This document shows positions 1-64,000 of a stretch of DNA of 64,000 bases, one piece after another. A program made the position numbers and the translations under genes. The stretch is from positions 1-64,000 of the forward strand of contig NZ_QMIG01000019.1 in NCBI RefSeq assembly GCF_003287285.1. The letters are read 5' to 3'. The notes under the pieces are model-generated. The model was not told the origin of the DNA. It was given only the letters and a program-made list of their open reading frames with translations, and did not search any database. Position 1 is the stretch's first letter; every line of letters begins with the position of its first letter. The DNA is from Phytoactinopolyspora halophila. GTDB taxonomy: Bacteria > Actinomycetota > Actinomycetes > Jiangellales > Jiangellaceae.

Positions 1-142
1 GCAGATACACCGCGTGATAGATCGTCTCGTGCGACACTTGCATCCCCGCATCACCGTGGTGTTTAGCCGCCAACCACGCCGAGATCTGCTCCGGCGACCA
101 GGCGGGCGCAAGCACCGCTTGAGCCCGCCCATAGCCCGACAA
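1..142 (-). pseudogene. IS30-type transposase fragment
   Basis: Reading the minus strand gives a peptide with a WSPEQISAWLAAKHH block followed by VSHETIYHAVYL. This is the conserved segment at the start of the catalytic part of IS30-family transposases (W-SPEQI ... SHETIY). The N-terminal helix-turn-helix region expected before it is missing: the reading frame meets a stop about 20 codons upstream (complement of 161-163). The homology ends where a TGTTCATGATCAGC repeat word begins (142-157). The C-terminal catalytic part lies beyond the left edge of the window, so whether the rest is intact is unknown. It is most likely an IS relic. Confidence 0.72.
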
Positions 143-212
143 GTGTTCATGATCAGCAGATCAGGGATGTTCCCGATGGTGGTGGGGGCTCGATGTGCGC
201 ATACTGGGATAT

Positions 213-701
213 ATGGCGAGCCGTTCGGACATGCGCGCTGGTGATGAAGACCGGGAACGCGCAACGGAGATCTTGCAGGAGGCGCATGGCGATGGCCGGT
301 TGTCGCATGACGAATTGATGGAGCGGCTCGAGTCCGCTTACACCGCACGCACCTTTCACGATCTCGACCGCGTCATCGACGACTTGCCCATTCCGCGCCG
401 CGCCGGTGGGCAGCTCGCTGATCAGATCATGCAGCGGCCGCGCTCGGCTCCCGCGCCGGCACGACGGCTGACGGCTCGTCGGGTCGCACGTGTCTTCTTG
501 AATGTGAACTGGTGGGTCTACGGCACCACTGTTGCCCTGTCCGTTGTTATCTGGCTGCTGGTACTTGTCGTATCCAGCTATGGTGTCCAACACCTCTGGC
601 CCCTCTGGGTGGCCGGTCCGTGGGGCGTCGTGCTCGGCGCGGGCGAGCTCGCGTATCGCAGGCGATGGCCGGGCGGCGGCCCGAGGCCCGGCGTCGACTG
701 A
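213..701 (+). CDS. DUF1707 domain membrane protein
   Basis: This 162-residue protein of unknown function carries an N-terminal DUF1707 domain (roughly residues 7-55). The hallmarks visible are MRAGDEDRERATEILQEA and the following GRLSHDELMERLESAYTART, where DUF1707 proteins have a short helical module placed before membrane segments. Two hydrophobic stretches at about 100-150 form a 2TM hairpin ending in an RRR positive cluster. The start is uncertain: ATG 213 (MASRSDMRAGDE) is taken, ATG 231 is the next candidate, and ATG 195 would add six residues. No strong ribosome binding site precedes any of them, so a leaderless or short-leader mRNA is possible. It stands alone between the IS remnant and the infA leader. 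Confidence 0.75.
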   Translation: MASRSDMRAGDEDRERATEILQEAHGDGRLSHDELMERLESAYTARTFHDLDRVIDDLPIPRRAGGQLADQIMQRPRSAPAPARRLTARRVARVFLNVNWWVYGTTVALSVVIWLLVLVVSSYGVQHLWPLWVAGPWGVVLGAGELAYRRRWPGGGPRPGVD

Positions 702-760
702 CGTCCTCGCAACCGGATGGTTCGGTAGCCGCGGGTCCGGTTGACAGGTGGCACCCGGGT

Positions 761-790
761 TTGGTCAACCTCCTCTCTGTGACGTAAACT
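761..790 (+). promoter_or_regulatory. candidate promoter for infA-rpmJ-rpsM operon
   Basis: TTGGTC at 761-766 and TAAACT at 785-790 are separated by 18 bases and lie about 170 bases upstream of infA. This fits a housekeeping sigma-70-type promoter of actinomycetes. A TTGACA at 741-746 is a stronger -35 word but has no good -10 at the right distance. The 702-956 stretch otherwise holds no gene; it is the probable long leader of the operon. Confidence 0.4.
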
Positions 791-956
791 CTGGCGTTGG
801 CCCACTGTGGCTTACTTGGTCGTTCCCTTGCGGCTGACCCGTCGAATCAAGCATGCCGACGGGTGGGGTTGTGGCCAGGTTCACCGCCAACTGCGTCACG
901 TGGCGGTGGCGCAGTGCGCCGAGGAAGACGACCAAGACCGAAGAAGTGCGGAGGCT

Positions 957-1178
957 ATGCCGAAGAAGGACGGGGTCATCGAAATCGAGGGCACCGTGAC
1001 CGAGGCTCTTCCCAACGCGATGTTCCGGGTGGAGCTGGAGAATGGTCATCAGGTGCTCGCCCACATATCAGGCAAGATGCGCCAGTACTACATTCGAATC
1101 CTCCCGGAGGATCGAGTTGTCGTGGAGCTGAGTCCGTATGACCTCACCCGCGGTCGCATCGTCTACCGCTACAAGTAA
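957..1178 (+). CDS. infA: translation initiation factor IF-1
   Basis: IF-1 of 73 residues, the normal length. It is an S1/OB-fold protein that binds the 30S A site during initiation together with IF-2 and IF-3. The sequence starts [14 protein letters not shown] and carries the OB-fold strands [20 protein letters not shown] and the closing [15 protein letters not shown]. The ATG at 957 follows GCGGAGG at a good distance. It is the first gene here of the infA-rpmJ-rpsM-rpsK-rpsD-rpoA-rplQ group, a standard bacterial order. The long upstream region (702-956) suggests the group has its own promoter. Confidence 0.97.
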
Positions 1179-1247
1179 ACCGCGCGCACGTGTGGAGGAT
1201 CCGGAGAACGTTCCGACCTCGCAACACGCCGACATGAGAGAGATCTG

Positions 1248-1361
1248 ATGAAGGTCAAGCCGAGCGTGAAGCCTATGTGCGACCACTGCCGAGTGATCCG
1301 CCGTCACGGACGGGTGATGGTGATCTGCTCAAATCCGCGCCACAAGCAGCGCCAGGGTTGA
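1248..1361 (+). CDS. rpmJ: ribosomal protein L36
   Basis: A 37-residue L36 of the large subunit, starting [14 protein letters not shown] and ending NPRHKQRQG. The zinc-ribbon ligands are present (Cys11, Cys14, Cys27, His32), so this is the zinc-binding (C+) form; actinomycetes often carry a second, zinc-free paralogue elsewhere that is used under zinc limitation. The gene sits between infA and rpsM as in most actinobacteria. An AGAGAGAT stretch precedes the ATG. The 197 bases between it and rpsM contain no further gene and may hold an mRNA leader. Confidence 0.95.
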
Positions 1362-1558
1362 GCCTGCACGGACAGGATCACGCGCGTTCGTCGCCCGTCA
1401 CAACTGAATAATTCCGACGGCGCACCAGCTGCGCTCACCACCAAGCAGGGTGAGCGTCCACCCCTGGAAGCGAGGGCCGGGGCTCGGGAGCTGTCCGGCA
1501 GCTCACCGAGACGCTGTGCGCACAGACCTTCGCACGAGTCAAGGAGAAGCACGACCAG

Positions 1559-1936
1559 ATGGCACGTATCGTTGGTGTCGACCTCCCACGCGACAAGCGT
1601 CTCGAGGTCGCCCTCACGTACATTTTTGGCATTGGCCGTACCCGTTCGCGCGAGACGCTGGAGGGGACGGGTGTGAGCCCGGACCTGCGCGTCAAGGACC
1701 TCGGTGACGAGGAGCTGGTGAAGCTCCGGGACTGGATCGAGAGTAACTACCAGACCGAGGGTGACCTGCGCCGCGAGGTACAGGGAGATATCCGCCGCAA
1801 GATCGAGATCGGTAGCTATCAGGGCATCCGTCATCGCCGGGGCCTCCCTGTCCGCGGTCAGCGCACGCATACCAACGCCCGCACGCGCAAGGGCAAGAAG
1901 AAGACAGTGGCCGGCAAGAAGAAGGCCGGTAAGTGA
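1559..1936 (+). CDS. rpsM: ribosomal protein S13
   Basis: S13, 125 residues, starts [26 protein letters not shown]. It sits at the head of the 30S subunit and contacts 16S rRNA, the P-site tRNA and bridge elements to the 50S. The middle shows the [28 protein letters not shown] block that is nearly invariant in the family, and the tail is lysine-rich as expected for insertion between tRNAs. An AAGGAGAAG ribosome binding site lies just before the ATG. It is followed after 74 bases by rpsK in the same orientation. Confidence 0.97.
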
Positions 1937-2010
1937 GGGCCTGATCGCATCAGGCCGCTGTCGCCCCCAGAGCGGATCGACACAGACCTTTCTCGAACGG
2001 GAGAACCAGA

Positions 2011-2409
2011 ATGCCACCAGCGAAGGCCCGCACCACCAAGGTGCGCCGCAAGGAACGAAAGAATGTCGCTCATGGTGTCGCGCACATCAAGAGCACCTTC
2101 AACAACACCATCGTCTCGATCACCGATCCGCAAGGAAACGTGATCTCATGGGCCAGTGCCGGCCAGGTCGGTTTCAAAGGCTCGCGCAAGTCGACCCCGT
2201 ACGCGGCGCAGATGGCGGCCGAGGCGGCCGCACGCCGGGCGCAGGAACACGGTATGCGCAAGGTCGACGTGCTGGTCAAAGGTCCGGGCTCCGGGCGTGA
2301 GACGGCCATCCGTTCGCTTCAGGCGGTGGGCCTCGAAGTCGGTTCGATTTCCGACGTGACCCCGCAGGCGCACAACGGTTGCCGCCCACCCAAGCGTCGC
2401 CGCGTCTGA
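2011..2409 (+). CDS. rpsK: ribosomal protein S11
   Basis: S11, 132 residues, a platform protein of the 30S subunit near the mRNA exit. Recognisable segments are [18 protein letters not shown] near the N-terminus, [19 protein letters not shown] in the middle and the C-terminal [17 protein letters not shown], the most conserved part of the family. The ATG follows CGGGAGAA. It is co-directional with rpsM (74-base gap) and rpsD (34-base gap), so certainly co-transcribed. Confidence 0.97.
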
Positions 2410-2443
2410 CCCGTACGAGATCACCCAGGAGATCTGAACCACC

Positions 2444-3049
2444 ATGGCTCGATACACCGGTCCCATCACGAAGAAGTCCCGCCGCCTCGGCGTCGACCTG
2501 GTTGGCGAGGACAAGGCATACGAACGTCGTCCGTACCCGCCGGGCCAGCACGGCCGGGGGCGGCAGAAGGAGAGCGAGTACCGCGTCCAGCTGCAGGAGA
2601 AGCAGAAGGCCCGGTACACCTACGGCGTGCTGGAGAAGCAGTTCCGCCGGTACTACGAGGAAGCCAACAAGACCAAGGGCCGCACCGGTGAGCGGCTGCT
2701 GCAGATCCTCGAGTCGCGACTCGACAACGTCGTGTACCGAGCTGGCTTCGCCCGAACCCGGCGGCATGCTCGCCAGCTGGTCGTCCATGGCCATTTCCTG
2801 GTCAACGGCCGCAAGGTGAACATCCCTTCGTACCAGGTCACCCAGCACGACGTCATCGACGTGCGGGACAAGTCGAAGGAGATGACGCCGTTCATCATCG
2901 CGCGCGAGACCCACGGTGAGCGCACGGTGCCGGCGTGGCTCGAAGTCATCCCGAACACGATGCGGATTCTCGTCCACCAGCTTCCTACCCGGCAGCAGAT
3001 CGACACGCCGGTACAGGAACAGCTCATCGTCGAGTTCTACTCGAAGTAG
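2444..3049 (+). CDS. rpsD: ribosomal protein S4
   Basis: S4, 201 residues, starts MARYTGPITKKSRRLG. It is a primary binder of the 5' domain of 16S rRNA, a ribosomal accuracy factor, and in many bacteria a translational autoregulator of the alpha operon. The N-terminal part lacks the Cys4 zinc cluster found in some lineages, so this is the zinc-free form. The S4/RNA-binding domain is at about residues 92-155 (ESRLDNVVYRAGFARTRRHARQLVVHGH). The C-terminus QEQLIVEFYSK is typical. The 117 bases to rpoA are unusually long for this operon and could carry regulation; I see no clear promoter there. Confidence 0.97.
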   Translation: MARYTGPITKKSRRLGVDLVGEDKAYERRPYPPGQHGRGRQKESEYRVQLQEKQKARYTYGVLEKQFRRYYEEANKTKGRTGERLLQILESRLDNVVYRAGFARTRRHARQLVVHGHFLVNGRKVNIPSYQVTQHDVIDVRDKSKEMTPFIIARETHGERTVPAWLEVIPNTMRILVHQLPTRQQIDTPVQEQLIVEFYSK

Positions 3050-3166
3050 CGCACCACCCATAGTTCACGTTCGTGGCTATCCGGACCGGCGAAACAAGAG
3101 CATCCGATCCGATGCCACACCTGATCGCGGCAGTCATATAGCGGGCGTCGCGGAAAGGAAGTTCCC

Positions 3167-4180
3167 GTGCTCATTACACAGCGTCCATCGCTTTCCGAGG
3201 AATCGGTCGCAGAACACCGCTCCCGGTTCATCATCGAGCCGCTGGAGCCAGGCTTCGGCTACACGCTCGGAAACTCGCTTCGCCGGACCTTGCTGTCCTC
3301 CATTCCGGGGGCAGCGATCACGTCGATCCGGATCGATGGGGTACTCCACGAGTTCACCACCATCCCGGGAGTCAAAGAGGACGTCACCGACGTCATCCTC
3401 AACCTGAAGGGTCTGGTCGTCTCGTCCGAGCACGACGAGCCCGTGGTCATGTATCTGCGTAAGCAGGGCCCGGGAACCGTCACGGCCGCCGATATCGCTC
3501 CTCCGGCCGGCGTCGAGGTACACAACCCCGACTTGCAGATTGCAACTCTCAACGGCAAGGGCAAGCTGGAGATGGAGCTCACGGTCGAGCGGGGCCGTGG
3601 TTACGTCTCGGCGGTGCAGAACAACCGCAGTGACGCCGAGATCGGTCGGCTTCCGGTCGACTCGATCTACTCGCCGGTGCTGAAGGTGAGCTACAAGGTC
3701 GAGGCCACGCGAGTGGAAGGCCGTACGGACTTCGACAAGCTGATCGTCGACGTCGAGACCAAGGCCGCCATGCGCCCGCGTGATGCGCTGGCCTCCGCCG
3801 GCAGCACGCTGGTCGAGCTGTTCGGCCTGGCCCGCGAGCTCAACGTCGAGGCCGAGGGTATCGAGATCGGGCCGTCGCCGGTCGATGCGCAGCTTGCTGC
3901 GGATCTCGCCCTGCCGATCGAAGACCTGCAGCTCACCGTGCGGTCGTACAATTGCCTCAAGCGTGAGGGCATCCACACGGTCGGCGAGCTGGTCTCGCGC
4001 AGCGAGGCGGATCTGCTCGACATCCGCAACTTCGGGCAGAAATCCATCGACGAGGTGAAGGCCAAGCTGGCGACCATGGGTCTGGGCCTCAAGGACAGCG
4101 CTCCCGGCTTCGACCCGACGGCGGCGGTGGACACCTACGGCGACGACGACCAGTCCTTCGCCGAAGACGAACAGTTCTGA
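3167..4180 (+). CDS. rpoA: RNA polymerase alpha subunit
   Basis: RpoA, 337 residues. The N-terminal domain (about 1-230) dimerises and nucleates polymerase assembly; it shows [24 protein letters not shown], the region that contacts beta and beta'. The C-terminal domain (about 250-315) carries [20 protein letters not shown] and the helix-hairpin-helix [20 protein letters not shown] that bind UP elements and activators. The tail after residue 320 is acidic. The start is GTG 3167, with GGAAAGG placed upstream. A hairpin (arms 4193-4201 and 4223-4230) lies between it and rplQ. Confidence 0.97.
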
Positions 4181-4192
4181 GCACAGCTGACG

Positions 4193-4230
4193 AGCCCCCG
4201 GGCGTGGTGTCCGTGACCAGTACCGGGGCT
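4193..4230 (+). other. rpoA-rplQ intercistronic hairpin
   Basis: AGCCCCCGG at 4193-4201 can pair with CCGGGGCT at 4223-4230 (8 bp with one bulged C) across a 21-base loop. No T-run follows, so it is more likely an mRNA processing or stability structure than a terminator. It lies in the 81-base gap between rpoA and rplQ. Confidence 0.4.
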
Positions 4231-4261
4231 GACCACGGAAGAACACAGGAGAACGATCACG

Positions 4262-4876
4262 ATGCCCACCCCCACCAAGGGAGCTCGCCTCGGCGGTTCG
4301 CCGTCGCACCAGCGTGCCATGCTTGCGAACCTGGCCACCGCGCTGTTCGAGCATGGCCGCATCACTACTACGGAGGCCAAGGCTCGTCGGCTGCGGCCGG
4401 TGGCCGAGCGCTTGATCACCAAGGCCAAGCGCGGTGATCTGCACGCCCGCCGCCAGGTGCTGCGCACCATCCGGGACAAGGACGTGGTGCACATCCTGTT
4501 CACCGACATCGGCCCGAGGTACGAGAATCGCAATGGCGGCTATACCCGGATCGTCAAGATTGGGCCGCGCAAGGGCGATAATGCACCCATGGCCATCATC
4601 GAGCTCGTCGAGCCGCTAGCCGAGCAGGTCGTGCAGGAGGCAACGAGTGCGGCTCGCCGCGCGGCGGGCAGCTCGGCGGCCGCGTCCACGGCTCAGGCGG
4701 ATTCCGGCGTTGAGGCCGGCGAGGCCACCGACGTCGAGGAAGCCGCCGCTGCGGATGCCGGTGCCGGGGAGGCGACCGGCGACGCGGAGGACTCGGCCAC
4801 CGAGTCCGAGCCGGCGGACTCCGACGACACGAACGACTCCGGCGACGCGAACGACCCGGACGACTCCAAGGCCTGA
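4262..4876 (+). CDS. rplQ: ribosomal protein L17 with long acidic tail
   Basis: L17, 204 residues. The first 120 or so form the conserved core: [20 protein letters not shown], then [31 protein letters not shown], and the [20 protein letters not shown] end of the core. L17 sits near the peptide exit tunnel. From about residue 125 the protein runs into an Ala/Glu/Asp/Ser-rich tail with repeated [17 protein letters not shown]-like segments. Actinobacterial L17 often has such an extension, but this one is long and very acidic. Ribosomal operon context and ATG with upstream AGGAG support the call fully. Confidence 0.97.
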
Positions 4877-4917
4877 CGACGCCGGTTCCGCGTCGTGACC
4901 TGACGAGTCCGCGCTAC

Positions 4918-5829
4918 GTGATGACGCAGCAGCCCACCGATTCCCGAGGCCGGGACGGTGGGCTGCTGCGTATCCGGCTGGACGTCGCCTATGAGGGGAC
5001 GGACTTCTCTGGCTGGGCAGCTCAGCCGGACCAGCGCACCGTGCAGGGAGTGCTGCAGGAGGCCCTCGGTCGCGTCCTGCGCTGCGAACCACCTCGCCTG
5101 ACGGTTGCCGGACGTACGGATGCGGGGGTGCATGCTCGTGGCCAGGTCTGCCACGCGGACGTCAGCCCGGATGCCTGGCAGGCCGTCCCGGGCCGCTCGG
5201 AGCGAGCTCCCGGGGAAGCGCTGGTCCGCCGTCTCGCCGGTGTGTTGCCGTCCGATGTCCGCGTGACGGCGGCCGCTCAGGCGCCGGAGGGTTTCGACGC
5301 GCGCTTTTCCGCGATCTGGCGCCGTTATGTATATCGCGTGGCGGATACGCCCTACGGTGCGGATCCGTTGATGCGCCGTCAGGTACTCGCCTATCACCGT
5401 CCCGTCGAGCTCGGCGTCATGAATGCGGCTGCGGCCCGCCTTCTCGGCGAGCACGACTTCGCCGCCTACTGCCGAGCGCGGGAAGGCGCGACGACGATTC
5501 GCGAGCTGCTGCGTTTCGAGTGGGAACGCGATCCCGGAGGGATCGCGTGTGCCACGGTCGAGGCCGATGCGTTCTGCCACAACCAGGTACGAGCCATGGT
5601 GGGTGCGCTGCTCCACGTGGGGGACGGCCGCCGAGATGTCGACTGGCCGGCGACGGTGTTGGCCGGGCAGGAGCGCGATCCTCGCGTTGTTGTCGCTCCA
5701 GCGCACGGTCTGACGATGGAAGCCGTCGGATATCCACCGGAGCCGGAGCTTGCCCAGCGGGCACGTGCTGCTCGGAACGTGCGTCGCTCCGGAGAGCGAC
5801 GGGTGAGCGCGGAAACAGAGAATTCCTGA
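4918..5829 (+). CDS. truA: tRNA pseudouridine(38-40) synthase
   Basis: TruA, 303 residues, converts U38-U40 of the anticodon stem-loop to pseudouridine. The core starts RIRLDVAYEGTDFSGWAAQP. The catalytic aspartate lies in GRTDAGVHARGQVCH (about residues 64-78). Later blocks are FDARFSAIWRRYVYRV, FCHNQVRAMVGALLHVGDGRRD and a C-terminal APAHGLTMEAVGYP; all are family hallmarks. The start is GTG 4918 or ATG 4921, both without a strong ribosome binding site. A segment of about 37 residues between CHADVSPDAW and VLPSDV is loop insertion common in actinobacteria. A 14-bp perfect inverted repeat covers codons 3-18 (see separate entry). It follows rplQ by 41 bases. Confidence 0.95.
   Translation: MMTQQPTDSRGRDGGLLRIRLDVAYEGTDFSGWAAQPDQRTVQGVLQEALGRVLRCEPPRLTVAGRTDAGVHARGQVCHADVSPDAWQAVPGRSERAPGEALVRRLAGVLPSDVRVTAAAQAPEGFDARFSAIWRRYVYRVADTPYGADPLMRRQVLAYHRPVELGVMNAAAARLLGEHDFAAYCRAREGATTIRELLRFEWERDPGGIACATVEADAFCHNQVRAMVGALLHVGDGRRDVDWPATVLAGQERDPRVVVAPAHGLTMEAVGYPPEPELAQRARAARNVRRSGERRVSAETENS
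4926..4969 (+). other. 14-bp perfect inverted repeat at truA 5' end
   Basis: GCAGCAGCCCACCG (4926-4939) and CGGTGGGCTGCTGC (4956-4969) are exact reverse complements separated by 16 bases. In mRNA this forms a very stable hairpin inside the first codons of truA, 50 bases after the rplQ stop. It lacks a T-run. It could end or slow transcription of the ribosomal operon, limit truA translation, or act as an RNase site. Confidence 0.7.
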
Positions 5830-5890
5830 TGGGTGAAATCTGGAGGTTCCCCCTGAGGCATTCGCCGCCTATGGCACGTAGCCTGGATAT

Positions 5891-6304
5891 ATGGGCACCT
5901 TGATCTCGATTGCGGTAGCTGTCCTCGGAACCGGGATGGTCGCGTACGCCGTGCGAGAGGTTCGGACGAAGGGGGCCGCAGCAGCCCTGCAGATGGCCGC
6001 ATTCGGCCTCATGTTCATCGGCGCGTCGGCGACCGGCCTCGTCCGTTTCATCACCACCCTCACCTTCAACCCGCTGGCGTGGATCGGCGCCGGGTTCCTG
6101 GCGTTGGCCGGTGTCTTGTTCCTCGTCGGCCAGAAACTCGAAGGTTCGGGCAAGGCCAAGAAGCCCAAGCAGCCCAAGCAGGTCGATGAGTCCGAGAGCC
6201 AGCCGGCCGTCGAGCAGTCCAAGGGCAAGTCCTCGAAGTCGGGTGGCGACGACGAGGACTTCGAGGACATCGAAGCGATCCTTCGCAAGCACGGCATCGA
6301 GTAG
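5891..6304 (+). CDS. small two-helix membrane protein, unknown function
   Basis: A 137-residue protein I do not recognise by name. An N-terminal hydrophobic helix (about 3-20, LISIAVAVLGTGMVAYAV) is followed by a basic patch, then a second hydrophobic region at about 34-80 that could hold two more segments separated by TLTFNPLAWIG. The last third is charged and low-complexity: KAKKPKQPKQ, then an acidic DDEDFEDIEAILRKHGIE end. Small membrane proteins of this build are common in actinobacteria near truA. The ATG at 5891 is preceded by GGATAT only, so a leaderless transcript is possible. It is 61 bases after truA and could be read with it. Confidence 0.7.
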   Translation: MGTLISIAVAVLGTGMVAYAVREVRTKGAAAALQMAAFGLMFIGASATGLVRFITTLTFNPLAWIGAGFLALAGVLFLVGQKLEGSGKAKKPKQPKQVDESESQPAVEQSKGKSSKSGGDDEDFEDIEAILRKHGIE

Positions 6305-6527
6305 CGTCGAGCGTTCGGTCCCGGCTCGACGAGAATTGCCGGGTCGAGGAGAACGGCCGGACCGACGAGCGAGACGCGTTCGACGTTAGACGGACGGCAG
6401 TAGCCCCAACTTCCGTCAGATGACGGGTGCCCTCTACCTGACCTCATCGTTAGCGTGCTGTGACCGATACCCGACGTCGGCTGCCGGGTTTTCGGCGCTG
6501 TCGGCACGTGGATGAGGTGAAGCTCAG

Positions 6528-9239
6528 ATGAGCCGGAGAATGGCGGCGCTGTCGGCGTCCGCGCTGCTGGTCGCGGGGTTGTCGTTGAGTACGTCGACGG
6601 TAGCGACGTCCGTGCAGGACACAGCCGAGGACGCGCCTGCCGGGGGCGCATTGCCCGAGTGGCCCGAGCCTGGAAGCGCGCGCGTCGTACCCCTGCACGA
6701 AACCGGACCGGCGAGCGAGCGGCTCAACCTCGTCATCCTGTGCGACGGTTATCAGTACGGGGAGATCGACAAGTGCCGCGACGACGTCGACCGAAATCAG
6801 GCGGTCCAGTGGAGCGTCGAGCCGTTTCGGACATATCGCCACTACATCAACGTCTATCTCGTCGAGATCGTGTCGTACGACTCCGGGGTGCGTCGGGACC
6901 CGGAGGAGGACGCGCCGCCGGAGGAGCGTGATGCCACGAACACGCCCTTGCGGTTGTGGTATGCCGACGGCCTCACGAACCCGTTGGCGCGGGGAATCAC
7001 CTACGGCGAGCCGCTCGAGGGTGCCTCGGACGGCAGCGACTGCCCGGGCCATCCCACGCCCACGACCAATCCGGACTATCCCCTGGAGCCCGGCATCTTG
7101 GGTGATCCAGCGTGTAACGGTGACCAGCAACGGGCGATGTACTTGAACAGCTATGTCGCGGATGAGCTGGGCCTCCCACAGGGGAGTTTCGATCCCACTC
7201 GCGGGCCCGGCTCGGGGCCACAGAACGTGCAGACGTTGGCGATCTCCAACACGTTTACCTATGGCGGCATCGGTGGCCGGGATGCGACCACTTCGGGCGG
7301 TAGCCCGCAGGCGCCGTTGATCTCCCTGCATGAGCTCGGCCACTCGCTGGGCGAGATGCAGGACGAGTATCCCTACTGGGCGAGGGACGTCCCGGGAGAT
7401 CCGTATCCGGATTCGGAACCGGGCTCGTTCCATCACACCCGGATGACAGCCGAGGAGATGATCGAGGCCGAGGCGAAGTGGTTCCGCTGGCTCGGGGAGG
7501 AGAGCGAATCGGGCGGGACGATCCGCGCAGCCGACCCGGACGGTTACGAGAGCGGGCTGTACAGCGGGTCGAATGTCTGGCGGCCGAGCCAGAGTTCGAT
7601 GATGCGCTGGATCGGTTTCTACTTTGACCAGGTGGGCCGCGAGCACATGGTCGCGCGGATCACCGGCCAGCGCGATCGTGGCGAGATGAGCCTGGAGCAC
7701 ACCCCGGAGGGCGAGGTGCGCAGGGATAGCGTGCTGTGGGTCGAGCCGATGCAGCCGCGTTACCACGAGATGCAGGTCACCTGGCGCGTAGGCGGCCCCG
7801 ACGGTGATGTGTTGGACACCGGCAACAGTCGCTACCTGGATCTGAGCGAGGTCGACGTGCAGCCGGGCACGTCGATCCATGTCGAGGTTCGGGACCCGGT
7901 GGGTCCGGACGGTATCGACTGGGTTCGCAATCCCTCTACGGGAAACAGCGCCACCGATTCTGGGTACAACGGCCCCCGATTCGTTCAGACGCGCGAGTGG
8001 ACCGTGGGCCGCCAGCGGGTAATGCCCGATCGCGGCCCGGTCGAGTTCACCGGGTGGACGCCGGACGAGCAGCCGGTCGCCGGCGACGAGGTCGTCTACG
8101 TCCGCACGCAGAACCCCCGGGATCGCGTCCTGGAGGTCACGTGGTTACTCGACGGTGAGGAGCTGGCCACAGAGCCGCACAGCAGGACTCTGAACCTGGA
8201 TGACCTGGATCTTGACGAGGGCACGTACGACCTCACGGCCGTCCTCAGCGATCCGGGCACCGACGACGCGGAGGCCGACGACGCGGAGGTAGACAGCGTC
8301 ACCTGGGTTGTCGACAACGAACTGCCGAGCGCACCACGGACCCTGTCGGAATCATTGACCACGCTCGACGGTGACGTCGAGCACCCGGTCTATTTCGGGG
8401 GCTGGGACATGTGGCTGGATCCCCAGGATGAGCGGGCAGGATACGACGACGATCCGTACGTCGTTGGCGAGTTCCGGCTGAACGACGGCGGCTGGTTCAA
8501 CTACTTCGGTTTTCCGGAGGAGCCGATGCCCGAGTCGCCGTTCCGGTTCCGTCATTCCGGCATCGACGTGAAGGCCCTGACGTACGGCAATCTCGGCACC
8601 GGGGGCCTGTCGAAGGCGGCCTTCGAGCAAGAGTACGGGCCGGACGACCCGAACGGCCCGTTCGTCCCCGGGTATGGCACGCACGTGGTCGAACACCGCG
8701 CGATCGATCCGGCAGGCAATATCGGCGCGGCGGACGAGTACCGCGCGACGGTCCTCCCGGGTGGCATGCCGGAGTGCACGCAGACGGTCTCCGGTTCGCA
8801 CGACGGCCCGCTCATGATCACCGACGGTGTCGTGTGCGTGGAGGACGCACAGGTCGATGGTGGTGTGACGGTGCGCGGCGGCTCGCTCGTGGTGTCCGAC
8901 AGCTCGATCGACGGCACGCTGATCGTGGACGACGCCGCCGACGTCCAGGTGTTCGGCTCGACGCTTCGGGGGCGTGTCCGGGTGTCGGGGACGCAGGGGA
9001 GTGTCACGGTGGCGGGCAGCACCTTCCACGGCGCCGTCACGTTGTCCGGTAACGAGCAGGTACCCCACGACGAGTCGGCCGAGCGGTTCAGCGAGTACGG
9101 CTACGAGTACGGACCGATCCTGGCCGGAAACACCTTCTACGGCCGGTTGTCCTGCACGGGCAACGATGCCCCGGCGCGGGACTTCGACGCCGCGAACCGG
9201 ATCGACGGGCCAGCCCGTGGCGACTGCGCCGATCTGTGA
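6528..9239 (+). CDS. secreted M64-family metallopeptidase
   Basis: An exported peptidase of 903 residues. A signal peptide is clear (MSRRMAALSASALLVAGLSL, cleavage probably near residue 30). The M64 domain begins at SERLNLVILCDGYQ (about 64) and contains the zinc site HELGHSLGEMQDEYPYW at 268-284, with His268, Glu269, His272 and the M64-type D-E-Y as third-ligand region. The family includes IgA-cleaving peptidases, but substrate cannot be inferred here. Residues about 350-590 look like beta-sandwich repeats. The last part (VVCVEDAQVDGGVTVRGGSLVVSD onward) is a short beta-helix-like Gly/Val repeat. Preceded by 223 bases with no gene; followed after 19 bases by a lipoprotein gene. Confidence 0.88.
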   Translation: MSRRMAALSASALLVAGLSLSTSTVATSVQDTAEDAPAGGALPEWPEPGSARVVPLHETGPASERLNLVILCDGYQYGEIDKCRDDVDRNQAVQWSVEPFRTYRHYINVYLVEIVSYDSGVRRDPEEDAPPEERDATNTPLRLWYADGLTNPLARGITYGEPLEGASDGSDCPGHPTPTTNPDYPLEPGILGDPACNGDQQRAMYLNSYVADELGLPQGSFDPTRGPGSGPQNVQTLAISNTFTYGGIGGRDATTSGGSPQAPLISLHELGHSLGEMQDEYPYWARDVPGDPYPDSEPGSFHHTRMTAEEMIEAEAKWFRWLGEESESGGTIRAADPDGYESGLYSGSNVWRPSQSSMMRWIGFYFDQVGREHMVARITGQRDRGEMSLEHTPEGEVRRDSVLWVEPMQPRYHEMQVTWRVGGPDGDVLDTGNSRYLDLSEVDVQPGTSIHVEVRDPVGPDGIDWVRNPSTGNSATDSGYNGPRFVQTREWTVGRQRVMPDRGPVEFTGWTPDEQPVAGDEVVYVRTQNPRDRVLEVTWLLDGEELATEPHSRTLNLDDLDLDEGTYDLTAVLSDPGTDDAEADDAEVDSVTWVVDNELPSAPRTLSESLTTLDGDVEHPVYFGGWDMWLDPQDERAGYDDDPYVVGEFRLNDGGWFNYFGFPEEPMPESPFRFRHSGIDVKALTYGNLGTGGLSKAAFEQEYGPDDPNGPFVPGYGTHVVEHRAIDPAGNIGAADEYRATVLPGGMPECTQTVSGSHDGPLMITDGVVCVEDAQVDGGVTVRGGSLVVSDSSIDGTLIVDDAADVQVFGSTLRGRVRVSGTQGSVTVAGSTFHGAVTLSGNEQVPHDESAERFSEYGYEYGPILAGNTFYGRLSCTGNDAPARDFDAANRIDGPARGDCADL

Positions 9240-9258
9240 TCGGTAGGCGGGCGGGCCG

Positions 9259-9714
9259 ATGACATGGCACGAGCGACGTCTCGCTGGGATGCTCACCGTT
9301 GCGGCGGTGCTGGCGCTCTCGACGGCGGCGTGCTCGAATCCGGAGGGACGCCACGAGTCCCCGGACGCGGCGCTCCAGGTGCGGCTGGTCATTCCGGACG
9401 GACATATCCGTGAGCCCGAGGCGACGTGCTCCGGTGCGGATGCGTACCGCGACGTTCATCCGGAGGTGCCGTTCACGGTCGAAGATTCCGCGGGCCAGCG
9501 GGTCGTCTCCGGTTCGCTGCCTCACGGGCGAGCCGAGGAAGCCGTTACCCTCGACGTCGGAGACGATCCCCAGCCGACGATCTGTGTCATGACGCTCGAT
9601 CTCCCCGGGCTGGACTCTGTCGATGATCACGTTCTGATCATCGACGGCCGCGACCCGGCACCGATCACGAGGAATCCGAAACTCGACGACCAGCCGGAGG
9701 TGGTCCTGCCGTGA
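9259..9714 (+). CDS. putative lipoprotein, unknown function
   Basis: A 151-residue protein with a lipoprotein-type signal (RRLAGMLTVAAVLALSTAAC, lipid-attachment Cys at about 26). The lipobox is weak (Thr at -3). The mature part is acidic and predicted to be all-beta: LQVRLVIPDGHI, VPFTVEDSAGQRVVSGSLP, CVMTLDLPGL. A second and third Cys (CSGAD and TICVM) could form a disulphide outside the membrane. I do not recognise a family. It sits 19 bases after the M64 peptidase gene and overlaps the next gene by four bases (GTGA), so the three are one operon. A role alongside the peptidase, such as inhibitor or anchor, is a guess only. Confidence 0.75.
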   Translation: MTWHERRLAGMLTVAAVLALSTAACSNPEGRHESPDAALQVRLVIPDGHIREPEATCSGADAYRDVHPEVPFTVEDSAGQRVVSGSLPHGRAEEAVTLDVGDDPQPTICVMTLDLPGLDSVDDHVLIIDGRDPAPITRNPKLDDQPEVVLP

Positions 9715-10289
9715 GACCGCCACGTCAGGTGCTCGCGCTCGTGACGGCCGTGGCCGGAGCGATGGCGGTGGCGTGTTCGTCGGCGGGAGCGCAGGGCGGG
9801 ACCATCGAGGCGCTCCCAGGTCCGGTACCCGAGGACGCCGAGTTTCGGGAGGCGCCGGACGATGCCCCGTCGGCTCCCGAGTTCGAGCTGGAACTGCTCG
9901 ACGGTGAGATGGTCAAGATGAGCGAGCTCTGGGAGGAACGTCCCGTGGTGCTCGTGTTCTTCGAGGCCTGGTGCGAGCCGTGCGGGGAGCTCCAGCCTGG
10001 CCTCAACGACGTGGTCGACGACTATCGGGACGTGGTCACGTTCATCGGCGTGGCCGGGTATTCCGAACCCGATGAGCTTCGCGAGTATGTGGACGAGCAC
10101 GACGTCGGCTATCCGGTGGGTACCGATCCGGATGGGAGCAGGTGGCTCAAATACGGGGTCTCCGAGCCGCCGCTGCTGGCCCTGGTGAGCCAGGGCGGGG
10201 CGCTGCTGCGCGGCTGGCCGGGAGGCATCACCGAATCTGACCTGCGTGCGTACATCGACGAGTACGCCGTGGCTCACCCTCATCCCTGA
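9711..10289 (+). CDS. TlpA/ResA-like thioredoxin-fold lipoprotein
   Basis: A 192-residue exported thiol-redox protein. The N-terminus has a short lipoprotein signal (ALVTAVAGAMAVACSS, Cys near 22). The thioredoxin fold spans about residues 55-185: APEFELELLDGEMVKMSEL, then VVLVFFEAWCEPCGELQP with the active-site WCEPC at about 90, and EPPLLALVSQGGALL as the segment normally holding the cis-Pro loop. Such proteins reduce or exchange disulphides outside the membrane. The start is GTG 9711, overlapping the stop of the preceding lipoprotein gene. Its place between secreted peptidases that contain several cysteines suggests it helps them fold; that is inference. Confidence 0.85.
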   Translation: MRPPRQVLALVTAVAGAMAVACSSAGAQGGTIEALPGPVPEDAEFREAPDDAPSAPEFELELLDGEMVKMSELWEERPVVLVFFEAWCEPCGELQPGLNDVVDDYRDVVTFIGVAGYSEPDELREYVDEHDVGYPVGTDPDGSRWLKYGVSEPPLLALVSQGGALLRGWPGGITESDLRAYIDEYAVAHPHP

Positions 10290-10434
10290 ACAGGTGATCG
10301 CAGTTGCGCTGCACAGGCATGACGAGTCGCGTCTCGACAGATGTTCGATGAACGACCGAGCTATTCCGTACAGATGCTCGGTGACGGTCGATGACCCCCG
10401 CCTCTAGGGTCCTGGGATCGCGTTACCCGTGGCG

Positions 10435-10451
10435 ATCGACCCTGGGTCGAT
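10435..10451. promoter_or_regulatory. 17-bp palindrome before M6-like peptidase gene
   Basis: ATCGACCC-T-GGGTCGAT is a perfect palindrome with one central base. It ends four bases before the GGGAGG ribosome binding site of the following gene. It may be an operator or a small hairpin that affects ribosome access. Confidence 0.4.
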
Positions 10452-10469
10452 GTTGGGAGGGTGAGGTCA

Positions 10470-12836
10470 TTGAGAAACCGGCAATCATCTCGGAAGAGGT
10501 CGATGGGCTGGCGGGCCAGCGGCGTGGCTGGTTCTGTGGCGTTGACGCTGTCCCTGCTCGGTGGCTTCGGCTCCGCATCGGCGCAGGATCTGCACGCAAC
10601 TGGTGATTCTCCGGATCCGGTCGTGCCGCCGGATCCGCAGCAGTGGGTCGATCAGGCCGAGATGACGTGGGACGACTACGTGTCGATCCGGCCGGAGGAA
10701 TGGTATTCCTCCGAGACCAGCCAGGGCAGCGAGGAGCAGTGGAACAGCGCCTTCATCCTGCTCGATTACGAGGACCAACCTTTCCTGATTACGGAGGAAC
10801 CCGAGTCCCATCCCTTCGGTAATCCGCAGAGCGGATGGGAACCGGTCGACTCTCATGAGGTCAACGAGTGGTACGAGGAGTACTACACGGTCCCGAACGA
10901 GTACAACGGTGGCCAGACACTCCACGGGTACTGGATGGAGAACACTCACGGCCGTCTGGGCATCGACGTCGACGTGTTCGGCCCGTACACGCTGCCGGGC
11001 AAGGTGCACGAGTACGGTCTCGCCGGTTGGGGCCGTCCGGTCGGCGACGAGGAGGATTCGCTGTGCCCGGCCGGTGACGAATGCGATAAGGACCTGCGTG
11101 GTGATGGCGGCGACCTCTGGCGCACGGACATCGGCTGCGACACCAGACTGTGCGGCTACGACAGCATCTTCTTCGTCACGGCCGGGCACGATGAATCGTC
11201 GACCTGGCAGGAACTCGGCGAGATGATGTTCCGGACCGCGGACGACGTCCCGGCGGCGTTCGGTCCGCCAGGTGCCGAGGACGGCCCCGTCTTGAACGAA
11301 GCGGGTAATCCGATCACGAATTACGCTGGAACGCGCTACGTGCCGTGGACGTCGTGGCGCGCGGCAGCCAACCATTGGCCGAGCGCATCCCGTGGTCTGA
11401 CGACCCAGGCGGAGAGCTCCGGGCAGAGCGTGTTCGCGCACGAGTTCAGCCATGTGCGCGGCCTGCCGGACAACTACAACAACCCGTTCGTCGCGGCCAC
11501 GGGACGCAACTACACCGGCTACTGGGAGATGATGAGCCGTGGGACGTTCAACGGTCCCGGCGGTACCCACAACCGGTGGCAGGTGCCGAACGTCGGCGGT
11601 TCCGGTCTCGGGCCGCACCACATGGTGTATTTCAAGACCAGTGGCGATGGCCGGCTGGATGTGTTGGCCGAGGACGAGCACATCCAGCTGAACCGGCAGG
11701 AGCTGGCCGACGAGGGCGTCGCGGTCGTTCCGCTCAAGGCGCGTTCGGCACAGCCAGATGGCGATCTTGTCGGACTCACCATCGAGCTCGGGGAAGGTGG
11801 CTTCACCCCCGGTGCGTGTGAGGATCGCGTCGACGACGACTTCTGGTGTACACCCAGCGCGACGAACTGGCAGAACTTCACGATGGAGGTCGTCGACCGG
11901 GTCGGCAACGACTCGTTCACACCTGGCCACGGAGTCTTGCTCGCGCAAACTCGGCCGAGCGGATATCCGCGAGTGTGGATGGTCGACGCTAACCCGGAGG
12001 ACATCGACCGGGTGGACTTCTACCGGCCGGGCAACGACGAGGAACCGGGCGGCGAACCCGTGCCGGTGTCGAAGGGAGATCCGCGCCAGCTCGACGACGC
12101 CACCTTCCACGCGGGGACCGGTTCGGACAGCGAGTTCGAGTACGTCGACGAATACAACGACGTGCACTTCTACGTCCTCGATGCGTATCGGGACGACGAA
12201 GGGACGCTGTTCTACGACGTCGCGGTGCGCAATCTCGACGGTGCCGGAGAGTACGAGCGGGGCGCCGAGCTCGGTGACCCGGTGGTTCATCCGGCCGGAG
12301 CGTCGACGGCGCTGGTGACCGCGGACCTCACGAACACCGGCGACGCGGGGGACGGGGTGTACGGCTCCGACGTATACCGTCTCTCCGCGAGCGTCGACGC
12401 CGATGGCTGGGACGTGTCCCTGCCCTATGAGGTCACATCGGCAGCTTCCGGGGAGAGCGTGCCGATCGTGGCTCATGCGACGGCGGGCGACGGCGCCGGC
12501 GATGTTGCCACCGTCACGATCACGGCCACCAGCGAGTCCGATCCGGAGGCGTCGGCCACCGTCGAGTTCGACGTGACGGCCGACGACGTGACCACCACGT
12601 TCGAGAGCGCAGCGGCCCTGGTGGACGCCTACGCCGAGCAGGGCCTCCTCGAGCGTTCGGAGCGGCAACGGCTGCTCGCGCAGCTCCGCGTCGCCGAGCG
12701 GAGTCCGCAGCGTCCAGCGGAGCGAGCTCTCGACCGGTTCGTCGAGATCGCCGAGGACGTTGCCGAGGTCGGAGCGGCCAATCTTGCCAGCGCGGCGCTC
12801 GTGTCCGTGGCAGAAGAGCTTCGCACCCACCTGTAG
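10470..12836 (+). CDS. secreted M6-like metallopeptidase
   Basis: A large exported peptidase (788 residues from TTG 10470). The start choice rests on GGGAGG at 10455-10460, nine bases before the TTG; GTG 10461 directly abuts it and ATG 10503 is a later option. The signal peptide runs through ASGVAGSVALTLSLLGGFGSASA. The zinc site is HEFSHVRGLPDNYN (first His at about residue 324), the pattern of M6/immune-inhibitor-A-type peptidases, and the preceding LHGYWMENTHGRLGIDV block also fits M6. Residues about 430-700 form beta domains; the last 90 residues are helical and charged. A palindrome lies just upstream and a terminator-like hairpin (12850-12881) follows. Confidence 0.85.
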   Translation: MRNRQSSRKRSMGWRASGVAGSVALTLSLLGGFGSASAQDLHATGDSPDPVVPPDPQQWVDQAEMTWDDYVSIRPEEWYSSETSQGSEEQWNSAFILLDYEDQPFLITEEPESHPFGNPQSGWEPVDSHEVNEWYEEYYTVPNEYNGGQTLHGYWMENTHGRLGIDVDVFGPYTLPGKVHEYGLAGWGRPVGDEEDSLCPAGDECDKDLRGDGGDLWRTDIGCDTRLCGYDSIFFVTAGHDESSTWQELGEMMFRTADDVPAAFGPPGAEDGPVLNEAGNPITNYAGTRYVPWTSWRAAANHWPSASRGLTTQAESSGQSVFAHEFSHVRGLPDNYNNPFVAATGRNYTGYWEMMSRGTFNGPGGTHNRWQVPNVGGSGLGPHHMVYFKTSGDGRLDVLAEDEHIQLNRQELADEGVAVVPLKARSAQPDGDLVGLTIELGEGGFTPGACEDRVDDDFWCTPSATNWQNFTMEVVDRVGNDSFTPGHGVLLAQTRPSGYPRVWMVDANPEDIDRVDFYRPGNDEEPGGEPVPVSKGDPRQLDDATFHAGTGSDSEFEYVDEYNDVHFYVLDAYRDDEGTLFYDVAVRNLDGAGEYERGAELGDPVVHPAGASTALVTADLTNTGDAGDGVYGSDVYRLSASVDADGWDVSLPYEVTSAASGESVPIVAHATAGDGAGDVATVTITATSESDPEASATVEFDVTADDVTTTFESAAALVDAYAEQGLLERSERQRLLAQLRVAERSPQRPAERALDRFVEIAEDVAEVGAANLASAALVSVAEELRTHL

Positions 12837-12849
12837 CAGCCCATTGACG

Positions 12850-12881
12850 GGGGCAGCGCCGCCGAGGGGAGGCGCTGTCCC
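12850..12881 (+). terminator. hairpin terminator after M6-like peptidase
   Basis: GGGGCAGCGCC (12850-12860) pairs with GGCGCTGTCCC (12871-12881), one G-T wobble, 10-base loop, followed by TCTTGT. It lies 14 bases past the stop, which fits a rho-independent terminator, although the T-run is weak. Confidence 0.65.
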
Positions 12882-12926
12882 TCTTGTATATCCAGCGACG
12901 GTTCAGCGGCGGTGAAGGAGGACTCG

Positions 12927-14948
12927 GTGCGTAGCTTCAGACGGGCCTGGCGGCGATCCCTCGTTGTTGTGGGGGCGGGTGCCCTGGCCATGGCGGCGGT
13001 CGCGGTGCCGGGACAGGCGGAACCAGCCGACGACGACACGGCGGCCGACGAGTGGCCGGCCACGGATACGTTCCCCGACGAGGATGTGGCTCCAGATCTG
13101 GCGCAGAAACAGGAGGAACGCCGATCAACTGACCGAGACGGGCAGTCCTCGTCCACCATGGAAGACGAGCCGGACGAGATCGTCGTCGATGATGGCGTAA
13201 CCCAGCCGGTCTTTGACTATGCGGGAGCCGTGCGCGAGGCGGTGCGTATCCCCGGCGCGGTCGGCAGCGGTGATGATGGGGAAGAGGACTCGATCTATGT
13301 CGACATCATCCGCCCGGCGGCGTCGGACGGTGACCTGGACGTGCCGACCATCATCATCCCGAGCCCGTACTATCACGCGACCGGGCGTGGCCGTACCGGC
13401 GAGACCAAGCCCGAGCCCGGCGGGCCGATCGAGCAGTTCCCGCTGTATTACGACAATTACTTCGTGCCTCGCGGGTACGCGGTCGCACTGCTGGATCTGG
13501 CAGGGACGCGGGGCTCGACGGGGTGCTTGGACATCGGTGGACCAGCAGAGATCGAGAACACCGCGAAGCTCGTCGAGTGGCTCAACGGTCAGGGATCCGC
13601 CTATGATCTCGACGGCAACGAGATCTCTGCCGACTGGTCCAACGGGCTGTCCGCGATGGTCGGCAAGTCGTGGGACGGCACCGTGGCCAATGGTGTGGCG
13701 GCAACTGGCGTAGAGGGCCTGGCGACGGTCGTGCCGATCGCGGCGATCTCCGACTGGCATCAGTGGTTCTGGCACAACGGCGTGCACTTCTGGGGCCATA
13801 CTGCATTGAGCCTGGCCACGGTCATCCAAGACATCAATGAGGTGCCCCCGGTATCGGAATGCACGCAGGTGCGAGACGAGCTGGCACGAGGCGGCGTCAC
13901 CGCCGACCCAGCCGATGAACTGTGGGCGGAGCGCGATTACGTCAGCGCTGCTGGAGACGTCGAGGCCAGCGTTTTCGTCGTCCACGGAAAGAACGATTAC
14001 AACGTCAAGCCGAACAACTATGGCGAATGGTGGGATGCGCTCGCCGAGCACGACGTTCCCCGCAAGATCTGGCTGTCGCAGGTGGCACACGAGAAGGCCT
14101 TCGACTTCCGGCGGGACGAGTGGCTGGACACCATCCACCGGTGGTTCGATCACTGGCTGCACGGCATCGAGAACGGCATCATGGACGAGCCCGTCGCCGA
14201 CGTGGAGTACGACGTCGGCCAGTGGCAGACGTACGACGACTGGCCAGGCGGGACGCCGGCATTGCTCCGGCTCGGCCAGCCGGAGGGACCGGACGACCCC
14301 AGGCAGGGCGTGCTCAGTGTCGACCGGCGGAACCTCGTACCCCGCCAGCAGAGTTTCGAGGAGGCTCGCCGGCCCCTGGACACGGTCGTCGAAGATGGCT
14401 TTGCCGAGGACGACGAGCGCGTGGCCTTCATGACCGACGAGCTCACCGAGCCGGTCCGGATCAGCGGCTCGACCGAGCTGTCGTTGCGGGCGGCCATCGA
14501 CGGAGACGATGCCGGCCTGTCGGCATACCTCGTGGACTACGGCACGGCCGAGCGTACGGACTGGACGTCTGATGGAGGTTTGCGGGATCTGTCCACCGTG
14601 AGCTGTTTCGGCCAGGGGACGGAGGCCGACACGGGGTGCTATCCCGATGTGGAACGGGTGACCCGTACCCGGCCGCACGAGGTCGTGGCGCGGGGCTGGG
14701 CACGGGCGAGTTTCGTCGCCGACGGCGGCCTCTCGTCCCGTGGATCTGATCGGCTGACGTGGGACATCATGACCGACGACTACATCTTCGACGCCGGGCA
14801 CCGGATCGGCATCGTGATCGCTGGTGTGGACACGAGTATCCACCAGAGGTTCGACTTCGGCAGCAGCATCGACGTGAACCTCAACGGCAGTCAGGTGCGG
14901 CTTCCCGTCGTCGGGGGGACGTCGGCGTTGCGCCGCGCGCTGGATTGA
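12927..14948 (+). CDS. secreted Xaa-Pro dipeptidyl-peptidase (S15)
   Basis: An exported S15/CocE-type serine hydrolase, 673 residues. GTG 12927 is chosen because AAGGAGG sits five bases before it; GTG 12912 would lie upstream of that site. Signal peptide: WRRSLVVVGAGALAMAAVAVPGQA. The alpha/beta-hydrolase domain starts at IYVDIIRPAA. The nucleophile is in GKSWDGTVANG (Ser about 248), the acid in VHGKNDYNVKPNN (Asp about 357) and the histidine in SQVAHEKAF (His about 388). The C-terminal jelly-roll typical of X-Pro peptidases follows (about 460-670). Enzymes of this type remove Xaa-Pro dipeptides from peptide N-termini. It follows the two metallopeptidases and precedes a peptide importer, consistent with extracellular peptide use. 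Confidence 0.88.
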   Translation: MRSFRRAWRRSLVVVGAGALAMAAVAVPGQAEPADDDTAADEWPATDTFPDEDVAPDLAQKQEERRSTDRDGQSSSTMEDEPDEIVVDDGVTQPVFDYAGAVREAVRIPGAVGSGDDGEEDSIYVDIIRPAASDGDLDVPTIIIPSPYYHATGRGRTGETKPEPGGPIEQFPLYYDNYFVPRGYAVALLDLAGTRGSTGCLDIGGPAEIENTAKLVEWLNGQGSAYDLDGNEISADWSNGLSAMVGKSWDGTVANGVAATGVEGLATVVPIAAISDWHQWFWHNGVHFWGHTALSLATVIQDINEVPPVSECTQVRDELARGGVTADPADELWAERDYVSAAGDVEASVFVVHGKNDYNVKPNNYGEWWDALAEHDVPRKIWLSQVAHEKAFDFRRDEWLDTIHRWFDHWLHGIENGIMDEPVADVEYDVGQWQTYDDWPGGTPALLRLGQPEGPDDPRQGVLSVDRRNLVPRQQSFEEARRPLDTVVEDGFAEDDERVAFMTDELTEPVRISGSTELSLRAAIDGDDAGLSAYLVDYGTAERTDWTSDGGLRDLSTVSCFGQGTEADTGCYPDVERVTRTRPHEVVARGWARASFVADGGLSSRGSDRLTWDIMTDDYIFDAGHRIGIVIAGVDTSIHQRFDFGSSIDVNLNGSQVRLPVVGGTSALRRALD

Positions 14949-15007
14949 CGCCTTCGCCCTCGACGTGGCCTGATGCCGGATGCGACCCCGGCGTCGCGGT
15001 TCAGCGA

Positions 15008-16345
15008 TCAGTGCCGCGCGTGAGCGGGAACCGTCACATACGGTCCAGGGTTGTCGTTTCGCGATTCTGACGGCAGGCCGGGACCGGCGTCGTGGGCGTT
15101 CGTCCTGCCAGTACGCTCCCCGCCGTGGCGGGGAGCGTACTGGCCGGTCATTCTGGCCACCTTGAGTGCCAGATGTAGGGACAGCCGCTCGACGCCGTTC
15201 TTGAGGTCGGTGTGTGCCAGCTGTTCGAGCCGCTGGAGCCGGTAGTACAGCGACGTCCGATGAAGGTTCAACCGTTCGGCGGTGACCTGGGCGTTGCCCG
15301 CGACGTCCAGGTACGTCTCCAGGGTTTCGAGCAGGGGAAGGGTATCTGGATCGCCGAGCAGCCTGCCGAGCCCGCGATGAACCACGGGTACCTGCTCGCC
15401 GAGCGCGGCCAGCTTCACCACGATCTGATGGACACCCAGGTGTGACCAGTAGACGATGTCTCCGACGCCGGGCAGCTGGAGCGCGGCGTCAACGGACATC
15501 CGCGCTTCGCGGAAGGAATGCACCGCATCCTCGAGGCGGGTCCGGCGACTTCCGATGCCGGCGACGAGAGACACCGGCGACGGCGAGGCGGCCAGGCTGG
15601 ACTGCGCCATGGCCACGGCGGTGTTCACCCGTTCGTGCAGATGCGGGTCGTCGTCGCTGGTGCACGACATCACGACGACACAATGGTCCCGGCTTACCAG
15701 GTCGAGCGCCTGACCGCGACGGACAAGGCGGCGGAAGTCGGCCATCGCCTGGGCGAGCGGATCTTCGATGTCGACGTCCGTCGATCCATCGTGGGCAATG
15801 CCCTGCAAGACGAGGGCGACGATCCCGTCGCCCGCGGTGAGATAGCCGGCCTCTTCGAGACTCGTGGCCGCTTCCGCGGTCATCGCCGAGTCGCTGAGCA
15901 GCATGTGCATCGTGTCGGCGAGCCGTGCCGTGGCGAACAGGCTCGCCACGCTCTCGCGGTGCAGCTGCTCGCCCAGCTCTTCGGCCTCTGCCACACAGAC
16001 GTCGATCTCGTCGGTGGTCATGGTGCTGTCGGAGTCGACGAACCACAGGTAGCCCAGGACCCTGTCCTTGTAGAGCACGGGAATGCAGACCCGTGGGAGC
16101 ATGTGCAGTTCGGGATTCGCGGGCAGGCGAAGAGGGCGACGTGCCTCGGCCAGGCCGAACTCCTTCAGCCAGCGGCTCACCTCGGTAGAGGCGTGCTTAC
16201 GCAGGATGGAATCTTCGCGAACTTCATCGAGGGGGCGATCGTGGGCACTGTAGGCGATGAGCTTGAGGAAGCGGTCCTCCAGGACTGCCGGGCGACCGAT
16301 GCGCTCGGCGACGGCATCCAAGAGCTGCTGCAGCGTGAGTTCCAA
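15008..16345 (-). CDS. PucR-family transcriptional regulator
   Basis: A 445-residue regulator. TTG at 16345 is chosen because GGAGG lies five bases before it; the frame stays open upstream for 68 codons but those residues are not conserved-looking. It begins ELTLQQLLDAVAERIGRPAVLED and has a sensor-like domain including VCIPVLYKDRVLGYLWFVDSD, a middle GGDEF-like CdaR region, and the C-terminal PucR helix-turn-helix LLETLETYLDVAGNAQVTAERLNLHRTSLYYRLQRLE (about 345-380). PucR regulators usually respond to nitrogen or purine-type metabolites. It diverges from the peptide importer genes, so it probably controls them. The last 45 residues after ALKVARMTG are unlike the family and are coded over an 18-bp inverted repeat. 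Confidence 0.88.
   Translation of the reverse strand: MELTLQQLLDAVAERIGRPAVLEDRFLKLIAYSAHDRPLDEVREDSILRKHASTEVSRWLKEFGLAEARRPLRLPANPELHMLPRVCIPVLYKDRVLGYLWFVDSDSTMTTDEIDVCVAEAEELGEQLHRESVASLFATARLADTMHMLLSDSAMTAEAATSLEEAGYLTAGDGIVALVLQGIAHDGSTDVDIEDPLAQAMADFRRLVRRGQALDLVSRDHCVVVMSCTSDDDPHLHERVNTAVAMAQSSLAASPSPVSLVAGIGSRRTRLEDAVHSFREARMSVDAALQLPGVGDIVYWSHLGVHQIVVKLAALGEQVPVVHRGLGRLLGDPDTLPLLETLETYLDVAGNAQVTAERLNLHRTSLYYRLQRLEQLAHTDLKNGVERLSLHLALKVARMTGQYAPRHGGERTGRTNAHDAGPGLPSESRNDNPGPYVTVPAHARH
15107..15144. terminator. 18-bp perfect hairpin inside pucR-like 3' end
   Basis: GCCAGTACGCTCCCCGCC (15107-15124) and its exact complement (15127-15144) are separated by two bases. The hairpin lies between the convergent S15 peptidase gene and the regulator gene, where a bidirectional terminator is expected, but it falls inside the regulator reading frame, about 100 bases before its stop. 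No T-run is visible on either strand. Confidence 0.6.
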
Positions 16346-16384
16346 GGACGCCTCCGGACGGAGAACTCTGAGGCAGGCTCGCAG

Positions 16385-16443
16385 ATAGTACGAACTATGA
16401 CATATGACATGTCTCTCCGCGACGGCATATCTCATGTGATGAG
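16385..16443. promoter_or_regulatory. cluster of short inverted repeats (operator candidate)
   Basis: The 381-base gap between the PucR-type gene and the importer (16346-16726) contains an AT-rich patch with three inverted repeats in a row: ATAGT-N4-ACTAT (16385-16398), GACAT-N5-ATGTC (16399-16413) and CTCAT-N3-ATGAG (16431-16443). They lie just upstream of the regulator start and are good candidates for regulator binding. I see no further gene in the gap. Confidence 0.4.
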
Positions 16444-16726
16444 AACCTCTTATCACCTTCCTGTCTATTCTTTCCGAACGTGACGAATGTGTTGACGCAC
16501 GGGCGGGGCCGGGTGGGGTGTCGGAACGTGTCGCACGAAGTTTCGTCACGTGTTGGAACGAGCGTGTATGCGTGATTGGATCGTTACCTTAGTGGGATCG
16601 GGGGTTCGTCCGCATACCGAGACCCAAAGGACTAGTCTTCCCGTAAGCACCGAACGGCCAGCATGGTGGGAGGGGTCGTTCGCTGCTTCATCGGGCCCAC
16701 ATTTCTAGAACATCGAGGTGAACCTA

Positions 16727-18319
16727 ATGCGCGCACGAAGGTTTCGAGGTGCCGCCGCGTTCGTCCTGGCCGGCGCATTCGCGCTGGCCGCATGTGGAGG
16801 TGACGACGACACGGCCGCCGATGACGACGGTGGTGAGGCCGGCGATTCGTCGCTTCCTGTCGTGCTCGGAACGACCGATACCGTCACCAACATTGATCCG
16901 GCGGGCTCCTACGACAAGCCTTCCTGGAACATCGTTTACAACACGTACCAGCGCCTGCTCGCGGTGCCGCTCGGGGGGAGCGAGCCCCAGCCCGACGCTG
17001 CGGAGTCGTGTGACTGGGATGACGACACGACATACCGGTGCACGCTGAAGAGCGGGCAGACGTTCGCCGACGGCAGCGAGATCACCTCGGAGAACGTGGT
17101 GCATTCCATCGAGCGCCAGCTCGAGATCCAGCACGAGTCCAACGGCTGGCAGCTGCTGACCGGGATCGAGGAGGTCGAAGCCCCCGACGAATCCACCGTC
17201 GTCTTCCACCTCGAATCTCCCGATGCCACCTTCCCGTTCATCCTCACCACCGCGGCCGCGGCGATCGTCCCGATGGACTATCCCGCCGACGAGCTGCAGC
17301 CCAATGACCAGGTGGTCGGTTCTGGTCCTTACACGGTCGACGAGTTCGATCCCACCCAGCAGATCCAGCTGGGCGTCAACGAGAACTACGCGGGTGACCG
17401 CGAGGTCAACAACAGCGGCGTGATCTTGCAGTTCTACCAGACCGAGTCGGCGCTGAAGCAGGCCATCGAAGAGGGCGAAGTCATGATCGCCTACCGGAGC
17501 CTCGCCGTGACCGACGTCGAGGACCTCGAAGAGAACGGAGCGGAACGCGGGGTCGAAGTCGTCGTGGGTGAGGGCACCGAGATCAACTACATGGTGCTGC
17601 AAGCGAGCCGGGAACCGTTCGACGAGCCGGCCGTTCGCCAGGCGGTGGCGCAGATCATCGACCGGGAGACCATCGCCGAATCGGTCTACCGGGGCACAGT
17701 GACTCCGTTGTACGGGCCCATCCCCGAGGGTGTGCCCGGTCACGTGCCGTCCTTCAAGGAGCAATACGGCGAGCCGGATCCGGAGGCGGCCGAGCAGCTC
17801 CTCGACGAGGCGGGAGTCGAGACACCGGTCGAGTTCGACGCCTGGTGGATGCCGGATCGCTACGGTGAAGAGATCGGCGACATGTTCGGCGAGATCGAGC
17901 GTCAGCTGGAAGACACCGGGCTGTTCGAGGTCAACCTCGAACAACTCTCCTGGGCGCAGTACGCGGAGACGTTCTCCGATCAGAGCATGGACGCGTTCGA
18001 TCTCGGCTGGTTCCCGGACTACCCGGATGCCTCCAACTACATCGAGCCCTTCTATCACGCGGAAAGCGTCGTCAATAACGGATACAGCGACGACGAGATG
18101 GACGAGCTCATCGATGTGATGCTGACGGACACCGACGAGGAGGCGCGGTTGGACGCCTTCGAGCGGGCCTCGGAGATCGTGGCCGAAGACGCACCGATCA
18201 TCCAGCTGTGGCAGCGTGATCAGATCGCTGCGGTCCGCGAGGGCGTCGAGGGGGTCGAAGAGACCCTGGATCCGTCGTTCATCTTCTACTACGACGTCGT
18301 GAGTGGCGTGGAAGAGTGA
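16727..18319 (+). CDS. peptide ABC importer, substrate-binding lipoprotein
   Basis: An SBP family 5 (DppA/OppA-type) binding protein of 530 residues. The signal is lipoprotein-type (AAAFVLAGAFALAAC, lipid Cys at about 22), so it is anchored to the outer face of the membrane. The domain shows NIDPAGSYDKPSWNIVYNTYQRLL at the N-terminal lobe, the family motif region DDTTYRCTLKSGQTFADGSEITSENVVHSIER, and YDKP/GWFPDYPDASNYIEPFYH near the C-terminal lobe. ATG 16727 has an AGG eight bases upstream; GTG 16718 is an alternative. It is the first gene of an importer operon with two permeases and two ATPases. Substrate is likely a di- or oligopeptide, possibly nickel or opine-like; the sequence alone does not decide. 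Confidence 0.9.
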   Translation: MRARRFRGAAAFVLAGAFALAACGGDDDTAADDDGGEAGDSSLPVVLGTTDTVTNIDPAGSYDKPSWNIVYNTYQRLLAVPLGGSEPQPDAAESCDWDDDTTYRCTLKSGQTFADGSEITSENVVHSIERQLEIQHESNGWQLLTGIEEVEAPDESTVVFHLESPDATFPFILTTAAAAIVPMDYPADELQPNDQVVGSGPYTVDEFDPTQQIQLGVNENYAGDREVNNSGVILQFYQTESALKQAIEEGEVMIAYRSLAVTDVEDLEENGAERGVEVVVGEGTEINYMVLQASREPFDEPAVRQAVAQIIDRETIAESVYRGTVTPLYGPIPEGVPGHVPSFKEQYGEPDPEAAEQLLDEAGVETPVEFDAWWMPDRYGEEIGDMFGEIERQLEDTGLFEVNLEQLSWAQYAETFSDQSMDAFDLGWFPDYPDASNYIEPFYHAESVVNNGYSDDEMDELIDVMLTDTDEEARLDAFERASEIVAEDAPIIQLWQRDQIAAVREGVEGVEETLDPSFIFYYDVVSGVEE

Positions 18320-18342
18320 GTTCCGCATAAGGCCACATGACC

Positions 18343-18384
18343 CCGGCTCTGGGGTCGGTCTCTACAGGCCGGCCCCAGAGCCGG
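18343..18384 (+). other. strong intercistronic hairpin after binding-protein gene
   Basis: CCGGCTCTGGGG (18343-18354) pairs perfectly with CCCCAGAGCCGG (18373-18384), and four further inner pairs are possible. It sits between the binding-protein gene and the first permease gene. Such hairpins commonly protect or partly terminate the upstream message, giving more binding protein than permease. Confidence 0.7.
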
Positions 18385-18421
18385 ATCGCGAACGACGGTC
18401 GAGAGAAAGGCGGGTACCGGG

Positions 18422-19453
18422 TTGTCCACTCGCACCGCGGGCTCGTTGCGGACATATCTGCTCACCCGGGTGTTGCTGTTCGTTCCGCAGGTCATCGTCA
18501 TCCTGACGATCGTGTTCGTCCTCATGCGGGTCGCACCGGGAGACCCGGTGAGCGTCGCACTCGGGGGCCAGCGCTCGGAGGAAGAGCTCGCCGAACTGCG
18601 AGCGGCGGCTGGCTACGATCGGCCGATCATCGTCCAATACTGGGAATACATCAGTGGCGTCCTGCGTCTGGACTTCGGCCACACCATCATCGACAATCGC
18701 TCGGTTGCTGAGATATTCGCGGTCAACGGTGGGGCGACCCTGACGCTCACGGTTGCCGCGTTCGTCGTCGCCCTGTTGCTCGCCGTGCCGTTGGGTCTCA
18801 TCGCCGGGCGGTTCCGGGACACTCCGTTGGACGGCTCGCTGCGGGTGTTCGGCATCTTGACCTATGCCGCTCCGGTGTTCTTCGTCGGGCTGCTCATGCA
18901 GCTCGCCTTCGCACGCGGCCTGGGCTGGCTGCCGTCGAGTTCGCAGGCGAGTCCCGTCGTCACGGCCAGGGTCCCGTCCCAGACGAACATATTCCTGGTC
19001 GACGCGCTGCTGGCAGGTGACACCGCCGCATTCTGGAACGGGGTCCAGCACCTCGTGCTGCCGGCGGTCACCCTCGGGCTGCTGCTGACCGGAACCTTCA
19101 TGCGCATCATCCGGGTGAACTTGATTCAGACCATGCGCAGTGACTATGTGGAGGCGGCGCGAGCTCGCGGCGTGAGCGAAACGCGAGTCGTCATCCAGCA
19201 TGCCTTCCGCAATGCCATGGTGCCGTTCGTGACGATCCTCGGCCTCCAGGTCGCCCTGCTGCTCGGAGGTGCCATCTTGACCGAGCAGACCTTCAACTGG
19301 AACGGCATCGGTAGTCAGCTCGTTCGCTACCTGGACAGTCGTGACTACATCGCTGTGCAGGGCATCATCACGCTGTTCGCGCTCGCGGTGGTGACGGCGT
19401 CACTGCTGATCGACATCATCAACGCGATCATCGACCCGAGGGTGAGGTACTGA
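18422..19453 (+). CDS. peptide ABC importer, permease (DppB type)
   Basis: A 343-residue inner-membrane permease of the binding-protein-dependent type 1 group. Start TTG 18422. The N-terminal helix LLTRVLLFVPQVIVILTIVFVLMRVAPGDPV is the DppB/OppB signature. A variable extracellular loop follows, then five more helices; the cytoplasmic coupling loop is EAARARGVSETRVVIQHAFRNAMVPFVTILG (about 240-270), matching the EAA motif that docks on the ATPase. The C-terminal NAIIDPRVRY is typical. The stop overlaps the start of the next permease by one base. Confidence 0.92.
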   Translation: MSTRTAGSLRTYLLTRVLLFVPQVIVILTIVFVLMRVAPGDPVSVALGGQRSEEELAELRAAAGYDRPIIVQYWEYISGVLRLDFGHTIIDNRSVAEIFAVNGGATLTLTVAAFVVALLLAVPLGLIAGRFRDTPLDGSLRVFGILTYAAPVFFVGLLMQLAFARGLGWLPSSSQASPVVTARVPSQTNIFLVDALLAGDTAAFWNGVQHLVLPAVTLGLLLTGTFMRIIRVNLIQTMRSDYVEAARARGVSETRVVIQHAFRNAMVPFVTILGLQVALLLGGAILTEQTFNWNGIGSQLVRYLDSRDYIAVQGIITLFALAVVTASLLIDIINAIIDPRVRY

Positions 19454-20532
19454 TGGCCACGGCGGCAGGTCCCCCGCCGGACGATTCCGCGGTGCCGGCC
19501 GGCGGTCGCACCCGGACGCGGCGCGTTCTCAGCGGTATTGCCCGGCCGTATCGGGACTCGCACGGCGTGGGCCGGTTCATGCTGGTGACCGGAACGGTCC
19601 TCGCGGCGATCATGGTGGTGCTCGCCGTCTTCGCGCCCCTGATAGCCCCATTTGGCTTCGCCCAGGTGGCCGATGTGGACGGCGAGCGGTTCGGCAACCA
19701 CCTCGAACCTGGCGGCGTGCACTTGTTCGGCACCACGACACAAGGCTTCGACGTGTTCAGCCGCGTGGTCTGGGGTGCCCGCACAGCCGTCACGGTGGTG
19801 CTTCTCGCCCTCGTCTTCTCGCTCATCGTCGGAGTCTTGCTCGGGCTGGTGGCCGGGTACGTGGGGCGCTGGGTGGACCGCTTACTCGTCATGATCATGG
19901 ATTCGCTGTTCGCGCTCCCGGCGCTGCTGCTCGCGATTGTCGTCGCATTCCTGCTGGCCGAGCACATCGGCGGGGGAGCCGCCACGGCTGCGTTGGCCAT
20001 CACGGCGGTCTACGTACCGCAGTATTTCCGGGTGGTACGCGCGGCGACGGTCAGCGCCAAGGAACAGACCTACGTCGAGGCCGCTCGCGCGATGGGGGCT
20101 CGGTCCGGCACGATCATGTTCCGTTACCTGCTCAACAACGTGATCCAGAGCGTTCCGGTGATCGCGACGTTGAACGCCGCAGACGCCATCCTGACTCTAG
20201 CCGGCCTGGGCTTCCTCGGTTACGGCATCCAGCCCACCGAGGCTGCCGAATGGGGCTATGACCTGCAGCGTGCCGTGACCGATGCGGGTACGGGTATCTG
20301 GTGGACCGGCCTCTTCCCCGGGATGGCCATCGTTCTCCTCGTCATGGGGCTGACCCTGATGGGTGAGGGACTCAACGAGACGATCAACCCCGCCATCCGG
20401 GTACGCCGGATGCTGTCCATCACGTTGCCGGAGCGGGCACACGAGTCTCGACCGGGTGTCTCCCCGGTGTCGAGACAGCCCGGGCCCGGACCCGAGCAAG
20501 ACGGCGAGGCCGGGAAGGATGGTGCACAGTGA
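19453..20532 (+). CDS. peptide ABC importer, permease (DppC type)
   Basis: A 359-residue permease, partner of the previous gene. After a basic N-terminus of about 35 residues comes the first helix ([27 protein letters not shown]), then the short extracellular loop with [24 protein letters not shown], a strong DppC hallmark. The EAA coupling loop is [28 protein letters not shown]. The protein ends with the DppC pattern [12 protein letters not shown], but then continues about 40 residues of hydrophilic tail rich in Pro, Gly and Glu that is not typical. It overlaps the upstream stop (ATGA-type) and the downstream start by four bases. Confidence 0.92.
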
Positions 20533-21551
20533 CCGAACCCGTTCTGTCGGTGCAGGACCTCCGGGTTTGGTACGGCAGCGAGCGGGGTGCCGTACGCGCT
20601 GTCGACGGGGTGTCTTTCGATCTGCGTCCCGGAGAGACTCTCGGCTTGGTCGGGGAGTCCGGCTGCGGCAAGACCACGCTCGGCCGCGGTGTGCTTGGCC
20701 TGCTGCCGCGAGGCGCGAAGCTGGACGGCGAGGTGAACTATGGTGGGCGCAACCTGGTCACCACGAGCCGGCGCGAGCTCCAGCAAATGCGTGGTCCGGA
20801 ACTCGGATTGATCTTCCAAGAGCCGCTGACCAGACTGAATCCGCTCCTGCGTGTCTCCGAGCACTTCGAGGAGGCGCTCGGAACCCACGAACCGGATCTG
20901 GACAAGGAGGAGATCAAACACCGCAGTATCGAGGCGTTGCGGGCTATGGGAATTCCACCCACCCGATACCGCGCCTATCCGCACGAGTTCTCCGGTGGCA
21001 TGCGGCAGCGGATCATGATCGCGTTGGCGCTGGTCTTGCGGCCGTCGTTCATCGTTGCCGACGAGCCGACCACGGCGTTGGACGTTCTGGTCGAAGCGCA
21101 GATCATCCGTATTCTCGGCGACCTGCGCCGCAACTTCGACACGTCGTTGTTGTTCATCACGCACAATCTCGGGATCGTGGCCGAGGCGTGCGATCGCGTC
21201 GCCGTCATGTATGCCGGGCGGATCGTCGAACAAGGCCCGGTCACGGACGTTTTCGCCCGCCCGCAGCATCCGTATACGCGTGAGCTGCTACGTTCCACCA
21301 TCTCGCTGGCCACCACGGGGCTGCACTACATCCCCGGCGCCCCGCCGGACCTGATCGATCCACCGTCGGGCTGCCGTTTCCATCCGCGTTGCCCCGAAGC
21401 CATGCGGATGTGTCCCCAGCAGTTCCCCCAGCCCGTGGCTCTCGGGCCGCAAACGGTGGAATGCTGGCTACACGGGCCGCAGAACTTGGTTCCCGAAGGT
21501 GGCCAGGAGCCCTTGGAACGTGAGGAGGTCACCGTTGCCGACGAAGCCTGA
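20529..21551 (+). CDS. peptide ABC importer, ATPase (DppD type)
   Basis: A 340-residue ATPase. Walker [10 protein letters not shown] is at residues 42-50, the signature FSGGMRQR at 154-161 and Walker B FIVADEPT at 174-181; the H-loop FITHNLG follows. The C-terminal oligopeptide/dipeptide-transporter region includes [14 protein letters not shown], the cysteine cluster seen in DppD/OppD proteins. Start GTG 20529 overlaps the preceding gene. It powers import together with the next gene product as a heterodimer. Confidence 0.94.
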
Positions 21552-22869
21552 CGTGCTCACCTCGACAGGTGGAGCGCAGGACGACGCGCTGATGGAGATC
21601 CGCGATCTGGAAGTGCACTTCCAGCTGCGGTCCAACGCGCTGGCCAGGCTGGTCGGCGGTGGAGGCGAGACGGTCAAAGCTGTCGACGGAGTCAACATCA
21701 CCCTGCGCAAGGGCGAGGTTCTTGGCCTCGTCGGCGAGTCCGGTAGCGGGAAAACCACGCTAGGACGGACCTTGCTGGGATTGGTCCGGCCGTCGTCGGG
21801 ACAGATCCTGTACGGGAACCAGGACATCGCGCGACTTCGCCAGAACAAGATGCGCAAGTTGCGGCAACGGCTGCAGATGGTCTTCCAGGATCCGCACGCC
21901 GCGCTGAACCCGGCCATGGACGTGCGGGCCGCTCTTGGTCATCCGTTACGGATCCAGGGGTTGGTGCGCAACAAGGCAGAAGAGCGGGCACGGGTGGTCG
22001 AGGCGCTCGAACGGGTCGGGTTGACGCCGGCGGAGCAGTTCCTCGACAAGTTGCCGTCGGAGCTATCCGGTGGGCAGAAACAGCGGGCTGTCATCGCGCG
22101 GGCCATCATCTGTGGCCCGGAGTTGCTGGTGGCCGACGAACCGATCTCGATGCTCGACATGAGCGTTCGAGCGAAGATCCTCGAACTCATGCTGGAGCTG
22201 CGACGGGATCTCGACCTGACGTACGTGTACATCACGCATGATCTCGCGACCGCCAAGTTCTTCTGTGATCGTGTGGCGATCATGTACCTCGGCCGAGTCG
22301 TCGAGATCGGTCCCACCGAGGAGATCTTCGCCGACCCGAAGCACCCCTACACGCAAGCTCTGCTCGCCGCAGTGCCCGACCCGGATCCGGAACGCCGGAT
22401 TCCCCGAGAGCTCCCACGCGGTGAGATCCCTGACGCGGCCGCACCGCCACACGGATGCTCCTTCCACCCGCGGTGCCCGTTCGCCTTCGAGCCGTGCGGC
22501 TGGGAGGCGCGAGACCTCCAGGCGCTGTTCGAACGTCGTTGGACAGAGCGGGGTGAGGAGGTCTTCGCGCGAGAGGAACACCTGGTTGAGGGCCTGTCTG
22601 ACCTGCCGTCGGGCCAGGAGACAGTGCGGTTGCCGGTGCCGTCGGGTCGCAACGCCTCCGAGCTGAAATCCCTGCTCGACGATGCTCGGGCCGAGGCGCC
22701 GGACGATCCGCTGTGGCGTGGCGTGGAAGACATCGACGTGGAGGACGGCCAGGTGACATTGCGCTTCCGGGCCGGCATCGATCCGGAACTGCGCACCGTC
22801 GGCGGCGTCGACGTCGCATGCCATCTGCACGATCCCGATCTCAAGCCGCCAGAGAACGCCGGGTATTGA
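21535..22869 (+). CDS. peptide ABC importer, ATPase (DppF type) with extended tail
   Basis: The second ATPase, 444 residues. TTG 21535 is chosen for the GAGGAGG six bases upstream; this makes a 17-base overlap with the preceding gene. Walker A GESGSGKTT is at 67-75, LSGGQKQR at 177-184, Walker B LLVADEPIS at about 198, and the C-terminal cysteine cluster CSFHPRCPFAFEPC at about 308-321. DppF proteins usually end near there; this one has about 120 further residues, acidic and with predicted strands (DIDVEDGQVTLRFRAGI near the end). The extension is not a domain I recognise and is intact, without frameshift signs. Confidence 0.92.
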   Translation: MPTKPDVLTSTGGAQDDALMEIRDLEVHFQLRSNALARLVGGGGETVKAVDGVNITLRKGEVLGLVGESGSGKTTLGRTLLGLVRPSSGQILYGNQDIARLRQNKMRKLRQRLQMVFQDPHAALNPAMDVRAALGHPLRIQGLVRNKAEERARVVEALERVGLTPAEQFLDKLPSELSGGQKQRAVIARAIICGPELLVADEPISMLDMSVRAKILELMLELRRDLDLTYVYITHDLATAKFFCDRVAIMYLGRVVEIGPTEEIFADPKHPYTQALLAAVPDPDPERRIPRELPRGEIPDAAAPPHGCSFHPRCPFAFEPCGWEARDLQALFERRWTERGEEVFAREEHLVEGLSDLPSGQETVRLPVPSGRNASELKSLLDDARAEAPDDPLWRGVEDIDVEDGQVTLRFRAGIDPELRTVGGVDVACHLHDPDLKPPENAGY

Positions 22870-22879
22870 GCGGCAGACG

Positions 22880-23971
22880 ATGCCCATGAACCCGGCGAGC
22901 ATACCGACGTTCGAATCCACCGAGACGGATCCGTGGGCGCGAGGTCGCGAATTCGGCCTGGCGTGGGCGAGCGATATCGAGGCCACGTGCGCCGGGTACG
23001 CCGATCTGTTTCGCGCCCAGGGTGCCGCTGATGAACAGGTGAGGTCGTGGGGCTTGCGCGCCGTCGGCCAGCTGGAGACATGGGCGCCGGAGATGGCCGA
23101 CGAGATCGCCGGGATCGCCGATGGCGCGAACCTCGAATTGTGGAGGATCGGAGCGCTCAACGCCCGCACCGAGATCATCGCCGCACTTCGGGCACGAGGG
23201 GGATCGGAGTGCTCGGCGTCCGTTGTCGTTCCCGAGCACGGTGCCCCGCGAACCATCCAGACATGGGATTGGCGGGACACGCTCAGGCACGTGCCGGTGG
23301 CCTGGAGCTACGATACCGGCGCCGGCCGCGCGGTTCGCGGATTCACCGAGTTCGGCCTTCTAGGCAAGATCGGAGTGAACAGCGATCGGGTCGGGGTGCA
23401 CTTCAACATCCTCCGGCACGTCTCGGATCACGCCGACATCGGCGTGCCAGTCCACGCCGTGGCTCGCCGGATCCTCGATCGGGCCGGGAACATCGACGAC
23501 GCGACGACGATCGCGCGCTCGGCGTGGACCTCAGCGTCGTCGGTCATCTCCGTGGTCGCCGTCGAGAACGGGCGAGGCCGCGTACGTGGACTGGAGCTGT
23601 GCCCGGACGGCGTGGGCGTCGTCGAGCCGGACGCGGACGGTTTCTATGCCCACACCAACCACTTTCTCGACTCCGAGCTGGCGTCCGGTGAGCTGCAGGG
23701 TATCGAGCGGCCCGGAACCTACCAGCGGCTGCGACATCTCCGATCCCACATCGATGGGCTGGCGTCGGAGGATCTCGACCGGCGGGTCGCGGCGATGCGC
23801 AGCCACGCCGTTGATGGCGCTGCGGTGTGCTGTCACGCATCGCCCGAGGAGCCGTTTCACGAGCGCTCCGAGACGCTCGCGACGATCAGTCTCGACCTCG
23901 ACGTGGGACAGCTCTGGCTCCATCGCGGCGGGCCGTGCCAGGTGTCTGCCCGCACCTGGCAGCGTTGCTGA
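22880..23971 (+). CDS. C45-family acyltransferase/amidohydrolase (AAT-like)
   Basis: A 363-residue protein of the acyl-CoA:6-aminopenicillanate acyltransferase (C45) group of N-terminal nucleophile hydrolases. The segment RGREFGLAWASDIEAT near the N-terminus and the later GGSECSASVVVP are characteristic. Cys111 is the expected nucleophile, exposed after self-cleavage between Glu110 and Cys111 (Gly-Cys is more usual). Then come TWDWR, EFGLLGKIGVNSDRVGVHFNIL and a C-terminal region with YAHTNHFL. Bacterial members hydrolyse or transfer acyl groups on amides. It follows the importer ATPase by 10 bases in the same operon, suggesting it acts on imported acylated peptides or amides. Confidence 0.85.
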   Translation: MPMNPASIPTFESTETDPWARGREFGLAWASDIEATCAGYADLFRAQGAADEQVRSWGLRAVGQLETWAPEMADEIAGIADGANLELWRIGALNARTEIIAALRARGGSECSASVVVPEHGAPRTIQTWDWRDTLRHVPVAWSYDTGAGRAVRGFTEFGLLGKIGVNSDRVGVHFNILRHVSDHADIGVPVHAVARRILDRAGNIDDATTIARSAWTSASSVISVVAVENGRGRVRGLELCPDGVGVVEPDADGFYAHTNHFLDSELASGELQGIERPGTYQRLRHLRSHIDGLASEDLDRRVAAMRSHAVDGAAVCCHASPEEPFHERSETLATISLDLDVGQLWLHRGGPCQVSARTWQRC

Positions 23972-24044
23972 GCGATCGGTTCACGTTCTCCGTCCGGTTC
24001 GACGGAAGCGAACCTGTCGGATGTCGCTGCTAGCGTCATCGACC

Positions 24045-24842
24045 ATGGAACTCGATCTCCGTGGTCGCCGCGCGCTGGTGACCGGAAGCAGTGGGGGTAT
24101 AGGCGCAGCCATCGCGGAGAACCTCGCCGCTGAGGGGTGCCACGTCCTGGTGCACGGCCGGCGCCGCGACGCCGCCGAGAACGTCGCCGAACGTGCCCGG
24201 TCCCGCGGTGCCGAAGCCGATGTCGTGTTGGGAGATCTGACCGCGGACGGGATAACTGAGCGAGTCGGAGAGGCGGCGGTCCAGTTCGGGGCACAGATCC
24301 TGGTCAACAACGCGGGCCCGTTCGCCGAACATGACTGGGACGATGTCCAAGCGACGGATTGGCACACGGCGTTCGACGGGAATGTCGTCAGCGCGGTACG
24401 AGTCACCAAGACTCTGCTGCCGCTGATGCGCGAGCACGGCTGGGGCCGGGTGATCACGATCGGCAGCCGAGCGGTCACCACCCCACTGCCGAACATGGTG
24501 GAGTACTCCGCGGCCAAAGCGTCGGTGGTGAACATGACCACTTCTCTGGCGCAACATCTGGCCGGAAGCGGCGTCACCGCGAACTGTGTCAGTCCTGGCG
24601 TCATCCGCACGCCGTCGTTCGAGCAGATGTTCAGCACTCGGGCGGCTGACTCGCCACGCGGCGGTGTTGACCGCTCGCGGATCGAGGCGGAAGCGACGGC
24701 GGAATACGCTCCCAACCCGACTGGCCGGCTGGGCCGCGCCGAAGACATCGCTTACGCGGTGACATTTCTCGCCAGCCCTCTGACGGGCTACATCAACGGC
24801 ATCAACCTTCGTGTCGACGGCGGCATCACAGGTACGCCCTGA
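24045..24842 (+). CDS. SDR-family oxidoreductase
   Basis: A short-chain dehydrogenase/reductase of 265 residues. The cofactor-binding glycine motif is TGSSGGIG at about 14-21, with basic residues HGRRRD in the second strand that favour NADP(H). The NNAG motif is at about 90, the catalytic Ser in ITIGSRAV and the YxxxK in YSAAK (about 155-159). The C-terminal LASPLTGYINGINLRVDGG is the usual end. The start is ATG 24045 with a distance of 73 bases from the C45 gene. Substrate is not predictable. Confidence 0.9.
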   Translation: MELDLRGRRALVTGSSGGIGAAIAENLAAEGCHVLVHGRRRDAAENVAERARSRGAEADVVLGDLTADGITERVGEAAVQFGAQILVNNAGPFAEHDWDDVQATDWHTAFDGNVVSAVRVTKTLLPLMREHGWGRVITIGSRAVTTPLPNMVEYSAAKASVVNMTTSLAQHLAGSGVTANCVSPGVIRTPSFEQMFSTRAADSPRGGVDRSRIEAEATAEYAPNPTGRLGRAEDIAYAVTFLASPLTGYINGINLRVDGGITGTP

Positions 24843-24906
24843 ACGTCCTGGCTGGCCGCAAAATTGCGTCGACACGTCCGCTTCCTTCACGTGACACTGA
24901 ACGGCT

Positions 24907-26583
24907 GTGGGTCACGTCGATTTGAACTCCGTCTCATTCACCCTGCCCGATGGCCGGGTACTGCTCGACGACATCTCGTTCCGCGTCGGCGACGGCGCGA
25001 AGGTGGCGTTGGTCGGGGCGAATGGGTCCGGCAAGACCACGCTGTTACGGATCATCGCGGGTGATATCGATCCGCATGCGGGCAGCGTGACGCGTAGTGG
25101 CGGTCTCGGCGTCATGCGGCAGTTCGTGGCGCGGGAATCCGAGGACGTGCGCTCCCTCCTGTTGTCGGTGGCGCCTCCGCGTTTGCGGGAGGCGGCGGCT
25201 GCCGTCGACGCCGCGGAGCTGGCCATGATGGAACGCGACGACGAGAAGGCGCAGCTGGCTTACGCGGACGCGCTGGCCGAATGGTCCGATGCCGGTGGTT
25301 ACGAGATCGAGGTGATGTGGGACGCGTGCACGACGGCAGCGCTCGGTGTCGGCTTCGATCGTTGCCGGTGGCGCGAGGTGTCGACGCTCTCCGGAGGCGA
25401 GCAGAAACGGCTCGTGCTTGAGGCGTTGCTCCGCGGCCCGGATGAGGTACTGCTGCTGGACGAGCCGGATAACTATCTCGATGTGCCCGGCAAGCGCTGG
25501 CTGGAAGAGCGGCTCACCGAGACGCCGAAGACGGTCTTGTTCGTCAGCCATGACCGGGAGCTGCTGGCGCAGACCGCCACCCGGATCGTGACCGTGGAGC
25601 TGGGAGCGGCGGGCAACACCGCGTGGGTCCATCCCGGCGGATTCGCCACTTATCACGCGGCTCGCCAGGAACGCTTCGCGCGGTTGGAGGAGCTGCGTCG
25701 CCGCTGGGACGAGGATCACGCCAGGCTGAAGGCCCTCGTCCAGATGTACAAGCAGAAAGCCGCGTACAACTCCGACATGGCGTCGCGTTACCGCTCTGCC
25801 CAGACACGGCTTCGCAAGTTCGAGGAGGCCGGCCCGCCCCAGGCGCTACCGCGAGAGCAGAACGTGCGGATGCGACTGCGCGGTGGCCGGACGGGCAAAC
25901 GAGCGGTGGTCTGTGAGCGGCTCGAGTTGACGGGGTTGATGCGGCCGTTCGATCTGGAAGTGTGGTACGGCGAGCGGGTTGCCGTGCTGGGATCCAACGG
26001 GTCGGGCAAGTCGTTCTTCCTGCGCCTGCTGGCAGCCGGTGGTACGGATCCGGAGCCGGACCAGATGCCTGTCGACGAGACACCGGTGGAACCCGTCGAG
26101 CACGATGGCATCGCACGGCTCGGTGCTCGGGTCCGCCCGGGATGGTTCGCCCAGACGCATGAGCATCCTGAACTGGCCGGACGCACTCTCGTGGAGGTGC
26201 TGCACCGTGGTGATGGCCGCCGCGATGGCATGCCGAGGGAACAGGCGGGCCGGGTGCTGGACCGATACGAACTCGCCTACGCGGCCGAGCAGACCTTCGA
26301 GTCCCTGTCAGGCGGGCAGCAGGCCCGATTCCAGATCTTGCTTCTCGAACTCTCGGGAGCGACATTGCTGCTGCTCGACGAGCCGACCGACAACCTCGAT
26401 CTGGTGTCCGCCGAGGCCTTGCAGGACGGACTGGAGGCGTTCGAGGGAACGGTGCTGGCAGTCACCCACGATCGGTGGTTTGCGCGGGACTTCGATCGGT
26501 TTCTCGTCTTCGGCGCCGACGGCACGATCTATGAGTCGCCCGAGCCGGTCTGGGACGAGGGACGTGTCGCCCGCTCCCGTTGA
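24907..26583 (+). CDS. ABC-F family ATPase
   Basis: A 558-residue soluble protein with two ABC domains and no membrane segments, hence ABC-F. First Walker A GANGSGKTT 37-45, signature LSGGEQKR 161-168; second Walker A GSNGSGKSF from 362, with a second LSGGQQARFQ near 470. The linker between domains (about 235-310) is charged and helical (RFARLEELRRRWDEDHARLKALVQMYKQ), the P-site tRNA interaction motif region. ABC-F proteins act on ribosomes, as housekeeping translation factors or antibiotic-protection proteins. Start GTG 24907. No resistance gene neighbours it, so its role is open. Confidence 0.9.
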   Translation: MGHVDLNSVSFTLPDGRVLLDDISFRVGDGAKVALVGANGSGKTTLLRIIAGDIDPHAGSVTRSGGLGVMRQFVARESEDVRSLLLSVAPPRLREAAAAVDAAELAMMERDDEKAQLAYADALAEWSDAGGYEIEVMWDACTTAALGVGFDRCRWREVSTLSGGEQKRLVLEALLRGPDEVLLLDEPDNYLDVPGKRWLEERLTETPKTVLFVSHDRELLAQTATRIVTVELGAAGNTAWVHPGGFATYHAARQERFARLEELRRRWDEDHARLKALVQMYKQKAAYNSDMASRYRSAQTRLRKFEEAGPPQALPREQNVRMRLRGGRTGKRAVVCERLELTGLMRPFDLEVWYGERVAVLGSNGSGKSFFLRLLAAGGTDPEPDQMPVDETPVEPVEHDGIARLGARVRPGWFAQTHEHPELAGRTLVEVLHRGDGRRDGMPREQAGRVLDRYELAYAAEQTFESLSGGQQARFQILLLELSGATLLLLDEPTDNLDLVSAEALQDGLEAFEGTVLAVTHDRWFARDFDRFLVFGADGTIYESPEPVWDEGRVARSR

Positions 26584-26740
26584 CGGTGGTTGATTCCGTT
26601 GACGATCGTCGCGGGTTGAACGTGGGCTCGGGAGACGGACGCCTGCCGCTCGGGTGGATCTACGAGACGGTCAGCATGCTGCTCGAATGGAGCCTGAGAG
26701 GTTACCTGCCGCCCGAACGGACACGGTGATCCATGATCGA

Positions 26741-26829
26741 TGTGGAGTTCCGGTTACCCGTGCGTGGCGTGTGGCATACAGGTCGCTATAGCGACCTATT
26801 CTCCGCACACAAGGCGCGGAAACTCCACA
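26741..26829. repeat. nested inverted repeat with 16-bp palindrome
   Basis: GGTCGCTATAGCGACC at 26781-26796 is a perfect palindrome. Outside it, TGTGGAGTTCCG (26741-26752) faces CGGAAACTCCACA (26817-26829), complementary apart from one extra A. The outer arms are not equidistant from the centre (7 bases offset). The arrangement resembles a decayed miniature element or the site of one. Confidence 0.5.
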
Positions 26830-26885
26830 CCCGATCATGGCCCGCATGCGAGGTGACGTCCCTCGCGATCGATACGCTCGATGCC

Positions 26886-26952
26886 CACGTGATCGTTGAC
26901 GATAGTGCATATGTCCATGGAGGCGATCGTCGACGATCAGCAAAGCCTGGCC
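26886..26952. repeat. 67-nt hairpin element, copy A
   Basis: This stretch aligns without gaps to 60284-60350: 47 of the first 55 bases match. TGATCGTTGACGAT (26890-26903) pairs with ATCGTCGACGATCA (26926-26939), with one wobble, around a 22-base loop that contains CATATGTCCATG. The loop is as conserved as the arms, so it is a dispersed family rather than a simple terminator. Confidence 0.75.
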
Positions 26953-26977
26953 ATTTCAGATGCACTCATTTAGTTGA

Positions 26978-28163
26978 CGATCATCCCCGCGTGCGCAGGG
27001 AACACGAATGTTTCCCTGATGGGTTCGTGCGGTCCTCATGGATCATCCCCGCGTGCGCGGGGAACACCACCCAACCCAAGGCAGAGCACACGGAAGAACC
27101 GGATCATCCCCGCGTGCGCGGGGAACACCATGTCGACGTTCAGGTGATTGAGGATGGCCCAGGATCATCCCCGCGTGCGCGGGGAACACGCCGTAGGCGT
27201 CGCTCCAGTCTGCGACGTCGACGGATCATCCCCGCGTGCGCGGGGAACACTTGTTGTTATTGAATTCAACGTCGCCTGAACCAGGATCATCCCCGCGTGC
27301 GCGGGGAACACTCGGGCATTGTGGCGTCCTCCATCGCAGAGGGGGGATCATCCCCGCGTGCGCGGGGAACACCGAACCAGAACCTGAGAGGCCATTTCTT
27401 CCTGAGGATCATCCCCGCGTGCGCGGGGAACACATTATGCCAACAATCGAAAATCCCTATCAGGCGGGATCATCCCCGCGTGCGCGGGGAACACGCGGTG
27501 TCGTGCTTCTGATAGTTGGTGTAGTCCGGATCATCCCCGCGTGCGCGGGGAACACATATACGCGCCGTTGGGTTCGGTCAGAGCAATGGGATCATCCCCG
27601 CGTGCGCGGGGAACACAGATTGGTGGACGTTCCCAGGGTCAGCGGGTGTGGATCATCCCCGCGTGCGCGGGGAACACTTCCGTCGCGGGGTTCGATGATG
27701 TCGGGCGAGAGGATCATCCCCGCGTGCGCGGGGAACACGGTCGCGCTGCGCGACCCGGACACCGGGAACTAGGATCATCCCCGCGTGCGCGGGGAACACA
27801 GATCACCGGCCGGCCCCAGCTGACCCAACCGCGGATCATCCCCGCGTGCGCGGGGAACACTGCGCCACCGAGTTCTCGGACGGGTCGTAACAGGGATCAT
27901 CCCCGCGTGCGCGGGGAACACGATCACGTAGTGGGGAGCCTGGCACGTTCTCAAGGATCATCCCCGCGTGCGCGGGGAACACGCATCGTCCTGGATAACC
28001 AGGTGATAGTCCGGGATCATCCCCGCGTGCGCGGGGAACACGAACAAATCAGTTTCTTCTTCTAAATCGAATTGGGATCATCCCCGCGTGCGCGGGGAAC
28101 ACAAATTTCCGCTGGCACAAACCTGACGCCATATCGGATCATCCCCGCGTGCGCGGGGAACAC
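26978..28163 (-). CRISPR. type I-E CRISPR array, 20 repeats, no adjacent cas genes
   Basis: Twenty repeats of 28 bases, starting GGATCATCCCC on the plus strand and ending CGGGGAACAC, with the CCCCGCG/CGCGGGG stem of type I-E repeats. Starts are 26978 (degenerate), 27040, 27101, then every 61 bases to 27955, then 28014, 28075 and 28136. Spacers are 33 bases except the first (34) and that at 27983-28013 (31). In the standard reading orientation the repeat is GTGTTCCCCGCG... on the minus strand. The first repeat (26978-27005) has two changes (C for G at its first position and an A in the stem), marking the old, leader-distal end, so the leader should be on the right, at 28164 onward. No cas1, cas2, cas3 or cascade gene is present in the window. 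Confidence 0.97.
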
Positions 28164-28400
28164 CCTTAATGACCAGCTAGTTTAGCGCGTCGGTGGCCGG
28201 TTTTCAGTCACTTGCGGCTGATCATTGTCGTGGAGATGGAAGCTGGATCCGACCTGCGCATCGCATTCTCGTCGTGCTCGGCTCGCGCACCGTGTATCGG
28301 GTCGGCTGTGCTTTCTGATGGCCCCCGGGCACATGGTCGGTGTTTGCCGGTAGGGTGGTTCGTGATGCCGGTTGGCTCGGAGTCGTTGCCGATCCAGGGT
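28164..28400 (-). promoter_or_regulatory. CRISPR leader candidate
   Basis: The sequence right of the last repeat is AT-richer than its surroundings for about 60 bases (CCTTAATGACCAGCTAGTTTAGCG on the plus strand, given here in part). On the minus strand TAAACT (complement of 28179-28184) could be a -10. The remainder to 28400 contains no gene that I can support. Confidence 0.45.
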
Positions 28401-28405
28401 AGGTT

Positions 28406-28435
28406 TTGACCGGCCGGCGTCTGGACGAGTAAGCT
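28406..28435 (+). promoter_or_regulatory. promoter candidate for rplM-rpsI
   Basis: TTGACC (28406-28411), 18 bases, then TAAGCT (28430-28435), about 100 bases before rplM. It is a good housekeeping-type match and leaves a leader of about 90 bases, in which L13 autoregulation is known in other bacteria. Confidence 0.55.
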
Positions 28436-28531
28436 AGGGCTTCGTTGTGTGCGCCAGCGGTGACCTCGTGATGGGTGACGGCGCGCCACAGACCTGAACC
28501 ATCCCGACGGACGAAGTGAAGGCCTACGACC

Positions 28532-28975
28532 GTGCGCACGTACAGCCCCAAACCCGGCGACGTCGAGCGTCAGTGGTATGTCATCGACGCCAAAGATGTC
28601 GTTCTCGGCAGGCTCGCCTCCCACGCTGCCATCCTGCTCCGCGGTAAGCACAAGCCGCGCTACGCACCGCACGTTGACTCCGGCGACTTCGTGATCATCA
28701 TCAACGCGGACAAGGTCGCGCTGTCGGGGCGTAAACTGGAACAGAAACTCGATTACCGGCATTCTGGGCGCCCCGGCGGATTGCGGTCGATGACCTACGC
28801 GCAGTTGATCGAAAAGGATCCTCGCCGGCTGGTCGAGAAGGCGGTGAAGGGGATGCTGCCGCACAACCGTCTCGGGCGGAAGTTGCTAGGCAAGCTGAAG
28901 GTCTACGCCGGGCCAGAGCATCCGCACCAGGCCCAGAAGCCGGTGCCGTACGAGATCACGCAGCCCACCCAGTGA
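28532..28975 (+). CDS. rplM: ribosomal protein L13
   Basis: L13, 147 residues, an early-assembly protein of the 50S subunit. Start GTG 28532 ([30 protein letters not shown]). The [26 protein letters not shown] block and [16 protein letters not shown] are invariant family parts. It is paired with rpsI 16 bases downstream, the universal L13-S9 arrangement. It directly follows the CRISPR leader region. Confidence 0.97.
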
Positions 28976-28991
28976 GCACTGTCGAGACCCC

Positions 28992-29492
28992 ATGAGCGAC
29001 GTGAGCGAGGATATGACCGAAACGACAGTCGAGAACGAGGCTGACGAAGCCTCGGTCCAGACCTTCACTTCTGAAACGGCGCCGACCCCGCGTTCGTCGG
29101 CTATCGAGCCCGCCATGGCCACGGGCCGCCGCAAGGAGGCCGTGGCCCGGGTTCGGATCAAGCCTGGCACTGGCCAGTGGAAGATCAACGGTCGGTCGCT
29201 GGAGGAATACTTCCCCAACAAGGTTCATCAGCAGGTCGCCAAGTCGCCGTTCGCCGAGCTTCACTTGGATGGCCAGTATGATGTCTTCGCACGGCTGAAT
29301 GGCGGAGGTATCTCTGGTCAGGCGGGTGCCTTGCGGCTGGCGCTGGCGCGTGCGTTGAATTCGGCAGATGTCGAGAACAACCGGCCGGCTCTGAAGAAGG
29401 CTGGATTTCTCACCCGGGATTCTCGCGCGACGGAGCGCAAGAAGGCTGGGTTGAAGAAGGCACGCAAGGCTCCGCAGTACAGCAAGCGTTGA
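28992..29492 (+). CDS. rpsI: ribosomal protein S9 with N-terminal extension
   Basis: S9, 166 residues. The conserved S9 part starts at about residue 38 ([19 protein letters not shown]) and ends with [12 protein letters not shown], whose C-terminal Lys-Arg tail reaches the P-site tRNA. The first 37 residues are acidic and low-complexity, a feature common in actinobacterial S9. The ATG at 28992 is close to the rplM stop (16 bases). A hairpin (29552-29585) follows at 60 bases. Confidence 0.97.
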
Positions 29493-29551
29493 TGTCGCGC
29501 TACTAGACAAGCGTTGTCGGCCGTGTGGGGACTTTTTTGCACGGCTATTGA

Positions 29552-29585
29552 TTCGGCCCCGGGGAAACCGTGCTCCGGGGCCGAA
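29552..29585 (+). terminator. hairpin after rpsI
   Basis: TTCGGCCCCGG (29552-29562) is the exact complement of CCGGGGCCGAA (29575-29585), 12-base loop. A smaller hairpin with a T6 loop lies just before (about 29519-29543). It separates rpsI from glmM, although no T-run follows. Confidence 0.65.
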
Positions 29586-29660
29586 GCTGTATCTCATACT
29601 GTTGCCACCCGAGTACGGGGGCCAGTACAAGGGTGATGAGCCGGAGCAAGGAGAAGATAC

Positions 29661-31007
29661 GTGGCGCGCCTCTTCGGAACTGACGGTGTACGGGGTCGAG
29701 CGAACATCGATCTCACGGCAGAGCTCGCTCTCGATCTGTCGGTCGCGGCTGTGCATGTTTTGACTGAAGCCGGTGCGTTCAGCACGGGTAGACCTACTGC
29801 CGTCGTGGGCCGAGACACTCGCGTCTCCGGCGAGTTCCTGGAGTCCGCGGTTTCCGCCGGATTGGCCAGCGCGGGGCTGGATGTTCTGCGGGTGGGCGTG
29901 TTGCCGACCCCGGCCGTCGCCTTTCTCACCGATCGTCTCGGCGCGGATCTGGGCGTCATGCTGTCGGCCAGTCACAACCCGATGCCGGACAACGGCGTGA
30001 AGTTCTTCAACAAGGGTGGCCACAAGATCGACGACGCGCTCGAAGACGCGATCGAAGCACGATTGCGAGAGCCGTGGAACCGGCCCACGGGCGCCGACGT
30101 GGGCCGGATCCGAGACTTTCCGGAAGCTCAGGAGACCTACATCGATCACATCGTCGGCTCGGCACCTCACCGCCTGGACGGACTGAAGGTCGTCGTCGAC
30201 TGTGCTCACGGAGCGGCGTTCGTGGTGGCGCCGGAGGTCTTGCGCCGTCTCGGCGCCGAGGTCGTGGCGATCGCCGCCGATCCGGACGGTACGAACATCA
30301 ACGATCGTTGTGGCTCGACCCACATCGAGACCCTCGTCGACGCGGTTCAGGAGCATGGCGCCGATGCTGGCGTGGCGCATGACGGCGACGCTGACCGTTG
30401 TCTAGCCGTCGATTCCCGGGGCAAGGTCGTCGACGGTGATCAGATACTTGCGATCCTGGCGTTGGCGATGCAGGAACGAGGTGCGTTGCGCCACGACACC
30501 GTGGTCGCCACCGTCATGTCGAACGAGGGAATGCGCCTCGCGATGCGATCTGCTGGGCTGACGGTGGTGGATACGGCCGTCGGGGATCGTTACGTGCTGG
30601 AGGCGATGAAAGGTGGCGGGTACTCCCTCGGTGGGGAGCAGTCCGGGCACATCGTCATGCTCGATCACGGCACCACCGGCGACGGAGTGCAGACGGCCAC
30701 CCATCTGCTGGCCCACGTCGCGGCGGGTGATCGTTCGTTGGATGAGTTGGCCGCGGTCGTGCAGCCGCTTCCCCAGATCCTGGTCAACGTCTCGGGTGTG
30801 GACAAGGCGCGGGTGACCACGGACGAGGCCATCAGGATGGCCGTTGCCAGCGCTGAAGAAGAACTCATGGGAACGGGCCGCGTGTTGCTCCGGCCCTCGG
30901 GGACGGAACCGGTCGTACGCGTCATGGTCGAAGCGAGCACCGCTGATCAGGCCGATACGATCGCGCGGCGGCTGGCTCACGTCGTGGAGGCCTCGCTCGC
31001 CCACTGA
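29661..31007 (+). CDS. glmM: phosphoglucosamine mutase
   Basis: GlmM, 448 residues, isomerises glucosamine-6-phosphate to glucosamine-1-phosphate for UDP-GlcNAc and peptidoglycan. It starts MARLFGTDGVRGRAN. The phosphoserine is Ser104 in LSASHNPMPDNG; the metal loop is HDGDADR, the sugar loop GGEQSGHI and the phosphate-binding loop RPSGTEPVVRVMVE near the end. Start GTG 29661 with AAGGAGA upstream. The partner glmS lies 3 kb downstream, so the glucosamine branch of wall synthesis is close together. Confidence 0.97.
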   Translation: MARLFGTDGVRGRANIDLTAELALDLSVAAVHVLTEAGAFSTGRPTAVVGRDTRVSGEFLESAVSAGLASAGLDVLRVGVLPTPAVAFLTDRLGADLGVMLSASHNPMPDNGVKFFNKGGHKIDDALEDAIEARLREPWNRPTGADVGRIRDFPEAQETYIDHIVGSAPHRLDGLKVVVDCAHGAAFVVAPEVLRRLGAEVVAIAADPDGTNINDRCGSTHIETLVDAVQEHGADAGVAHDGDADRCLAVDSRGKVVDGDQILAILALAMQERGALRHDTVVATVMSNEGMRLAMRSAGLTVVDTAVGDRYVLEAMKGGGYSLGGEQSGHIVMLDHGTTGDGVQTATHLLAHVAAGDRSLDELAAVVQPLPQILVNVSGVDKARVTTDEAIRMAVASAEEELMGTGRVLLRPSGTEPVVRVMVEASTADQADTIARRLAHVVEASLAH

Positions 31008-31043
31008 CTCATGAACTGCTGCGGTGAGGCTGTCCCGCAGGTG

Positions 31044-32036
31044 TCAGAGTTTTCGTTGATATCCCGCGCCCCAACCTTCCACCTGGTAGCCCAACGTCTC
31101 GTTGACGCTGATCATGTGCTGATTAGACTCGGCGTTCCACGTCCAGATGGCCCTGATACCGGGACGGTCGTGCAGTACCGCCCGAAGGTTCGCTGCTTTG
31201 AGTAACAGGCCGAGCCGATGTCCGCGATGTGGAGGATCGACGAGGGTCGAGTCCTGAAAGCCGTTCTCGTCGCTGTGTTGTTGGAGCGAGATTCGCGTCA
31301 AGCCAGCCAGGCCACCGTCCGGAGCGACCGCCACCGCCGTCCAATAGCTGCGGCCCATGCGCTCGTGTCGTCGCTCGGAGATCCGGATCCGGTCTTCGTC
31401 CCAGGCCTCGCCTTCGTAGTCCAGCTCACCGAGCGGCGCATCGGTGCTCAGCCGTCCTTCCAAGCGGGCGTATTCACGCACGTACTCATCCGGTGTTCGC
31501 CCGCGCCAGGTGACGATCTCGTAGCCGTCGGCCCGGGGCCGAGCTTCCTCCTCCGCCGCGGCGATCCTCGCCAGATGGAACGGGGCACGCTGAACACGGG
31601 CGATCTCGGTGATCCGGTGAGTGAATCCATGCCGCGCGGCGAAGCGAGTTCCCGAGGTCGACGATGTGCTAGCGGGACCCTCGATCTGGCTCAGGAGGCT
31701 GGTTCGCCCGTACTGCTGAGCTACCGTTTCCAGCTCCTCGAGCAGGGCAGTGCCGATACCGCGGCGTCGAGCCTCGGGACGTACCCAAATCTCGGACTCG
31801 CCGAGGCTGAGATTGTCTCGCAACGGCAGATGCAGCACGGCGGCACCGAGTGCCTGCTGGTCCTCTTCAGCTAGCCACAGCTTGACGTCACGATATTCGT
31901 GGGTCTCGTGGACGACCTCGAGTTCGCTCTTCTCGAACCGTGGACCGTGGGGATAGTCGGCAGCATGCCCGTGCCGATAGACGTCGTACCAGGATGCGAA
32001 CGCGTCGTCCGCGGACGTGATGGGGCGAATATGCAC
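31044..32036 (-). CDS. double GNAT-domain acetyltransferase
   Basis: A 330-residue protein with two GNAT folds. The first (about 1-150) contains IWVRPEARRRGIGTALLEEL, the acetyl-CoA-binding R/Q-x-x-G-x-G/A loop. The second (about 165-330) has STLVDPPHRGHRLGLLLKAANLRAVL in the same role. Tandem GNAT proteins include mycothiol synthase and various actinobacterial enzymes of unknown substrate; the sequence is not clearly MshD. It is alone and convergent with glmM. Confidence 0.85.
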   Translation of the reverse strand: MHIRPITSADDAFASWYDVYRHGHAADYPHGPRFEKSELEVVHETHEYRDVKLWLAEEDQQALGAAVLHLPLRDNLSLGESEIWVRPEARRRGIGTALLEELETVAQQYGRTSLLSQIEGPASTSSTSGTRFAARHGFTHRITEIARVQRAPFHLARIAAAEEEARPRADGYEIVTWRGRTPDEYVREYARLEGRLSTDAPLGELDYEGEAWDEDRIRISERRHERMGRSYWTAVAVAPDGGLAGLTRISLQQHSDENGFQDSTLVDPPHRGHRLGLLLKAANLRAVLHDRPGIRAIWTWNAESNQHMISVNETLGYQVEGWGAGYQRKL

Positions 32037-32105
32037 GTCTCAAGCCTGGATGACGCCGTGCCCGCGAGCAACTCATTTACCGCGCGGTGACAGCCGTCGC
32101 CGTCG

Positions 32106-32891
32106 TCATTCGGGCGCGGCCGAGCCGACGAGGTAGGTCGAGGGCCCAGTGTCCGAACCAGCGGCGTCGTGCTCGAGGATGTCGGCCAGTACCACGGTGA
32201 TGTTGTCCGGGCCACCTCTGGACAGGCTGGCGTCGATCAGGTCCTGAGCCGTCTGACCCGGCGTGGATCCCGCCGTGAGCAGCCGAGTGATCACATCGTC
32301 AGCGACCACATCCGTGAGCCCATCGCTGCAAATCAGAATGCGGTCCCCCGGCTCCACCTCGACGAGCGAGAGATCGGCGTCGACGTCGTGCTGCCCCTGC
32401 AAGGCCTTGACCACCATCGATCGCGCTGGATGGCTCCGGGCCTGTTCCGCTGTGATCTCTCCGTCGTCGACGAGTGCCTGGACGAGCGTGTGATCGTGCG
32501 TGAGCTGTCGCAGCTGTGCACCCCGGAGCAGGTAGGCGCGGGAATCGCCGATGTGTCCGAGAGCGATCCGCGATGGCGGGGCCCCGTCTTCGGCGATCAC
32601 GACCGCTGTGGCGGTCGTGCCCATACCGTCCCGCGCCGGGGCGTCGTCGATGAGCTGGCGGATGCGCGTATTGGCGGCGTGGAATCGCTCCTTCAGTACC
32701 TCGAGTGGGTCACCGCGCGTCCCGTCGAGGTTGGCGAGCTCACTGATGACTGCGTGGCTGGCCACTTCCCCCGCGGCATGTCCCCCCATCCCGTCGGCTA
32801 CGGCGAAGACGTATGGCCCGGCAATACCCGCATCTTCGTTGCCCTCGCGATCCAAACCGGCATCGGAACGCGCAACATAGCGCACGTGCAT
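32106..32891 (-). CDS. PP2C-type Ser/Thr protein phosphatase
   Basis: A soluble PPM-family phosphatase of 261 residues. Metal-binding motifs are SDAGLDREGNEDA at the start, VFAVADGMGGHAAGEVAS (Asp33, Gly34), LICSDGLTDVV and the final RGGPDNITVVLADI. It would reverse the action of PknB-type kinases; one such kinase is at 60377. It has no membrane helix, unlike PstP of mycobacteria. It is followed on the same strand by a 69-base gap to the acetyltransferase gene. Confidence 0.92.
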   Translation of the reverse strand: MHVRYVARSDAGLDREGNEDAGIAGPYVFAVADGMGGHAAGEVASHAVISELANLDGTRGDPLEVLKERFHAANTRIRQLIDDAPARDGMGTTATAVVIAEDGAPPSRIALGHIGDSRAYLLRGAQLRQLTHDHTLVQALVDDGEITAEQARSHPARSMVVKALQGQHDVDADLSLVEVEPGDRILICSDGLTDVVADDVITRLLTAGSTPGQTAQDLIDASLSRGGPDNITVVLADILEHDAAGSDTGPSTYLVGSAAPE

Positions 32892-32941
32892 AGGAATACC
32901 CTAGAGCCTTTGCTTTCCAATCGGTGCCGGCATGCCAGAGA

Positions 32942-33907
32942 TCAGATCTTACGCAAACGGACGCGTTGTACGGAGTGGTCCGACGCCTTGGACAGGACGA
33001 GGGTCGCGCGGCCACGGGTGGGCAGGATGTTCTGGTTCAGGTTGGGCCCGTTGATGGTGTCCCACAGGTGTTCGGCCTGTGCCACGGCGGCATCATGATC
33101 CAGCTCGGCATAGCGGCGGAAGTATGACTCCGGCCGGCGAAAGGCCGTCTCGCGTAGGCGCAGGAAGCGCGTGACGTACCACTGCCGGATATCCTCTGCC
33201 GCGGCATCGACGTAGATCGAGAAGTCGAAGAAGTCGCTGACAGCCAGGCCAGATACGCCATTCTCGCGTGGGCGGGCCGGTTGGAGAACGTTCAGCCCTT
33301 CGAGGAGCACGATGTCGGGATGCCTGACAACGACCTTCTCGTCGGGCACGATGTCGTACGTCAAGTGCGAGTAGACCGGCGCGCTCACCTCGGCGGCGCC
33401 GGATTTCACGGCGGCGACGAATCTCAGCAGTGCCCGCCGATCATACGACTCCGGGAAGCCCTTGCGCTGCATCAACTGCCGGCGCTCGAGCTCCGCGTTC
33501 GGAAGCAGGAACCCGTCGGTGGTGACCAGGGAGACGCGCGGATGGTCGGGCCAGCGGGCGAGCAGCAGGCGGAGAAGCCGGGCAATCGTGGATTTCCCGA
33601 CGGCCACCGAGCCACCGATGCCGATGACGTACGGGGTGCGCTCAGCGTAGGTGCCGAGGAACGTCTTCGTCGCCTCGTACAGCCGCGCTACACCACGCAC
33701 GTGCAGGTTGAGCAGGCGAGACAGCGGTAGATAGATGTCTCGTACCTCGTCCAGGTCGACCTCGTCCCCGAGCCCGCGCAGTTCTTCGAGCTCATCCGCG
33801 GTCAGGGGGAGTGGGGTCTGGTCTCGCAGTCGTGCCCATTCGCTCCTGGTGAGGTCGACGAACGGGGACAGCGGCTGTGCTTCGTGTTCGGCCATAGCGA
33901 CGCCCAT
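32942..33907 (-). CDS. coaA: type I pantothenate kinase
   Basis: CoaA, up to 321 residues, phosphorylates pantothenate, the first step to coenzyme A. The P-loop [10 protein letters not shown] is at 98-107; [29 protein letters not shown] and the [21 protein letters not shown] block are all family hallmarks. ATG 33907 is used; ATG 33895 (MAEHEAQP) is equally plausible and no ribosome binding site decides. It diverges from glmS, with 87 bases between the two start codons; the promoters must lie in or near that gap. Confidence 0.95.
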
Positions 33908-33994
33908 TCTGCCGTGTGCCTCGACATGTCCGGTCGCGGGCGGTGGTATGGGTCTCCCTGTGGGTATCGAGGAAGGACAGCTACGCTGGCTTGG

Positions 33995-35842
33995 GTGTGC
34001 GGCATCGTAGGTTACGCAGGCAGCCAGCAGGCGATGGACGTCGTCCTGGAAGGGCTGCGCAGACTCGAGTATCGCGGCTATGACTCCGCTGGAGTCGCGG
34101 TCGTCGCGGACGGCGCCCTCGCTTCGGTCAAACGTGCAGGTAAGCTGGGCAACCTCGAGAAGGCGTTGGGGGAGACGCCACTGCCGTCGGCGACCACTGG
34201 TCTAGGACATACTCGCTGGGCCACACACGGCCCGCCCAACGATCGAAATGCGCATCCCCATCTGGACGGACCCGGGCAGGTGGCGGTGATCCACAATGGC
34301 ATCATCGAGAATTTCGCCCGGCTCCGTGCCGAGCTAGAAGCCGGTGGTGTCGGTTTCAACTCCGACACGGATACCGAGGTGGTCGCTCATCTCCTGGCCG
34401 CCGAGGTCGCGGCGGGATCCGAGCTGGCCGACGCCATGCGGTCGGTGTGCCGTCGGCTCTCCGGGGCGTTCACGCTGCTCGCGGTGCACGCCGAAGCACC
34501 CGACCGGGTGGTGGCCGCGCGGCAGAATTCACCGCTGGTCGTGGGCGTCGGTACCGGTGAGAACTTCCTCGCGTCTGACGTCGCGGCATTCATCGCCCAT
34601 ACGCGTGAGGCCATGGAGATCGACGACGGCCAGGTGGTCGAGATCACTCCCGATGAGGTCACGGTCACTGACTTCGACGGGGTATCCGCGCAGCAGCGCC
34701 GTTTCCACGTCGACTGGGATGCGTCGGCCGCCGTGAAGGACGGCTACGACTACTTCATGCTCAAGGAGATCGCCGAGCAGCCCACGGCGGTGGCGAACAC
34801 GTTGCTGGGCCGGATCAGCTCCAGCGGGAGACTCTCCCTGGATCAGATGCGCCTGTCCGACGAGGAGTTGCGCGAGATCGACAAGGTGGTGGTCCTGGCG
34901 TGCGGGACCGCCTATCACGCGGGAATGGTCACCAAGTACGCCATCGAGCATTGGACCCGCGTCCCCTGTGAAGTGGAGCTCGCCAGCGAGTTCCGCTACC
35001 GCGATCCCGTGGTCGACCGGCAGACGCTGGTCGTGGCGATCAGCCAGTCAGGCGAGACGATGGACACCCTCATGGCGCTGCGCTATGCGCGCGAGCAAGG
35101 GGCACGCGTGCTCGCAGTCTGCAACACGAACGGCTCGACCATCCCGCGCGAGTCCGACGCCGTCCTGTACACGTACGCCGGTCCCGAGGTTGCTGTCGCG
35201 TCCACCAAAGCGTTCCTCACCCAGCTCATCGCGTGCTACCTCGTCGGGCTGTATCTGGGGCAGGTCCGGGGAACGAAGTGGGGCGACGAGATCCGTTCCG
35301 TGGTGCGGGACCTCGCGGATCTACCCGCCAAGGTCGAGCAGGTTCTCGAGACGATGGAACCGGTACGGTCGCTGGCGCGCGAACTGGCCGGCTCGACATC
35401 GGTGCTGTTCCTCGGCCGGCACGTGGGCTACCCCGTGGCGCTGGAGGGCGCGCTCAAGCTCAAGGAGCTGGCGTACATGCACGCGGAAGGATTCGCCGCG
35501 GGTGAACTCAAGCACGGACCGATCGCCTTGATCGAGGATGGTGTCCCGGTGATCGTTGTGGTTCCGTCGCCGCGGGGCCGGTCCGTCCTGCATGACAAGA
35601 TCGTGAGCAACATCCAGGAGATCCGGGCACGCGGCGCGCGGACCATCGTCATCGCGGAGGAAGGTGACGAAGCGGTGCAACCCTATGCGGATCATCTGGT
35701 CGCCGTGCCGGAGTGCCCGACGCTGCTTCAGCCGGTCGTGACCACTGTCCCGCTTCAGGTCTTCGCGTGCGAGATGGCCAGCGCTCGCGGCTTCGACGTG
35801 GACCAGCCACGGAATCTCGCCAAGAGCGTGACCGTCGAATAG
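33995..35842 (+). CDS. glmS: glucosamine--fructose-6-phosphate aminotransferase
   Basis: GlmS, 615 residues, makes glucosamine-6-phosphate from fructose-6-phosphate and glutamine. The start is GTG 33995, fixed by the need for Cys2 at the N-terminus (MCGIVGYAG), the glutaminase nucleophile after Met removal. The glutaminase domain (1-240) has [12 protein letters not shown] and GHTRWATHG. Two SIS sugar-isomerase domains follow, with ACGTAYHAG and ISQSGET (about 295-350) and [29 protein letters not shown]; the C-terminus ends [10 protein letters not shown] 22-bp hairpin element follows the stop (35851-35908). Confidence 0.97.
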
Positions 35843-35850
35843 CCGCCCCA

Positions 35851-35908
35851 CCCGCTGATCATGAACACTAGCCGGCCTATGGGCGGGCTAGTGTTCATGA
35901 TCAGCGGG
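35851..35908. terminator. 22-bp hairpin, TGATCATGAACA family, copy 1
   Basis: CCCGCTGATCATGAACACTAGC (given as 35851-35872, key core TGATCATGAACA) pairs perfectly with 35887-35908 around a 14-base loop. It lies between glmS and the convergent membrane-protein gene, and its right arm contains the stop codon of that gene. A bidirectional terminator is likely. Related copies are at 57851-57918 and (half) 142-157. Confidence 0.85.
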
Positions 35909-36380
35909 ATGTGGGGGTGGCCGTCAGGATGGCGAGAACGGCGAGCGTGAACGTGACGCCCACCAGAGCGATCATCGTTACCGCGTGCCGGTGCAGCACG
36001 CGTCGATGTGCCGGGCGCTCCTCAGGCAACGCGAACACCCGGCGTGGCCACAGCCGCCACGAGACGCGCACGAACACGGCCAGCGCCGCCAGGAGCGCGA
36101 GACCTTCGAGGGCGAAGAGCATGATCGACGACGTCGCGAGCTTGCCGGCGACGGCCAAGAGCAGACCGGAGATGCCGAGTACGGCGACGATCGCCAGCAC
36201 CGGCCTCCGGTTTCCCGCGCCGAGTGTGGTGAGGAACGCTTCCAGCCCGTCGTCGTCTGCCGCGAGGAACCGGGAAGCTCGCGGTTGCACGATGAGCAGG
36301 CTGTAGAGCATGGAACCCAACCAGATACCGAGCAGACCGAGGTGCGCGATGGCGAGAAGTGCGAAGAGTGCGAAGGCCAC
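35901..36380 (-). CDS. four-helix membrane protein, unknown function
   Basis: A 159-residue hydrophobic protein with four predicted membrane segments (about 3-30, 58-80, 84-104, 128-155). Conserved-looking features are HLGLLGIWLGSMLYSLLIVQPRASRFL near the start and WRLWPRRVFALPEERPAHRRVLHRH in a cytoplasmic loop. The overall build is like proteins annotated as CopD/DUF4149-type, but I cannot assign a family with confidence. Its stop codon lies in the right arm of the inverted repeat shared with glmS. The gene starts 48 bases from acpS, on the opposite strand. Confidence 0.75.
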   Translation of the reverse strand: MAFALFALLAIAHLGLLGIWLGSMLYSLLIVQPRASRFLAADDDGLEAFLTTLGAGNRRPVLAIVAVLGISGLLLAVAGKLATSSIMLFALEGLALLAALAVFVRVSWRLWPRRVFALPEERPAHRRVLHRHAVTMIALVGVTFTLAVLAILTATPTSR

Positions 36381-36428
36381 GGTCGGTCAGTGTAAAACGC
36401 CAGATCGACGGGATGCGGGCTTAGGCTG

Positions 36429-36821
36429 GTGCGCGTGATCGTGGGCGTGGGGATCGACGTCGTCGACATTAGCCGTTTCGCGGAAGTGCTGGAACGCACT
36501 CCCGCCCTGGCCGAACGGGTATTCACCTCTGACGAGCGCAAGCGCTCCATTCCGTCGCAGGCCGCACGATTCGCTGCGAAGGAGGCGCTTGCCAAGGCGT
36601 TGGGGGCGCCGGTGGGCCTGCAGTGGCACGACGCGGAAGTCGTCAGTGACGATGATGGCCGGCCATGGTTTCGGATCCGGAACACCGTGGAGCGCCGGTG
36701 TACTGAGCTGGAGGTCGCCCGCGTGCACCTCTCGCTCTCCCATGACGCCGGGATCGCTTCGGCCATGGTGGTACTCGAGGGTCCAGGAGCCAGCGGGCAA
36801 AGTCGGACCGTCCCGATATGA
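36429..36821 (+). CDS. acpS: holo-[acyl-carrier-protein] synthase
   Basis: AcpS, 130 residues, transfers 4'-phosphopantetheine from CoA to acyl carrier protein. Signature parts are [12 protein letters not shown] (Mg-binding Asp) at the start and [17 protein letters not shown] (catalytic Glu/Lys) in the middle, with [18 protein letters not shown] at the end of the fold. GTG 36429 or GTG 36435 could be the start. The last 14 residues are extra. It starts a run acpS-nnr-alr typical of actinobacteria. Confidence 0.95.
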
Positions 36822-36860
36822 GAGTGACGACGCGAACGGCGCCATGGAGGGAGCCGCACG

Positions 36861-38330
36861 ATGATTCGAGCGCATGCGGTAGCTGACGTCCGGGAGGCGG
36901 AGGCCGCTCTCATGGCGGAGTTGCCACCGGGCACTCTCATGCAACGTGCTGCGGCTGGACTGGCGGCGGTATGTGCACAGGTACTGAAAGGCGGGCTGCC
37001 CGAACGCGGCGGAGGTACATACGGCGCACGTGTGGTGTTGCTGGTCGGGGCGGGCGACAACGGCGGCGACGCCTTGTGGGCAGGAGCCCGGCTGGCCCGC
37101 CGCGGCGCCCGGGTCGATGCCATCCTGACGCGGCACGATCGGGCCCATCCCGAGGGCCTTGCCGCGCTGCGAGCTGCGGGTGGGTCGGTCGTGTCCGATC
37201 CCGCATCGCCGCTTGGCCCGGAGGCCCGCCGAGCGCTCTCGCGAGCGGACATCGTCATCGACGGCATCCTCGGCATCGGTGGCCAGGCCGGCTTGCGGGC
37301 GGATGCAGCGGAGCTGGCGGAGGTCGCGGCTGCCGAGGCCGGCCTGGTCGTCGCGGTCGACCTTCCCAGCGGGGTCGACCCCGACACGGGGGAAGCGCCC
37401 GGCGCGCACGTGCACGCCGACATCACCGTCACCTTTGGCACGCACAAGATCGCCCTGCTTGTCGATCCCGCAGCGGAGGCGGCTGGACATGTCGAGTTCG
37501 TCGACATCGGGCTCGAGCCGTACCTGCCCGAGCCGGTTGTCGAAGCCCTGGAACCAGGGGACGTGACGATGATGCTCCCGTACCCCGATCGCCAGGCGGA
37601 CAAGTATCGGCGCGGCGTTCTCGGCGTGCTCGCCGGTTCGGAGCGGTATCCGGGTGCCGCCGTGCTGGCCGCTGGCGGTGCGATACATGGCGGGGCCGGC
37701 ATGGTTCGCTATGCCGGACCGGGTGCCGTGGCTGACGGCGTGTTGGCGCACTGGCCGGAGATCGTGACCGGTCCCGGTGTCGAGGCCGTCGGCCGCGTGC
37801 AAGCGTGGGCCGTGGGCTCCGGGCTGGGCGACGGCCGCGGCGCCGACGTCGCGGCAGCGCTCGCCGCGGGGGTTCCGGTGCTGGCCGATGCCGATGCTCT
37901 GGCATACCTGCCGTCACGGCTCGACGTTCCGGCCTTGTTGACGCCTCATGCGGGCGAGCTCGCTCGCATGCTCGGCGTCGAGCGGGCCGACGTCGAGGCG
38001 CGCCGGTGGCACCATGCTCGCGAGGCAGCATCGCGATGGAACGCGACGATCTTGCTCAAAGGGTCGACGACGCTGGTCGTGACCCCGGATGGTGAGGCGC
38101 GGGTGAACCCGACGGGGAGTCCGGCCCTGGCGACGGCCGGCTCCGGCGACGTCCTCGCCGGGTTCGCCGGGGCACTCCTTGCCACCGGTCTCAGCCCACT
38201 CGATGCGGGAAGCGTCGCTGCGTACATTCACGGCATGGCGGGTCAGGCAGCTGCTAGCCGGGCCGGAGCTCCCAGTGCCAGTATGGTGCTGGATGCACTG
38301 CCCACCGTGGTCGCTGCAATGTGTTCGTGA
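36861..38330 (+). CDS. nnr: bifunctional NAD(P)H-hydrate repair enzyme
   Basis: Nnr, 489 residues, has two domains that repair damaged NADH/NADPH. The N-terminal YjeF epimerase (about 1-220) shows VVLLVGAGDNGGDALWAGARLARRGARV and DLPSGVDPDTGEA. The C-terminal ADP/ATP-dependent dehydratase of the ribokinase fold (about 225-489) shows KYRRGVLGVLAGSERYPGAAVLAA, LTPHAGELARMLGVE and the AGSGDVLAGFAGALL active-site motif. Both domains look intact. It follows acpS by 39 bases. Confidence 0.96.
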   Translation: MIRAHAVADVREAEAALMAELPPGTLMQRAAAGLAAVCAQVLKGGLPERGGGTYGARVVLLVGAGDNGGDALWAGARLARRGARVDAILTRHDRAHPEGLAALRAAGGSVVSDPASPLGPEARRALSRADIVIDGILGIGGQAGLRADAAELAEVAAAEAGLVVAVDLPSGVDPDTGEAPGAHVHADITVTFGTHKIALLVDPAAEAAGHVEFVDIGLEPYLPEPVVEALEPGDVTMMLPYPDRQADKYRRGVLGVLAGSERYPGAAVLAAGGAIHGGAGMVRYAGPGAVADGVLAHWPEIVTGPGVEAVGRVQAWAVGSGLGDGRGADVAAALAAGVPVLADADALAYLPSRLDVPALLTPHAGELARMLGVERADVEARRWHHAREAASRWNATILLKGSTTLVVTPDGEARVNPTGSPALATAGSGDVLAGFAGALLATGLSPLDAGSVAAYIHGMAGQAAASRAGAPSASMVLDALPTVVAAMCS

Positions 38331-38365
38331 CGAGGTCTGCAAGAATTTGCGATGTGTTCGATCAG

Positions 38366-39535
38366 ATGAGCGATGCAGTGCCACACGCGGAGGTTGAGAT
38401 CGATCTCAACGCGATCCGTGACAATGTTGCGCAGCTGTGCGATCGAGCCGGCGACGCCCAGGTCATGGCCGTGGTCAAGGGCGATGCGTACGGCCACGGT
38501 CTGGTTCGCGCGGCGCGCGCGGCGCGTGCCGGTGGCGCGACATGGCTGGGTACTGCCGTCCTGGCTGAGGCGCTGGCGCTGCGCGCGGCCGGTGATCGGG
38601 GCCGGTTGATGGCGTGGCTCTACGCTCCAGGTGAACGTTTCGCTGACGCGCTCGCGGAAGAGATCGACCTGTCGGCGTCGGCGCCGTGGACAGTGGACGC
38701 GATTGCCGACGCGGCACGCGAGACCGGCCGTACGGCGCGGCTGCACTTGAAGATCGATACCGGATTGGGCAGGTCCGGTGCTGCCGAGGCGCGCTGGCCC
38801 GAGCTCGTCGACGCCGCGTTGAAGGCGCAGGCCGAGGGACTGGTGAATGTCGTCGGCCTGTGGTCGCACTTTGCGGTCGCCGACGAGCCCGAACATCCGG
38901 CGAACCTGGCTCAGCTCGAGACCTACCACTCGGCCGTGGCGATGGCCGAGTCCCGCGGCGTCGCCCCGGAGGTCCGCCACCTGGCCAACTCGGCCGCCAC
39001 CCTGATGCTTCCCCAGGCGCACTTCGACCTCGTGCGCACCGGCCTATCGATCTACGGGCTGTCTCCGTCACCGCAGGCGGCACCCGCGCACGAGATCGGG
39101 CTTCGCCCCGCCATGTCGGTACGTGCCCGGCTGGCGCTGGTCAAGCGGGTACCGGCGGGTCAGGGGATCTCGTACGGGCACCTCCACGTCACCGATCGGG
39201 AAACGAACCTGGCACTGGTGCCCATGGGATATGCCGACGGCATCCCGCGTCACGGTTCCGGAGGTGCCGGTGGGCCGGGCGCGCCGCTGCTCGTCGGCGA
39301 CACGATCCGGCGGGTGACCGGACGGGTGTGCATGGATCAGCTGGTCGTCGACATCGGCGACGACGACCTGCGCGCCGGCGACGAGGTGGTGCTGTTCGGT
39401 GATCCGGCGAGGGGCGAGCCATCGGCCCAGGACTGGGCTGATGCATGCGGGACCATCTCCTACGAGATCGTCACCCGCATGGCTCCCCGGCTGCCTCGGA
39501 CGTACCTGGGTGCTGACGGGGGAACGTCGCAGTGA
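38366..39535 (+). CDS. alr: alanine racemase
   Basis: Alr, 389 residues, PLP-dependent, makes D-alanine for peptidoglycan. The PLP lysine is Lys38 in AVVKGDAYGHGL. GLSIYGLSPSP and the catalytic-Tyr loop GQGISYGHLHV are visible, as is RVCMDQLVVDIGDDDLRAGDEVVLFG near the C-terminus. ATG 38366 (MSDAVPHAEVEIDLNAIRDNV) matches the usual N-terminus. GTG 38327, overlapping the nnr stop, would add 13 residues and cannot be excluded. The following gene overlaps by four bases. Confidence 0.96.
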   Translation: MSDAVPHAEVEIDLNAIRDNVAQLCDRAGDAQVMAVVKGDAYGHGLVRAARAARAGGATWLGTAVLAEALALRAAGDRGRLMAWLYAPGERFADALAEEIDLSASAPWTVDAIADAARETGRTARLHLKIDTGLGRSGAAEARWPELVDAALKAQAEGLVNVVGLWSHFAVADEPEHPANLAQLETYHSAVAMAESRGVAPEVRHLANSAATLMLPQAHFDLVRTGLSIYGLSPSPQAAPAHEIGLRPAMSVRARLALVKRVPAGQGISYGHLHVTDRETNLALVPMGYADGIPRHGSGGAGGPGAPLLVGDTIRRVTGRVCMDQLVVDIGDDDLRAGDEVVLFGDPARGEPSAQDWADACGTISYEIVTRMAPRLPRTYLGADGGTSQ

Positions 39536-40695
39536 GTACCGTCTTCCAGGCTGGCAAGAAACTCGGTGCCGCCGGCGTGTGGCTGGGCGCGGCGACGGCG
39601 GGTGCGGCAGTGGGCTTCGCGGCCGAGCGGTACGTGATGGGCCGGTCCTTGCGCAGGGATGATCCGTATCGGGCGGAGCCGTTCGGGAGCTTGCGCGGGA
39701 CTCCCCAGACCGTGGTGGCCGACGACGGTGCGCGGCTATACGTGGAGGTGGACGAACCCGACGGCACACCGGACCTGACCGTCGTGTTCAGCCATGGCTA
39801 CGCACTGACGCAGGACTCGTGGCACTTTCAGCGCCGTGACCTGCGCGGTAGCGCCCGCTTAGTGTTCTGGGATCAGCGCCGGCACGGGCGCTCGGCTGAA
39901 ATCGCCGAGGGGGAGACCGTCGCGGCGGACGAACGCCAGGCGGTCTTGCAGGGCCAGCGCCAGCAAGTGGTGCGGGAGCGGCTGGCTGCCGATCTTGCCT
40001 CGGTGCTGGATGCCACCGCGCCGACCGGCCCGGTCGTTCTGGTGGGGCACTCGATGGGTGGGATGACGATCCTGGCACTCGCGCTGGAACGGCCGGAGAT
40101 GTTCGGCGAGCGGATCCGTGGCGCGGCCTTCATCGCCACCAGTGCCGACGGAGGTAGCGGGTTCCGGCTGGGCCTCCCGGCACCGCTGGGCTCCCTGGCC
40201 AGCAGAAGTGTGCCGGGCCTCGTGGCGACGCTCGGACGGCGGCCCGAGCTGGTCGAACACGGCCGCCGTGCCGGTAGCGATCTCGGCTACGTGCTCACCC
40301 GCCGCTACTCGTTCGGGAGCGGGGCATCGCCAGCACTGGTGGAGTTCACCGCGGCGATGAACGCCGCTACGCCGGTCGACGTGCTCGCCGAGTTCCTTCC
40401 GGTCGTGTGGGGCATCGATGCCAGGGACGCGCTTCCGGTGCTGGCCGGAATCCCCACCCTGGTGATCGCCGCGGAGAACGATCATCTGACGCCGGTGGAG
40501 CATGGGCGCGCGATCGCCGAGGCGCTTCCCCAGGCAGAGTACGTCGAGGTCGCCGACTGCGGGCACATGGTCATCTTCGAGTGCCACGAGCTGGTCACGG
40601 AACACGTGAAGACCCTGATCGCCCAGACCCGGCGCGGCATGCCACGGTCACGCGGGAGCCGGACGAAGGTGAGGAATCTGGTGGGCAGGCGATGA
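39532..40695 (+). CDS. alpha/beta-hydrolase
   Basis: A 387-residue hydrolase. The N-terminus has a hydrophobic, Ala/Gly-rich helix (about 8-27, GAAGVWLGAATAGAAVGFAAE) that could anchor it in the membrane. The fold shows TVVFSHGYALTQDSWHFQRRDL (oxyanion HG), the nucleophile elbow GHSMGGMTIL (Ser at about 174) and ADCGHMVIFE as the histidine. This hydrolase is regularly found between alr and tsaE in actinobacteria. Substrate unknown. It overlaps neighbours on both sides (GTGA and ATGA), so translation is coupled. Confidence 0.9.
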   Translation: MSTVFQAGKKLGAAGVWLGAATAGAAVGFAAERYVMGRSLRRDDPYRAEPFGSLRGTPQTVVADDGARLYVEVDEPDGTPDLTVVFSHGYALTQDSWHFQRRDLRGSARLVFWDQRRHGRSAEIAEGETVAADERQAVLQGQRQQVVRERLAADLASVLDATAPTGPVVLVGHSMGGMTILALALERPEMFGERIRGAAFIATSADGGSGFRLGLPAPLGSLASRSVPGLVATLGRRPELVEHGRRAGSDLGYVLTRRYSFGSGASPALVEFTAAMNAATPVDVLAEFLPVVWGIDARDALPVLAGIPTLVIAAENDHLTPVEHGRAIAEALPQAEYVEVADCGHMVIFECHELVTEHVKTLIAQTRRGMPRSRGSRTKVRNLVGRR

Positions 40696-41177
40696 TCGAG
40701 CTGGACGTGCCCGATGCCGCGCGGATGCATGCCCTGGGTGAGCGGCTCGCGACGTTGCTGTGCGCGGGGGACCTCCTTCTGCTGGGGGGTGACCTGGGTG
40801 CCGGCAAGACGACCCTGACCCAGGGGATCGGTGCCGGGCTGGGTGTGCGCGGGCCGGTGACATCGCCGACCTTCGTGCTGGCGCGGACCCATCCATCGCT
40901 GGTGGGCGGCGCACCCCTGGTGCACGTCGACGCGTACCGGCTCGGTGGCTGGGACGAGCTTGAGGACATCGACGTGGACGCCACTCTCGACGAGTCGGTG
41001 ACCGTGGTCGAATGGGGTGAAGGTCTTGCGGAGGGGTTAGCTGGCGAGCGTCTGGAGATCCACATCGACCGGTCCGTGGGCCCCGCCGCCGATGCCGTTG
41101 ACCTGCGGCATGTGGCAGTGACCGGTATCGGTTCTCGCTGGGACGAAGATCAGCTTCGCCGGACGTTGTCGGTGTGA
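40692..41177 (+). CDS. tsaE: t6A tRNA modification ATPase TsaE
   Basis: TsaE, 161 residues. The P-loop GDLGAGKTT is at 33-41, with the downstream GPVTSPTFVLARTH and HVDAYRLGGWDELEDIDVD that are characteristic. With TsaB and TsaD it makes the threonylcarbamoyl-adenosine modification at A37 of ANN-decoding tRNAs. The start ATG overlaps the hydrolase stop. The last 25 residues are variable. The next gene is separated by 62 bases. Confidence 0.95.
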   Translation: MIELDVPDAARMHALGERLATLLCAGDLLLLGGDLGAGKTTLTQGIGAGLGVRGPVTSPTFVLARTHPSLVGGAPLVHVDAYRLGGWDELEDIDVDATLDESVTVVEWGEGLAEGLAGERLEIHIDRSVGPAADAVDLRHVAVTGIGSRWDEDQLRRTLSV

Positions 41178-41239
41178 GCCGTCATGCTCGTGACGAGTAG
41201 CGGATCGGCGCATCGGGCTCGCTGGGGAGGGCACGCGGC

Positions 41240-42043
41240 ATGACTGAAGCCGCACGGGAGCGACTGCACCACGAAACGGAGATCGCCGACGCGGATCTGG
41301 TCGAGTGTGACCTCCGTGACGTCCTGCGTGCCGATCCTTCCAGCCGCCCTTCTCCCGGCAGCTCTTCCAGCGACTCTCCCGCCGGCTCTCCCGTCGATGC
41401 CCCCGGCGCTTCCCCGGGCCCGGTGCCGCGGGTATTCCGCCGGTGCGATCTCTCCGCTGCCAACCTGGGCAAGGCGGCGCTGGCAGGGGTCACATTCGAG
41501 GACTGCCGCCTGGACCGTGCCGTCCTGAACGGTGCCATGCTCGACGGCTCGACCTGGAAGGGCGGTTCGGCGGCCAGGGCCTCGTTCACTGGGGCCGATC
41601 TCGCCGATGCGTCGTTCTCCGGGGTCGACCTTGCCAATACGACGTGGGCGCGGTCCATGCTGGCGAGCACGGCGTTTACGGGTTGCCGGCTGGTCGGGGC
41701 GCGCTTCGACGACAGCCGGGGGCTCGGCACCCGGTTCGTTCGCTGCAATCTGATGCTCGCGTCGCTCGCTGGCATGAGCCTGCGTGGCCAGCGGCTCGAG
41801 GGATTGCGGATGGATGACGCGATTCTCGCCGGTGCCGATCTGCGCGACACCGTCTGGGTGGATTCGAGGCTGCGCGGCGTGGAGTTGCGTGCGGCCGAGT
41901 TCGACGGCGCGGACCTCCGCGATGCCGATCTGGGAGATCTCGCCCTGCAGGATGCGCACCAGCTGGCAGGCGCGACGATCTCCTCCCGGCAGGCCGCCAC
42001 GATCCTCGGCCAGCTCGGCATCGTCGTTGACGACGGGACGTAG
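41240..42043 (+). CDS. pentapeptide-repeat protein
   Basis: A 267-residue protein made mostly of pentapeptide repeats A(D/N)LxX, which fold as a right-handed quadrilateral beta-helix. Runs are visible at about 78-135 (CDLSAANLGKAALAGVTFEDC, ADLADASFSGVDLANTTW) and 165-240 (DAILAGADLRDTVW, EFDGADLRDADLGDL). Between them and the N-terminal 30 residues is a Ser/Pro/Gly-rich stretch (about 32-66) that looks like a linker. The C-terminus is helical (SSRQAATILGQLGIVVDDG). Some family members mimic DNA and protect gyrase; that is not shown here. It sits inside the t6A gene group between tsaE and tsaB. Confidence 0.88.
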   Translation: MTEAARERLHHETEIADADLVECDLRDVLRADPSSRPSPGSSSSDSPAGSPVDAPGASPGPVPRVFRRCDLSAANLGKAALAGVTFEDCRLDRAVLNGAMLDGSTWKGGSAARASFTGADLADASFSGVDLANTTWARSMLASTAFTGCRLVGARFDDSRGLGTRFVRCNLMLASLAGMSLRGQRLEGLRMDDAILAGADLRDTVWVDSRLRGVELRAAEFDGADLRDADLGDLALQDAHQLAGATISSRQAATILGQLGIVVDDGT

Positions 42044-42144
42044 GCACCGCGTTCTCGGCCCGCTGGTAGCTGGATTCGTTGGCTGACCAGTACGTTTGCG
42101 TGCTGCTCCGGTGTCGTCATGGTGGTGCAAGTAAAGTTGAGACC

Positions 42145-42810
42145 GTGCTGCTCTTGGCTTTGGACACCTCGACGCCGGCGGTGACGGTCGCACTCCATGA
42201 CGGTGAGCGCGCAGTGGCGCACTCCACCCACGCCGATGCGCGACGGCACACCGAACTGCTCGCGCCGGCCATCAGTGACGTGCTGGCAGAGGCTGGCGTG
42301 GACCGGCGGGAGATCACCGGGGTGGCCGTGGGGATCGGGCCGGGTCCGTTCACCGGGCTGCGGGTCGGTGTCACTGCCGCCCGCACGCTCGGTACGGCGC
42401 TCGACGTGCCCGTGGTCGGTGTGTGCAGCCTGGACATCATCGCCCGGGAGGTGACGATGCGGGAGGCACCGCACGGGTCGCCGTTCCTCGTCGTCACGGA
42501 CGCGCGTCGCCGGGAGGTCTACTGGAGCGCCTATGACTCCGCCGGCGTGCGCACGAGAGGTCCCGAGGTCGGGCCGGCGTCCGGGATCCCGGACGCGCTG
42601 CCGGCGGCCGGTGCCGGAGCGCGGACCTATCGGGATGCGTTTCCGGGTCTCTTGGAGCCGGAGTTCCCCTCGGCGGTGTTCCTGGCGGCAGCCGTCGTCG
42701 ACGGGGCCGTGGACACGTGCGAGCCACGACCGCTCTACCTGCGCCGTCCGGACGCCGCACCGCCGGCGGCCCGAAAACCCGTCCTGACGCCGGTGCACCC
42801 CTCCAGATGA
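42145..42810 (+). CDS. tsaB: t6A tRNA modification scaffold TsaB
   Basis: TsaB, 221 residues, the ASKHA-fold partner of TsaD. It starts VLLLALDTSTPAVTVALHDG (GTG 42145 read as Met) and includes GVAVGIGPGPFTGLRVGVTAARTLGTAL, the family's core motif. A longer reading frame from 42079 exists but the extra residues are not part of the fold. No strong ribosome binding site precedes GTG 42145. It lies 46 bases before rimI. Confidence 0.94.
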   Translation: MLLLALDTSTPAVTVALHDGERAVAHSTHADARRHTELLAPAISDVLAEAGVDRREITGVAVGIGPGPFTGLRVGVTAARTLGTALDVPVVGVCSLDIIAREVTMREAPHGSPFLVVTDARRREVYWSAYDSAGVRTRGPEVGPASGIPDALPAAGAGARTYRDAFPGLLEPEFPSAVFLAAAVVDGAVDTCEPRPLYLRRPDAAPPAARKPVLTPVHPSR

Positions 42811-42856
42811 ACGTCGGGGCACCTGGCCGCCGGGCACTGACCGAGCGAGGACCGCG

Positions 42857-43375
42857 GTGACGGTCTGGGTCAGACCCATGCGGCTGGGTGACATCGACGG
42901 CCTGCTGCCGCTGGAGCGGGAGCTGTTCGCCGGCGATCCCCCGTGGACCGCCGAGATCTTCCGGTCGGAGCTGACCGACATGCCAGGAACCCGGTGGTAC
43001 GTGGTGGCCGAGGAGTACGGAGGGCGCCAGGTTGTGGGTTATGCGGGCCTGCGGCTTCCAGCAGTGGCGGGTGAACCCGCCGACGTGCACACGATCGCGG
43101 TCGCGTCGGACTGGCAGCGCCACGGCCTCGGAAGCCGGCTCATGGACATGCTGATCGAGGAGGCTGTGGCGCACCGGGCCGGTTCGATCATGTTGGAGGT
43201 GCGGTCGGACAACGAAGCCGCGCTCGACTTCTACGCGGACTACGGATTCCAGCGCCTCGCCGTACGGCCCGCCTACTTTCATGGCGGCCGGGATGCTCTC
43301 GTGTTGCGAAAGAGCCTCGACGTCTCCACCGGTGAGCGTTCCGACGAGTCAGATGGGGATAATCGTTGCCTGTGA
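42857..43375 (+). CDS. rimI: ribosomal-protein-alanine N-acetyltransferase
   Basis: RimI, 172 residues, a GNAT enzyme that acetylates the N-terminus of S18 (and possibly others). The acetyl-CoA loop is [25 protein letters not shown], with [31 protein letters not shown] as the C-terminal part of the fold. Start GTG 42857. It is between tsaB and tsaD, where rimI is normally found. It overlaps tsaD by four bases. Confidence 0.93.
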
Positions 43376-44418
43376 CATCCCAGCCCTTGATTCTCGGTAT
43401 CGAGACGTCGTGCGACGAGACCGGTGTCGGCCTGGTCCGTGGCACCACCATGCTCGCTAACGCCGTGGCGAGCAGCGTGGACGAGCACGCCCGTTTCGGC
43501 GGCGTGGTGCCGGAGGTGGCGAGCCGAGCCCATCTCGAGGCGATGACGCCGACGCTCCATCGGGCTCTCGACGAGGCCGGTGTAGGACTGGAGGACGTGG
43601 ACGCGATCGCGGTCACTGCAGGCCCCGGCCTGGCGGGAGCGTTGATGGTCGGCGTATCGGCGGCCAAGGCGCTGGCCATCGCGGTGGACAAGCCTCTCTA
43701 CGGCGTCAACCATCTCGTCGGGCACGTTGCCGCTGAACAGCTGGAGAACGGCGCGCTGACCGAGCCGGTGGTGGCCCTGCTGGTCTCTGGCGGGCACACG
43801 GAGCTGTTGGAGGTATCTGACGTTGCCAGCGCTGCAAAGCTGCTGGGAGGCACCATCGACGACGCGGCCGGTGAGGCGTTTGACAAGATCGCCAGGTTGA
43901 TCGGCTTGCCCTATCCTGGTGGGCCGCATATCCAGAAGGCGGCGGCCGACGGCGATCCGTCGTCGATCCGATTCCCGCGCGGGCTGACCAGCGAACGAGA
44001 CATGACGCGGCACCGTTACGACTTCTCCTTCTCCGGATTGAAGACCGCGGTGGCGCGCTGGGTCGAGACGGCGGAACGTGACGGGGTCCCGGTTCCCGTG
44101 GCCGATGTCGCGGCAGCGTTTCAGGAGTCCGTCGCCGATGTGTTGACGCGCAAGGCCGTGCTGGCGTGCCAAGAGCGCGATATCGGGACGATGGTGCTCG
44201 CCGGCGGCGTGGCCGCGAACGCACGCGTACGCGATCTCGCCCGTGAGCGTTGTGCCGAGGCCGGGATCGAGCTCCGGCAGCCACGGCTGTCTCTGTGCAC
44301 GGACAACGGTGCGATGATCGCCGCGTTGGGTGCGGCCGTCGTCGAGCAGAATCTCGAACCAAGCGCGCCCGATTTCGCGACCGATTCGTCGTTGCCGGTG
44401 ACCCAGGTCCTCGTATGA
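43372..44418 (+). CDS. tsaD: tRNA threonylcarbamoyltransferase TsaD
   Basis: TsaD, 348 residues, the catalytic subunit that transfers the threonylcarbamoyl group to tRNA A37. It starts [17 protein letters not shown]. Metal-binding histidines are His114 and His118 in [12 protein letters not shown]; other motifs are [41 protein letters not shown] and [16 protein letters not shown]-like [14 protein letters not shown]. The start GTG 43372 overlaps the rimI stop (GTGA); TTG 43366 would add two residues. It closes the tsaE-tsaB-rimI-tsaD group. Confidence 0.95.
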
Positions 44419-44515
44419 GTCATATCGTGATCGCGGTTCACGAACGGATGGGCGGCCGGTACCCGCAAACCGTGCCCCCAGCGTCGGCCGGGACGGCCTT
44501 GAGGAGATACTTTTC

Positions 44516-46213
44516 ATGATCGAGATAGCAGGTGAGCAACTGTTGCCGCGCCGTGCCGGTGCTCGTGGCAGACTGCCTCGGATGAGGGGAATGTTCGCTG
44601 CCCTTGCCGTGGCGGCCGTGGCGACAGCGGCCTGCTCGTCTGATGACACACTCCCGAAGGAGGCAGCTCCCGTGCCCGGAACCACGTCGCCGACGTCCGA
44701 AGCGACCGTACTGCCCAATTCGACCGACCCCGAAGAGTTGCCGTGGGGGCCCACGGTCGAGGAGTACGAGGAAGCCGAGTCGATCGTCTCGGAGATGTCC
44801 CTCGAACAGCGCGCCGGTCAGGTGATCGTGGCGAACTATTCGGGAACCGAGCCACCTGTTGATCTGATTGCCGAGCTCGGGCTCGGCGGGATCATCGTGA
44901 TGGCGGACAACATCGAGTCGCCGGAACAGTTGCGGCGTACCGCGGATGCCGTGCAGAGCGCGGACGATCGAAGCCATCCGCTGATCATGAGCATCGATCA
45001 GGAAGGTGGCGGGGTGGCGCGGGTCCGGGAGCCCGCGACGGAGTTTCCCTCCTACATGAGCTTGGGCGCGGCCCGCGATCCCGAGCTGGCTGCGGAGGTC
45101 GCGCAGGCGAGCGGGGAAGAGCTACGCGCGATGGGGTTCACCATGGTGTTCGCCCCGGACGCCGACGTCACGACGGGACCTGACGACCCGACCATCGGCA
45201 GCCGTTCCGCGTCGTCCGATCCGACGCTGGTGTCCGACATCGTCGCGGCATCGGTGCGCGGCTATCGGGACGCCGGGATCGTCCCCGTGGCCAAGCACTT
45301 TCCCGGACACGGATCGGTGCCCGCCGATAGCCACGAAGAGCTGCCGGTTCAGCGGGCGTCGCTCGACGACCTTCGCGGCCGTGACTTCGTGCCCTTCCGG
45401 GGTGCGGTCGACGCCGGGATCCCGGCGATCATGATGGCGCACATCGACCTGCGGACGGTGGATGCCGACACACCGGCGTCCCTCTCCGGTGACGTCGCCG
45501 ACGTGTTGCGTTCGGAGCTCGAGTTCGAGGGCCTGATCGTCACGGATGCGCTCGACATGGCCGCGGTCGCCGATGAGCACGAACCGGGTGAGGCTGCGGT
45601 GCGCGCCCTCGAAGCCGGTGCAGACATCGTCCTGATGCCGGCTGACGTGCGGGAGGCGCACGCCGCCATCGTGGAAGCGGTCGACAGCGGGCGGCTGCCC
45701 GAGGAGCGGCTCGAAGAGGCCGCCACCCGGGGTGTGGCGACGATGCTGCACCAGCAGAACACCGGTGATGATCCGGAGCTCGACGTCCTCGGCTCACATG
45801 GGGACCTCTCGTACCGGGTGTCGCTGTCCGCGCTGACCGTCGTGTCCGGCGAGTGCGAAGGTCCTTACGTGGGCGATTCGATCGAGGTGGTCGGCGGCAG
45901 GGAGCAGGATCGGGCACGGTTGGCTGCGGCCGCTGAGGCGGCCGGGCTCGATGTCGGTTCGGGTGATGTGGTGCGCCTGCTCGGCGCCGGTGACGAGCCG
46001 GCCCCGGGCGACGTCGTCGTGACGATGGACACGCCCTACGTGCTCGGCGAGAGCGAGGCGTCGACCGCCCGGCTGGCCCTCTACGGCCGCACTCCGGCGG
46101 CCTTTCGGGCGCTCGTCGACGTCTTGCGAGGTGAGGAGACAGCACACGGCCGGCTCCCGGTCGACGTTGACGGTGCTGATCAACTGGGGTGCCCCAGCTC
46201 GCCTGGCCGCTAG
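44516..46213 (+). CDS. GH3 beta-N-acetylhexosaminidase-like lipoprotein
   Basis: A 565-residue GH3 enzyme of the NagZ type. The catalytic motif KHFPGHGSVPADSHEELP (about 259-276) carries the His/Asp dyad and VTDALDMAAV the aspartate nucleophile. The N-terminus has a lipoprotein signal (MRGMFAALAVAAVATAAC), preceded by 22 residues if ATG 44516 is used; ATG 44516 has GAGGAG nine bases upstream, while 44582 has none. The mature N-terminal part is Ser/Thr/Pro-rich. A C-terminal domain follows after about 410. NagZ-like enzymes remove GlcNAc from cell-wall or other glycans; being outside the membrane it probably acts on peptidoglycan debris. Confidence 0.9.
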   Translation: MIEIAGEQLLPRRAGARGRLPRMRGMFAALAVAAVATAACSSDDTLPKEAAPVPGTTSPTSEATVLPNSTDPEELPWGPTVEEYEEAESIVSEMSLEQRAGQVIVANYSGTEPPVDLIAELGLGGIIVMADNIESPEQLRRTADAVQSADDRSHPLIMSIDQEGGGVARVREPATEFPSYMSLGAARDPELAAEVAQASGEELRAMGFTMVFAPDADVTTGPDDPTIGSRSASSDPTLVSDIVAASVRGYRDAGIVPVAKHFPGHGSVPADSHEELPVQRASLDDLRGRDFVPFRGAVDAGIPAIMMAHIDLRTVDADTPASLSGDVADVLRSELEFEGLIVTDALDMAAVADEHEPGEAAVRALEAGADIVLMPADVREAHAAIVEAVDSGRLPEERLEEAATRGVATMLHQQNTGDDPELDVLGSHGDLSYRVSLSALTVVSGECEGPYVGDSIEVVGGREQDRARLAAAAEAAGLDVGSGDVVRLLGAGDEPAPGDVVVTMDTPYVLGESEASTARLALYGRTPAAFRALVDVLRGEETAHGRLPVDVDGADQLGCPSSPGR

Positions 46214-46243
46214 TCCGGTATCGGCGGGTGCCGAGCCAGCCCG

Positions 46244-46891
46244 CTAGCGGTTGACCGGTCGTTTTGGAAGCGAGTTCTTCGTCGCGTTCGGCGCCGGGTC
46301 GCTGGTGCCGTAGTGCAGCGTGCTGACGTGCTCGACCAATGTGATCAAGACTTTCTTGCTCGTCTCGCGGTCACGTGCGTCGCACATGACGACGGGAGTG
46401 TGGGTGTCGAGGTCGAGGGCTTCCTTGACCTTGTCCGGCTGGTAACGCTTGGAGCCCTCGAAGACGTTGACGCCCACGATGAACGGAATGTTGCGGTGTT
46501 CGAAGTAGTCGACTGCGGGGAAGCAGTCTTCCAGGCGGCGAGTATCGGCCATGACCACGGCCCCGAGGGCGCCCTGGGTGAGCTCGTCCCACATGAACCA
46601 GAAGCGGTCCTGGCCCGGAGTACCGAACAAATACAGGCACAGACCGTCTCTGATGGTGATACGGCCGAAGTCCATCGCGACCGTCGTCGTGGTCTTGCGC
46701 TCGACGCCGCTGACATCGTCGACGACCTGTCCGGCTCCGGTGAGGCCCTCTTCCGTATGTAAGGGCCGGATTTCGCTGACGGAGCCGACGAGTGTGGTCT
46801 TGCCGACGCCGAATCCTCCGGCGACGAGGATCTTCAAGGCGACGAGGGGACCGCCGCCGTTCGTGGTTGGGTCAGAGTGCTCGGAGGCCAT
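46244..46891 (-). CDS. conservon GTP-binding protein (CvnD type)
   Basis: A 215-residue small GTPase-like protein. The P-loop is GGFGVGKTTLVG (about 24-35) and the switch II analogue FGTPGQDRFWFMWDEL. A conserved region VDYFEHRNIPFIVGVNVFEG follows, with NVFEG in place of the NKxD motif. Proteins of this kind are the last member of conservons and act with DUF742 and roadblock proteins. ATG 46891 overlaps the DUF742 gene by 20 bases; the start is not certain. Confidence 0.88.
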   Translation of the reverse strand: MASEHSDPTTNGGGPLVALKILVAGGFGVGKTTLVGSVSEIRPLHTEEGLTGAGQVVDDVSGVERKTTTTVAMDFGRITIRDGLCLYLFGTPGQDRFWFMWDELTQGALGAVVMADTRRLEDCFPAVDYFEHRNIPFIVGVNVFEGSKRYQPDKVKEALDLDTHTPVVMCDARDRETSKKVLITLVEHVSTLHYGTSDPAPNATKNSLPKRPVNR

Positions 46892-47252
46892 CGATGACTT
46901 CCCTGAGGATATGGGTGTCTGGAAGCTGGGTCGGTTGCACGGGGCGGGTGACGTATATGAGCCCGGCATCGAGGAGATCGCCGAGCAAGACGCGCACCAC
47001 GCCCAGGGGCAGGTTGGACTCGGAAGCGATGTCCGTCACCGTCTGTGGCTGTCGTCTGCAGATGCGTAGAAGGGTTAGCTGTTCAGGGGAAAGCGTCGGC
47101 TCGTCCCGCGCCGCCGGGACGGCCTGGATGGTTGCCATCAGGTCGAACGCTTCGTCGATGCTCTTGCTCCTCGCACGGCCCGCAGTCATCGCATACAGGC
47201 GCACGAGGGGCCCGGCTTCGTCGTCGTACCACTGCGGGGTCGAGTCACTCAT
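46872..47252 (-). CDS. DUF742 protein (CvnC type)
   Basis: A 126-residue DUF742 protein. It starts with a short acidic stretch, then VRLYAMTAGRARS, and has a winged-helix-like C-terminal half (LTLLRICRRQPQTVTDIASESNLPLGVVRVLLGDLLDAGLIYV). It is the third gene of the conservon, with 12 bases to the roadblock gene. Role in Streptomyces conservons is in membrane-associated signalling resembling a heterotrimeric G-protein set; the details are not fully known. Confidence 0.9.
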   Translation of the reverse strand: MSDSTPQWYDDEAGPLVRLYAMTAGRARSKSIDEAFDLMATIQAVPAARDEPTLSPEQLTLLRICRRQPQTVTDIASESNLPLGVVRVLLGDLLDAGLIYVTRPVQPTQLPDTHILREVIDGLRAL

Positions 47253-47264
47253 GGAAGTGTCCCT

Positions 47265-47693
47265 TTACTCCGGAGCAGGTACGGTTTCGAGAGGCTCCGG
47301 CCGAGATGGCACGTAGAGATGCTCGCGGACCTGTTTCACCAAGCGAGCCATCTCGTAGGCGACCATGCCGATATCGGCGTTGGCATCGCTGAAGACGGCA
47401 AGGCACGAGCGATCTCCCGCGGCGACGACGAACAGGAAGCCGCCCTCGAGCTCGACCATGGTCTGAACGACGGCGCCGGCTTCGAAATGTTGCCCGGTGC
47501 CCTTGGCGAGGCTGTGGAAACCGGAAGCTATGGCAGCGAATCGTTCGCGTTCCTCGCGGCTGAGGTGGCTGGAGGCACCAACAGGCAGGCCGTCACCAGA
47601 AAGTACGACTGCATGCCGGATCTGCGCTACCCGGCTCACGAGGTCATCGAGCAGCCAGTTCAGCTCGCCCGACGTCTGTGCCGGCTCGGTCAT
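47265..47693 (-). CDS. roadblock/LC7 protein (CvnB type)
   Basis: A 142-residue roadblock/LC7 protein, a small alpha/beta fold that binds GTPases. The sequence ELNWLLDDLVSRVAQIRHAVVLSGDGLPVGAS and ERFAAIASGFHSLAKGTGQHF is typical of actinobacterial conservon members. It overlaps the kinase gene by four bases (ATGA), so their translation is coupled. Confidence 0.92.
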   Translation of the reverse strand: MTEPAQTSGELNWLLDDLVSRVAQIRHAVVLSGDGLPVGASSHLSREERERFAAIASGFHSLAKGTGQHFEAGAVVQTMVELEGGFLFVVAAGDRSCLAVFSDANADIGMVAYEMARLVKQVREHLYVPSRPEPLETVPAPE

Positions 47694-50239
47694 TGGTTGT
47701 GTCCCCCTTGTGGCGACTCATCATGTTTCTCGGATTGTCCTTGAAGCCACCCGGTCCGCATCGCCGACAGTGTGGCGCGGGCTTGTTCAGGTGAGCGGGC
47801 AGCATGGTCGTTCGTGTTCGGCGCCTCCCTGGGAGGTGGCGGTGGCTCGTTCTGGTTGCGCAACTCGGGCCGGAGGCTGGCCTGCCGGACACGACGTGGC
47901 AGTTCGTCCACGTCTCCCTCTTGAGACTGGTCCGCAGCTCCGTTCTCGGCAGCGGAGTTGGCGTGATGGGACGGGGGCGGCGCTTGTTGCGGCCCCTGCT
48001 CCCCGCGTGCCTGCCTTCTGGGCATCTGCTGGGCGGGCTCGTGCTCGCCCCCGCCTTGTTCCCCGTCAGAGAAGGCGGACCGTGGCCCGGGCATGGAGCT
48101 GGCCGAGCCAACGGCGGCCAGCTGCGGTTGCTGTTGCTGCTCGACGGCTGGCGCGTGACCAGGCGAGGTGGCCTCCAGGTCCTCGGGATGCTCGGATTTC
48201 TCGAGCAGTTCATCGGGTATCAGGACGATGGCGATGACGCCCCCGTAAGCGGAGCGCTGCAGGGTGACCTCGATGTTGTGCCGACGGGAGAGCCGGTTGA
48301 CCACGAACAGCCCGAGCTGGTCCGCCTCGAGCAGGTCGACCTGGTCGGTCTCCTTGATGCGGCGGTTGGCGTCCTCCATGGCCTGCCGGCTCATGCCGAG
48401 ACCGCGATCCTCGATCTCGAGCGCCAGGCCGTTGCCCACGAGCTCGCCACGAACCGTGGCCTTGGTGTTCGGTGGAGAGAAGACAACGGCGTTCTCGACG
48501 AGCTCCGCGATCAAGTGCGTGAGGTCGGCGATGGCCGAGCCAGCGATACGGACGTCGGGGATCCTCGCTACCTCGACCCTGGTGAAGTCCTCCACCTCGG
48601 CAACTGCTCCACGTACGACATCCATCATCGGCACAGGGTTCCTCCAGCGACGGGCTGGTGTGACGCCGGACAAGATGATGAGGCTCTCGGCTTGCCGGCG
48701 CATGCGGGTGGTGAGGTGATCCAACCGGAACAGGTCTTCCAGCTGATCGGGATCCTCGGTCCGGCGTTCCATGTTGTCGAGCAGGGAGAGTTGCCGATGG
48801 AGGAGCACCTGACTGCGGCGCGCGAGGTAGACGTAGACGCCCGAGATGCCCTTGAGCACGTCCGAGCGCTCGATCGCCGCCTCGACCGCTGAGCGGTGCA
48901 CGGTGTTGAGGGCCTCGGCCACCTGGCTGACCTCGTCGTCGCCGTGCGCGACCCGTGGCGCCTCGGTCTCGACATCGACCTTCTGCCCGGCGTTGAGCCG
49001 GCGGAGAGTGGCGGGCAATTTCCGGGTGGCCAGATCCATCGCCGTGTTGTGCAGGCCGGCAAGCTCGACGACCAGGCCCCGGCCGATGAAGACGGAGATC
49101 AACAGCGATAGCACGACACCGGCGAGGCCGAGGGCGACCGCGATGCCGGAGGTGCCGAGGACGTCGAAGCTGAACAGATCGGCTTCTTCGGCCGCGATGG
49201 TGCTCACCCTCGCCTCGGCGTTGGCCAGCTGCTGGAGTGTCGAGTCGGCGACGCCGCTCCAGTCGCTCTCGGCGATGTCCGAGACGATGAGGTACCCGGC
49301 GCTCTGCGCGACGAAATTCTCTTCGAGGTCACGCAGCGTCTGATACGACTCGCCTTCGAGGATGTCGCGGTACGCGTCCTCCGCCGACGGCCGGGGGTCG
49401 TCGATGTCGGTCCAGAGCAACGCCTGGCCTGCGTTGGCCGCCTCCTCGAGAGTGGTGAACTGCGAGTGCGTCATCACATCGCCGGCCTCTGCCGCCCTGA
49501 TGGCAGCGTCACCCTGCGAGATCATCTCGCGGGCCAAGGACAGCTCCATGACGATCCGGGGATCGAAATCGACGCCTGGCGCGTCGAGCTGGGTGAGAAC
49601 GCCGGTGACCTGGAAAGCGTTGTTGATGGTCGCGCTATAGGCATCGAACGCGGCAATCCAGCTCACGCTCTGTTCGTTGACCCGTTCGCGGATGGTCGAG
49701 ACGAAGTCCGCGCTCTCCACCAGGGTCTCGATTCGCTCGGGGAGGCGGGGATCAAGACCGGCGGCGTCGGTGCTGCTCTGCGATATCCCGTCACGCAGTG
49801 CTGCCGCGGCGGCGTCCGTCTGCTGTCCGGCCTCGACGAGCGCGTCGGTGCCGATCTCCGGATCGGCCATGTACTCGGCCGCGGCCGTTCGTTCCTCCTG
49901 GACGGCGGCGACGAACTCGTTGATGGGAGAGAGCAGGGTCGCATTGACCTCTTTGAGCTGTTGCAGCTCGGAGACGCTCTGTGCGGTCGTGACCGTGGCG
50001 AAGCCCCACAGCGCCATCAGGGAGATGACAGGCACCATGAGAACCGCGACGATCTTTGCCCGAACCGACCGCGGGCGCAAGAAGCCCGACGACTTCGTCC
50101 GGGACGGTACCGCGCGTCGTGATGCATGCCGCCCTGAGCGGGCTCCGGTTCCGTCCGGCCGGGAGACTTCCCCGTTCAGATCCCCGTCGCCGGTGGTGTC
50201 TTCGTTCTGGTCGTACGCCTCGTCCTGGCCTTCACTCAT
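47690..50239 (-). CDS. conservon sensor histidine kinase (CvnA type)
   Basis: An 849-residue membrane kinase. A charged N-terminus (about 55 residues) precedes the first membrane helix (about 60-82, KIVAVLMVPVISLMALWGF). The extracellular helical part (85-375) is of the nitrate/sulphate-sensing NIT type. A second helix (about 378-400) and HAMP-like region follow, then a degenerate DHp segment (HRQLSLLDNMERRTEDPDQLEDLFRLDHLTTRMRR) and an HATPase_c domain with ELVENAVVFSPPNTK and DRGLGM. The last 130 residues are Gln/Pro/Arg-rich and disordered. The phospho-acceptor His is in the LHRQLSLL-type position and may be altered, as in other conservon kinases. Confidence 0.9.
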   Translation of the reverse strand: MSEGQDEAYDQNEDTTGDGDLNGEVSRPDGTGARSGRHASRRAVPSRTKSSGFLRPRSVRAKIVAVLMVPVISLMALWGFATVTTAQSVSELQQLKEVNATLLSPINEFVAAVQEERTAAAEYMADPEIGTDALVEAGQQTDAAAAALRDGISQSSTDAAGLDPRLPERIETLVESADFVSTIRERVNEQSVSWIAAFDAYSATINNAFQVTGVLTQLDAPGVDFDPRIVMELSLAREMISQGDAAIRAAEAGDVMTHSQFTTLEEAANAGQALLWTDIDDPRPSAEDAYRDILEGESYQTLRDLEENFVAQSAGYLIVSDIAESDWSGVADSTLQQLANAEARVSTIAAEEADLFSFDVLGTSGIAVALGLAGVVLSLLISVFIGRGLVVELAGLHNTAMDLATRKLPATLRRLNAGQKVDVETEAPRVAHGDDEVSQVAEALNTVHRSAVEAAIERSDVLKGISGVYVYLARRSQVLLHRQLSLLDNMERRTEDPDQLEDLFRLDHLTTRMRRQAESLIILSGVTPARRWRNPVPMMDVVRGAVAEVEDFTRVEVARIPDVRIAGSAIADLTHLIAELVENAVVFSPPNTKATVRGELVGNGLALEIEDRGLGMSRQAMEDANRRIKETDQVDLLEADQLGLFVVNRLSRRHNIEVTLQRSAYGGVIAIVLIPDELLEKSEHPEDLEATSPGHAPAVEQQQQPQLAAVGSASSMPGPRSAFSDGEQGGGEHEPAQQMPRRQARGEQGPQQAPPPSHHANSAAENGAADQSQEGDVDELPRRVRQASLRPELRNQNEPPPPPREAPNTNDHAARSPEQARATLSAMRTGWLQGQSEKHDESPQGGHNQ

Positions 50240-50250
50240 GATTTCCTCGA

Positions 50251-51036
50251 TCAGCTCACTAGGTGGGAGTCTCGGCCACGCGTAGCCGACGTGGGAGCAG
50301 CGGCGTCCCGTTCATGCCGGAAAGGTGAGAGAGCAACGAAGGCCGAACTCAAGAACAGGAATGAACCAAAGATCACGATGAACGGGAAGAGGAACTCCAC
50401 CGCGCTCGCGCCGGGCAAGACGGACGTGCCCGGGACGATCGCGACCTGGATCGCCACGATCCCGGTGTACTCGGTGACGGTCGCGGCGGCTCCCATCACG
50501 AGGGCAGCTATGACAGTTCCCCGGAATCCGCGCACGTGCAAGGAGAGCCACAACGCGAGCGTAGCGGCACCGATGGCGATGCCGATCGAGACGCCGACCA
50601 GAGTGGCGTCGTGGCTCATGGTGCCGTGGAACCGCATGCCGGCCATTCCGATGTAGTGCATCGCCGCGATGCCCAGCCCGCAGGCGACGCCTCCGATGAG
50701 GAGCCCGCGGACGAATGATGTGCTATAGCCGACGGCGAAGAGGCCGACGCCGACGAGAAGGATCGCGGCGAGCAAGCTGAGCAGGGTAAGCGGCACGTCG
50801 TACCGCACCGGCGATCCTTCGAGCCCGAAACCCAGGATCACGATCAGGTGCATGATCCAGATACCCGAGCCGACGGCGACGGCGGAGGTCGCAAGCCAGC
50901 TGTACTTGGCGGCGCCCGTCACCTCGGCCGCGCGTACCATGCAGCGCAGCCCGAGGCCAGCACCGACGCACGCCATCACGTAGGCGACCACAGCGGTCAC
51001 TGGCCCGTATTGAAAGAAGTGGTGCAAGTGCTCCAC
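50251..51036 (-). CDS. MHYT-domain membrane protein
   Basis: A 261-residue integral membrane protein with seven predicted helices. It carries the three MHYT-type motifs: IWIMHLIVILGF (about 70), GIAAMHYIGMAGMRF (about 128) and VTEYTGIVAIQV (about 190), where Met/His are thought to bind copper and sense O2, CO or NO. Usually MHYT precedes GGDEF/EAL or other output domains; here it is stand-alone. Start GTG 51036. The gene ends 11 bases before the conservon kinase gene, so it is the first gene of that operon. Confidence 0.88.
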   Translation of the reverse strand: MEHLHHFFQYGPVTAVVAYVMACVGAGLGLRCMVRAAEVTGAAKYSWLATSAVAVGSGIWIMHLIVILGFGLEGSPVRYDVPLTLLSLLAAILLVGVGLFAVGYSTSFVRGLLIGGVACGLGIAAMHYIGMAGMRFHGTMSHDATLVGVSIGIAIGAATLALWLSLHVRGFRGTVIAALVMGAAATVTEYTGIVAIQVAIVPGTSVLPGASAVEFLFPFIVIFGSFLFLSSAFVALSPFRHERDAAAPTSATRGRDSHLVS

Positions 51037-51176
51037 GTGTAGTCCCTACAAATTGAACACCCTTGACATGGCCGGACACACTATGACAAATCTAGCTGTC
51101 GCGATCAAGGCCCAGGTCCTTCAGATCATGGCCGTGAGCCCTGGAACGTTGTCCAGGTGAAGGGCGCTGATCGCGG

Positions 51177-51205
51177 TTGACACGGACAGTTGGCCCACCT
51201 AGTGT
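51177..51205 (+). promoter_or_regulatory. promoter of the NMT1-type importer operon
   Basis: TTGACA at 51177-51182 and TAGTGT at 51200-51205 with an exact 17-base spacer, 106 bases before the start codon. The -35 word and the TGTCAA just after the -10 form an inverted repeat, so a repressor could sit here. A TGTCCGGACA palindrome at about 51227-51236 may be a second operator. Confidence 0.6.
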
Positions 51206-51310
51206 CAAACCGTCCTGATCTGGGATTGTCCGGACATCGGCTGACCATTGCGAAGCCTCAGTTTCGCGTCGCGAAGTTGACGCTTCGTGGTGTGCGATCT
51301 AGGAGGTCAC

Positions 51311-52522
51311 GTGACTCGCGCCACGCGCTTGCGCATGGTACTTGCCACCGGGATAGCCATTTCACTCCTGGCTGCCTGTGGTGGCAATGATGACGATGAT
51401 GCCGCCGACGAGAACGAGCCGGCGGCAGAAGAAGATGAGCAAGGAAATGACGAAGAGGGGGATGACGAGGGGGGCGAGCAGGACCTCCCGGAACTTCCTG
51501 AGCTGACCGAAGTGACGGCGGGCTACGTCTCCGCCGTGGACCAGATGGGTGCGGCGGTCGCCTTCGACCTCGCCCTGTACGACGATCTCAACCTGGACGT
51601 GACGCTGGCCGATCCGTTCCCCACGGGTGTGGACGCGATTCAGGCCATGGAAGCCGGCGACGTTGATTTCATCCAGGTCGGTACGCCGAGCATCGGCGCG
51701 GTGCTCGAAGACGTCGACCTTGTCTACCTGGGCAACTACACCGGGAGTTCGACCCAGCTCGGTATCGACGAGACGATGGCCATGGTGGCCGCTCAGGACT
51801 CGGGTATCGAGTCCGACGACCTCAGCACCCTCGAAGGCAAGAGCATCGGGGTCTCGATCGGTTCGATCAACCACCTGTACCTGCTCGGTGTCCTGGAGGA
51901 GGCCGGGCTCACGCCGGACGACGTGCAGATCGAAAACACCTCGCCACCGGACATGGGCGTCGCGTTGGAGACCGAAGGTCTCGACGCGGCCGTGGTGTGG
52001 GATCCGTGGCCGATCACGATCTCCAACTCGGTCGAAGGTGCCAGCGAGGTCATTCGTGGTGGGGGCTACATCCCCTTCATCGGCTACATCATCGCCACCC
52101 GGGACTTCGTCGAGGAGAACCCCGATGTCGTCAAGGCGTTCCTGACAGCCCGGGCCGCAGCCGACCAGTGGATGCGGGAGAACCCCGACGAAGCCGCCGA
52201 CGTGGTCACCCGGTGGATCCCGGATACCGAGATCGAGGTCGCCGAGGAAGCAATGCAGTACAACATCGAGCAGCTCGATCCGCGCTTCTCGGCGTGCAAT
52301 TACGTCGCCCTCGATACGATGCAGGGTCTTCTCGAGGACGTCGACGCCATCGAGGACACGTTCGACGTCAATGATCACTTCGAACCCCAGTACATCCTCG
52401 AGGTCATGGAGGAGCAGCCGCAGCTCTTCGACGACCTGCCCGAGATTCCGGAGGAGGCAGAGATCACTGCCGACTACACCTTCGACCGTGCCGAGGCCGT
52501 GGAAGCCTGCCCGGAGAACTGA
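51311..52522 (+). CDS. NMT1/SsuA-type ABC importer, binding lipoprotein
   Basis: A 403-residue substrate-binding protein. GTG 51311 is chosen for TAGGAGG six bases upstream. The signal RMVLATGIAISLLAAC is lipoprotein-type (Cys about 23); then comes a remarkably acidic linker (DDDDAADENEPAAEEDEQGN...). The binding domain has YVSAVDQMGAAVAFDLALYDDLNLDVTLADPF and GTPSIGAVLEDVDLVYLGNY, and DAAVVWDPWPITI, as in taurine, sulphonate, nitrate and related (NMT1) importers. Substrate cannot be named. It is followed by two permease genes and an ATPase. Confidence 0.88.
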   Translation: MTRATRLRMVLATGIAISLLAACGGNDDDDAADENEPAAEEDEQGNDEEGDDEGGEQDLPELPELTEVTAGYVSAVDQMGAAVAFDLALYDDLNLDVTLADPFPTGVDAIQAMEAGDVDFIQVGTPSIGAVLEDVDLVYLGNYTGSSTQLGIDETMAMVAAQDSGIESDDLSTLEGKSIGVSIGSINHLYLLGVLEEAGLTPDDVQIENTSPPDMGVALETEGLDAAVVWDPWPITISNSVEGASEVIRGGGYIPFIGYIIATRDFVEENPDVVKAFLTARAAADQWMRENPDEAADVVTRWIPDTEIEVAEEAMQYNIEQLDPRFSACNYVALDTMQGLLEDVDAIEDTFDVNDHFEPQYILEVMEEQPQLFDDLPEIPEEAEITADYTFDRAEAVEACPEN

Positions 52523-52579
52523 CGTGATCCGGAGCGTCACTGAAACGTCCTCGAGGATGTCTGACACGAGAGAATCCTG

Positions 52580-53395
52580 ATGGTCGCCCCTACGGCCGCC
52601 AGGCGGCGAGGTCATCGAATGTCCCGCCGCCTGGCGGCTGCTTTCTGGTTTGTCGTCCCGTTCGTCGGCCTCGTCGTGATCTGGGCCGCCATCGTCGCGC
52701 TGACCGGGGTGGATCGGCGAGTATTTCCGCAAGTCACCGATGTAGCCCGTGCCTTCGCCGATATGTGGGCGTCGGGTGAGCTGGCTACCCATGTCGGAGC
52801 GAGCCTGCAGCGCATCGCCATCGGCGTCGTCGCCGCATTGGTCACGGCCATACCGTTCGGGTTCGCGTTGGGGATCAGCCGCTGGGCAGCGGCGTTCTTC
52901 TCGCCGCTGCTGCGGTTCTCGGTCGCGCTGGCCGGTATCGCATGGATCCCGCTGGCCACCCTGTGGTTCGGGACAGGAGAGCAGGCGGTGATCTTCATCG
53001 TGTGGAACGCGATGTTCTTCGCGTTGACGTACAACGCCATGCTCGGTGTGCAGCGCATCCCGACGGAGCTGCTGCGAGCGGCGCGAAGCCTGGGCACCAC
53101 CCGGTTGCGAATGTTCTCGGATGTCATGCTTCCCGGCGCGTTGCCGAGCATCGTCACCGGTCTGCGGGTCGGCTTGGGTTACGGGTGGCGCGGCCTGGTC
53201 GCGGCAGAGATCATCGCGACCAATGCCGGTATCGGCTATTCGATCTTTCTCGCGCAGCGGTTCTTCCGTACCGACGTGATCATTACCGGAATGATCATCA
53301 TCGGCGTGCTGTGGCTCATCGTCGATCGCGTGTTGCTGGCTCCATTGGAGCGGCGCACGGTCGAGCGCTGGGGGATGAAGGCGGTGGTGTCCTAG
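52580..53395 (+). CDS. NMT1-type ABC importer, permease 1
   Basis: A 271-residue type 1 permease with six membrane helices. The coupling loop is EAA-like ELLRAARSLGTTRLRMFSDVMLPGALPSIVTGLRVGLGYGWRGLVAAEI, characteristic of SsuC/TauC/NMT1 permeases. The last segment is RVLLAPLERRTVERWGMKAV, also typical. Start ATG 52580. It shares one base with the next permease gene. Confidence 0.9.
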   Translation: MVAPTAARRRGHRMSRRLAAAFWFVVPFVGLVVIWAAIVALTGVDRRVFPQVTDVARAFADMWASGELATHVGASLQRIAIGVVAALVTAIPFGFALGISRWAAAFFSPLLRFSVALAGIAWIPLATLWFGTGEQAVIFIVWNAMFFALTYNAMLGVQRIPTELLRAARSLGTTRLRMFSDVMLPGALPSIVTGLRVGLGYGWRGLVAAEIIATNAGIGYSIFLAQRFFRTDVIITGMIIIGVLWLIVDRVLLAPLERRTVERWGMKAVVS

Positions 53396-54237
53396 TGTCC
53401 GTCTCCACGGATCGCGCACGTCCGGTCGCTGGCCGGCGACGGGGCTGGAAGCACCGGCTCGCACAAAACGGGACGGTGCGGACCTTGGGCCCGTTCGTGC
53501 CAGTGGTCTTCTTGTGGTGGCTCGTGGCCGAGCTCGATGTGTTTCCCTCGGCATTCTTCGTGGGGCCCGCCACGGTGCTCGCGGAGATGGCTGACCTGAT
53601 CTACAAGGGAATCTTGCCGTCCTACCTGGCCGACTCGCTGAACCGGCTATGGAACGGCGTCCTGTTCGGCATGCTCATCGGAATACCGGCGGGATTCGTC
53701 GTCGCGCTCTCCACGTGGGCCCGCAAGCTCACGTGGCCACTGCTGATGTTCTTTCAGGCCATTGCCGACATCGCGTGGCTGCCAATCGTGATCGTCTGGT
53801 TCGGGTTCAGTCTCACCGCGGTGACCTTCGTCATCGTCTACACGATCGTGTTCCCGTTGATGATCAGTATCGTCGCCGGCGTCGAACAGGTGCCGCGTGA
53901 TGTCATCCGGGCCGCGCGCAGTCTCGGAGCCGGGCGTTTCCGGGTCTTCACCGACGTGATCGTGCCCGGTTCACTGCCGTCGGTGGCCACGGGTATCCGG
54001 ACCGGTCTGGGCTACGGTTGGCGCGCGCTCATTGCGGCTGAGATCATCATCGGTAGCAGCGGCCTCGGGTTCATGATGTTTGATTCCCGCCGGGCAGGTG
54101 AGGTGACCGGGGTGTTCGTCGGCATGATCGTGCTCGGCGTGTTGTGGTTCGCGCTCGACGCGCTCGTTCTCGCTCCGTTCGAACGGAGCACCATCGAGCG
54201 GTGGGGCATGGTGAAGACGGCAGAGGTGGGCCGATGA
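53395..54237 (+). CDS. NMT1-type ABC importer, permease 2
   Basis: A 280-residue permease similar in fold to the one before, but clearly different in sequence. The coupling loop is VIRAARSLGAGRFRVFTDVIVPGSLPSVATGIRTGLGYGWRALIAAEI. The C-terminus ends ALVLAPFERSTIERWGMVKT. Start GTG 53395 overlaps the stop of permease 1; the ATPase gene overlaps by four bases at the end. Most NMT1-type importers use one permease gene as a homodimer; two genes side by side imply a heterodimer. Confidence 0.9.
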   Translation: MSVSTDRARPVAGRRRGWKHRLAQNGTVRTLGPFVPVVFLWWLVAELDVFPSAFFVGPATVLAEMADLIYKGILPSYLADSLNRLWNGVLFGMLIGIPAGFVVALSTWARKLTWPLLMFFQAIADIAWLPIVIVWFGFSLTAVTFVIVYTIVFPLMISIVAGVEQVPRDVIRAARSLGAGRFRVFTDVIVPGSLPSVATGIRTGLGYGWRALIAAEIIIGSSGLGFMMFDSRRAGEVTGVFVGMIVLGVLWFALDALVLAPFERSTIERWGMVKTAEVGR

Positions 54238-55034
54238 AGACTCTGGAGATCAGCGGGCTGCACAAGCAGTTCGTCGACAGCTATACGGACGAGGTGGTCA
54301 CGGCCGTCGGCGATGTGTCGTTCGCCGTCGAGCAGGGCGAGTTCATCTCGGTGCTCGGGCCGAGCGGCTGCGGAAAGACGACCGTGCTCAACATCGTGGC
54401 CGGGTTCGAGAAACAGACCGACGGCAGCGTGCTCGTCGGCGGGCGGGAGATCAGCGGCCCGTCGCCGGAGCGAGGCGTCGTGTTCCAGAGTTTCGCCCTG
54501 TTCCCGTGGAAGACCGTGCTTGGCAACGTCGTCTTCGGGTTGCGCATGCGCGGCGTGCCGCGCCAGGAGCGTGAACCGATAGCCCGTCAGTACCTGGATC
54601 TGGTCGGCCTCGAAGGCTTCGAACGCAAGTTCCCGCACGAGCTGTCCGGCGGTATGCAACAGCGGCTGGGCGTTGCTCGGGTGCTGGCCAACGAGCCCGA
54701 AGTGATGCTGATGGACGAGCCCTTCGCCAGTGTCGATGCGCAGACCCGGCGCAAGTTGCAGGAAGATCTGACGGGCATCTTCGAGTCGAAACGTCCGACG
54801 GTCTTTTTCGTCACGCACGACGTCGACGAGGCCGTGTTTCTCTCCGATCGGGTCGTCGTGCTGTCGTCCCGTCCCAGCCAGGTGAACGAGATCGTCACCG
54901 TGCCGCTTGAACGGCCCAGGGATTGGCGGAGCGTGTTGGACGATCCCGATTTCCGGCACACGGTCACGCACATCACCGATCTGCTGTCAGGAGATGAGTC
55001 GCGTGTGGTCCAGGCTGATCTGGATAGTGCGTAG
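54234..55034 (+). CDS. NMT1-type ABC importer, ATPase
   Basis: A 266-residue ATPase of the SsuB/TauB group. Walker A GPSGCGKTT 42-50, Q-loop FQSFALFPWKTVLGNV, signature LSGGMQQR 137-144, Walker B VMLMDEPFASVD and FVTHDVDEAVFLSDRVVVLS follow. The ATG overlaps the permease 2 stop (ATGA). The next gene starts within the last 32 bases of this one in another frame. Confidence 0.94.
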   Translation: MKTLEISGLHKQFVDSYTDEVVTAVGDVSFAVEQGEFISVLGPSGCGKTTVLNIVAGFEKQTDGSVLVGGREISGPSPERGVVFQSFALFPWKTVLGNVVFGLRMRGVPRQEREPIARQYLDLVGLEGFERKFPHELSGGMQQRLGVARVLANEPEVMLMDEPFASVDAQTRRKLQEDLTGIFESKRPTVFFVTHDVDEAVFLSDRVVVLSSRPSQVNEIVTVPLERPRDWRSVLDDPDFRHTVTHITDLLSGDESRVVQADLDSA

Positions 55035-55368
55035 AGCGCTCGGCACCGTCGGCGGGCGTGCGCTCGCCGGCTTGCTCGTGCTCGTGGTCGCTTACCAGGT
55101 GTGGATCGGGATCACCGCCACCACCAAGGTGGACGATGACGTGGGACGTGACCGGAGCCAGGAAGGTCACTTCGCGATCGACGTCGTGCTCGGATTCGTG
55201 CCGGAGCGGTTTCACATGCTCCAGCTGCAAGATCACGGGCGGATCGGGGGGAGAACCGACAACGTCCTGCACATGCATCGGGTAACTGACGAGGACGTCG
55301 ACGCGATCGCGCGCAAGTACTGGGTCGAGGAGATCCGGGCGGGCGAAACGTTCTCGCCATTCGACTGA
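55003..55368 (+). CDS. one-TM protein of unknown function, end of importer operon
   Basis: A small protein of 121 residues (GTG 55003, GGAG nine bases upstream; ATG 54994 is an alternative). After a basic N-terminus comes one helix (about 15-36, RALAGLLVLVVAYQVWIGITA). The outside domain of about 85 residues reads GHFAIDVVLGFVPERFHMLQLQDHGRIGG and DNVLHMHRVTDEDVDAIARKYWVEEI; it contains three His and one Met-rich patch. The reading frame overlaps the ATPase gene by 32 bases and no other gene fits. I do not recognise a family. Its coupling to the importer genes suggests it is a substrate-related partner. Confidence 0.7.
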   Translation: MWSRLIWIVRRALGTVGGRALAGLLVLVVAYQVWIGITATTKVDDDVGRDRSQEGHFAIDVVLGFVPERFHMLQLQDHGRIGGRTDNVLHMHRVTDEDVDAIARKYWVEEIRAGETFSPFD

Positions 55369-55390
55369 GATGCAGCCCGTCCGGCTGACG

Positions 55391-56548
55391 TCACGCCAAC
55401 GCGTGCAAGGCGGTGCGTGCGAGGACGCGGACGCCGACGCCGATCGCGCGTTCGTCGATATCGAAGTTCGCCTGATGTATGTCGTGAACGGCATTGCCGT
55501 TGTGGACACCGAGCCGGGCCATCGCTACCGGTGCGTGCTCGCCGTACCAGGCGAAGTCCTCGCCACCCATGCTGGTGTTCGTACGAGTTACGGCGTCGTC
55601 GCCGAGTTCGGCCGCGATGGCGGTGCGCATCAGATCGACGCAGGCGTCGTCGTTGACGACCGGCGGCACGCCCCGCTCGTAATGGACCTCGGCGGAGGCG
55701 CCACACGCGGCAGCGACGTCGGCCACGATCGCCCGCAGATTCTTCTCCGCTTCGGCCCAGGCGGCATGATCGAGCACCCGGACCGTGCCCTTCAAGGTGC
55801 CCGTGGAAGGGATGGCGTTGGCGGCTTCGCCCGCCTGGATGGCTCCCCAGGCCAGGAGAAGGCGGGCGCGCACATCTGCTCGCCGGGCCAGGAGCGCCGG
55901 GGTGTCCACCGCGATCCGGGAGAGCGCATCGACGACGTCGACGGTGAGGTGCGGGCGGGCCGTGTGTCCACCGGGACCGGTGACGTTCAGCTCGACGAGA
56001 TCGCATGCCGCGGTGATCGGGCCAAGCTTGATGCCGATCCGGCCCACGTGCAGCCGTGGATCGCAATGCAGCGCGAACACCCGCTCGACACCGTCGAGTT
56101 CGCCGGCGGCGATGACTTCGCGTGCGCCGGCCATCCGTTCTTCGGCCGGCTGGAATATCACCCGGACCCGGCCTGGAAGCTCGGAAGCTTCTGCCAGGGC
56201 GAGGGCGATGCCCAACCCGATGGCGGCGTGTGCGTCGTGGCCACACGCGTGGCACGCGCCCTCGACGGCCGAACGGTAGGGGACGTCCTTGGGATCGGAC
56301 AGCGGAAGGGCATCGATGTCCGCGCGCACGGCCACCGTTCGTGGCCCGGTGCCGACGTCGACGACGAGTCCGGTGCCGCGGGGCAGCCGCCGTGGCGCGA
56401 GCCCGGCGTCGGTCAGCCGCTGCACCAGGAGCTCGGTCGTGGCCTTTTCCTCGAACGCGAGCTCAGGATGTGTGTGCAGGTGGCGCCGCACGCCGACCAG
56501 TTCGTCGTGATGCGCTTCTACCCAGGTAGCCAGCCAATGTGTAGTCAC
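55391..56548 (-). CDS. M20 family amidohydrolase
   Basis: A 385-residue metal-dependent amidohydrolase/carboxypeptidase. N-terminus RRHLHTHPELAFEEKAT and RADIDALPL, then metal ligands Cys102 and His104 in ACHACGHDAHAA, Glu in IFQPAEERMAGA and the later HCDPRLHVG. The ThrGly/Gly-His motif GPGGHTARPH starts the dimerisation domain. N-acyl amino acid or IAA-type conjugates are typical substrates. It is convergent with the importer operon; only 22 bases separate them. Confidence 0.92.
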   Translation of the reverse strand: MTTHWLATWVEAHHDELVGVRRHLHTHPELAFEEKATTELLVQRLTDAGLAPRRLPRGTGLVVDVGTGPRTVAVRADIDALPLSDPKDVPYRSAVEGACHACGHDAHAAIGLGIALALAEASELPGRVRVIFQPAEERMAGAREVIAAGELDGVERVFALHCDPRLHVGRIGIKLGPITAACDLVELNVTGPGGHTARPHLTVDVVDALSRIAVDTPALLARRADVRARLLLAWGAIQAGEAANAIPSTGTLKGTVRVLDHAAWAEAEKNLRAIVADVAAACGASAEVHYERGVPPVVNDDACVDLMRTAIAAELGDDAVTRTNTSMGGEDFAWYGEHAPVAMARLGVHNGNAVHDIHQANFDIDERAIGVGVRVLARTALHALA

Positions 56549-56601
56549 TTCATGCCTCGTCGCGTCTGTCCGTGAAGCCGGCGCGGGGCGCCGGATGTGG
56601 C

Positions 56602-57813
56602 TCAGGTTATCGCGCCGGGCGCGAGGTCCGTGCTTGTGGCAGGCCTCGGCTGTGGGACACCGACCGGCTGATGCTCAGATACGAGTAGTCCGGTTGTCAT
56701 CTCTTCCAGGAGGCCGTCGACGACCTTCGTCAGATCTCCGTCATTGGCCTCCGCAATGGCGCGTTGGCGCTGATAGCTCGCACCGATCTGCAAGAGCTGC
56801 TCGATCGTTGCGAGCTCATCAGCGCAGCCAAGTCTACGCGCGATGGGTTCGAGATCGTGAACCAAATCGAGGATCGCTCGCCGAAGCGGCCGGACCGTTC
56901 CGGCGCCATCGATGATGATCTCGCCGTCCAGGCCGAACCGGGCAGCGCGCCACTTGTTCTCCCGCACCACCCAGCTGGGCGGATTGGGCAGGGCATGACC
57001 GCGGTCGAACTCGACGTCGAGCTGGTACACAAGACACTGGGTCAGCGCGGCGATGGCGTCCACCTCGTCGAACGTGGGCAGTCCATCGCAGATCCGCAGT
57101 TCGACGGTGCCGAAATCGGGATGGGGGCGGACGTCCCACCAGACCTCCCGGACCGACTCGATCGCCTGTGCCGTCGTCAGCGTCTCCATGAAGCTCTCGA
57201 ACTGGTCCCATCCGGAAAGCTGGTAGGGCAGGCCGGCGGTGGGAAGGATCTCGAAGACCTTGCTGCGCGACGACGCGAGACCGGTGTCGTGACCCACCCA
57301 GTACGGCGATGACGCGGACAGCGCCAGGAAGTGGGGAATGTACGAGGTGAGGGCGTTGACGATGGGGATCGCCTTGCGTGGCGAGCGGATGCCGACGTGG
57401 ATGTGCACCCCGAAGATCTGCAGGCGCCGCGCGAGCCACTGCAGGTGGTCGACGAGTTGCTGGTACCGCGGCTTGGGACTGATCTCTTGGGTCGCCCAGC
57501 TGGTGATGGGGTGGGTGCCCGCGCAGATCACTCCGAGCCCGCGGCGTCTGGCGGCGTCCGAAACCGTCTGGACGGTTTCGGCGAGGTCGGCACGTGCTTC
57601 GGCGACCGTGCTGCACACGCCGGTGATGACCTCCACGGTCGACTGGAACAGCTCGTGTTTGGCCTTGGGATGCTCGTCGGAGCCGTCGGGGCGGATCTCT
57701 CCGAGAATCTCGACGGCGCCCGACGTCAGCTCGCGGGTGTGGAGGTCGATCAGCTGGAGTTCCCATTCGATGCCCAGACTCGCCCTATCTGACGGGGTGA
57801 ACGGGATCTCCAT
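56602..57813 (-). CDS. glutamate--cysteine ligase type 2 (GCS2 family)
   Basis: A 403-residue ATP-grasp-like carboxylate-amine ligase of the GCS2/YbdK family. It starts with LGIEWELQLIDLHTRELTSGAVEIL, then HPKAKHELFQSTVEVITGVC, GLGVICAGTHP and QIFGVHIHVGIRSPRKAIPIVNALTSYIPHFLALSASSP. In actinomycetes members are often called EgtA or YbdK; EgtA would make gamma-glutamyl-cysteine, but no ergothioneine genes are nearby. Start ATG 57813 has no strong ribosome binding site. A hairpin lies just upstream (57851-57918), belonging to the next gene's end. Confidence 0.9.
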   Translation of the reverse strand: MEIPFTPSDRASLGIEWELQLIDLHTRELTSGAVEILGEIRPDGSDEHPKAKHELFQSTVEVITGVCSTVAEARADLAETVQTVSDAARRRGLGVICAGTHPITSWATQEISPKPRYQQLVDHLQWLARRLQIFGVHIHVGIRSPRKAIPIVNALTSYIPHFLALSASSPYWVGHDTGLASSRSKVFEILPTAGLPYQLSGWDQFESFMETLTTAQAIESVREVWWDVRPHPDFGTVELRICDGLPTFDEVDAIAALTQCLVYQLDVEFDRGHALPNPPSWVVRENKWRAARFGLDGEIIIDGAGTVRPLRRAILDLVHDLEPIARRLGCADELATIEQLLQIGASYQRQRAIAEANDGDLTKVVDGLLEEMTTGLLVSEHQPVGVPQPRPATSTDLAPGAIT

Positions 57814-57850
57814 CTTTGGAGTGTGACACGGAGTTAGCGATCACGAAATC

Positions 57851-57918
57851 CCCCTCCCATGATCATGAACAGTTAGGGGTGCGTGGAGGACGCATAGTGT
57901 TCATGATCAGCGGAGGGG
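57851..57918. terminator. hairpin, TGATCATGAACA family, copy 2
   Basis: TGATCATGAACA (57860-57871) pairs with TGTTCATGATCA (57898-57909); outside two mismatches CCCCTCC (57851-57857) pairs with GGAGGGG (57912-57918). The loop contains a small TGCGT/ACGCA hairpin. It lies just past the end of the methyltransferase gene (minus strand) and probably ends its transcription. Confidence 0.8.
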
Positions 57919-57927
57919 TGGGTGGGA

Positions 57928-59172
57928 TTATGAGAGTGGCGTGGCGGCGATGACGGTGGCGCGTCCGGCGACCCGAGTGACGACGAGCGTGGCCGACGCG
58001 GTACCGTCCGGGCGCAGCGTCCGGCGGAGCTGATCCGGCTCCACATCGACACCGCGTTTCTTGATCGTCAATGTCCCGATGCCGCGTTCACGCACGTATC
58101 GACGCAGCTTCTTCACGTCGTAGGGAAGAACGTCGGTGATTTCGAAGCCACGGGCGAACGGGGTCGGCGCGAGAGTGTCGCTGCTGATATAAGCGATCGA
58201 CGGGTCGAGCAACCAGCCACCCGTCAGCGCCGCCACGGCCGTCACCAGACCGGATCGGATGACGGCGCCGTCGGGCTCGTAGAGAAAGCGACCGGGTGGC
58301 CCGATCTCGGCGGTTCCCGGGTCGTCGGCGTCGGTGAGCGCGTTCACGCTCCGTGAGCTCGGGCCGGGGCAGAAGGCCGGGTCGGCTTCCCGCTTGCACG
58401 GGTCGGCTTCACGGTTCGACACGAGGATCGTCGCCCGGCACCGCACCCCGGGCTCGGCGAGCACGCCCGACCAGAGCGCGGCCTCCTTGACGTCGCCGTC
58501 GTCCGAGATCCACTCGGCCTCCACGCCGGCCGGGATCCGATCACGGGGAATGCCGGGCGCGACCTTGACGCAGGAATCCTCCGCGAGCAGGTCCAGAACG
58601 AACGGCCACGAGGGTTGGTAGGCGTCTACGTCGAAGCTGCGCCCGCGCGCCGTGCGTCGTGACGGATCACAGGTCACGACGGTGAACGGTGTACGGTCCA
58701 CGGCCGTGGCATCAGCCGTGAGGACGCGGGCACGTGCGCCGAGGCCGAGAGCCTCGATGTTCAGGCGTGCGATGTCCGCTGTGAGCTCATCCGCTTCGAT
58801 CCCGGTGACATCGAGACCGGCACGGGCAAGCGAGATGAGATCGCCACCGATCCCACAGCACAGGTCGAGGGCGGGACCGGTCGCGCTGGCGATCCGTGCT
58901 GCCCGGTGAGTGGCGACGCTGGCCCGGGTGGCCTGTTCGTAGCCGTCCACGGTGAAGAACATCCGGGCGGCGTCGTCGGGCGCGAATTTCGCGACCGCGC
59001 GGCTGCGCAGCCGCGCCTGGGTCAGCGCGGCGGCGACCAGCTCGCCGTCATGGTGTCGCCGAAGGCGCGTGCCCAGCGCGAATTCGTTCTCGATCGCGTA
59101 CGAGCGGGTCGCTTCCTCGAGTAACGCCCGACCGTCCGGCGACGTCAACCTCCGCAGTGTCTCGACGTTCAC
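57928..59172 (-). CDS. class I SAM methyltransferase with THUMP-like domain
   Basis: A 414-residue protein. N-terminal region to about 90 (LRRLTSPDGRALLEEA) resembles a helical module. The SAM-binding loop is DLCCGIGGDLISLARAGLDVTGIEADE (about 103-130) and the motif IV-like TCDPSRRTARGRSFD is at about 170. The C-terminal 110 residues (GGWLLDPSIAYISSDTLAPTPFARGFEITDVLPYDVKKLRRYVRERGIGTLTIKKRGV) match the THUMP-like domain of actinobacterial 'THUMP-like domain-containing' proteins. RNA is a likely substrate. The gene is separated from the aldo/keto reductase by 152 bases, and they diverge. Confidence 0.88.
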   Translation of the reverse strand: MNVETLRRLTSPDGRALLEEATRSYAIENEFALGTRLRRHHDGELVAAALTQARLRSRAVAKFAPDDAARMFFTVDGYEQATRASVATHRAARIASATGPALDLCCGIGGDLISLARAGLDVTGIEADELTADIARLNIEALGLGARARVLTADATAVDRTPFTVVTCDPSRRTARGRSFDVDAYQPSWPFVLDLLAEDSCVKVAPGIPRDRIPAGVEAEWISDDGDVKEAALWSGVLAEPGVRCRATILVSNREADPCKREADPAFCPGPSSRSVNALTDADDPGTAEIGPPGRFLYEPDGAVIRSGLVTAVAALTGGWLLDPSIAYISSDTLAPTPFARGFEITDVLPYDVKKLRRYVRERGIGTLTIKKRGVDVEPDQLRRTLRPDGTASATLVVTRVAGRATVIAATPLS

Positions 59173-59324
59173 CGTCTCACCCTGGCAGACGGCGGGGTCC
59201 GGGCCGCACGGGCGGCCAGTGGCACTCGTCGACCGGAGCCATCAGAGTCTTGACGTGGAGTGCACTCCAGCCACGAAACTTGGCGACGGCGACACGTTGG
59301 GTTGCGACAGAGGAGAGGGCTGCC

Positions 59325-60290
59325 ATGCAGACACGTACGTTCGGCCGGCTCGGCCACGTCAGCGCGTTGACGCTGGGAGGGGGCGGGCTCGGCCAGGTCT
59401 GGGGGCCAACGAGCAGGGATGAAGCGGTCTCTACAGTGCGGGCGGCCGTTGACGCCGGCATCGATTTCGTCGACGTCGCGCCCGGCTACGGCGACGGCGA
59501 GGCCGAGCGCGTGGTGGGTGAGGCGTTCGCCGGAGTGATACCCGACGGCGTTCGGGTCTCGACCAAGTCCCACGTGGGGCGCGTCGATCCGGAGAATGTA
59601 CGTGCCGTTCTCGAGAACTCGCTCGACGACAGCCTGGCACGGATGCGGGTGCAGCACGTTGACCTGTTCATCCTGCACGGACACATCGTCGAGCGCGATG
59701 ATCAAGGGAACGAGGGGCGCACTCCAGCCGGTCTGTTCCGGGAGGCGGTGCGGCCGGCGTTTGACGATCTGGTGCGCCGGGGCCGCATCGGGGCATGGGG
59801 GATCACCGCAGTGGACATACCCGAGACCGTCATCCGCGTGCTCGACGAGGAACCGGTGCCCGCGGCTGCCCAGTGCGTGACCAATCCGTTGGATTCCCCG
59901 GGTGATCTCATGTGGTCCGAGGAGGACCCGCGGCCGCGGGACATCATCGCCACAGCACGCCGCCGCGATATCGGTGTCATGGGCATACGTGCCGTTCAGG
60001 CCGGGGCATTGACGGACGGACCGGATAGGGAATTGCCAGCCCAGCACCCGACGCAGCGCGACTTCCGGCGCGCCGAGCCGTTACGCGAACTCGCTCGCGA
60101 AGCCGGCGTCTCGATCGCTGCCCTGGCGCACCGCTATGCCCTGTCGATGGACGGCGTGGACACGGTTGTCCTGGGGGTGAAGAACCGTGCCGAGCTGCGA
60201 GAGTGCCTCGAAGCGGAGGCCGCTGGCCCGCTAGATTCCGATCTCGTCGAGGCGATCGAAACGCGGTTGCCCCGGCGCGCAGCCACGTGA
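59325..60290 (+). CDS. aldo/keto reductase
   Basis: A 321-residue NADPH-dependent aldo/keto reductase. ATG 59325 is preceded by AGGAGAGGG. The fold starts FGRLGHVSALTLGGGGLG, then DAGIDFVDVAPGYGDGEAERVVGEA (catalytic Asp/Tyr) with STKSHVG giving Lys, and LFILHG for the His. The C-terminus VDTVVLGVKNRAELRECL is the usual cofactor-binding stretch. The stop codon falls at the left end of the 67-nt element (copy B). Confidence 0.92.
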   Translation: MQTRTFGRLGHVSALTLGGGGLGQVWGPTSRDEAVSTVRAAVDAGIDFVDVAPGYGDGEAERVVGEAFAGVIPDGVRVSTKSHVGRVDPENVRAVLENSLDDSLARMRVQHVDLFILHGHIVERDDQGNEGRTPAGLFREAVRPAFDDLVRRGRIGAWGITAVDIPETVIRVLDEEPVPAAAQCVTNPLDSPGDLMWSEEDPRPRDIIATARRRDIGVMGIRAVQAGALTDGPDRELPAQHPTQRDFRRAEPLRELAREAGVSIAALAHRYALSMDGVDTVVLGVKNRAELRECLEAEAAGPLDSDLVEAIETRLPRRAAT

Positions 60291-60350
60291 TCGTCGTCGA
60301 CGGTGCACATGTCCATGTAGGTGATCGTTGACGATCAGGAGGGTCTGGTC
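60284..60350. repeat. 67-nt hairpin element, copy B
   Basis: Aligned without gaps to 26886-26952, 47 of the first 55 bases match, including the loop CATGTCCATG. TGATCGTC (60288-60295) pairs with the far GACGATCA. The element begins within the last codons of the aldo/keto reductase gene and provides its stop. It ends 27 bases before the stop of the convergent kinase gene, so it could be the terminator for both. Confidence 0.75.
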
Positions 60351-60376
60351 AATCGAGAGGCATGGCCAATCGGGGA

Positions 60377-62083
60377 TCAATCTTCTAGCGGCCGGAGAAC
60401 GGAGAGCGCCCGTTCACCGCGACGGCGATCGATCTCGCCGTCCTCGATCCACTCCTCGATCTCCTCGACCAGGTCCTCGGCCTCATCCGCCTGCTTCTCC
60501 GAGTTCTTCGCTTTCAGTATCTCGCGCAGATCGGACAGCAGGTCGTCCGCGTCGTCACCCCAGTCCCTGGTGGTTACGGCGATCTCGCCGTACAGGTCGA
60601 GGGCTTCGTCTAGTGCCGGATCGGAGGGCCGGCTGACCTCTGTGAGCACGGCGACGACGGTTTGCCCGGTGCGGGCATCGAGTTCGTCGTCGGCCATCCA
60701 CGTGGCCACCTTCTCGACGAGTTTCTGGGCCTGTTCCGCGCGCTTGCGCCCGTCGCGTTGCTCGTAGAGCTTCTCGACCTGGTTGACCAGGTCCTCGGCC
60801 TTGTCGCCGTGTGCCTGGGGGTTGCTGGCCAGCATCGTCATCAGCTCGTCGAGGGTCGCCGGCACGGCCGGGCTGTCGTCGGGCTGGGGAGAGCCCGTCT
60901 CGTCGCCGCCATCCCCATCCGGTTCCTCCGACGCGGCATCGGTGACCGGTTCCGTATCGTCCTCCCCGCCTTGCCCGGGTTCCGGTCCGGAACCATCGGC
61001 GGCGGCATCCTGCGCCGAGGCGCCGGGCTCCCCACCGGAGCCGTCATCACCGAGCAGGAAGATCCCGGTGACCAGCGCGGCGATGCCGGCTGCCGACGCC
61101 ACGGCGAGCCATATCCGCTGGGCACGTGGCCGGACGCGGCTCGAGATCTGCTGGCTCGACGCCTGCTGGTTCGGGTGGGCTGCCGGTGACGCTGCTGCAG
61201 AGATGCTGAGCACCCGCGTGGACTCGTTGCGTTCCGCGGGTTCCGATGGAGGCGGCGGTGGCGGTGCCGTCGCGACCGGATTGTCCAGGGCCCGGCGCAT
61301 GGCCTCGGCGTCGTCGAAACGGTCGGCCGGATCCTTGGCCAGAGCCCGCTCTACCACGGTGGCGAGCCATGCCGGTGTTTCAGGTGCTGCCGTGGTGAGC
61401 GACGGCACCGGATCGTTCTGATGGGCGAGCGCTTCGGCGAGCGGAGTGTCGGCGGTGAACGGCGCGTCCCCGGCGAGACATTGATAAATGACCACACCTA
61501 GGGAATAGATGTCGCTGGCCGGTGTGGCGGGCTGACCCAGTGCCTGCTCTGGTGCCAGGTACCGTGGAGTGCCCAGGAGCTGGCCAGTACCGGTGAGACC
61601 GGTGGTGGTCTCGGCCAGTGCCTTGGCGACGCCGAAGTCGACGAGTTTCGCCTCGCCGGTCTCCGGAAGCAGGATGTTAGAGGGTTTGACGTCACGATGA
61701 ACGAGACCGTGTTGATGAGCGGCGTGCAGTCCGGCGAGCACGGCGTCAGCGATGGTGATGGTTTCGTCGCGCGGAATCCGCTGCTCGGCCTGCAGCCGAT
61801 CGGCCAGGCTGCGACCCTGTACGAGCTCCATGACGATGAACGGTTTGCCCTCGGATTCGCCAGCGTCGAACACGGTCACGGTGTTCGGGTGGTGCATGCC
61901 CGCGGCTGTCCGGGCCTCGCGCAGCAGCCGCTCGCGGCTGGTGGGATCGGAGGCGAGCGTGTCGTGGATCAGTTTGACCGCTACCCGCCGTCCGAGCATG
62001 TGGTCATATGCGGCGACGACTTGAGCCATGCCGCCCGTGCCCAGCGTTTCGCCGAGCTCGTACCGGTCAGCTAGTACAGCCAT
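60377..62083 (-). CDS. PknB-like receptor Ser/Thr kinase
   Basis: A 568-residue protein. The kinase domain is at 8-265: GTGGMAQVV loop, Lys37, HRDVKPSN with Asp131, DFG with Asp149, and GTPRYLAPEQ. A Pro-rich stretch with PPPPPP (about 274-279) leads to the membrane helix (about 324-345). The outside part (350-568) is first acidic and disordered, then helical and coiled-coil-like (about 430-560: EDLVNQVEKLYEQRDGRKRAEQAQ... and DLLSDLREILKAKNSEKQADEAEDLVEEIEEW). There are no PASTA repeats. It diverges from groES; the PP2C phosphatase at 32106 may oppose it. Confidence 0.92.
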   Translation of the reverse strand: MAVLADRYELGETLGTGGMAQVVAAYDHMLGRRVAVKLIHDTLASDPTSRERLLREARTAAGMHHPNTVTVFDAGESEGKPFIVMELVQGRSLADRLQAEQRIPRDETITIADAVLAGLHAAHQHGLVHRDVKPSNILLPETGEAKLVDFGVAKALAETTTGLTGTGQLLGTPRYLAPEQALGQPATPASDIYSLGVVIYQCLAGDAPFTADTPLAEALAHQNDPVPSLTTAAPETPAWLATVVERALAKDPADRFDDAEAMRRALDNPVATAPPPPPPSEPAERNESTRVLSISAAASPAAHPNQQASSQQISSRVRPRAQRIWLAVASAAGIAALVTGIFLLGDDGSGGEPGASAQDAAADGSGPEPGQGGEDDTEPVTDAASEEPDGDGGDETGSPQPDDSPAVPATLDELMTMLASNPQAHGDKAEDLVNQVEKLYEQRDGRKRAEQAQKLVEKVATWMADDELDARTGQTVVAVLTEVSRPSDPALDEALDLYGEIAVTTRDWGDDADDLLSDLREILKAKNSEKQADEAEDLVEEIEEWIEDGEIDRRRGERALSVLRPLED

Positions 62084-62220
62084 CGAACGTACCTACATTC
62101 GCGAGTCTCGTCGGATCCGTCATCAGGTCTGCGTCGGCGTTTGCCATCGCCGCGTACGCTACTGGTCGCTGCCGTGTACCTTGGCTTGGACGAGTCTAGC
62201 GGTCGATTTCCGGGGCGCGA

Positions 62221-62247
62221 CTAGCACTCACCTTGACCGAGTGCTAA
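62221..62247. promoter_or_regulatory. CIRCE operator 1 (HrcA)
   Basis: CTAGCACTC-N9-GAGTGCTAA, differing by one base from the CIRCE consensus TTAGCACTC-N9-GAGTGCTAA. It lies 140 bases before groES and overlaps the -35 region of the candidate promoter. HrcA binds such sites and releases on heat shock. Confidence 0.92.
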
Positions 62248-62261
62248 TCGTTCGATTAAGT
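62233..62261 (+). promoter_or_regulatory. candidate groES promoter
   Basis: TTGACC (62233-62238), exactly 17 bases, TTAAGT (62256-62261). The -35 word sits inside the first CIRCE operator and the second operator lies just downstream of the -10, an arrangement that suits HrcA repression. Confidence 0.65.
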
Positions 62262-62267
62262 TCAGCA

Positions 62268-62294
62268 TTGGCACACTCGTATGGAGAGTGCCAA
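62268..62294. promoter_or_regulatory. CIRCE-like operator 2
   Basis: TTGGCACAC-N9-GAGTGCCAA, with one mismatch between the arms and an imperfect match to CIRCE. It lies just downstream of the candidate -10. Many actinomycete groESL operons carry two operators; this is the weaker one. Confidence 0.75.
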
Positions 62295-62387
62295 CGGTCG
62301 ATCCCGCTGGTTCCCGCGACGGCAGCGGCACGCGGCCGGACCACCTGAAGCTATCCGCGACATCCCGCGAAAGGGGAGGTCAGACTA

Positions 62388-62687
62388 GTGTCGGTCTCCA
62401 TCAAACCACTCGACGATCGTATTGTCGTCAAGCCGCTCGAGGCGGAGCAGACTACTGCCTCCGGGCTCGTCATCCCGGACACGGCCAAGGAGAAGCCCCA
62501 GGAGGGCGAGGTCCTCGCCGTCGGTGAGGGCCGTTGGGACGACGCCGGTTCCAAGCGCATCCCGCTCGACGTCAAGGTTGGCGACGTCGTGCTCTACTCC
62601 AAGTACGGCGGCACCGAGGTGAAGTACAACACCGAGGAGCTGCTGATCCTGTCCAGCCGTGACGTGCTCGCCGTCGTCCAGAAGTGA
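62388..62687 (+). CDS. groES: co-chaperonin GroES
   Basis: GroES, 99 residues, the lid of the GroEL cage. Start GTG 62388 ([45 protein letters not shown]). The mobile loop ([12 protein letters not shown]) and the final [20 protein letters not shown] are typical. It is driven by a promoter with CIRCE operators in the 304-base gap to the kinase gene. It is followed by groEL. Confidence 0.97.
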
Positions 62688-62700
62688 CGGGTTGAGCTGA

Positions 62701-64000
<1,300 letters not shown>

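Follow-up and report, generated by a model that had tools for sequence, protein, structure and literature searches.

A dispersed REP-like palindrome family of the Jiangellaceae and its possible link to AbiEi-nuclease genes

The window, by which we mean the whole 64,000-nt stretch of Phytoactinopolyspora halophila DNA that was analyzed, carries two copies of a 67-nt element and raises the question of what this element is and what could have dispersed it. A sequence-only reading had described a hairpin and offered three explanations: a REP/MITE-like element mobilized in trans, a small structured RNA, or a protein-binding site. Aligned without gaps, the two copies (Table 1) agree at 47 of their first 55 bases and at 54 of all 67. 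As that reading stated, TGATCGT/ACGATCA arms are present in both, one copy lies beside a CRISPR array and the other supplies the stop codon of an aldo/keto reductase gene. The array begins about 27 nt past copy 1, with its first repeat near 26979, and the TGA at 60288-60290 is both the reductase stop and the first codon of the palindrome of copy 2. The segment CATxTGTCCATG, taken for a loop as conserved as the stem, is indeed so conserved within the window's subfamily, because of recent common descent, but it is actually the palindromic center of a longer, 50-nt imperfect palindrome.

Table 1. Positions in the window of the two element copies and the features beside them
Feature	Position	Strand	Remarks
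Element copy 1	26886..26952	+	Core palindrome 26890-26939; leader side of the type I-E-like CRISPR array
Element copy 2	60284..60350	+	Core palindrome 60288-60337; aldo/keto reductase and protein kinase genes converge on it
Aldo/keto reductase ORF	59157..60290	+	From the ORF list; product name as given by the sequence-only reading
Serine/threonine protein kinase-like ORF	60377..62083	-	Convergent, on the far side of copy 2; kinase motifs in the translation
Type I-E-like CRISPR array	26979..28060 (end approximate)	+	Repeat GGATCATCCCCGCGTGCGCGGGGAACAC; repeat-encoded ORFs

The genome to which the window belongs is a draft Jiangellaceae assembly of 5.04 Mb in 77 contigs, 98.9% complete. Searched with plain DNA, it shows the element at 17 sites with E < 1e-5; a profile built from 17 copies detects 27 strong copies at E < 1e-8. 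These numbers are far beyond chance, and the further copies by which the element was to be checked do exist. Roughly, the subfamily consensus reads CCCACGTGATCGTTGACGATCGTGCACATGTCCATGTCGGCGATCGTTGACGATCAGCAA. It forms an imperfect palindrome of 50 nt, next to which short stretches are also conserved, and each outer arm (TGATCGT-TG-ACGATCA) is palindromic in itself. The subfamily copies are intergenic; where both neighbors could be called, 9 lie between convergent, 16 between tandem and 2 between divergent genes, and they show no preferred orientation relative to those genes (++ 8, -- 8). The start of one window-type copy (L014:1410-1545) is at most about 15 nt away from where a tRNA-Met gene ends. 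Another type I-E-like CRISPR array (L018/L193; G000 C37, near 24367) has a leader nearly identical to window positions 26777-27005. When the two leaders (L001 and L018) are compared, the element seems to have been deleted in L018 between two GTTGACGAT repeats; L018 was also considered as an empty insertion site, but it retains the 5' flank and the left half of the element, which makes deletion likelier.

The window's subfamily belongs to a much wider population that pervades the Jiangellaceae, a family of soil actinobacteria. Among 84,980 named genomes, the two arms, with the gap between them left free, matched 104 stretches, mostly in Jiangella, Phytoactinopolyspora and Haloactinopolyspora, and nearly all of them exactly 50 nt long. 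The parent family is a palindrome of 50-60 nt; a structural model built from the relatives' copies has matches in each of the 20 good Jiangellaceae genomes and, outside the family, in 7 genomes among 296 sampled from the class. Both window copies match this model over its full length (26885-26944, E 5.8e-5, and 60283-60342, E 1.5e-4). The structural signal is visible only once relatives are added to the window copies: neither of these, by itself, folds clearly better than its shuffled versions, at z -1.2 and +0.2, and within the window's genome just 1 of the 13 stem pairs of the subfamily covaries. Across 56 copies of the family, by contrast, compensatory stem changes occupy 168 two-sided cells, where shuffled controls give 69 and slid controls no more than 59, and five columns of the inner stem, which the search pattern left unconstrained, are 63-80% Watson-Crick where 31-46% is expected. 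The covariation check proposed for the stem therefore comes out negative within this genome and strongly positive across the Jiangellaceae; palindromicity is maintained by compensatory change in the family and not within the window subfamily. At one orthologous junction shared by two genera (L089, L182), and at another shared by two Jiangella species (L102, L112), the palindrome is found in both genomes with compensatory differences. A 59-nt sister palindrome with the same TGATCATCGGCGA arms occurs in Geodermatophilaceae and in one Frankiales bin; the Geodermatophilaceae sisters (L094, L107, L134, L138, L140, L168 and others) lie mostly between convergent genes, and the queries used found no AbiEi gene in their 8-kb loci. 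Half of the palindrome also recurs in a distinct multi-copy repeat of Jiangella (GTGGACAGCGATGATCATCAACGATCGCCTACATCA...; L065, L067, L070, L072, L087), with nearly 28 such half-matches in G009.

REP sequences are usually mobilized by Y1/RAYT transposases, and RAYTs are the partners of those REPs for which one is known. No Y1_Tnp domain (PF01797) was detected in any of 22 Jiangellaceae genomes, that of the window included, while control genomes were positive; RAYT mobilization was accordingly rejected, and this is not a REP-RAYT system. An Rfam search with the element gave no match, which disposes of a known structured RNA family, and this together with the indifferent orientation leaves the small structured RNA that had been suggested without support. 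Among the proposed readings the REP/MITE-like element fares best, because the copies are dispersed, intergenic and palindromic, form species-specific subtypes and are biased toward gene 3' ends; its mobilization in trans lacks the RAYT, and we infer the movement itself.

An all-against-all comparison of the flanks of the palindrome brought out one recurrent gene. Its product has an AbiEi_4 domain (3e-8) and is recognized as AbiEi by PADLOC (1.7e-25), and PF13338 is found in 28 of 29 aligned proteins. The C-terminal region gives weak DUF559 matches in 22 of the 29 homologs (best E 0.0005, short of the curated cut-off) and a match to the solved Vsr-like structure 3hrl (E 2.4e-4); E199, D230 and E241 are invariant in the alignment. 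An AlphaFold model was too poor to use (pLDDT 41). The gene thus appears to encode an AbiEi DNA-binding/antitoxin body fused to a predicted Vsr/DUF559-like, nuclease-type domain, the nuclease assignment being based on the weak profile matches and the conserved acidic residues. Every Jiangella and Phytoactinopolyspora genome searched contains one to several close homologs (59-80% identity); H. alba has many palindromes, and its AbiEi homologs are all distant. One AbiEi copy (L165:6346-7251) has lost the conserved RVELDG stretch and is therefore probably inactive.

In 19 of 26 loci of close homologs in Jiangella and Phytoactinopolyspora, the AbiEi gene has a palindrome on both sides: one at or near the stop codon, its own TGA often being the stop, and the other 54-189 bp before the start codon. 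With about 75 palindromes per genome, we estimate that a given gene would be so bracketed by chance about once in two thousand, and none of 155 control genes was (one AbiEi gene initially included in this set was excluded). A locus common to J. asiatica and G013 carries the palindrome-gene-palindrome unit in opposite orientations, while the same locus in J. aurantiaca (L152) has a single palindrome and no gene, with a rearranged left flank. The genes next to the AbiEi-nuclease look ordinary at the several loci read, and no AbiEii toxin was noticed there by reading. Bracketing is not a rule for all AbiEi genes and was rejected as such: of the distant homologs in the family, only about 30% identical, 1 of 20 is bracketed, as are 4 of about 24 called across the class. 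Since 19 of those 20 are unbracketed, it characterizes particular AbiEi lineages. In this assembly, the 1.5 kb around each strong window-type copy contains no AbiEi gene, and a direct AbiEi partner for the window subtype was thus not found near its copies. Searches of open-licence papers found no report linking AbiEi or DUF559 genes to dispersed palindromes.

Other AbiEi genes have palindromes of their own. On contig 59 of the window's genome, a different AbiEi gene is bracketed by a second, unrelated palindrome, AACCGACAT-N22-ATGTCGGTT, which occurs in 22 exact copies in that genome, these two included, while the reversed pattern, used as a control, has none; of 14 sites examined, 7 lie between convergent genes. 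Unrelated palindromes likewise accompany AbiEi genes in other actinobacterial families (L297, L311 and, less clearly, L301), and a further bracketed gene is found in G012 (L365). In 200 kb each, the palindromes of two other families had one clear extra copy in G048 and none in G067. In another Jiangellaceae genome, an AbiEi gene that looks broken and is flanked on both sides by a palindrome of another kind (L290; G002 C9:489500-494000) lies in the interval from ABC-F to rplM, which corresponds to the window interval 26584-28531 containing copy 1 and the CRISPR array. In distant homologs (L359, L361, L368, L286) the GTCACCTGATC...GATCAGGTGAC palindromes are confined to one side of the gene, as a tandem pair in L359 and L361, and look like AbiEi operators.

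The palindromes and the gene also vary together. Different genes have palindromes with different inner parts, yet the two copies flanking one gene agree, the mean distance being 0.121 within such pairs and 0.366 between genes (0/10000 permutations), and palindrome distance tracks protein distance (Mantel r about 0.40; 0/5000 and 0.0006). Solo copies, which far outnumber AbiEi-nuclease genes, resemble the flanking copies of their own genome: 28 of 58 have such a copy as their nearest, with 9 expected, and the mean distance is 0.207 against 0.328 permuted (0/5000), though these matching tests leave in the shared ancestry among copies of one genome, and common descent contributes. The same signs of coupling have been reported for REPs and RAYTs (PMC2817692).

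The explanation that we favor, and consider reasonably probable, is that the window sites are REP-like copies of a Jiangellaceae-wide palindrome family, and that the AbiEi-nuclease recognizes these palindromes and may propagate them in trans. The window subfamily would have expanded in this genome from the wider family. The AbiEi part of the protein would bind the palindrome and the nuclease part would nick or cut there; repair from another copy, or strand transfer, would then spread or homogenize palindromes in trans. A hairpin at a gene end might be tolerated or even kept because it gives convergent genes a stop codon and, between them, a 3'-end structure. This explanation draws on the dispersal and palindromic constraint of the copies, the missing RAYT, the bracketing, and the agreement of flanking copies with each other and of solo copies with those of their genome. 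Counting against it are the window-type copies with no AbiEi gene nearby, the many palindromes of H. alba beside distant AbiEi homologs only, the rarity of bracketing among distant AbiEi genes, and the large excess of solo copies over genes.

Where the copies lie bears on what else they could be. With genes called by an ad hoc codon model for which the window served as training sequence, 67 Jiangellaceae copies fall between convergent genes in 30 cases, tandem genes in 31 and divergent genes in 6, while 350 control intergenic regions from the same loci divide into 63, 186 and 101; the copies are intergenic and enriched between convergent genes. Of the 91 gene 3' ends next to a copy, about 31 terminate at the TGA of the palindrome itself. 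The most serious rival, which we nonetheless think unlikely, is that the palindromes do not move and are instead bound by AbiEi-type regulators, as operators or as sites across the chromosome, their copies having arisen by selection and gene conversion. AbiEi proteins do bind inverted repeats of 23 bp that precede their own gene (PMC7319586), and since the linked family behaves in this way, the protein-binding site proposed earlier is compatible with the data; the upstream palindrome at 54-189 bp from the AbiEi start, and the retention of palindromes at a junction orthologous across genera with compensatory differences (L089/L182), would also be in keeping with operators. The second copy at the AbiEi stop codon is harder to accommodate, the preference of solo copies for convergent ends and their avoidance of divergent promoters (30 versus 6 of 67) would be odd for operators, and the species-specific expansion suggests copying. 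That the palindromes are instead bidirectional terminators or mRNA 3'-end stabilizers, kept alike by gene conversion and only incidentally associated with AbiEi, draws on the excess of convergent neighbors (30/67 against 63/350) and on the stop codons supplied; we find it improbable, for the outer TGATCAT, identical across genera, is superfluous for a terminator, the copies that were read have no T-run after the hairpin, and AbiEi genes are bracketed far above the control level of 0/155. Equally improbable is that an unrelated transposase moves the palindromes as MITE-like elements, with AbiEi genes as passengers. In favor of this, the elements are short, palindromic and dispersed, and no autonomous partner carrying the window subtype was found in this assembly; against it, AbiEi is the sole gene type observed repeatedly to share a matched palindrome pair, in several actinobacterial families and with unrelated palindromes, and, on incidental inspection, no transposon with matching ends was encountered.

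If the AbiEi-nuclease does recognize and spread the Jiangellaceae palindromes, the link may represent a previously undescribed route by which short repeats spread or are maintained in bacterial genomes. A broader suggestion, which we put forward tentatively and find not quite so probable, is that AbiEi-nuclease fusions constitute a non-RAYT class of palindrome mobilizers with lineage-specific cognate palindromes, and that the fusions gave rise, independently in several actinobacterial lineages, to the REP-like populations described. This assembly has no gene linked to the window subtype, which could be an orphan or a relic; no partner having been found, the gene that spread its 27 copies has perhaps been lost, is missing from the draft, or acts at a distance. 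Here is a whole bacterial family with REP-like repeats and no RAYT, in which the linked gene has been filed as an antitoxin or defense protein. Confirmation would give these AbiEi genes a testable function, would indicate that REP-like populations can arise with an enzyme unrelated to RAYT, and would mean that AbiEi matches counted as defense genes may be repeat-associated nucleases.

Among known systems, the closest likeness is to REP/RAYT/REPIN (PMC2817692, PMC3116915), where there are also extragenic palindromes in tens of copies with compensatory changes, and a dedicated gene between two copies that changes together with them; here, however, Y1 transposases are absent from all 22 genomes, the gene between the palindromes encodes AbiEi fused to a nuclease-like domain, and the palindrome core is fixed at 50 nt. 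With AbiE type IV toxin-antitoxin systems (S. agalactiae AbiEi, M. tuberculosis Rv2827c; PMC7319586, PMC3985639) the linked gene shares the AbiEi N-terminal domain and body and the inverted repeats upstream; it differs in its additional C-terminal Vsr/DUF559-like domain, in the lack of a noticed AbiEii toxin gene beside it at the loci read, and in having the palindrome at both ends of the gene and in dozens of copies elsewhere. MITEs (PMC10969869) are similarly short, non-coding, inverted-repeat and dispersed, but for the palindromes described here neither a parent IS nor a target-site duplication was encountered.
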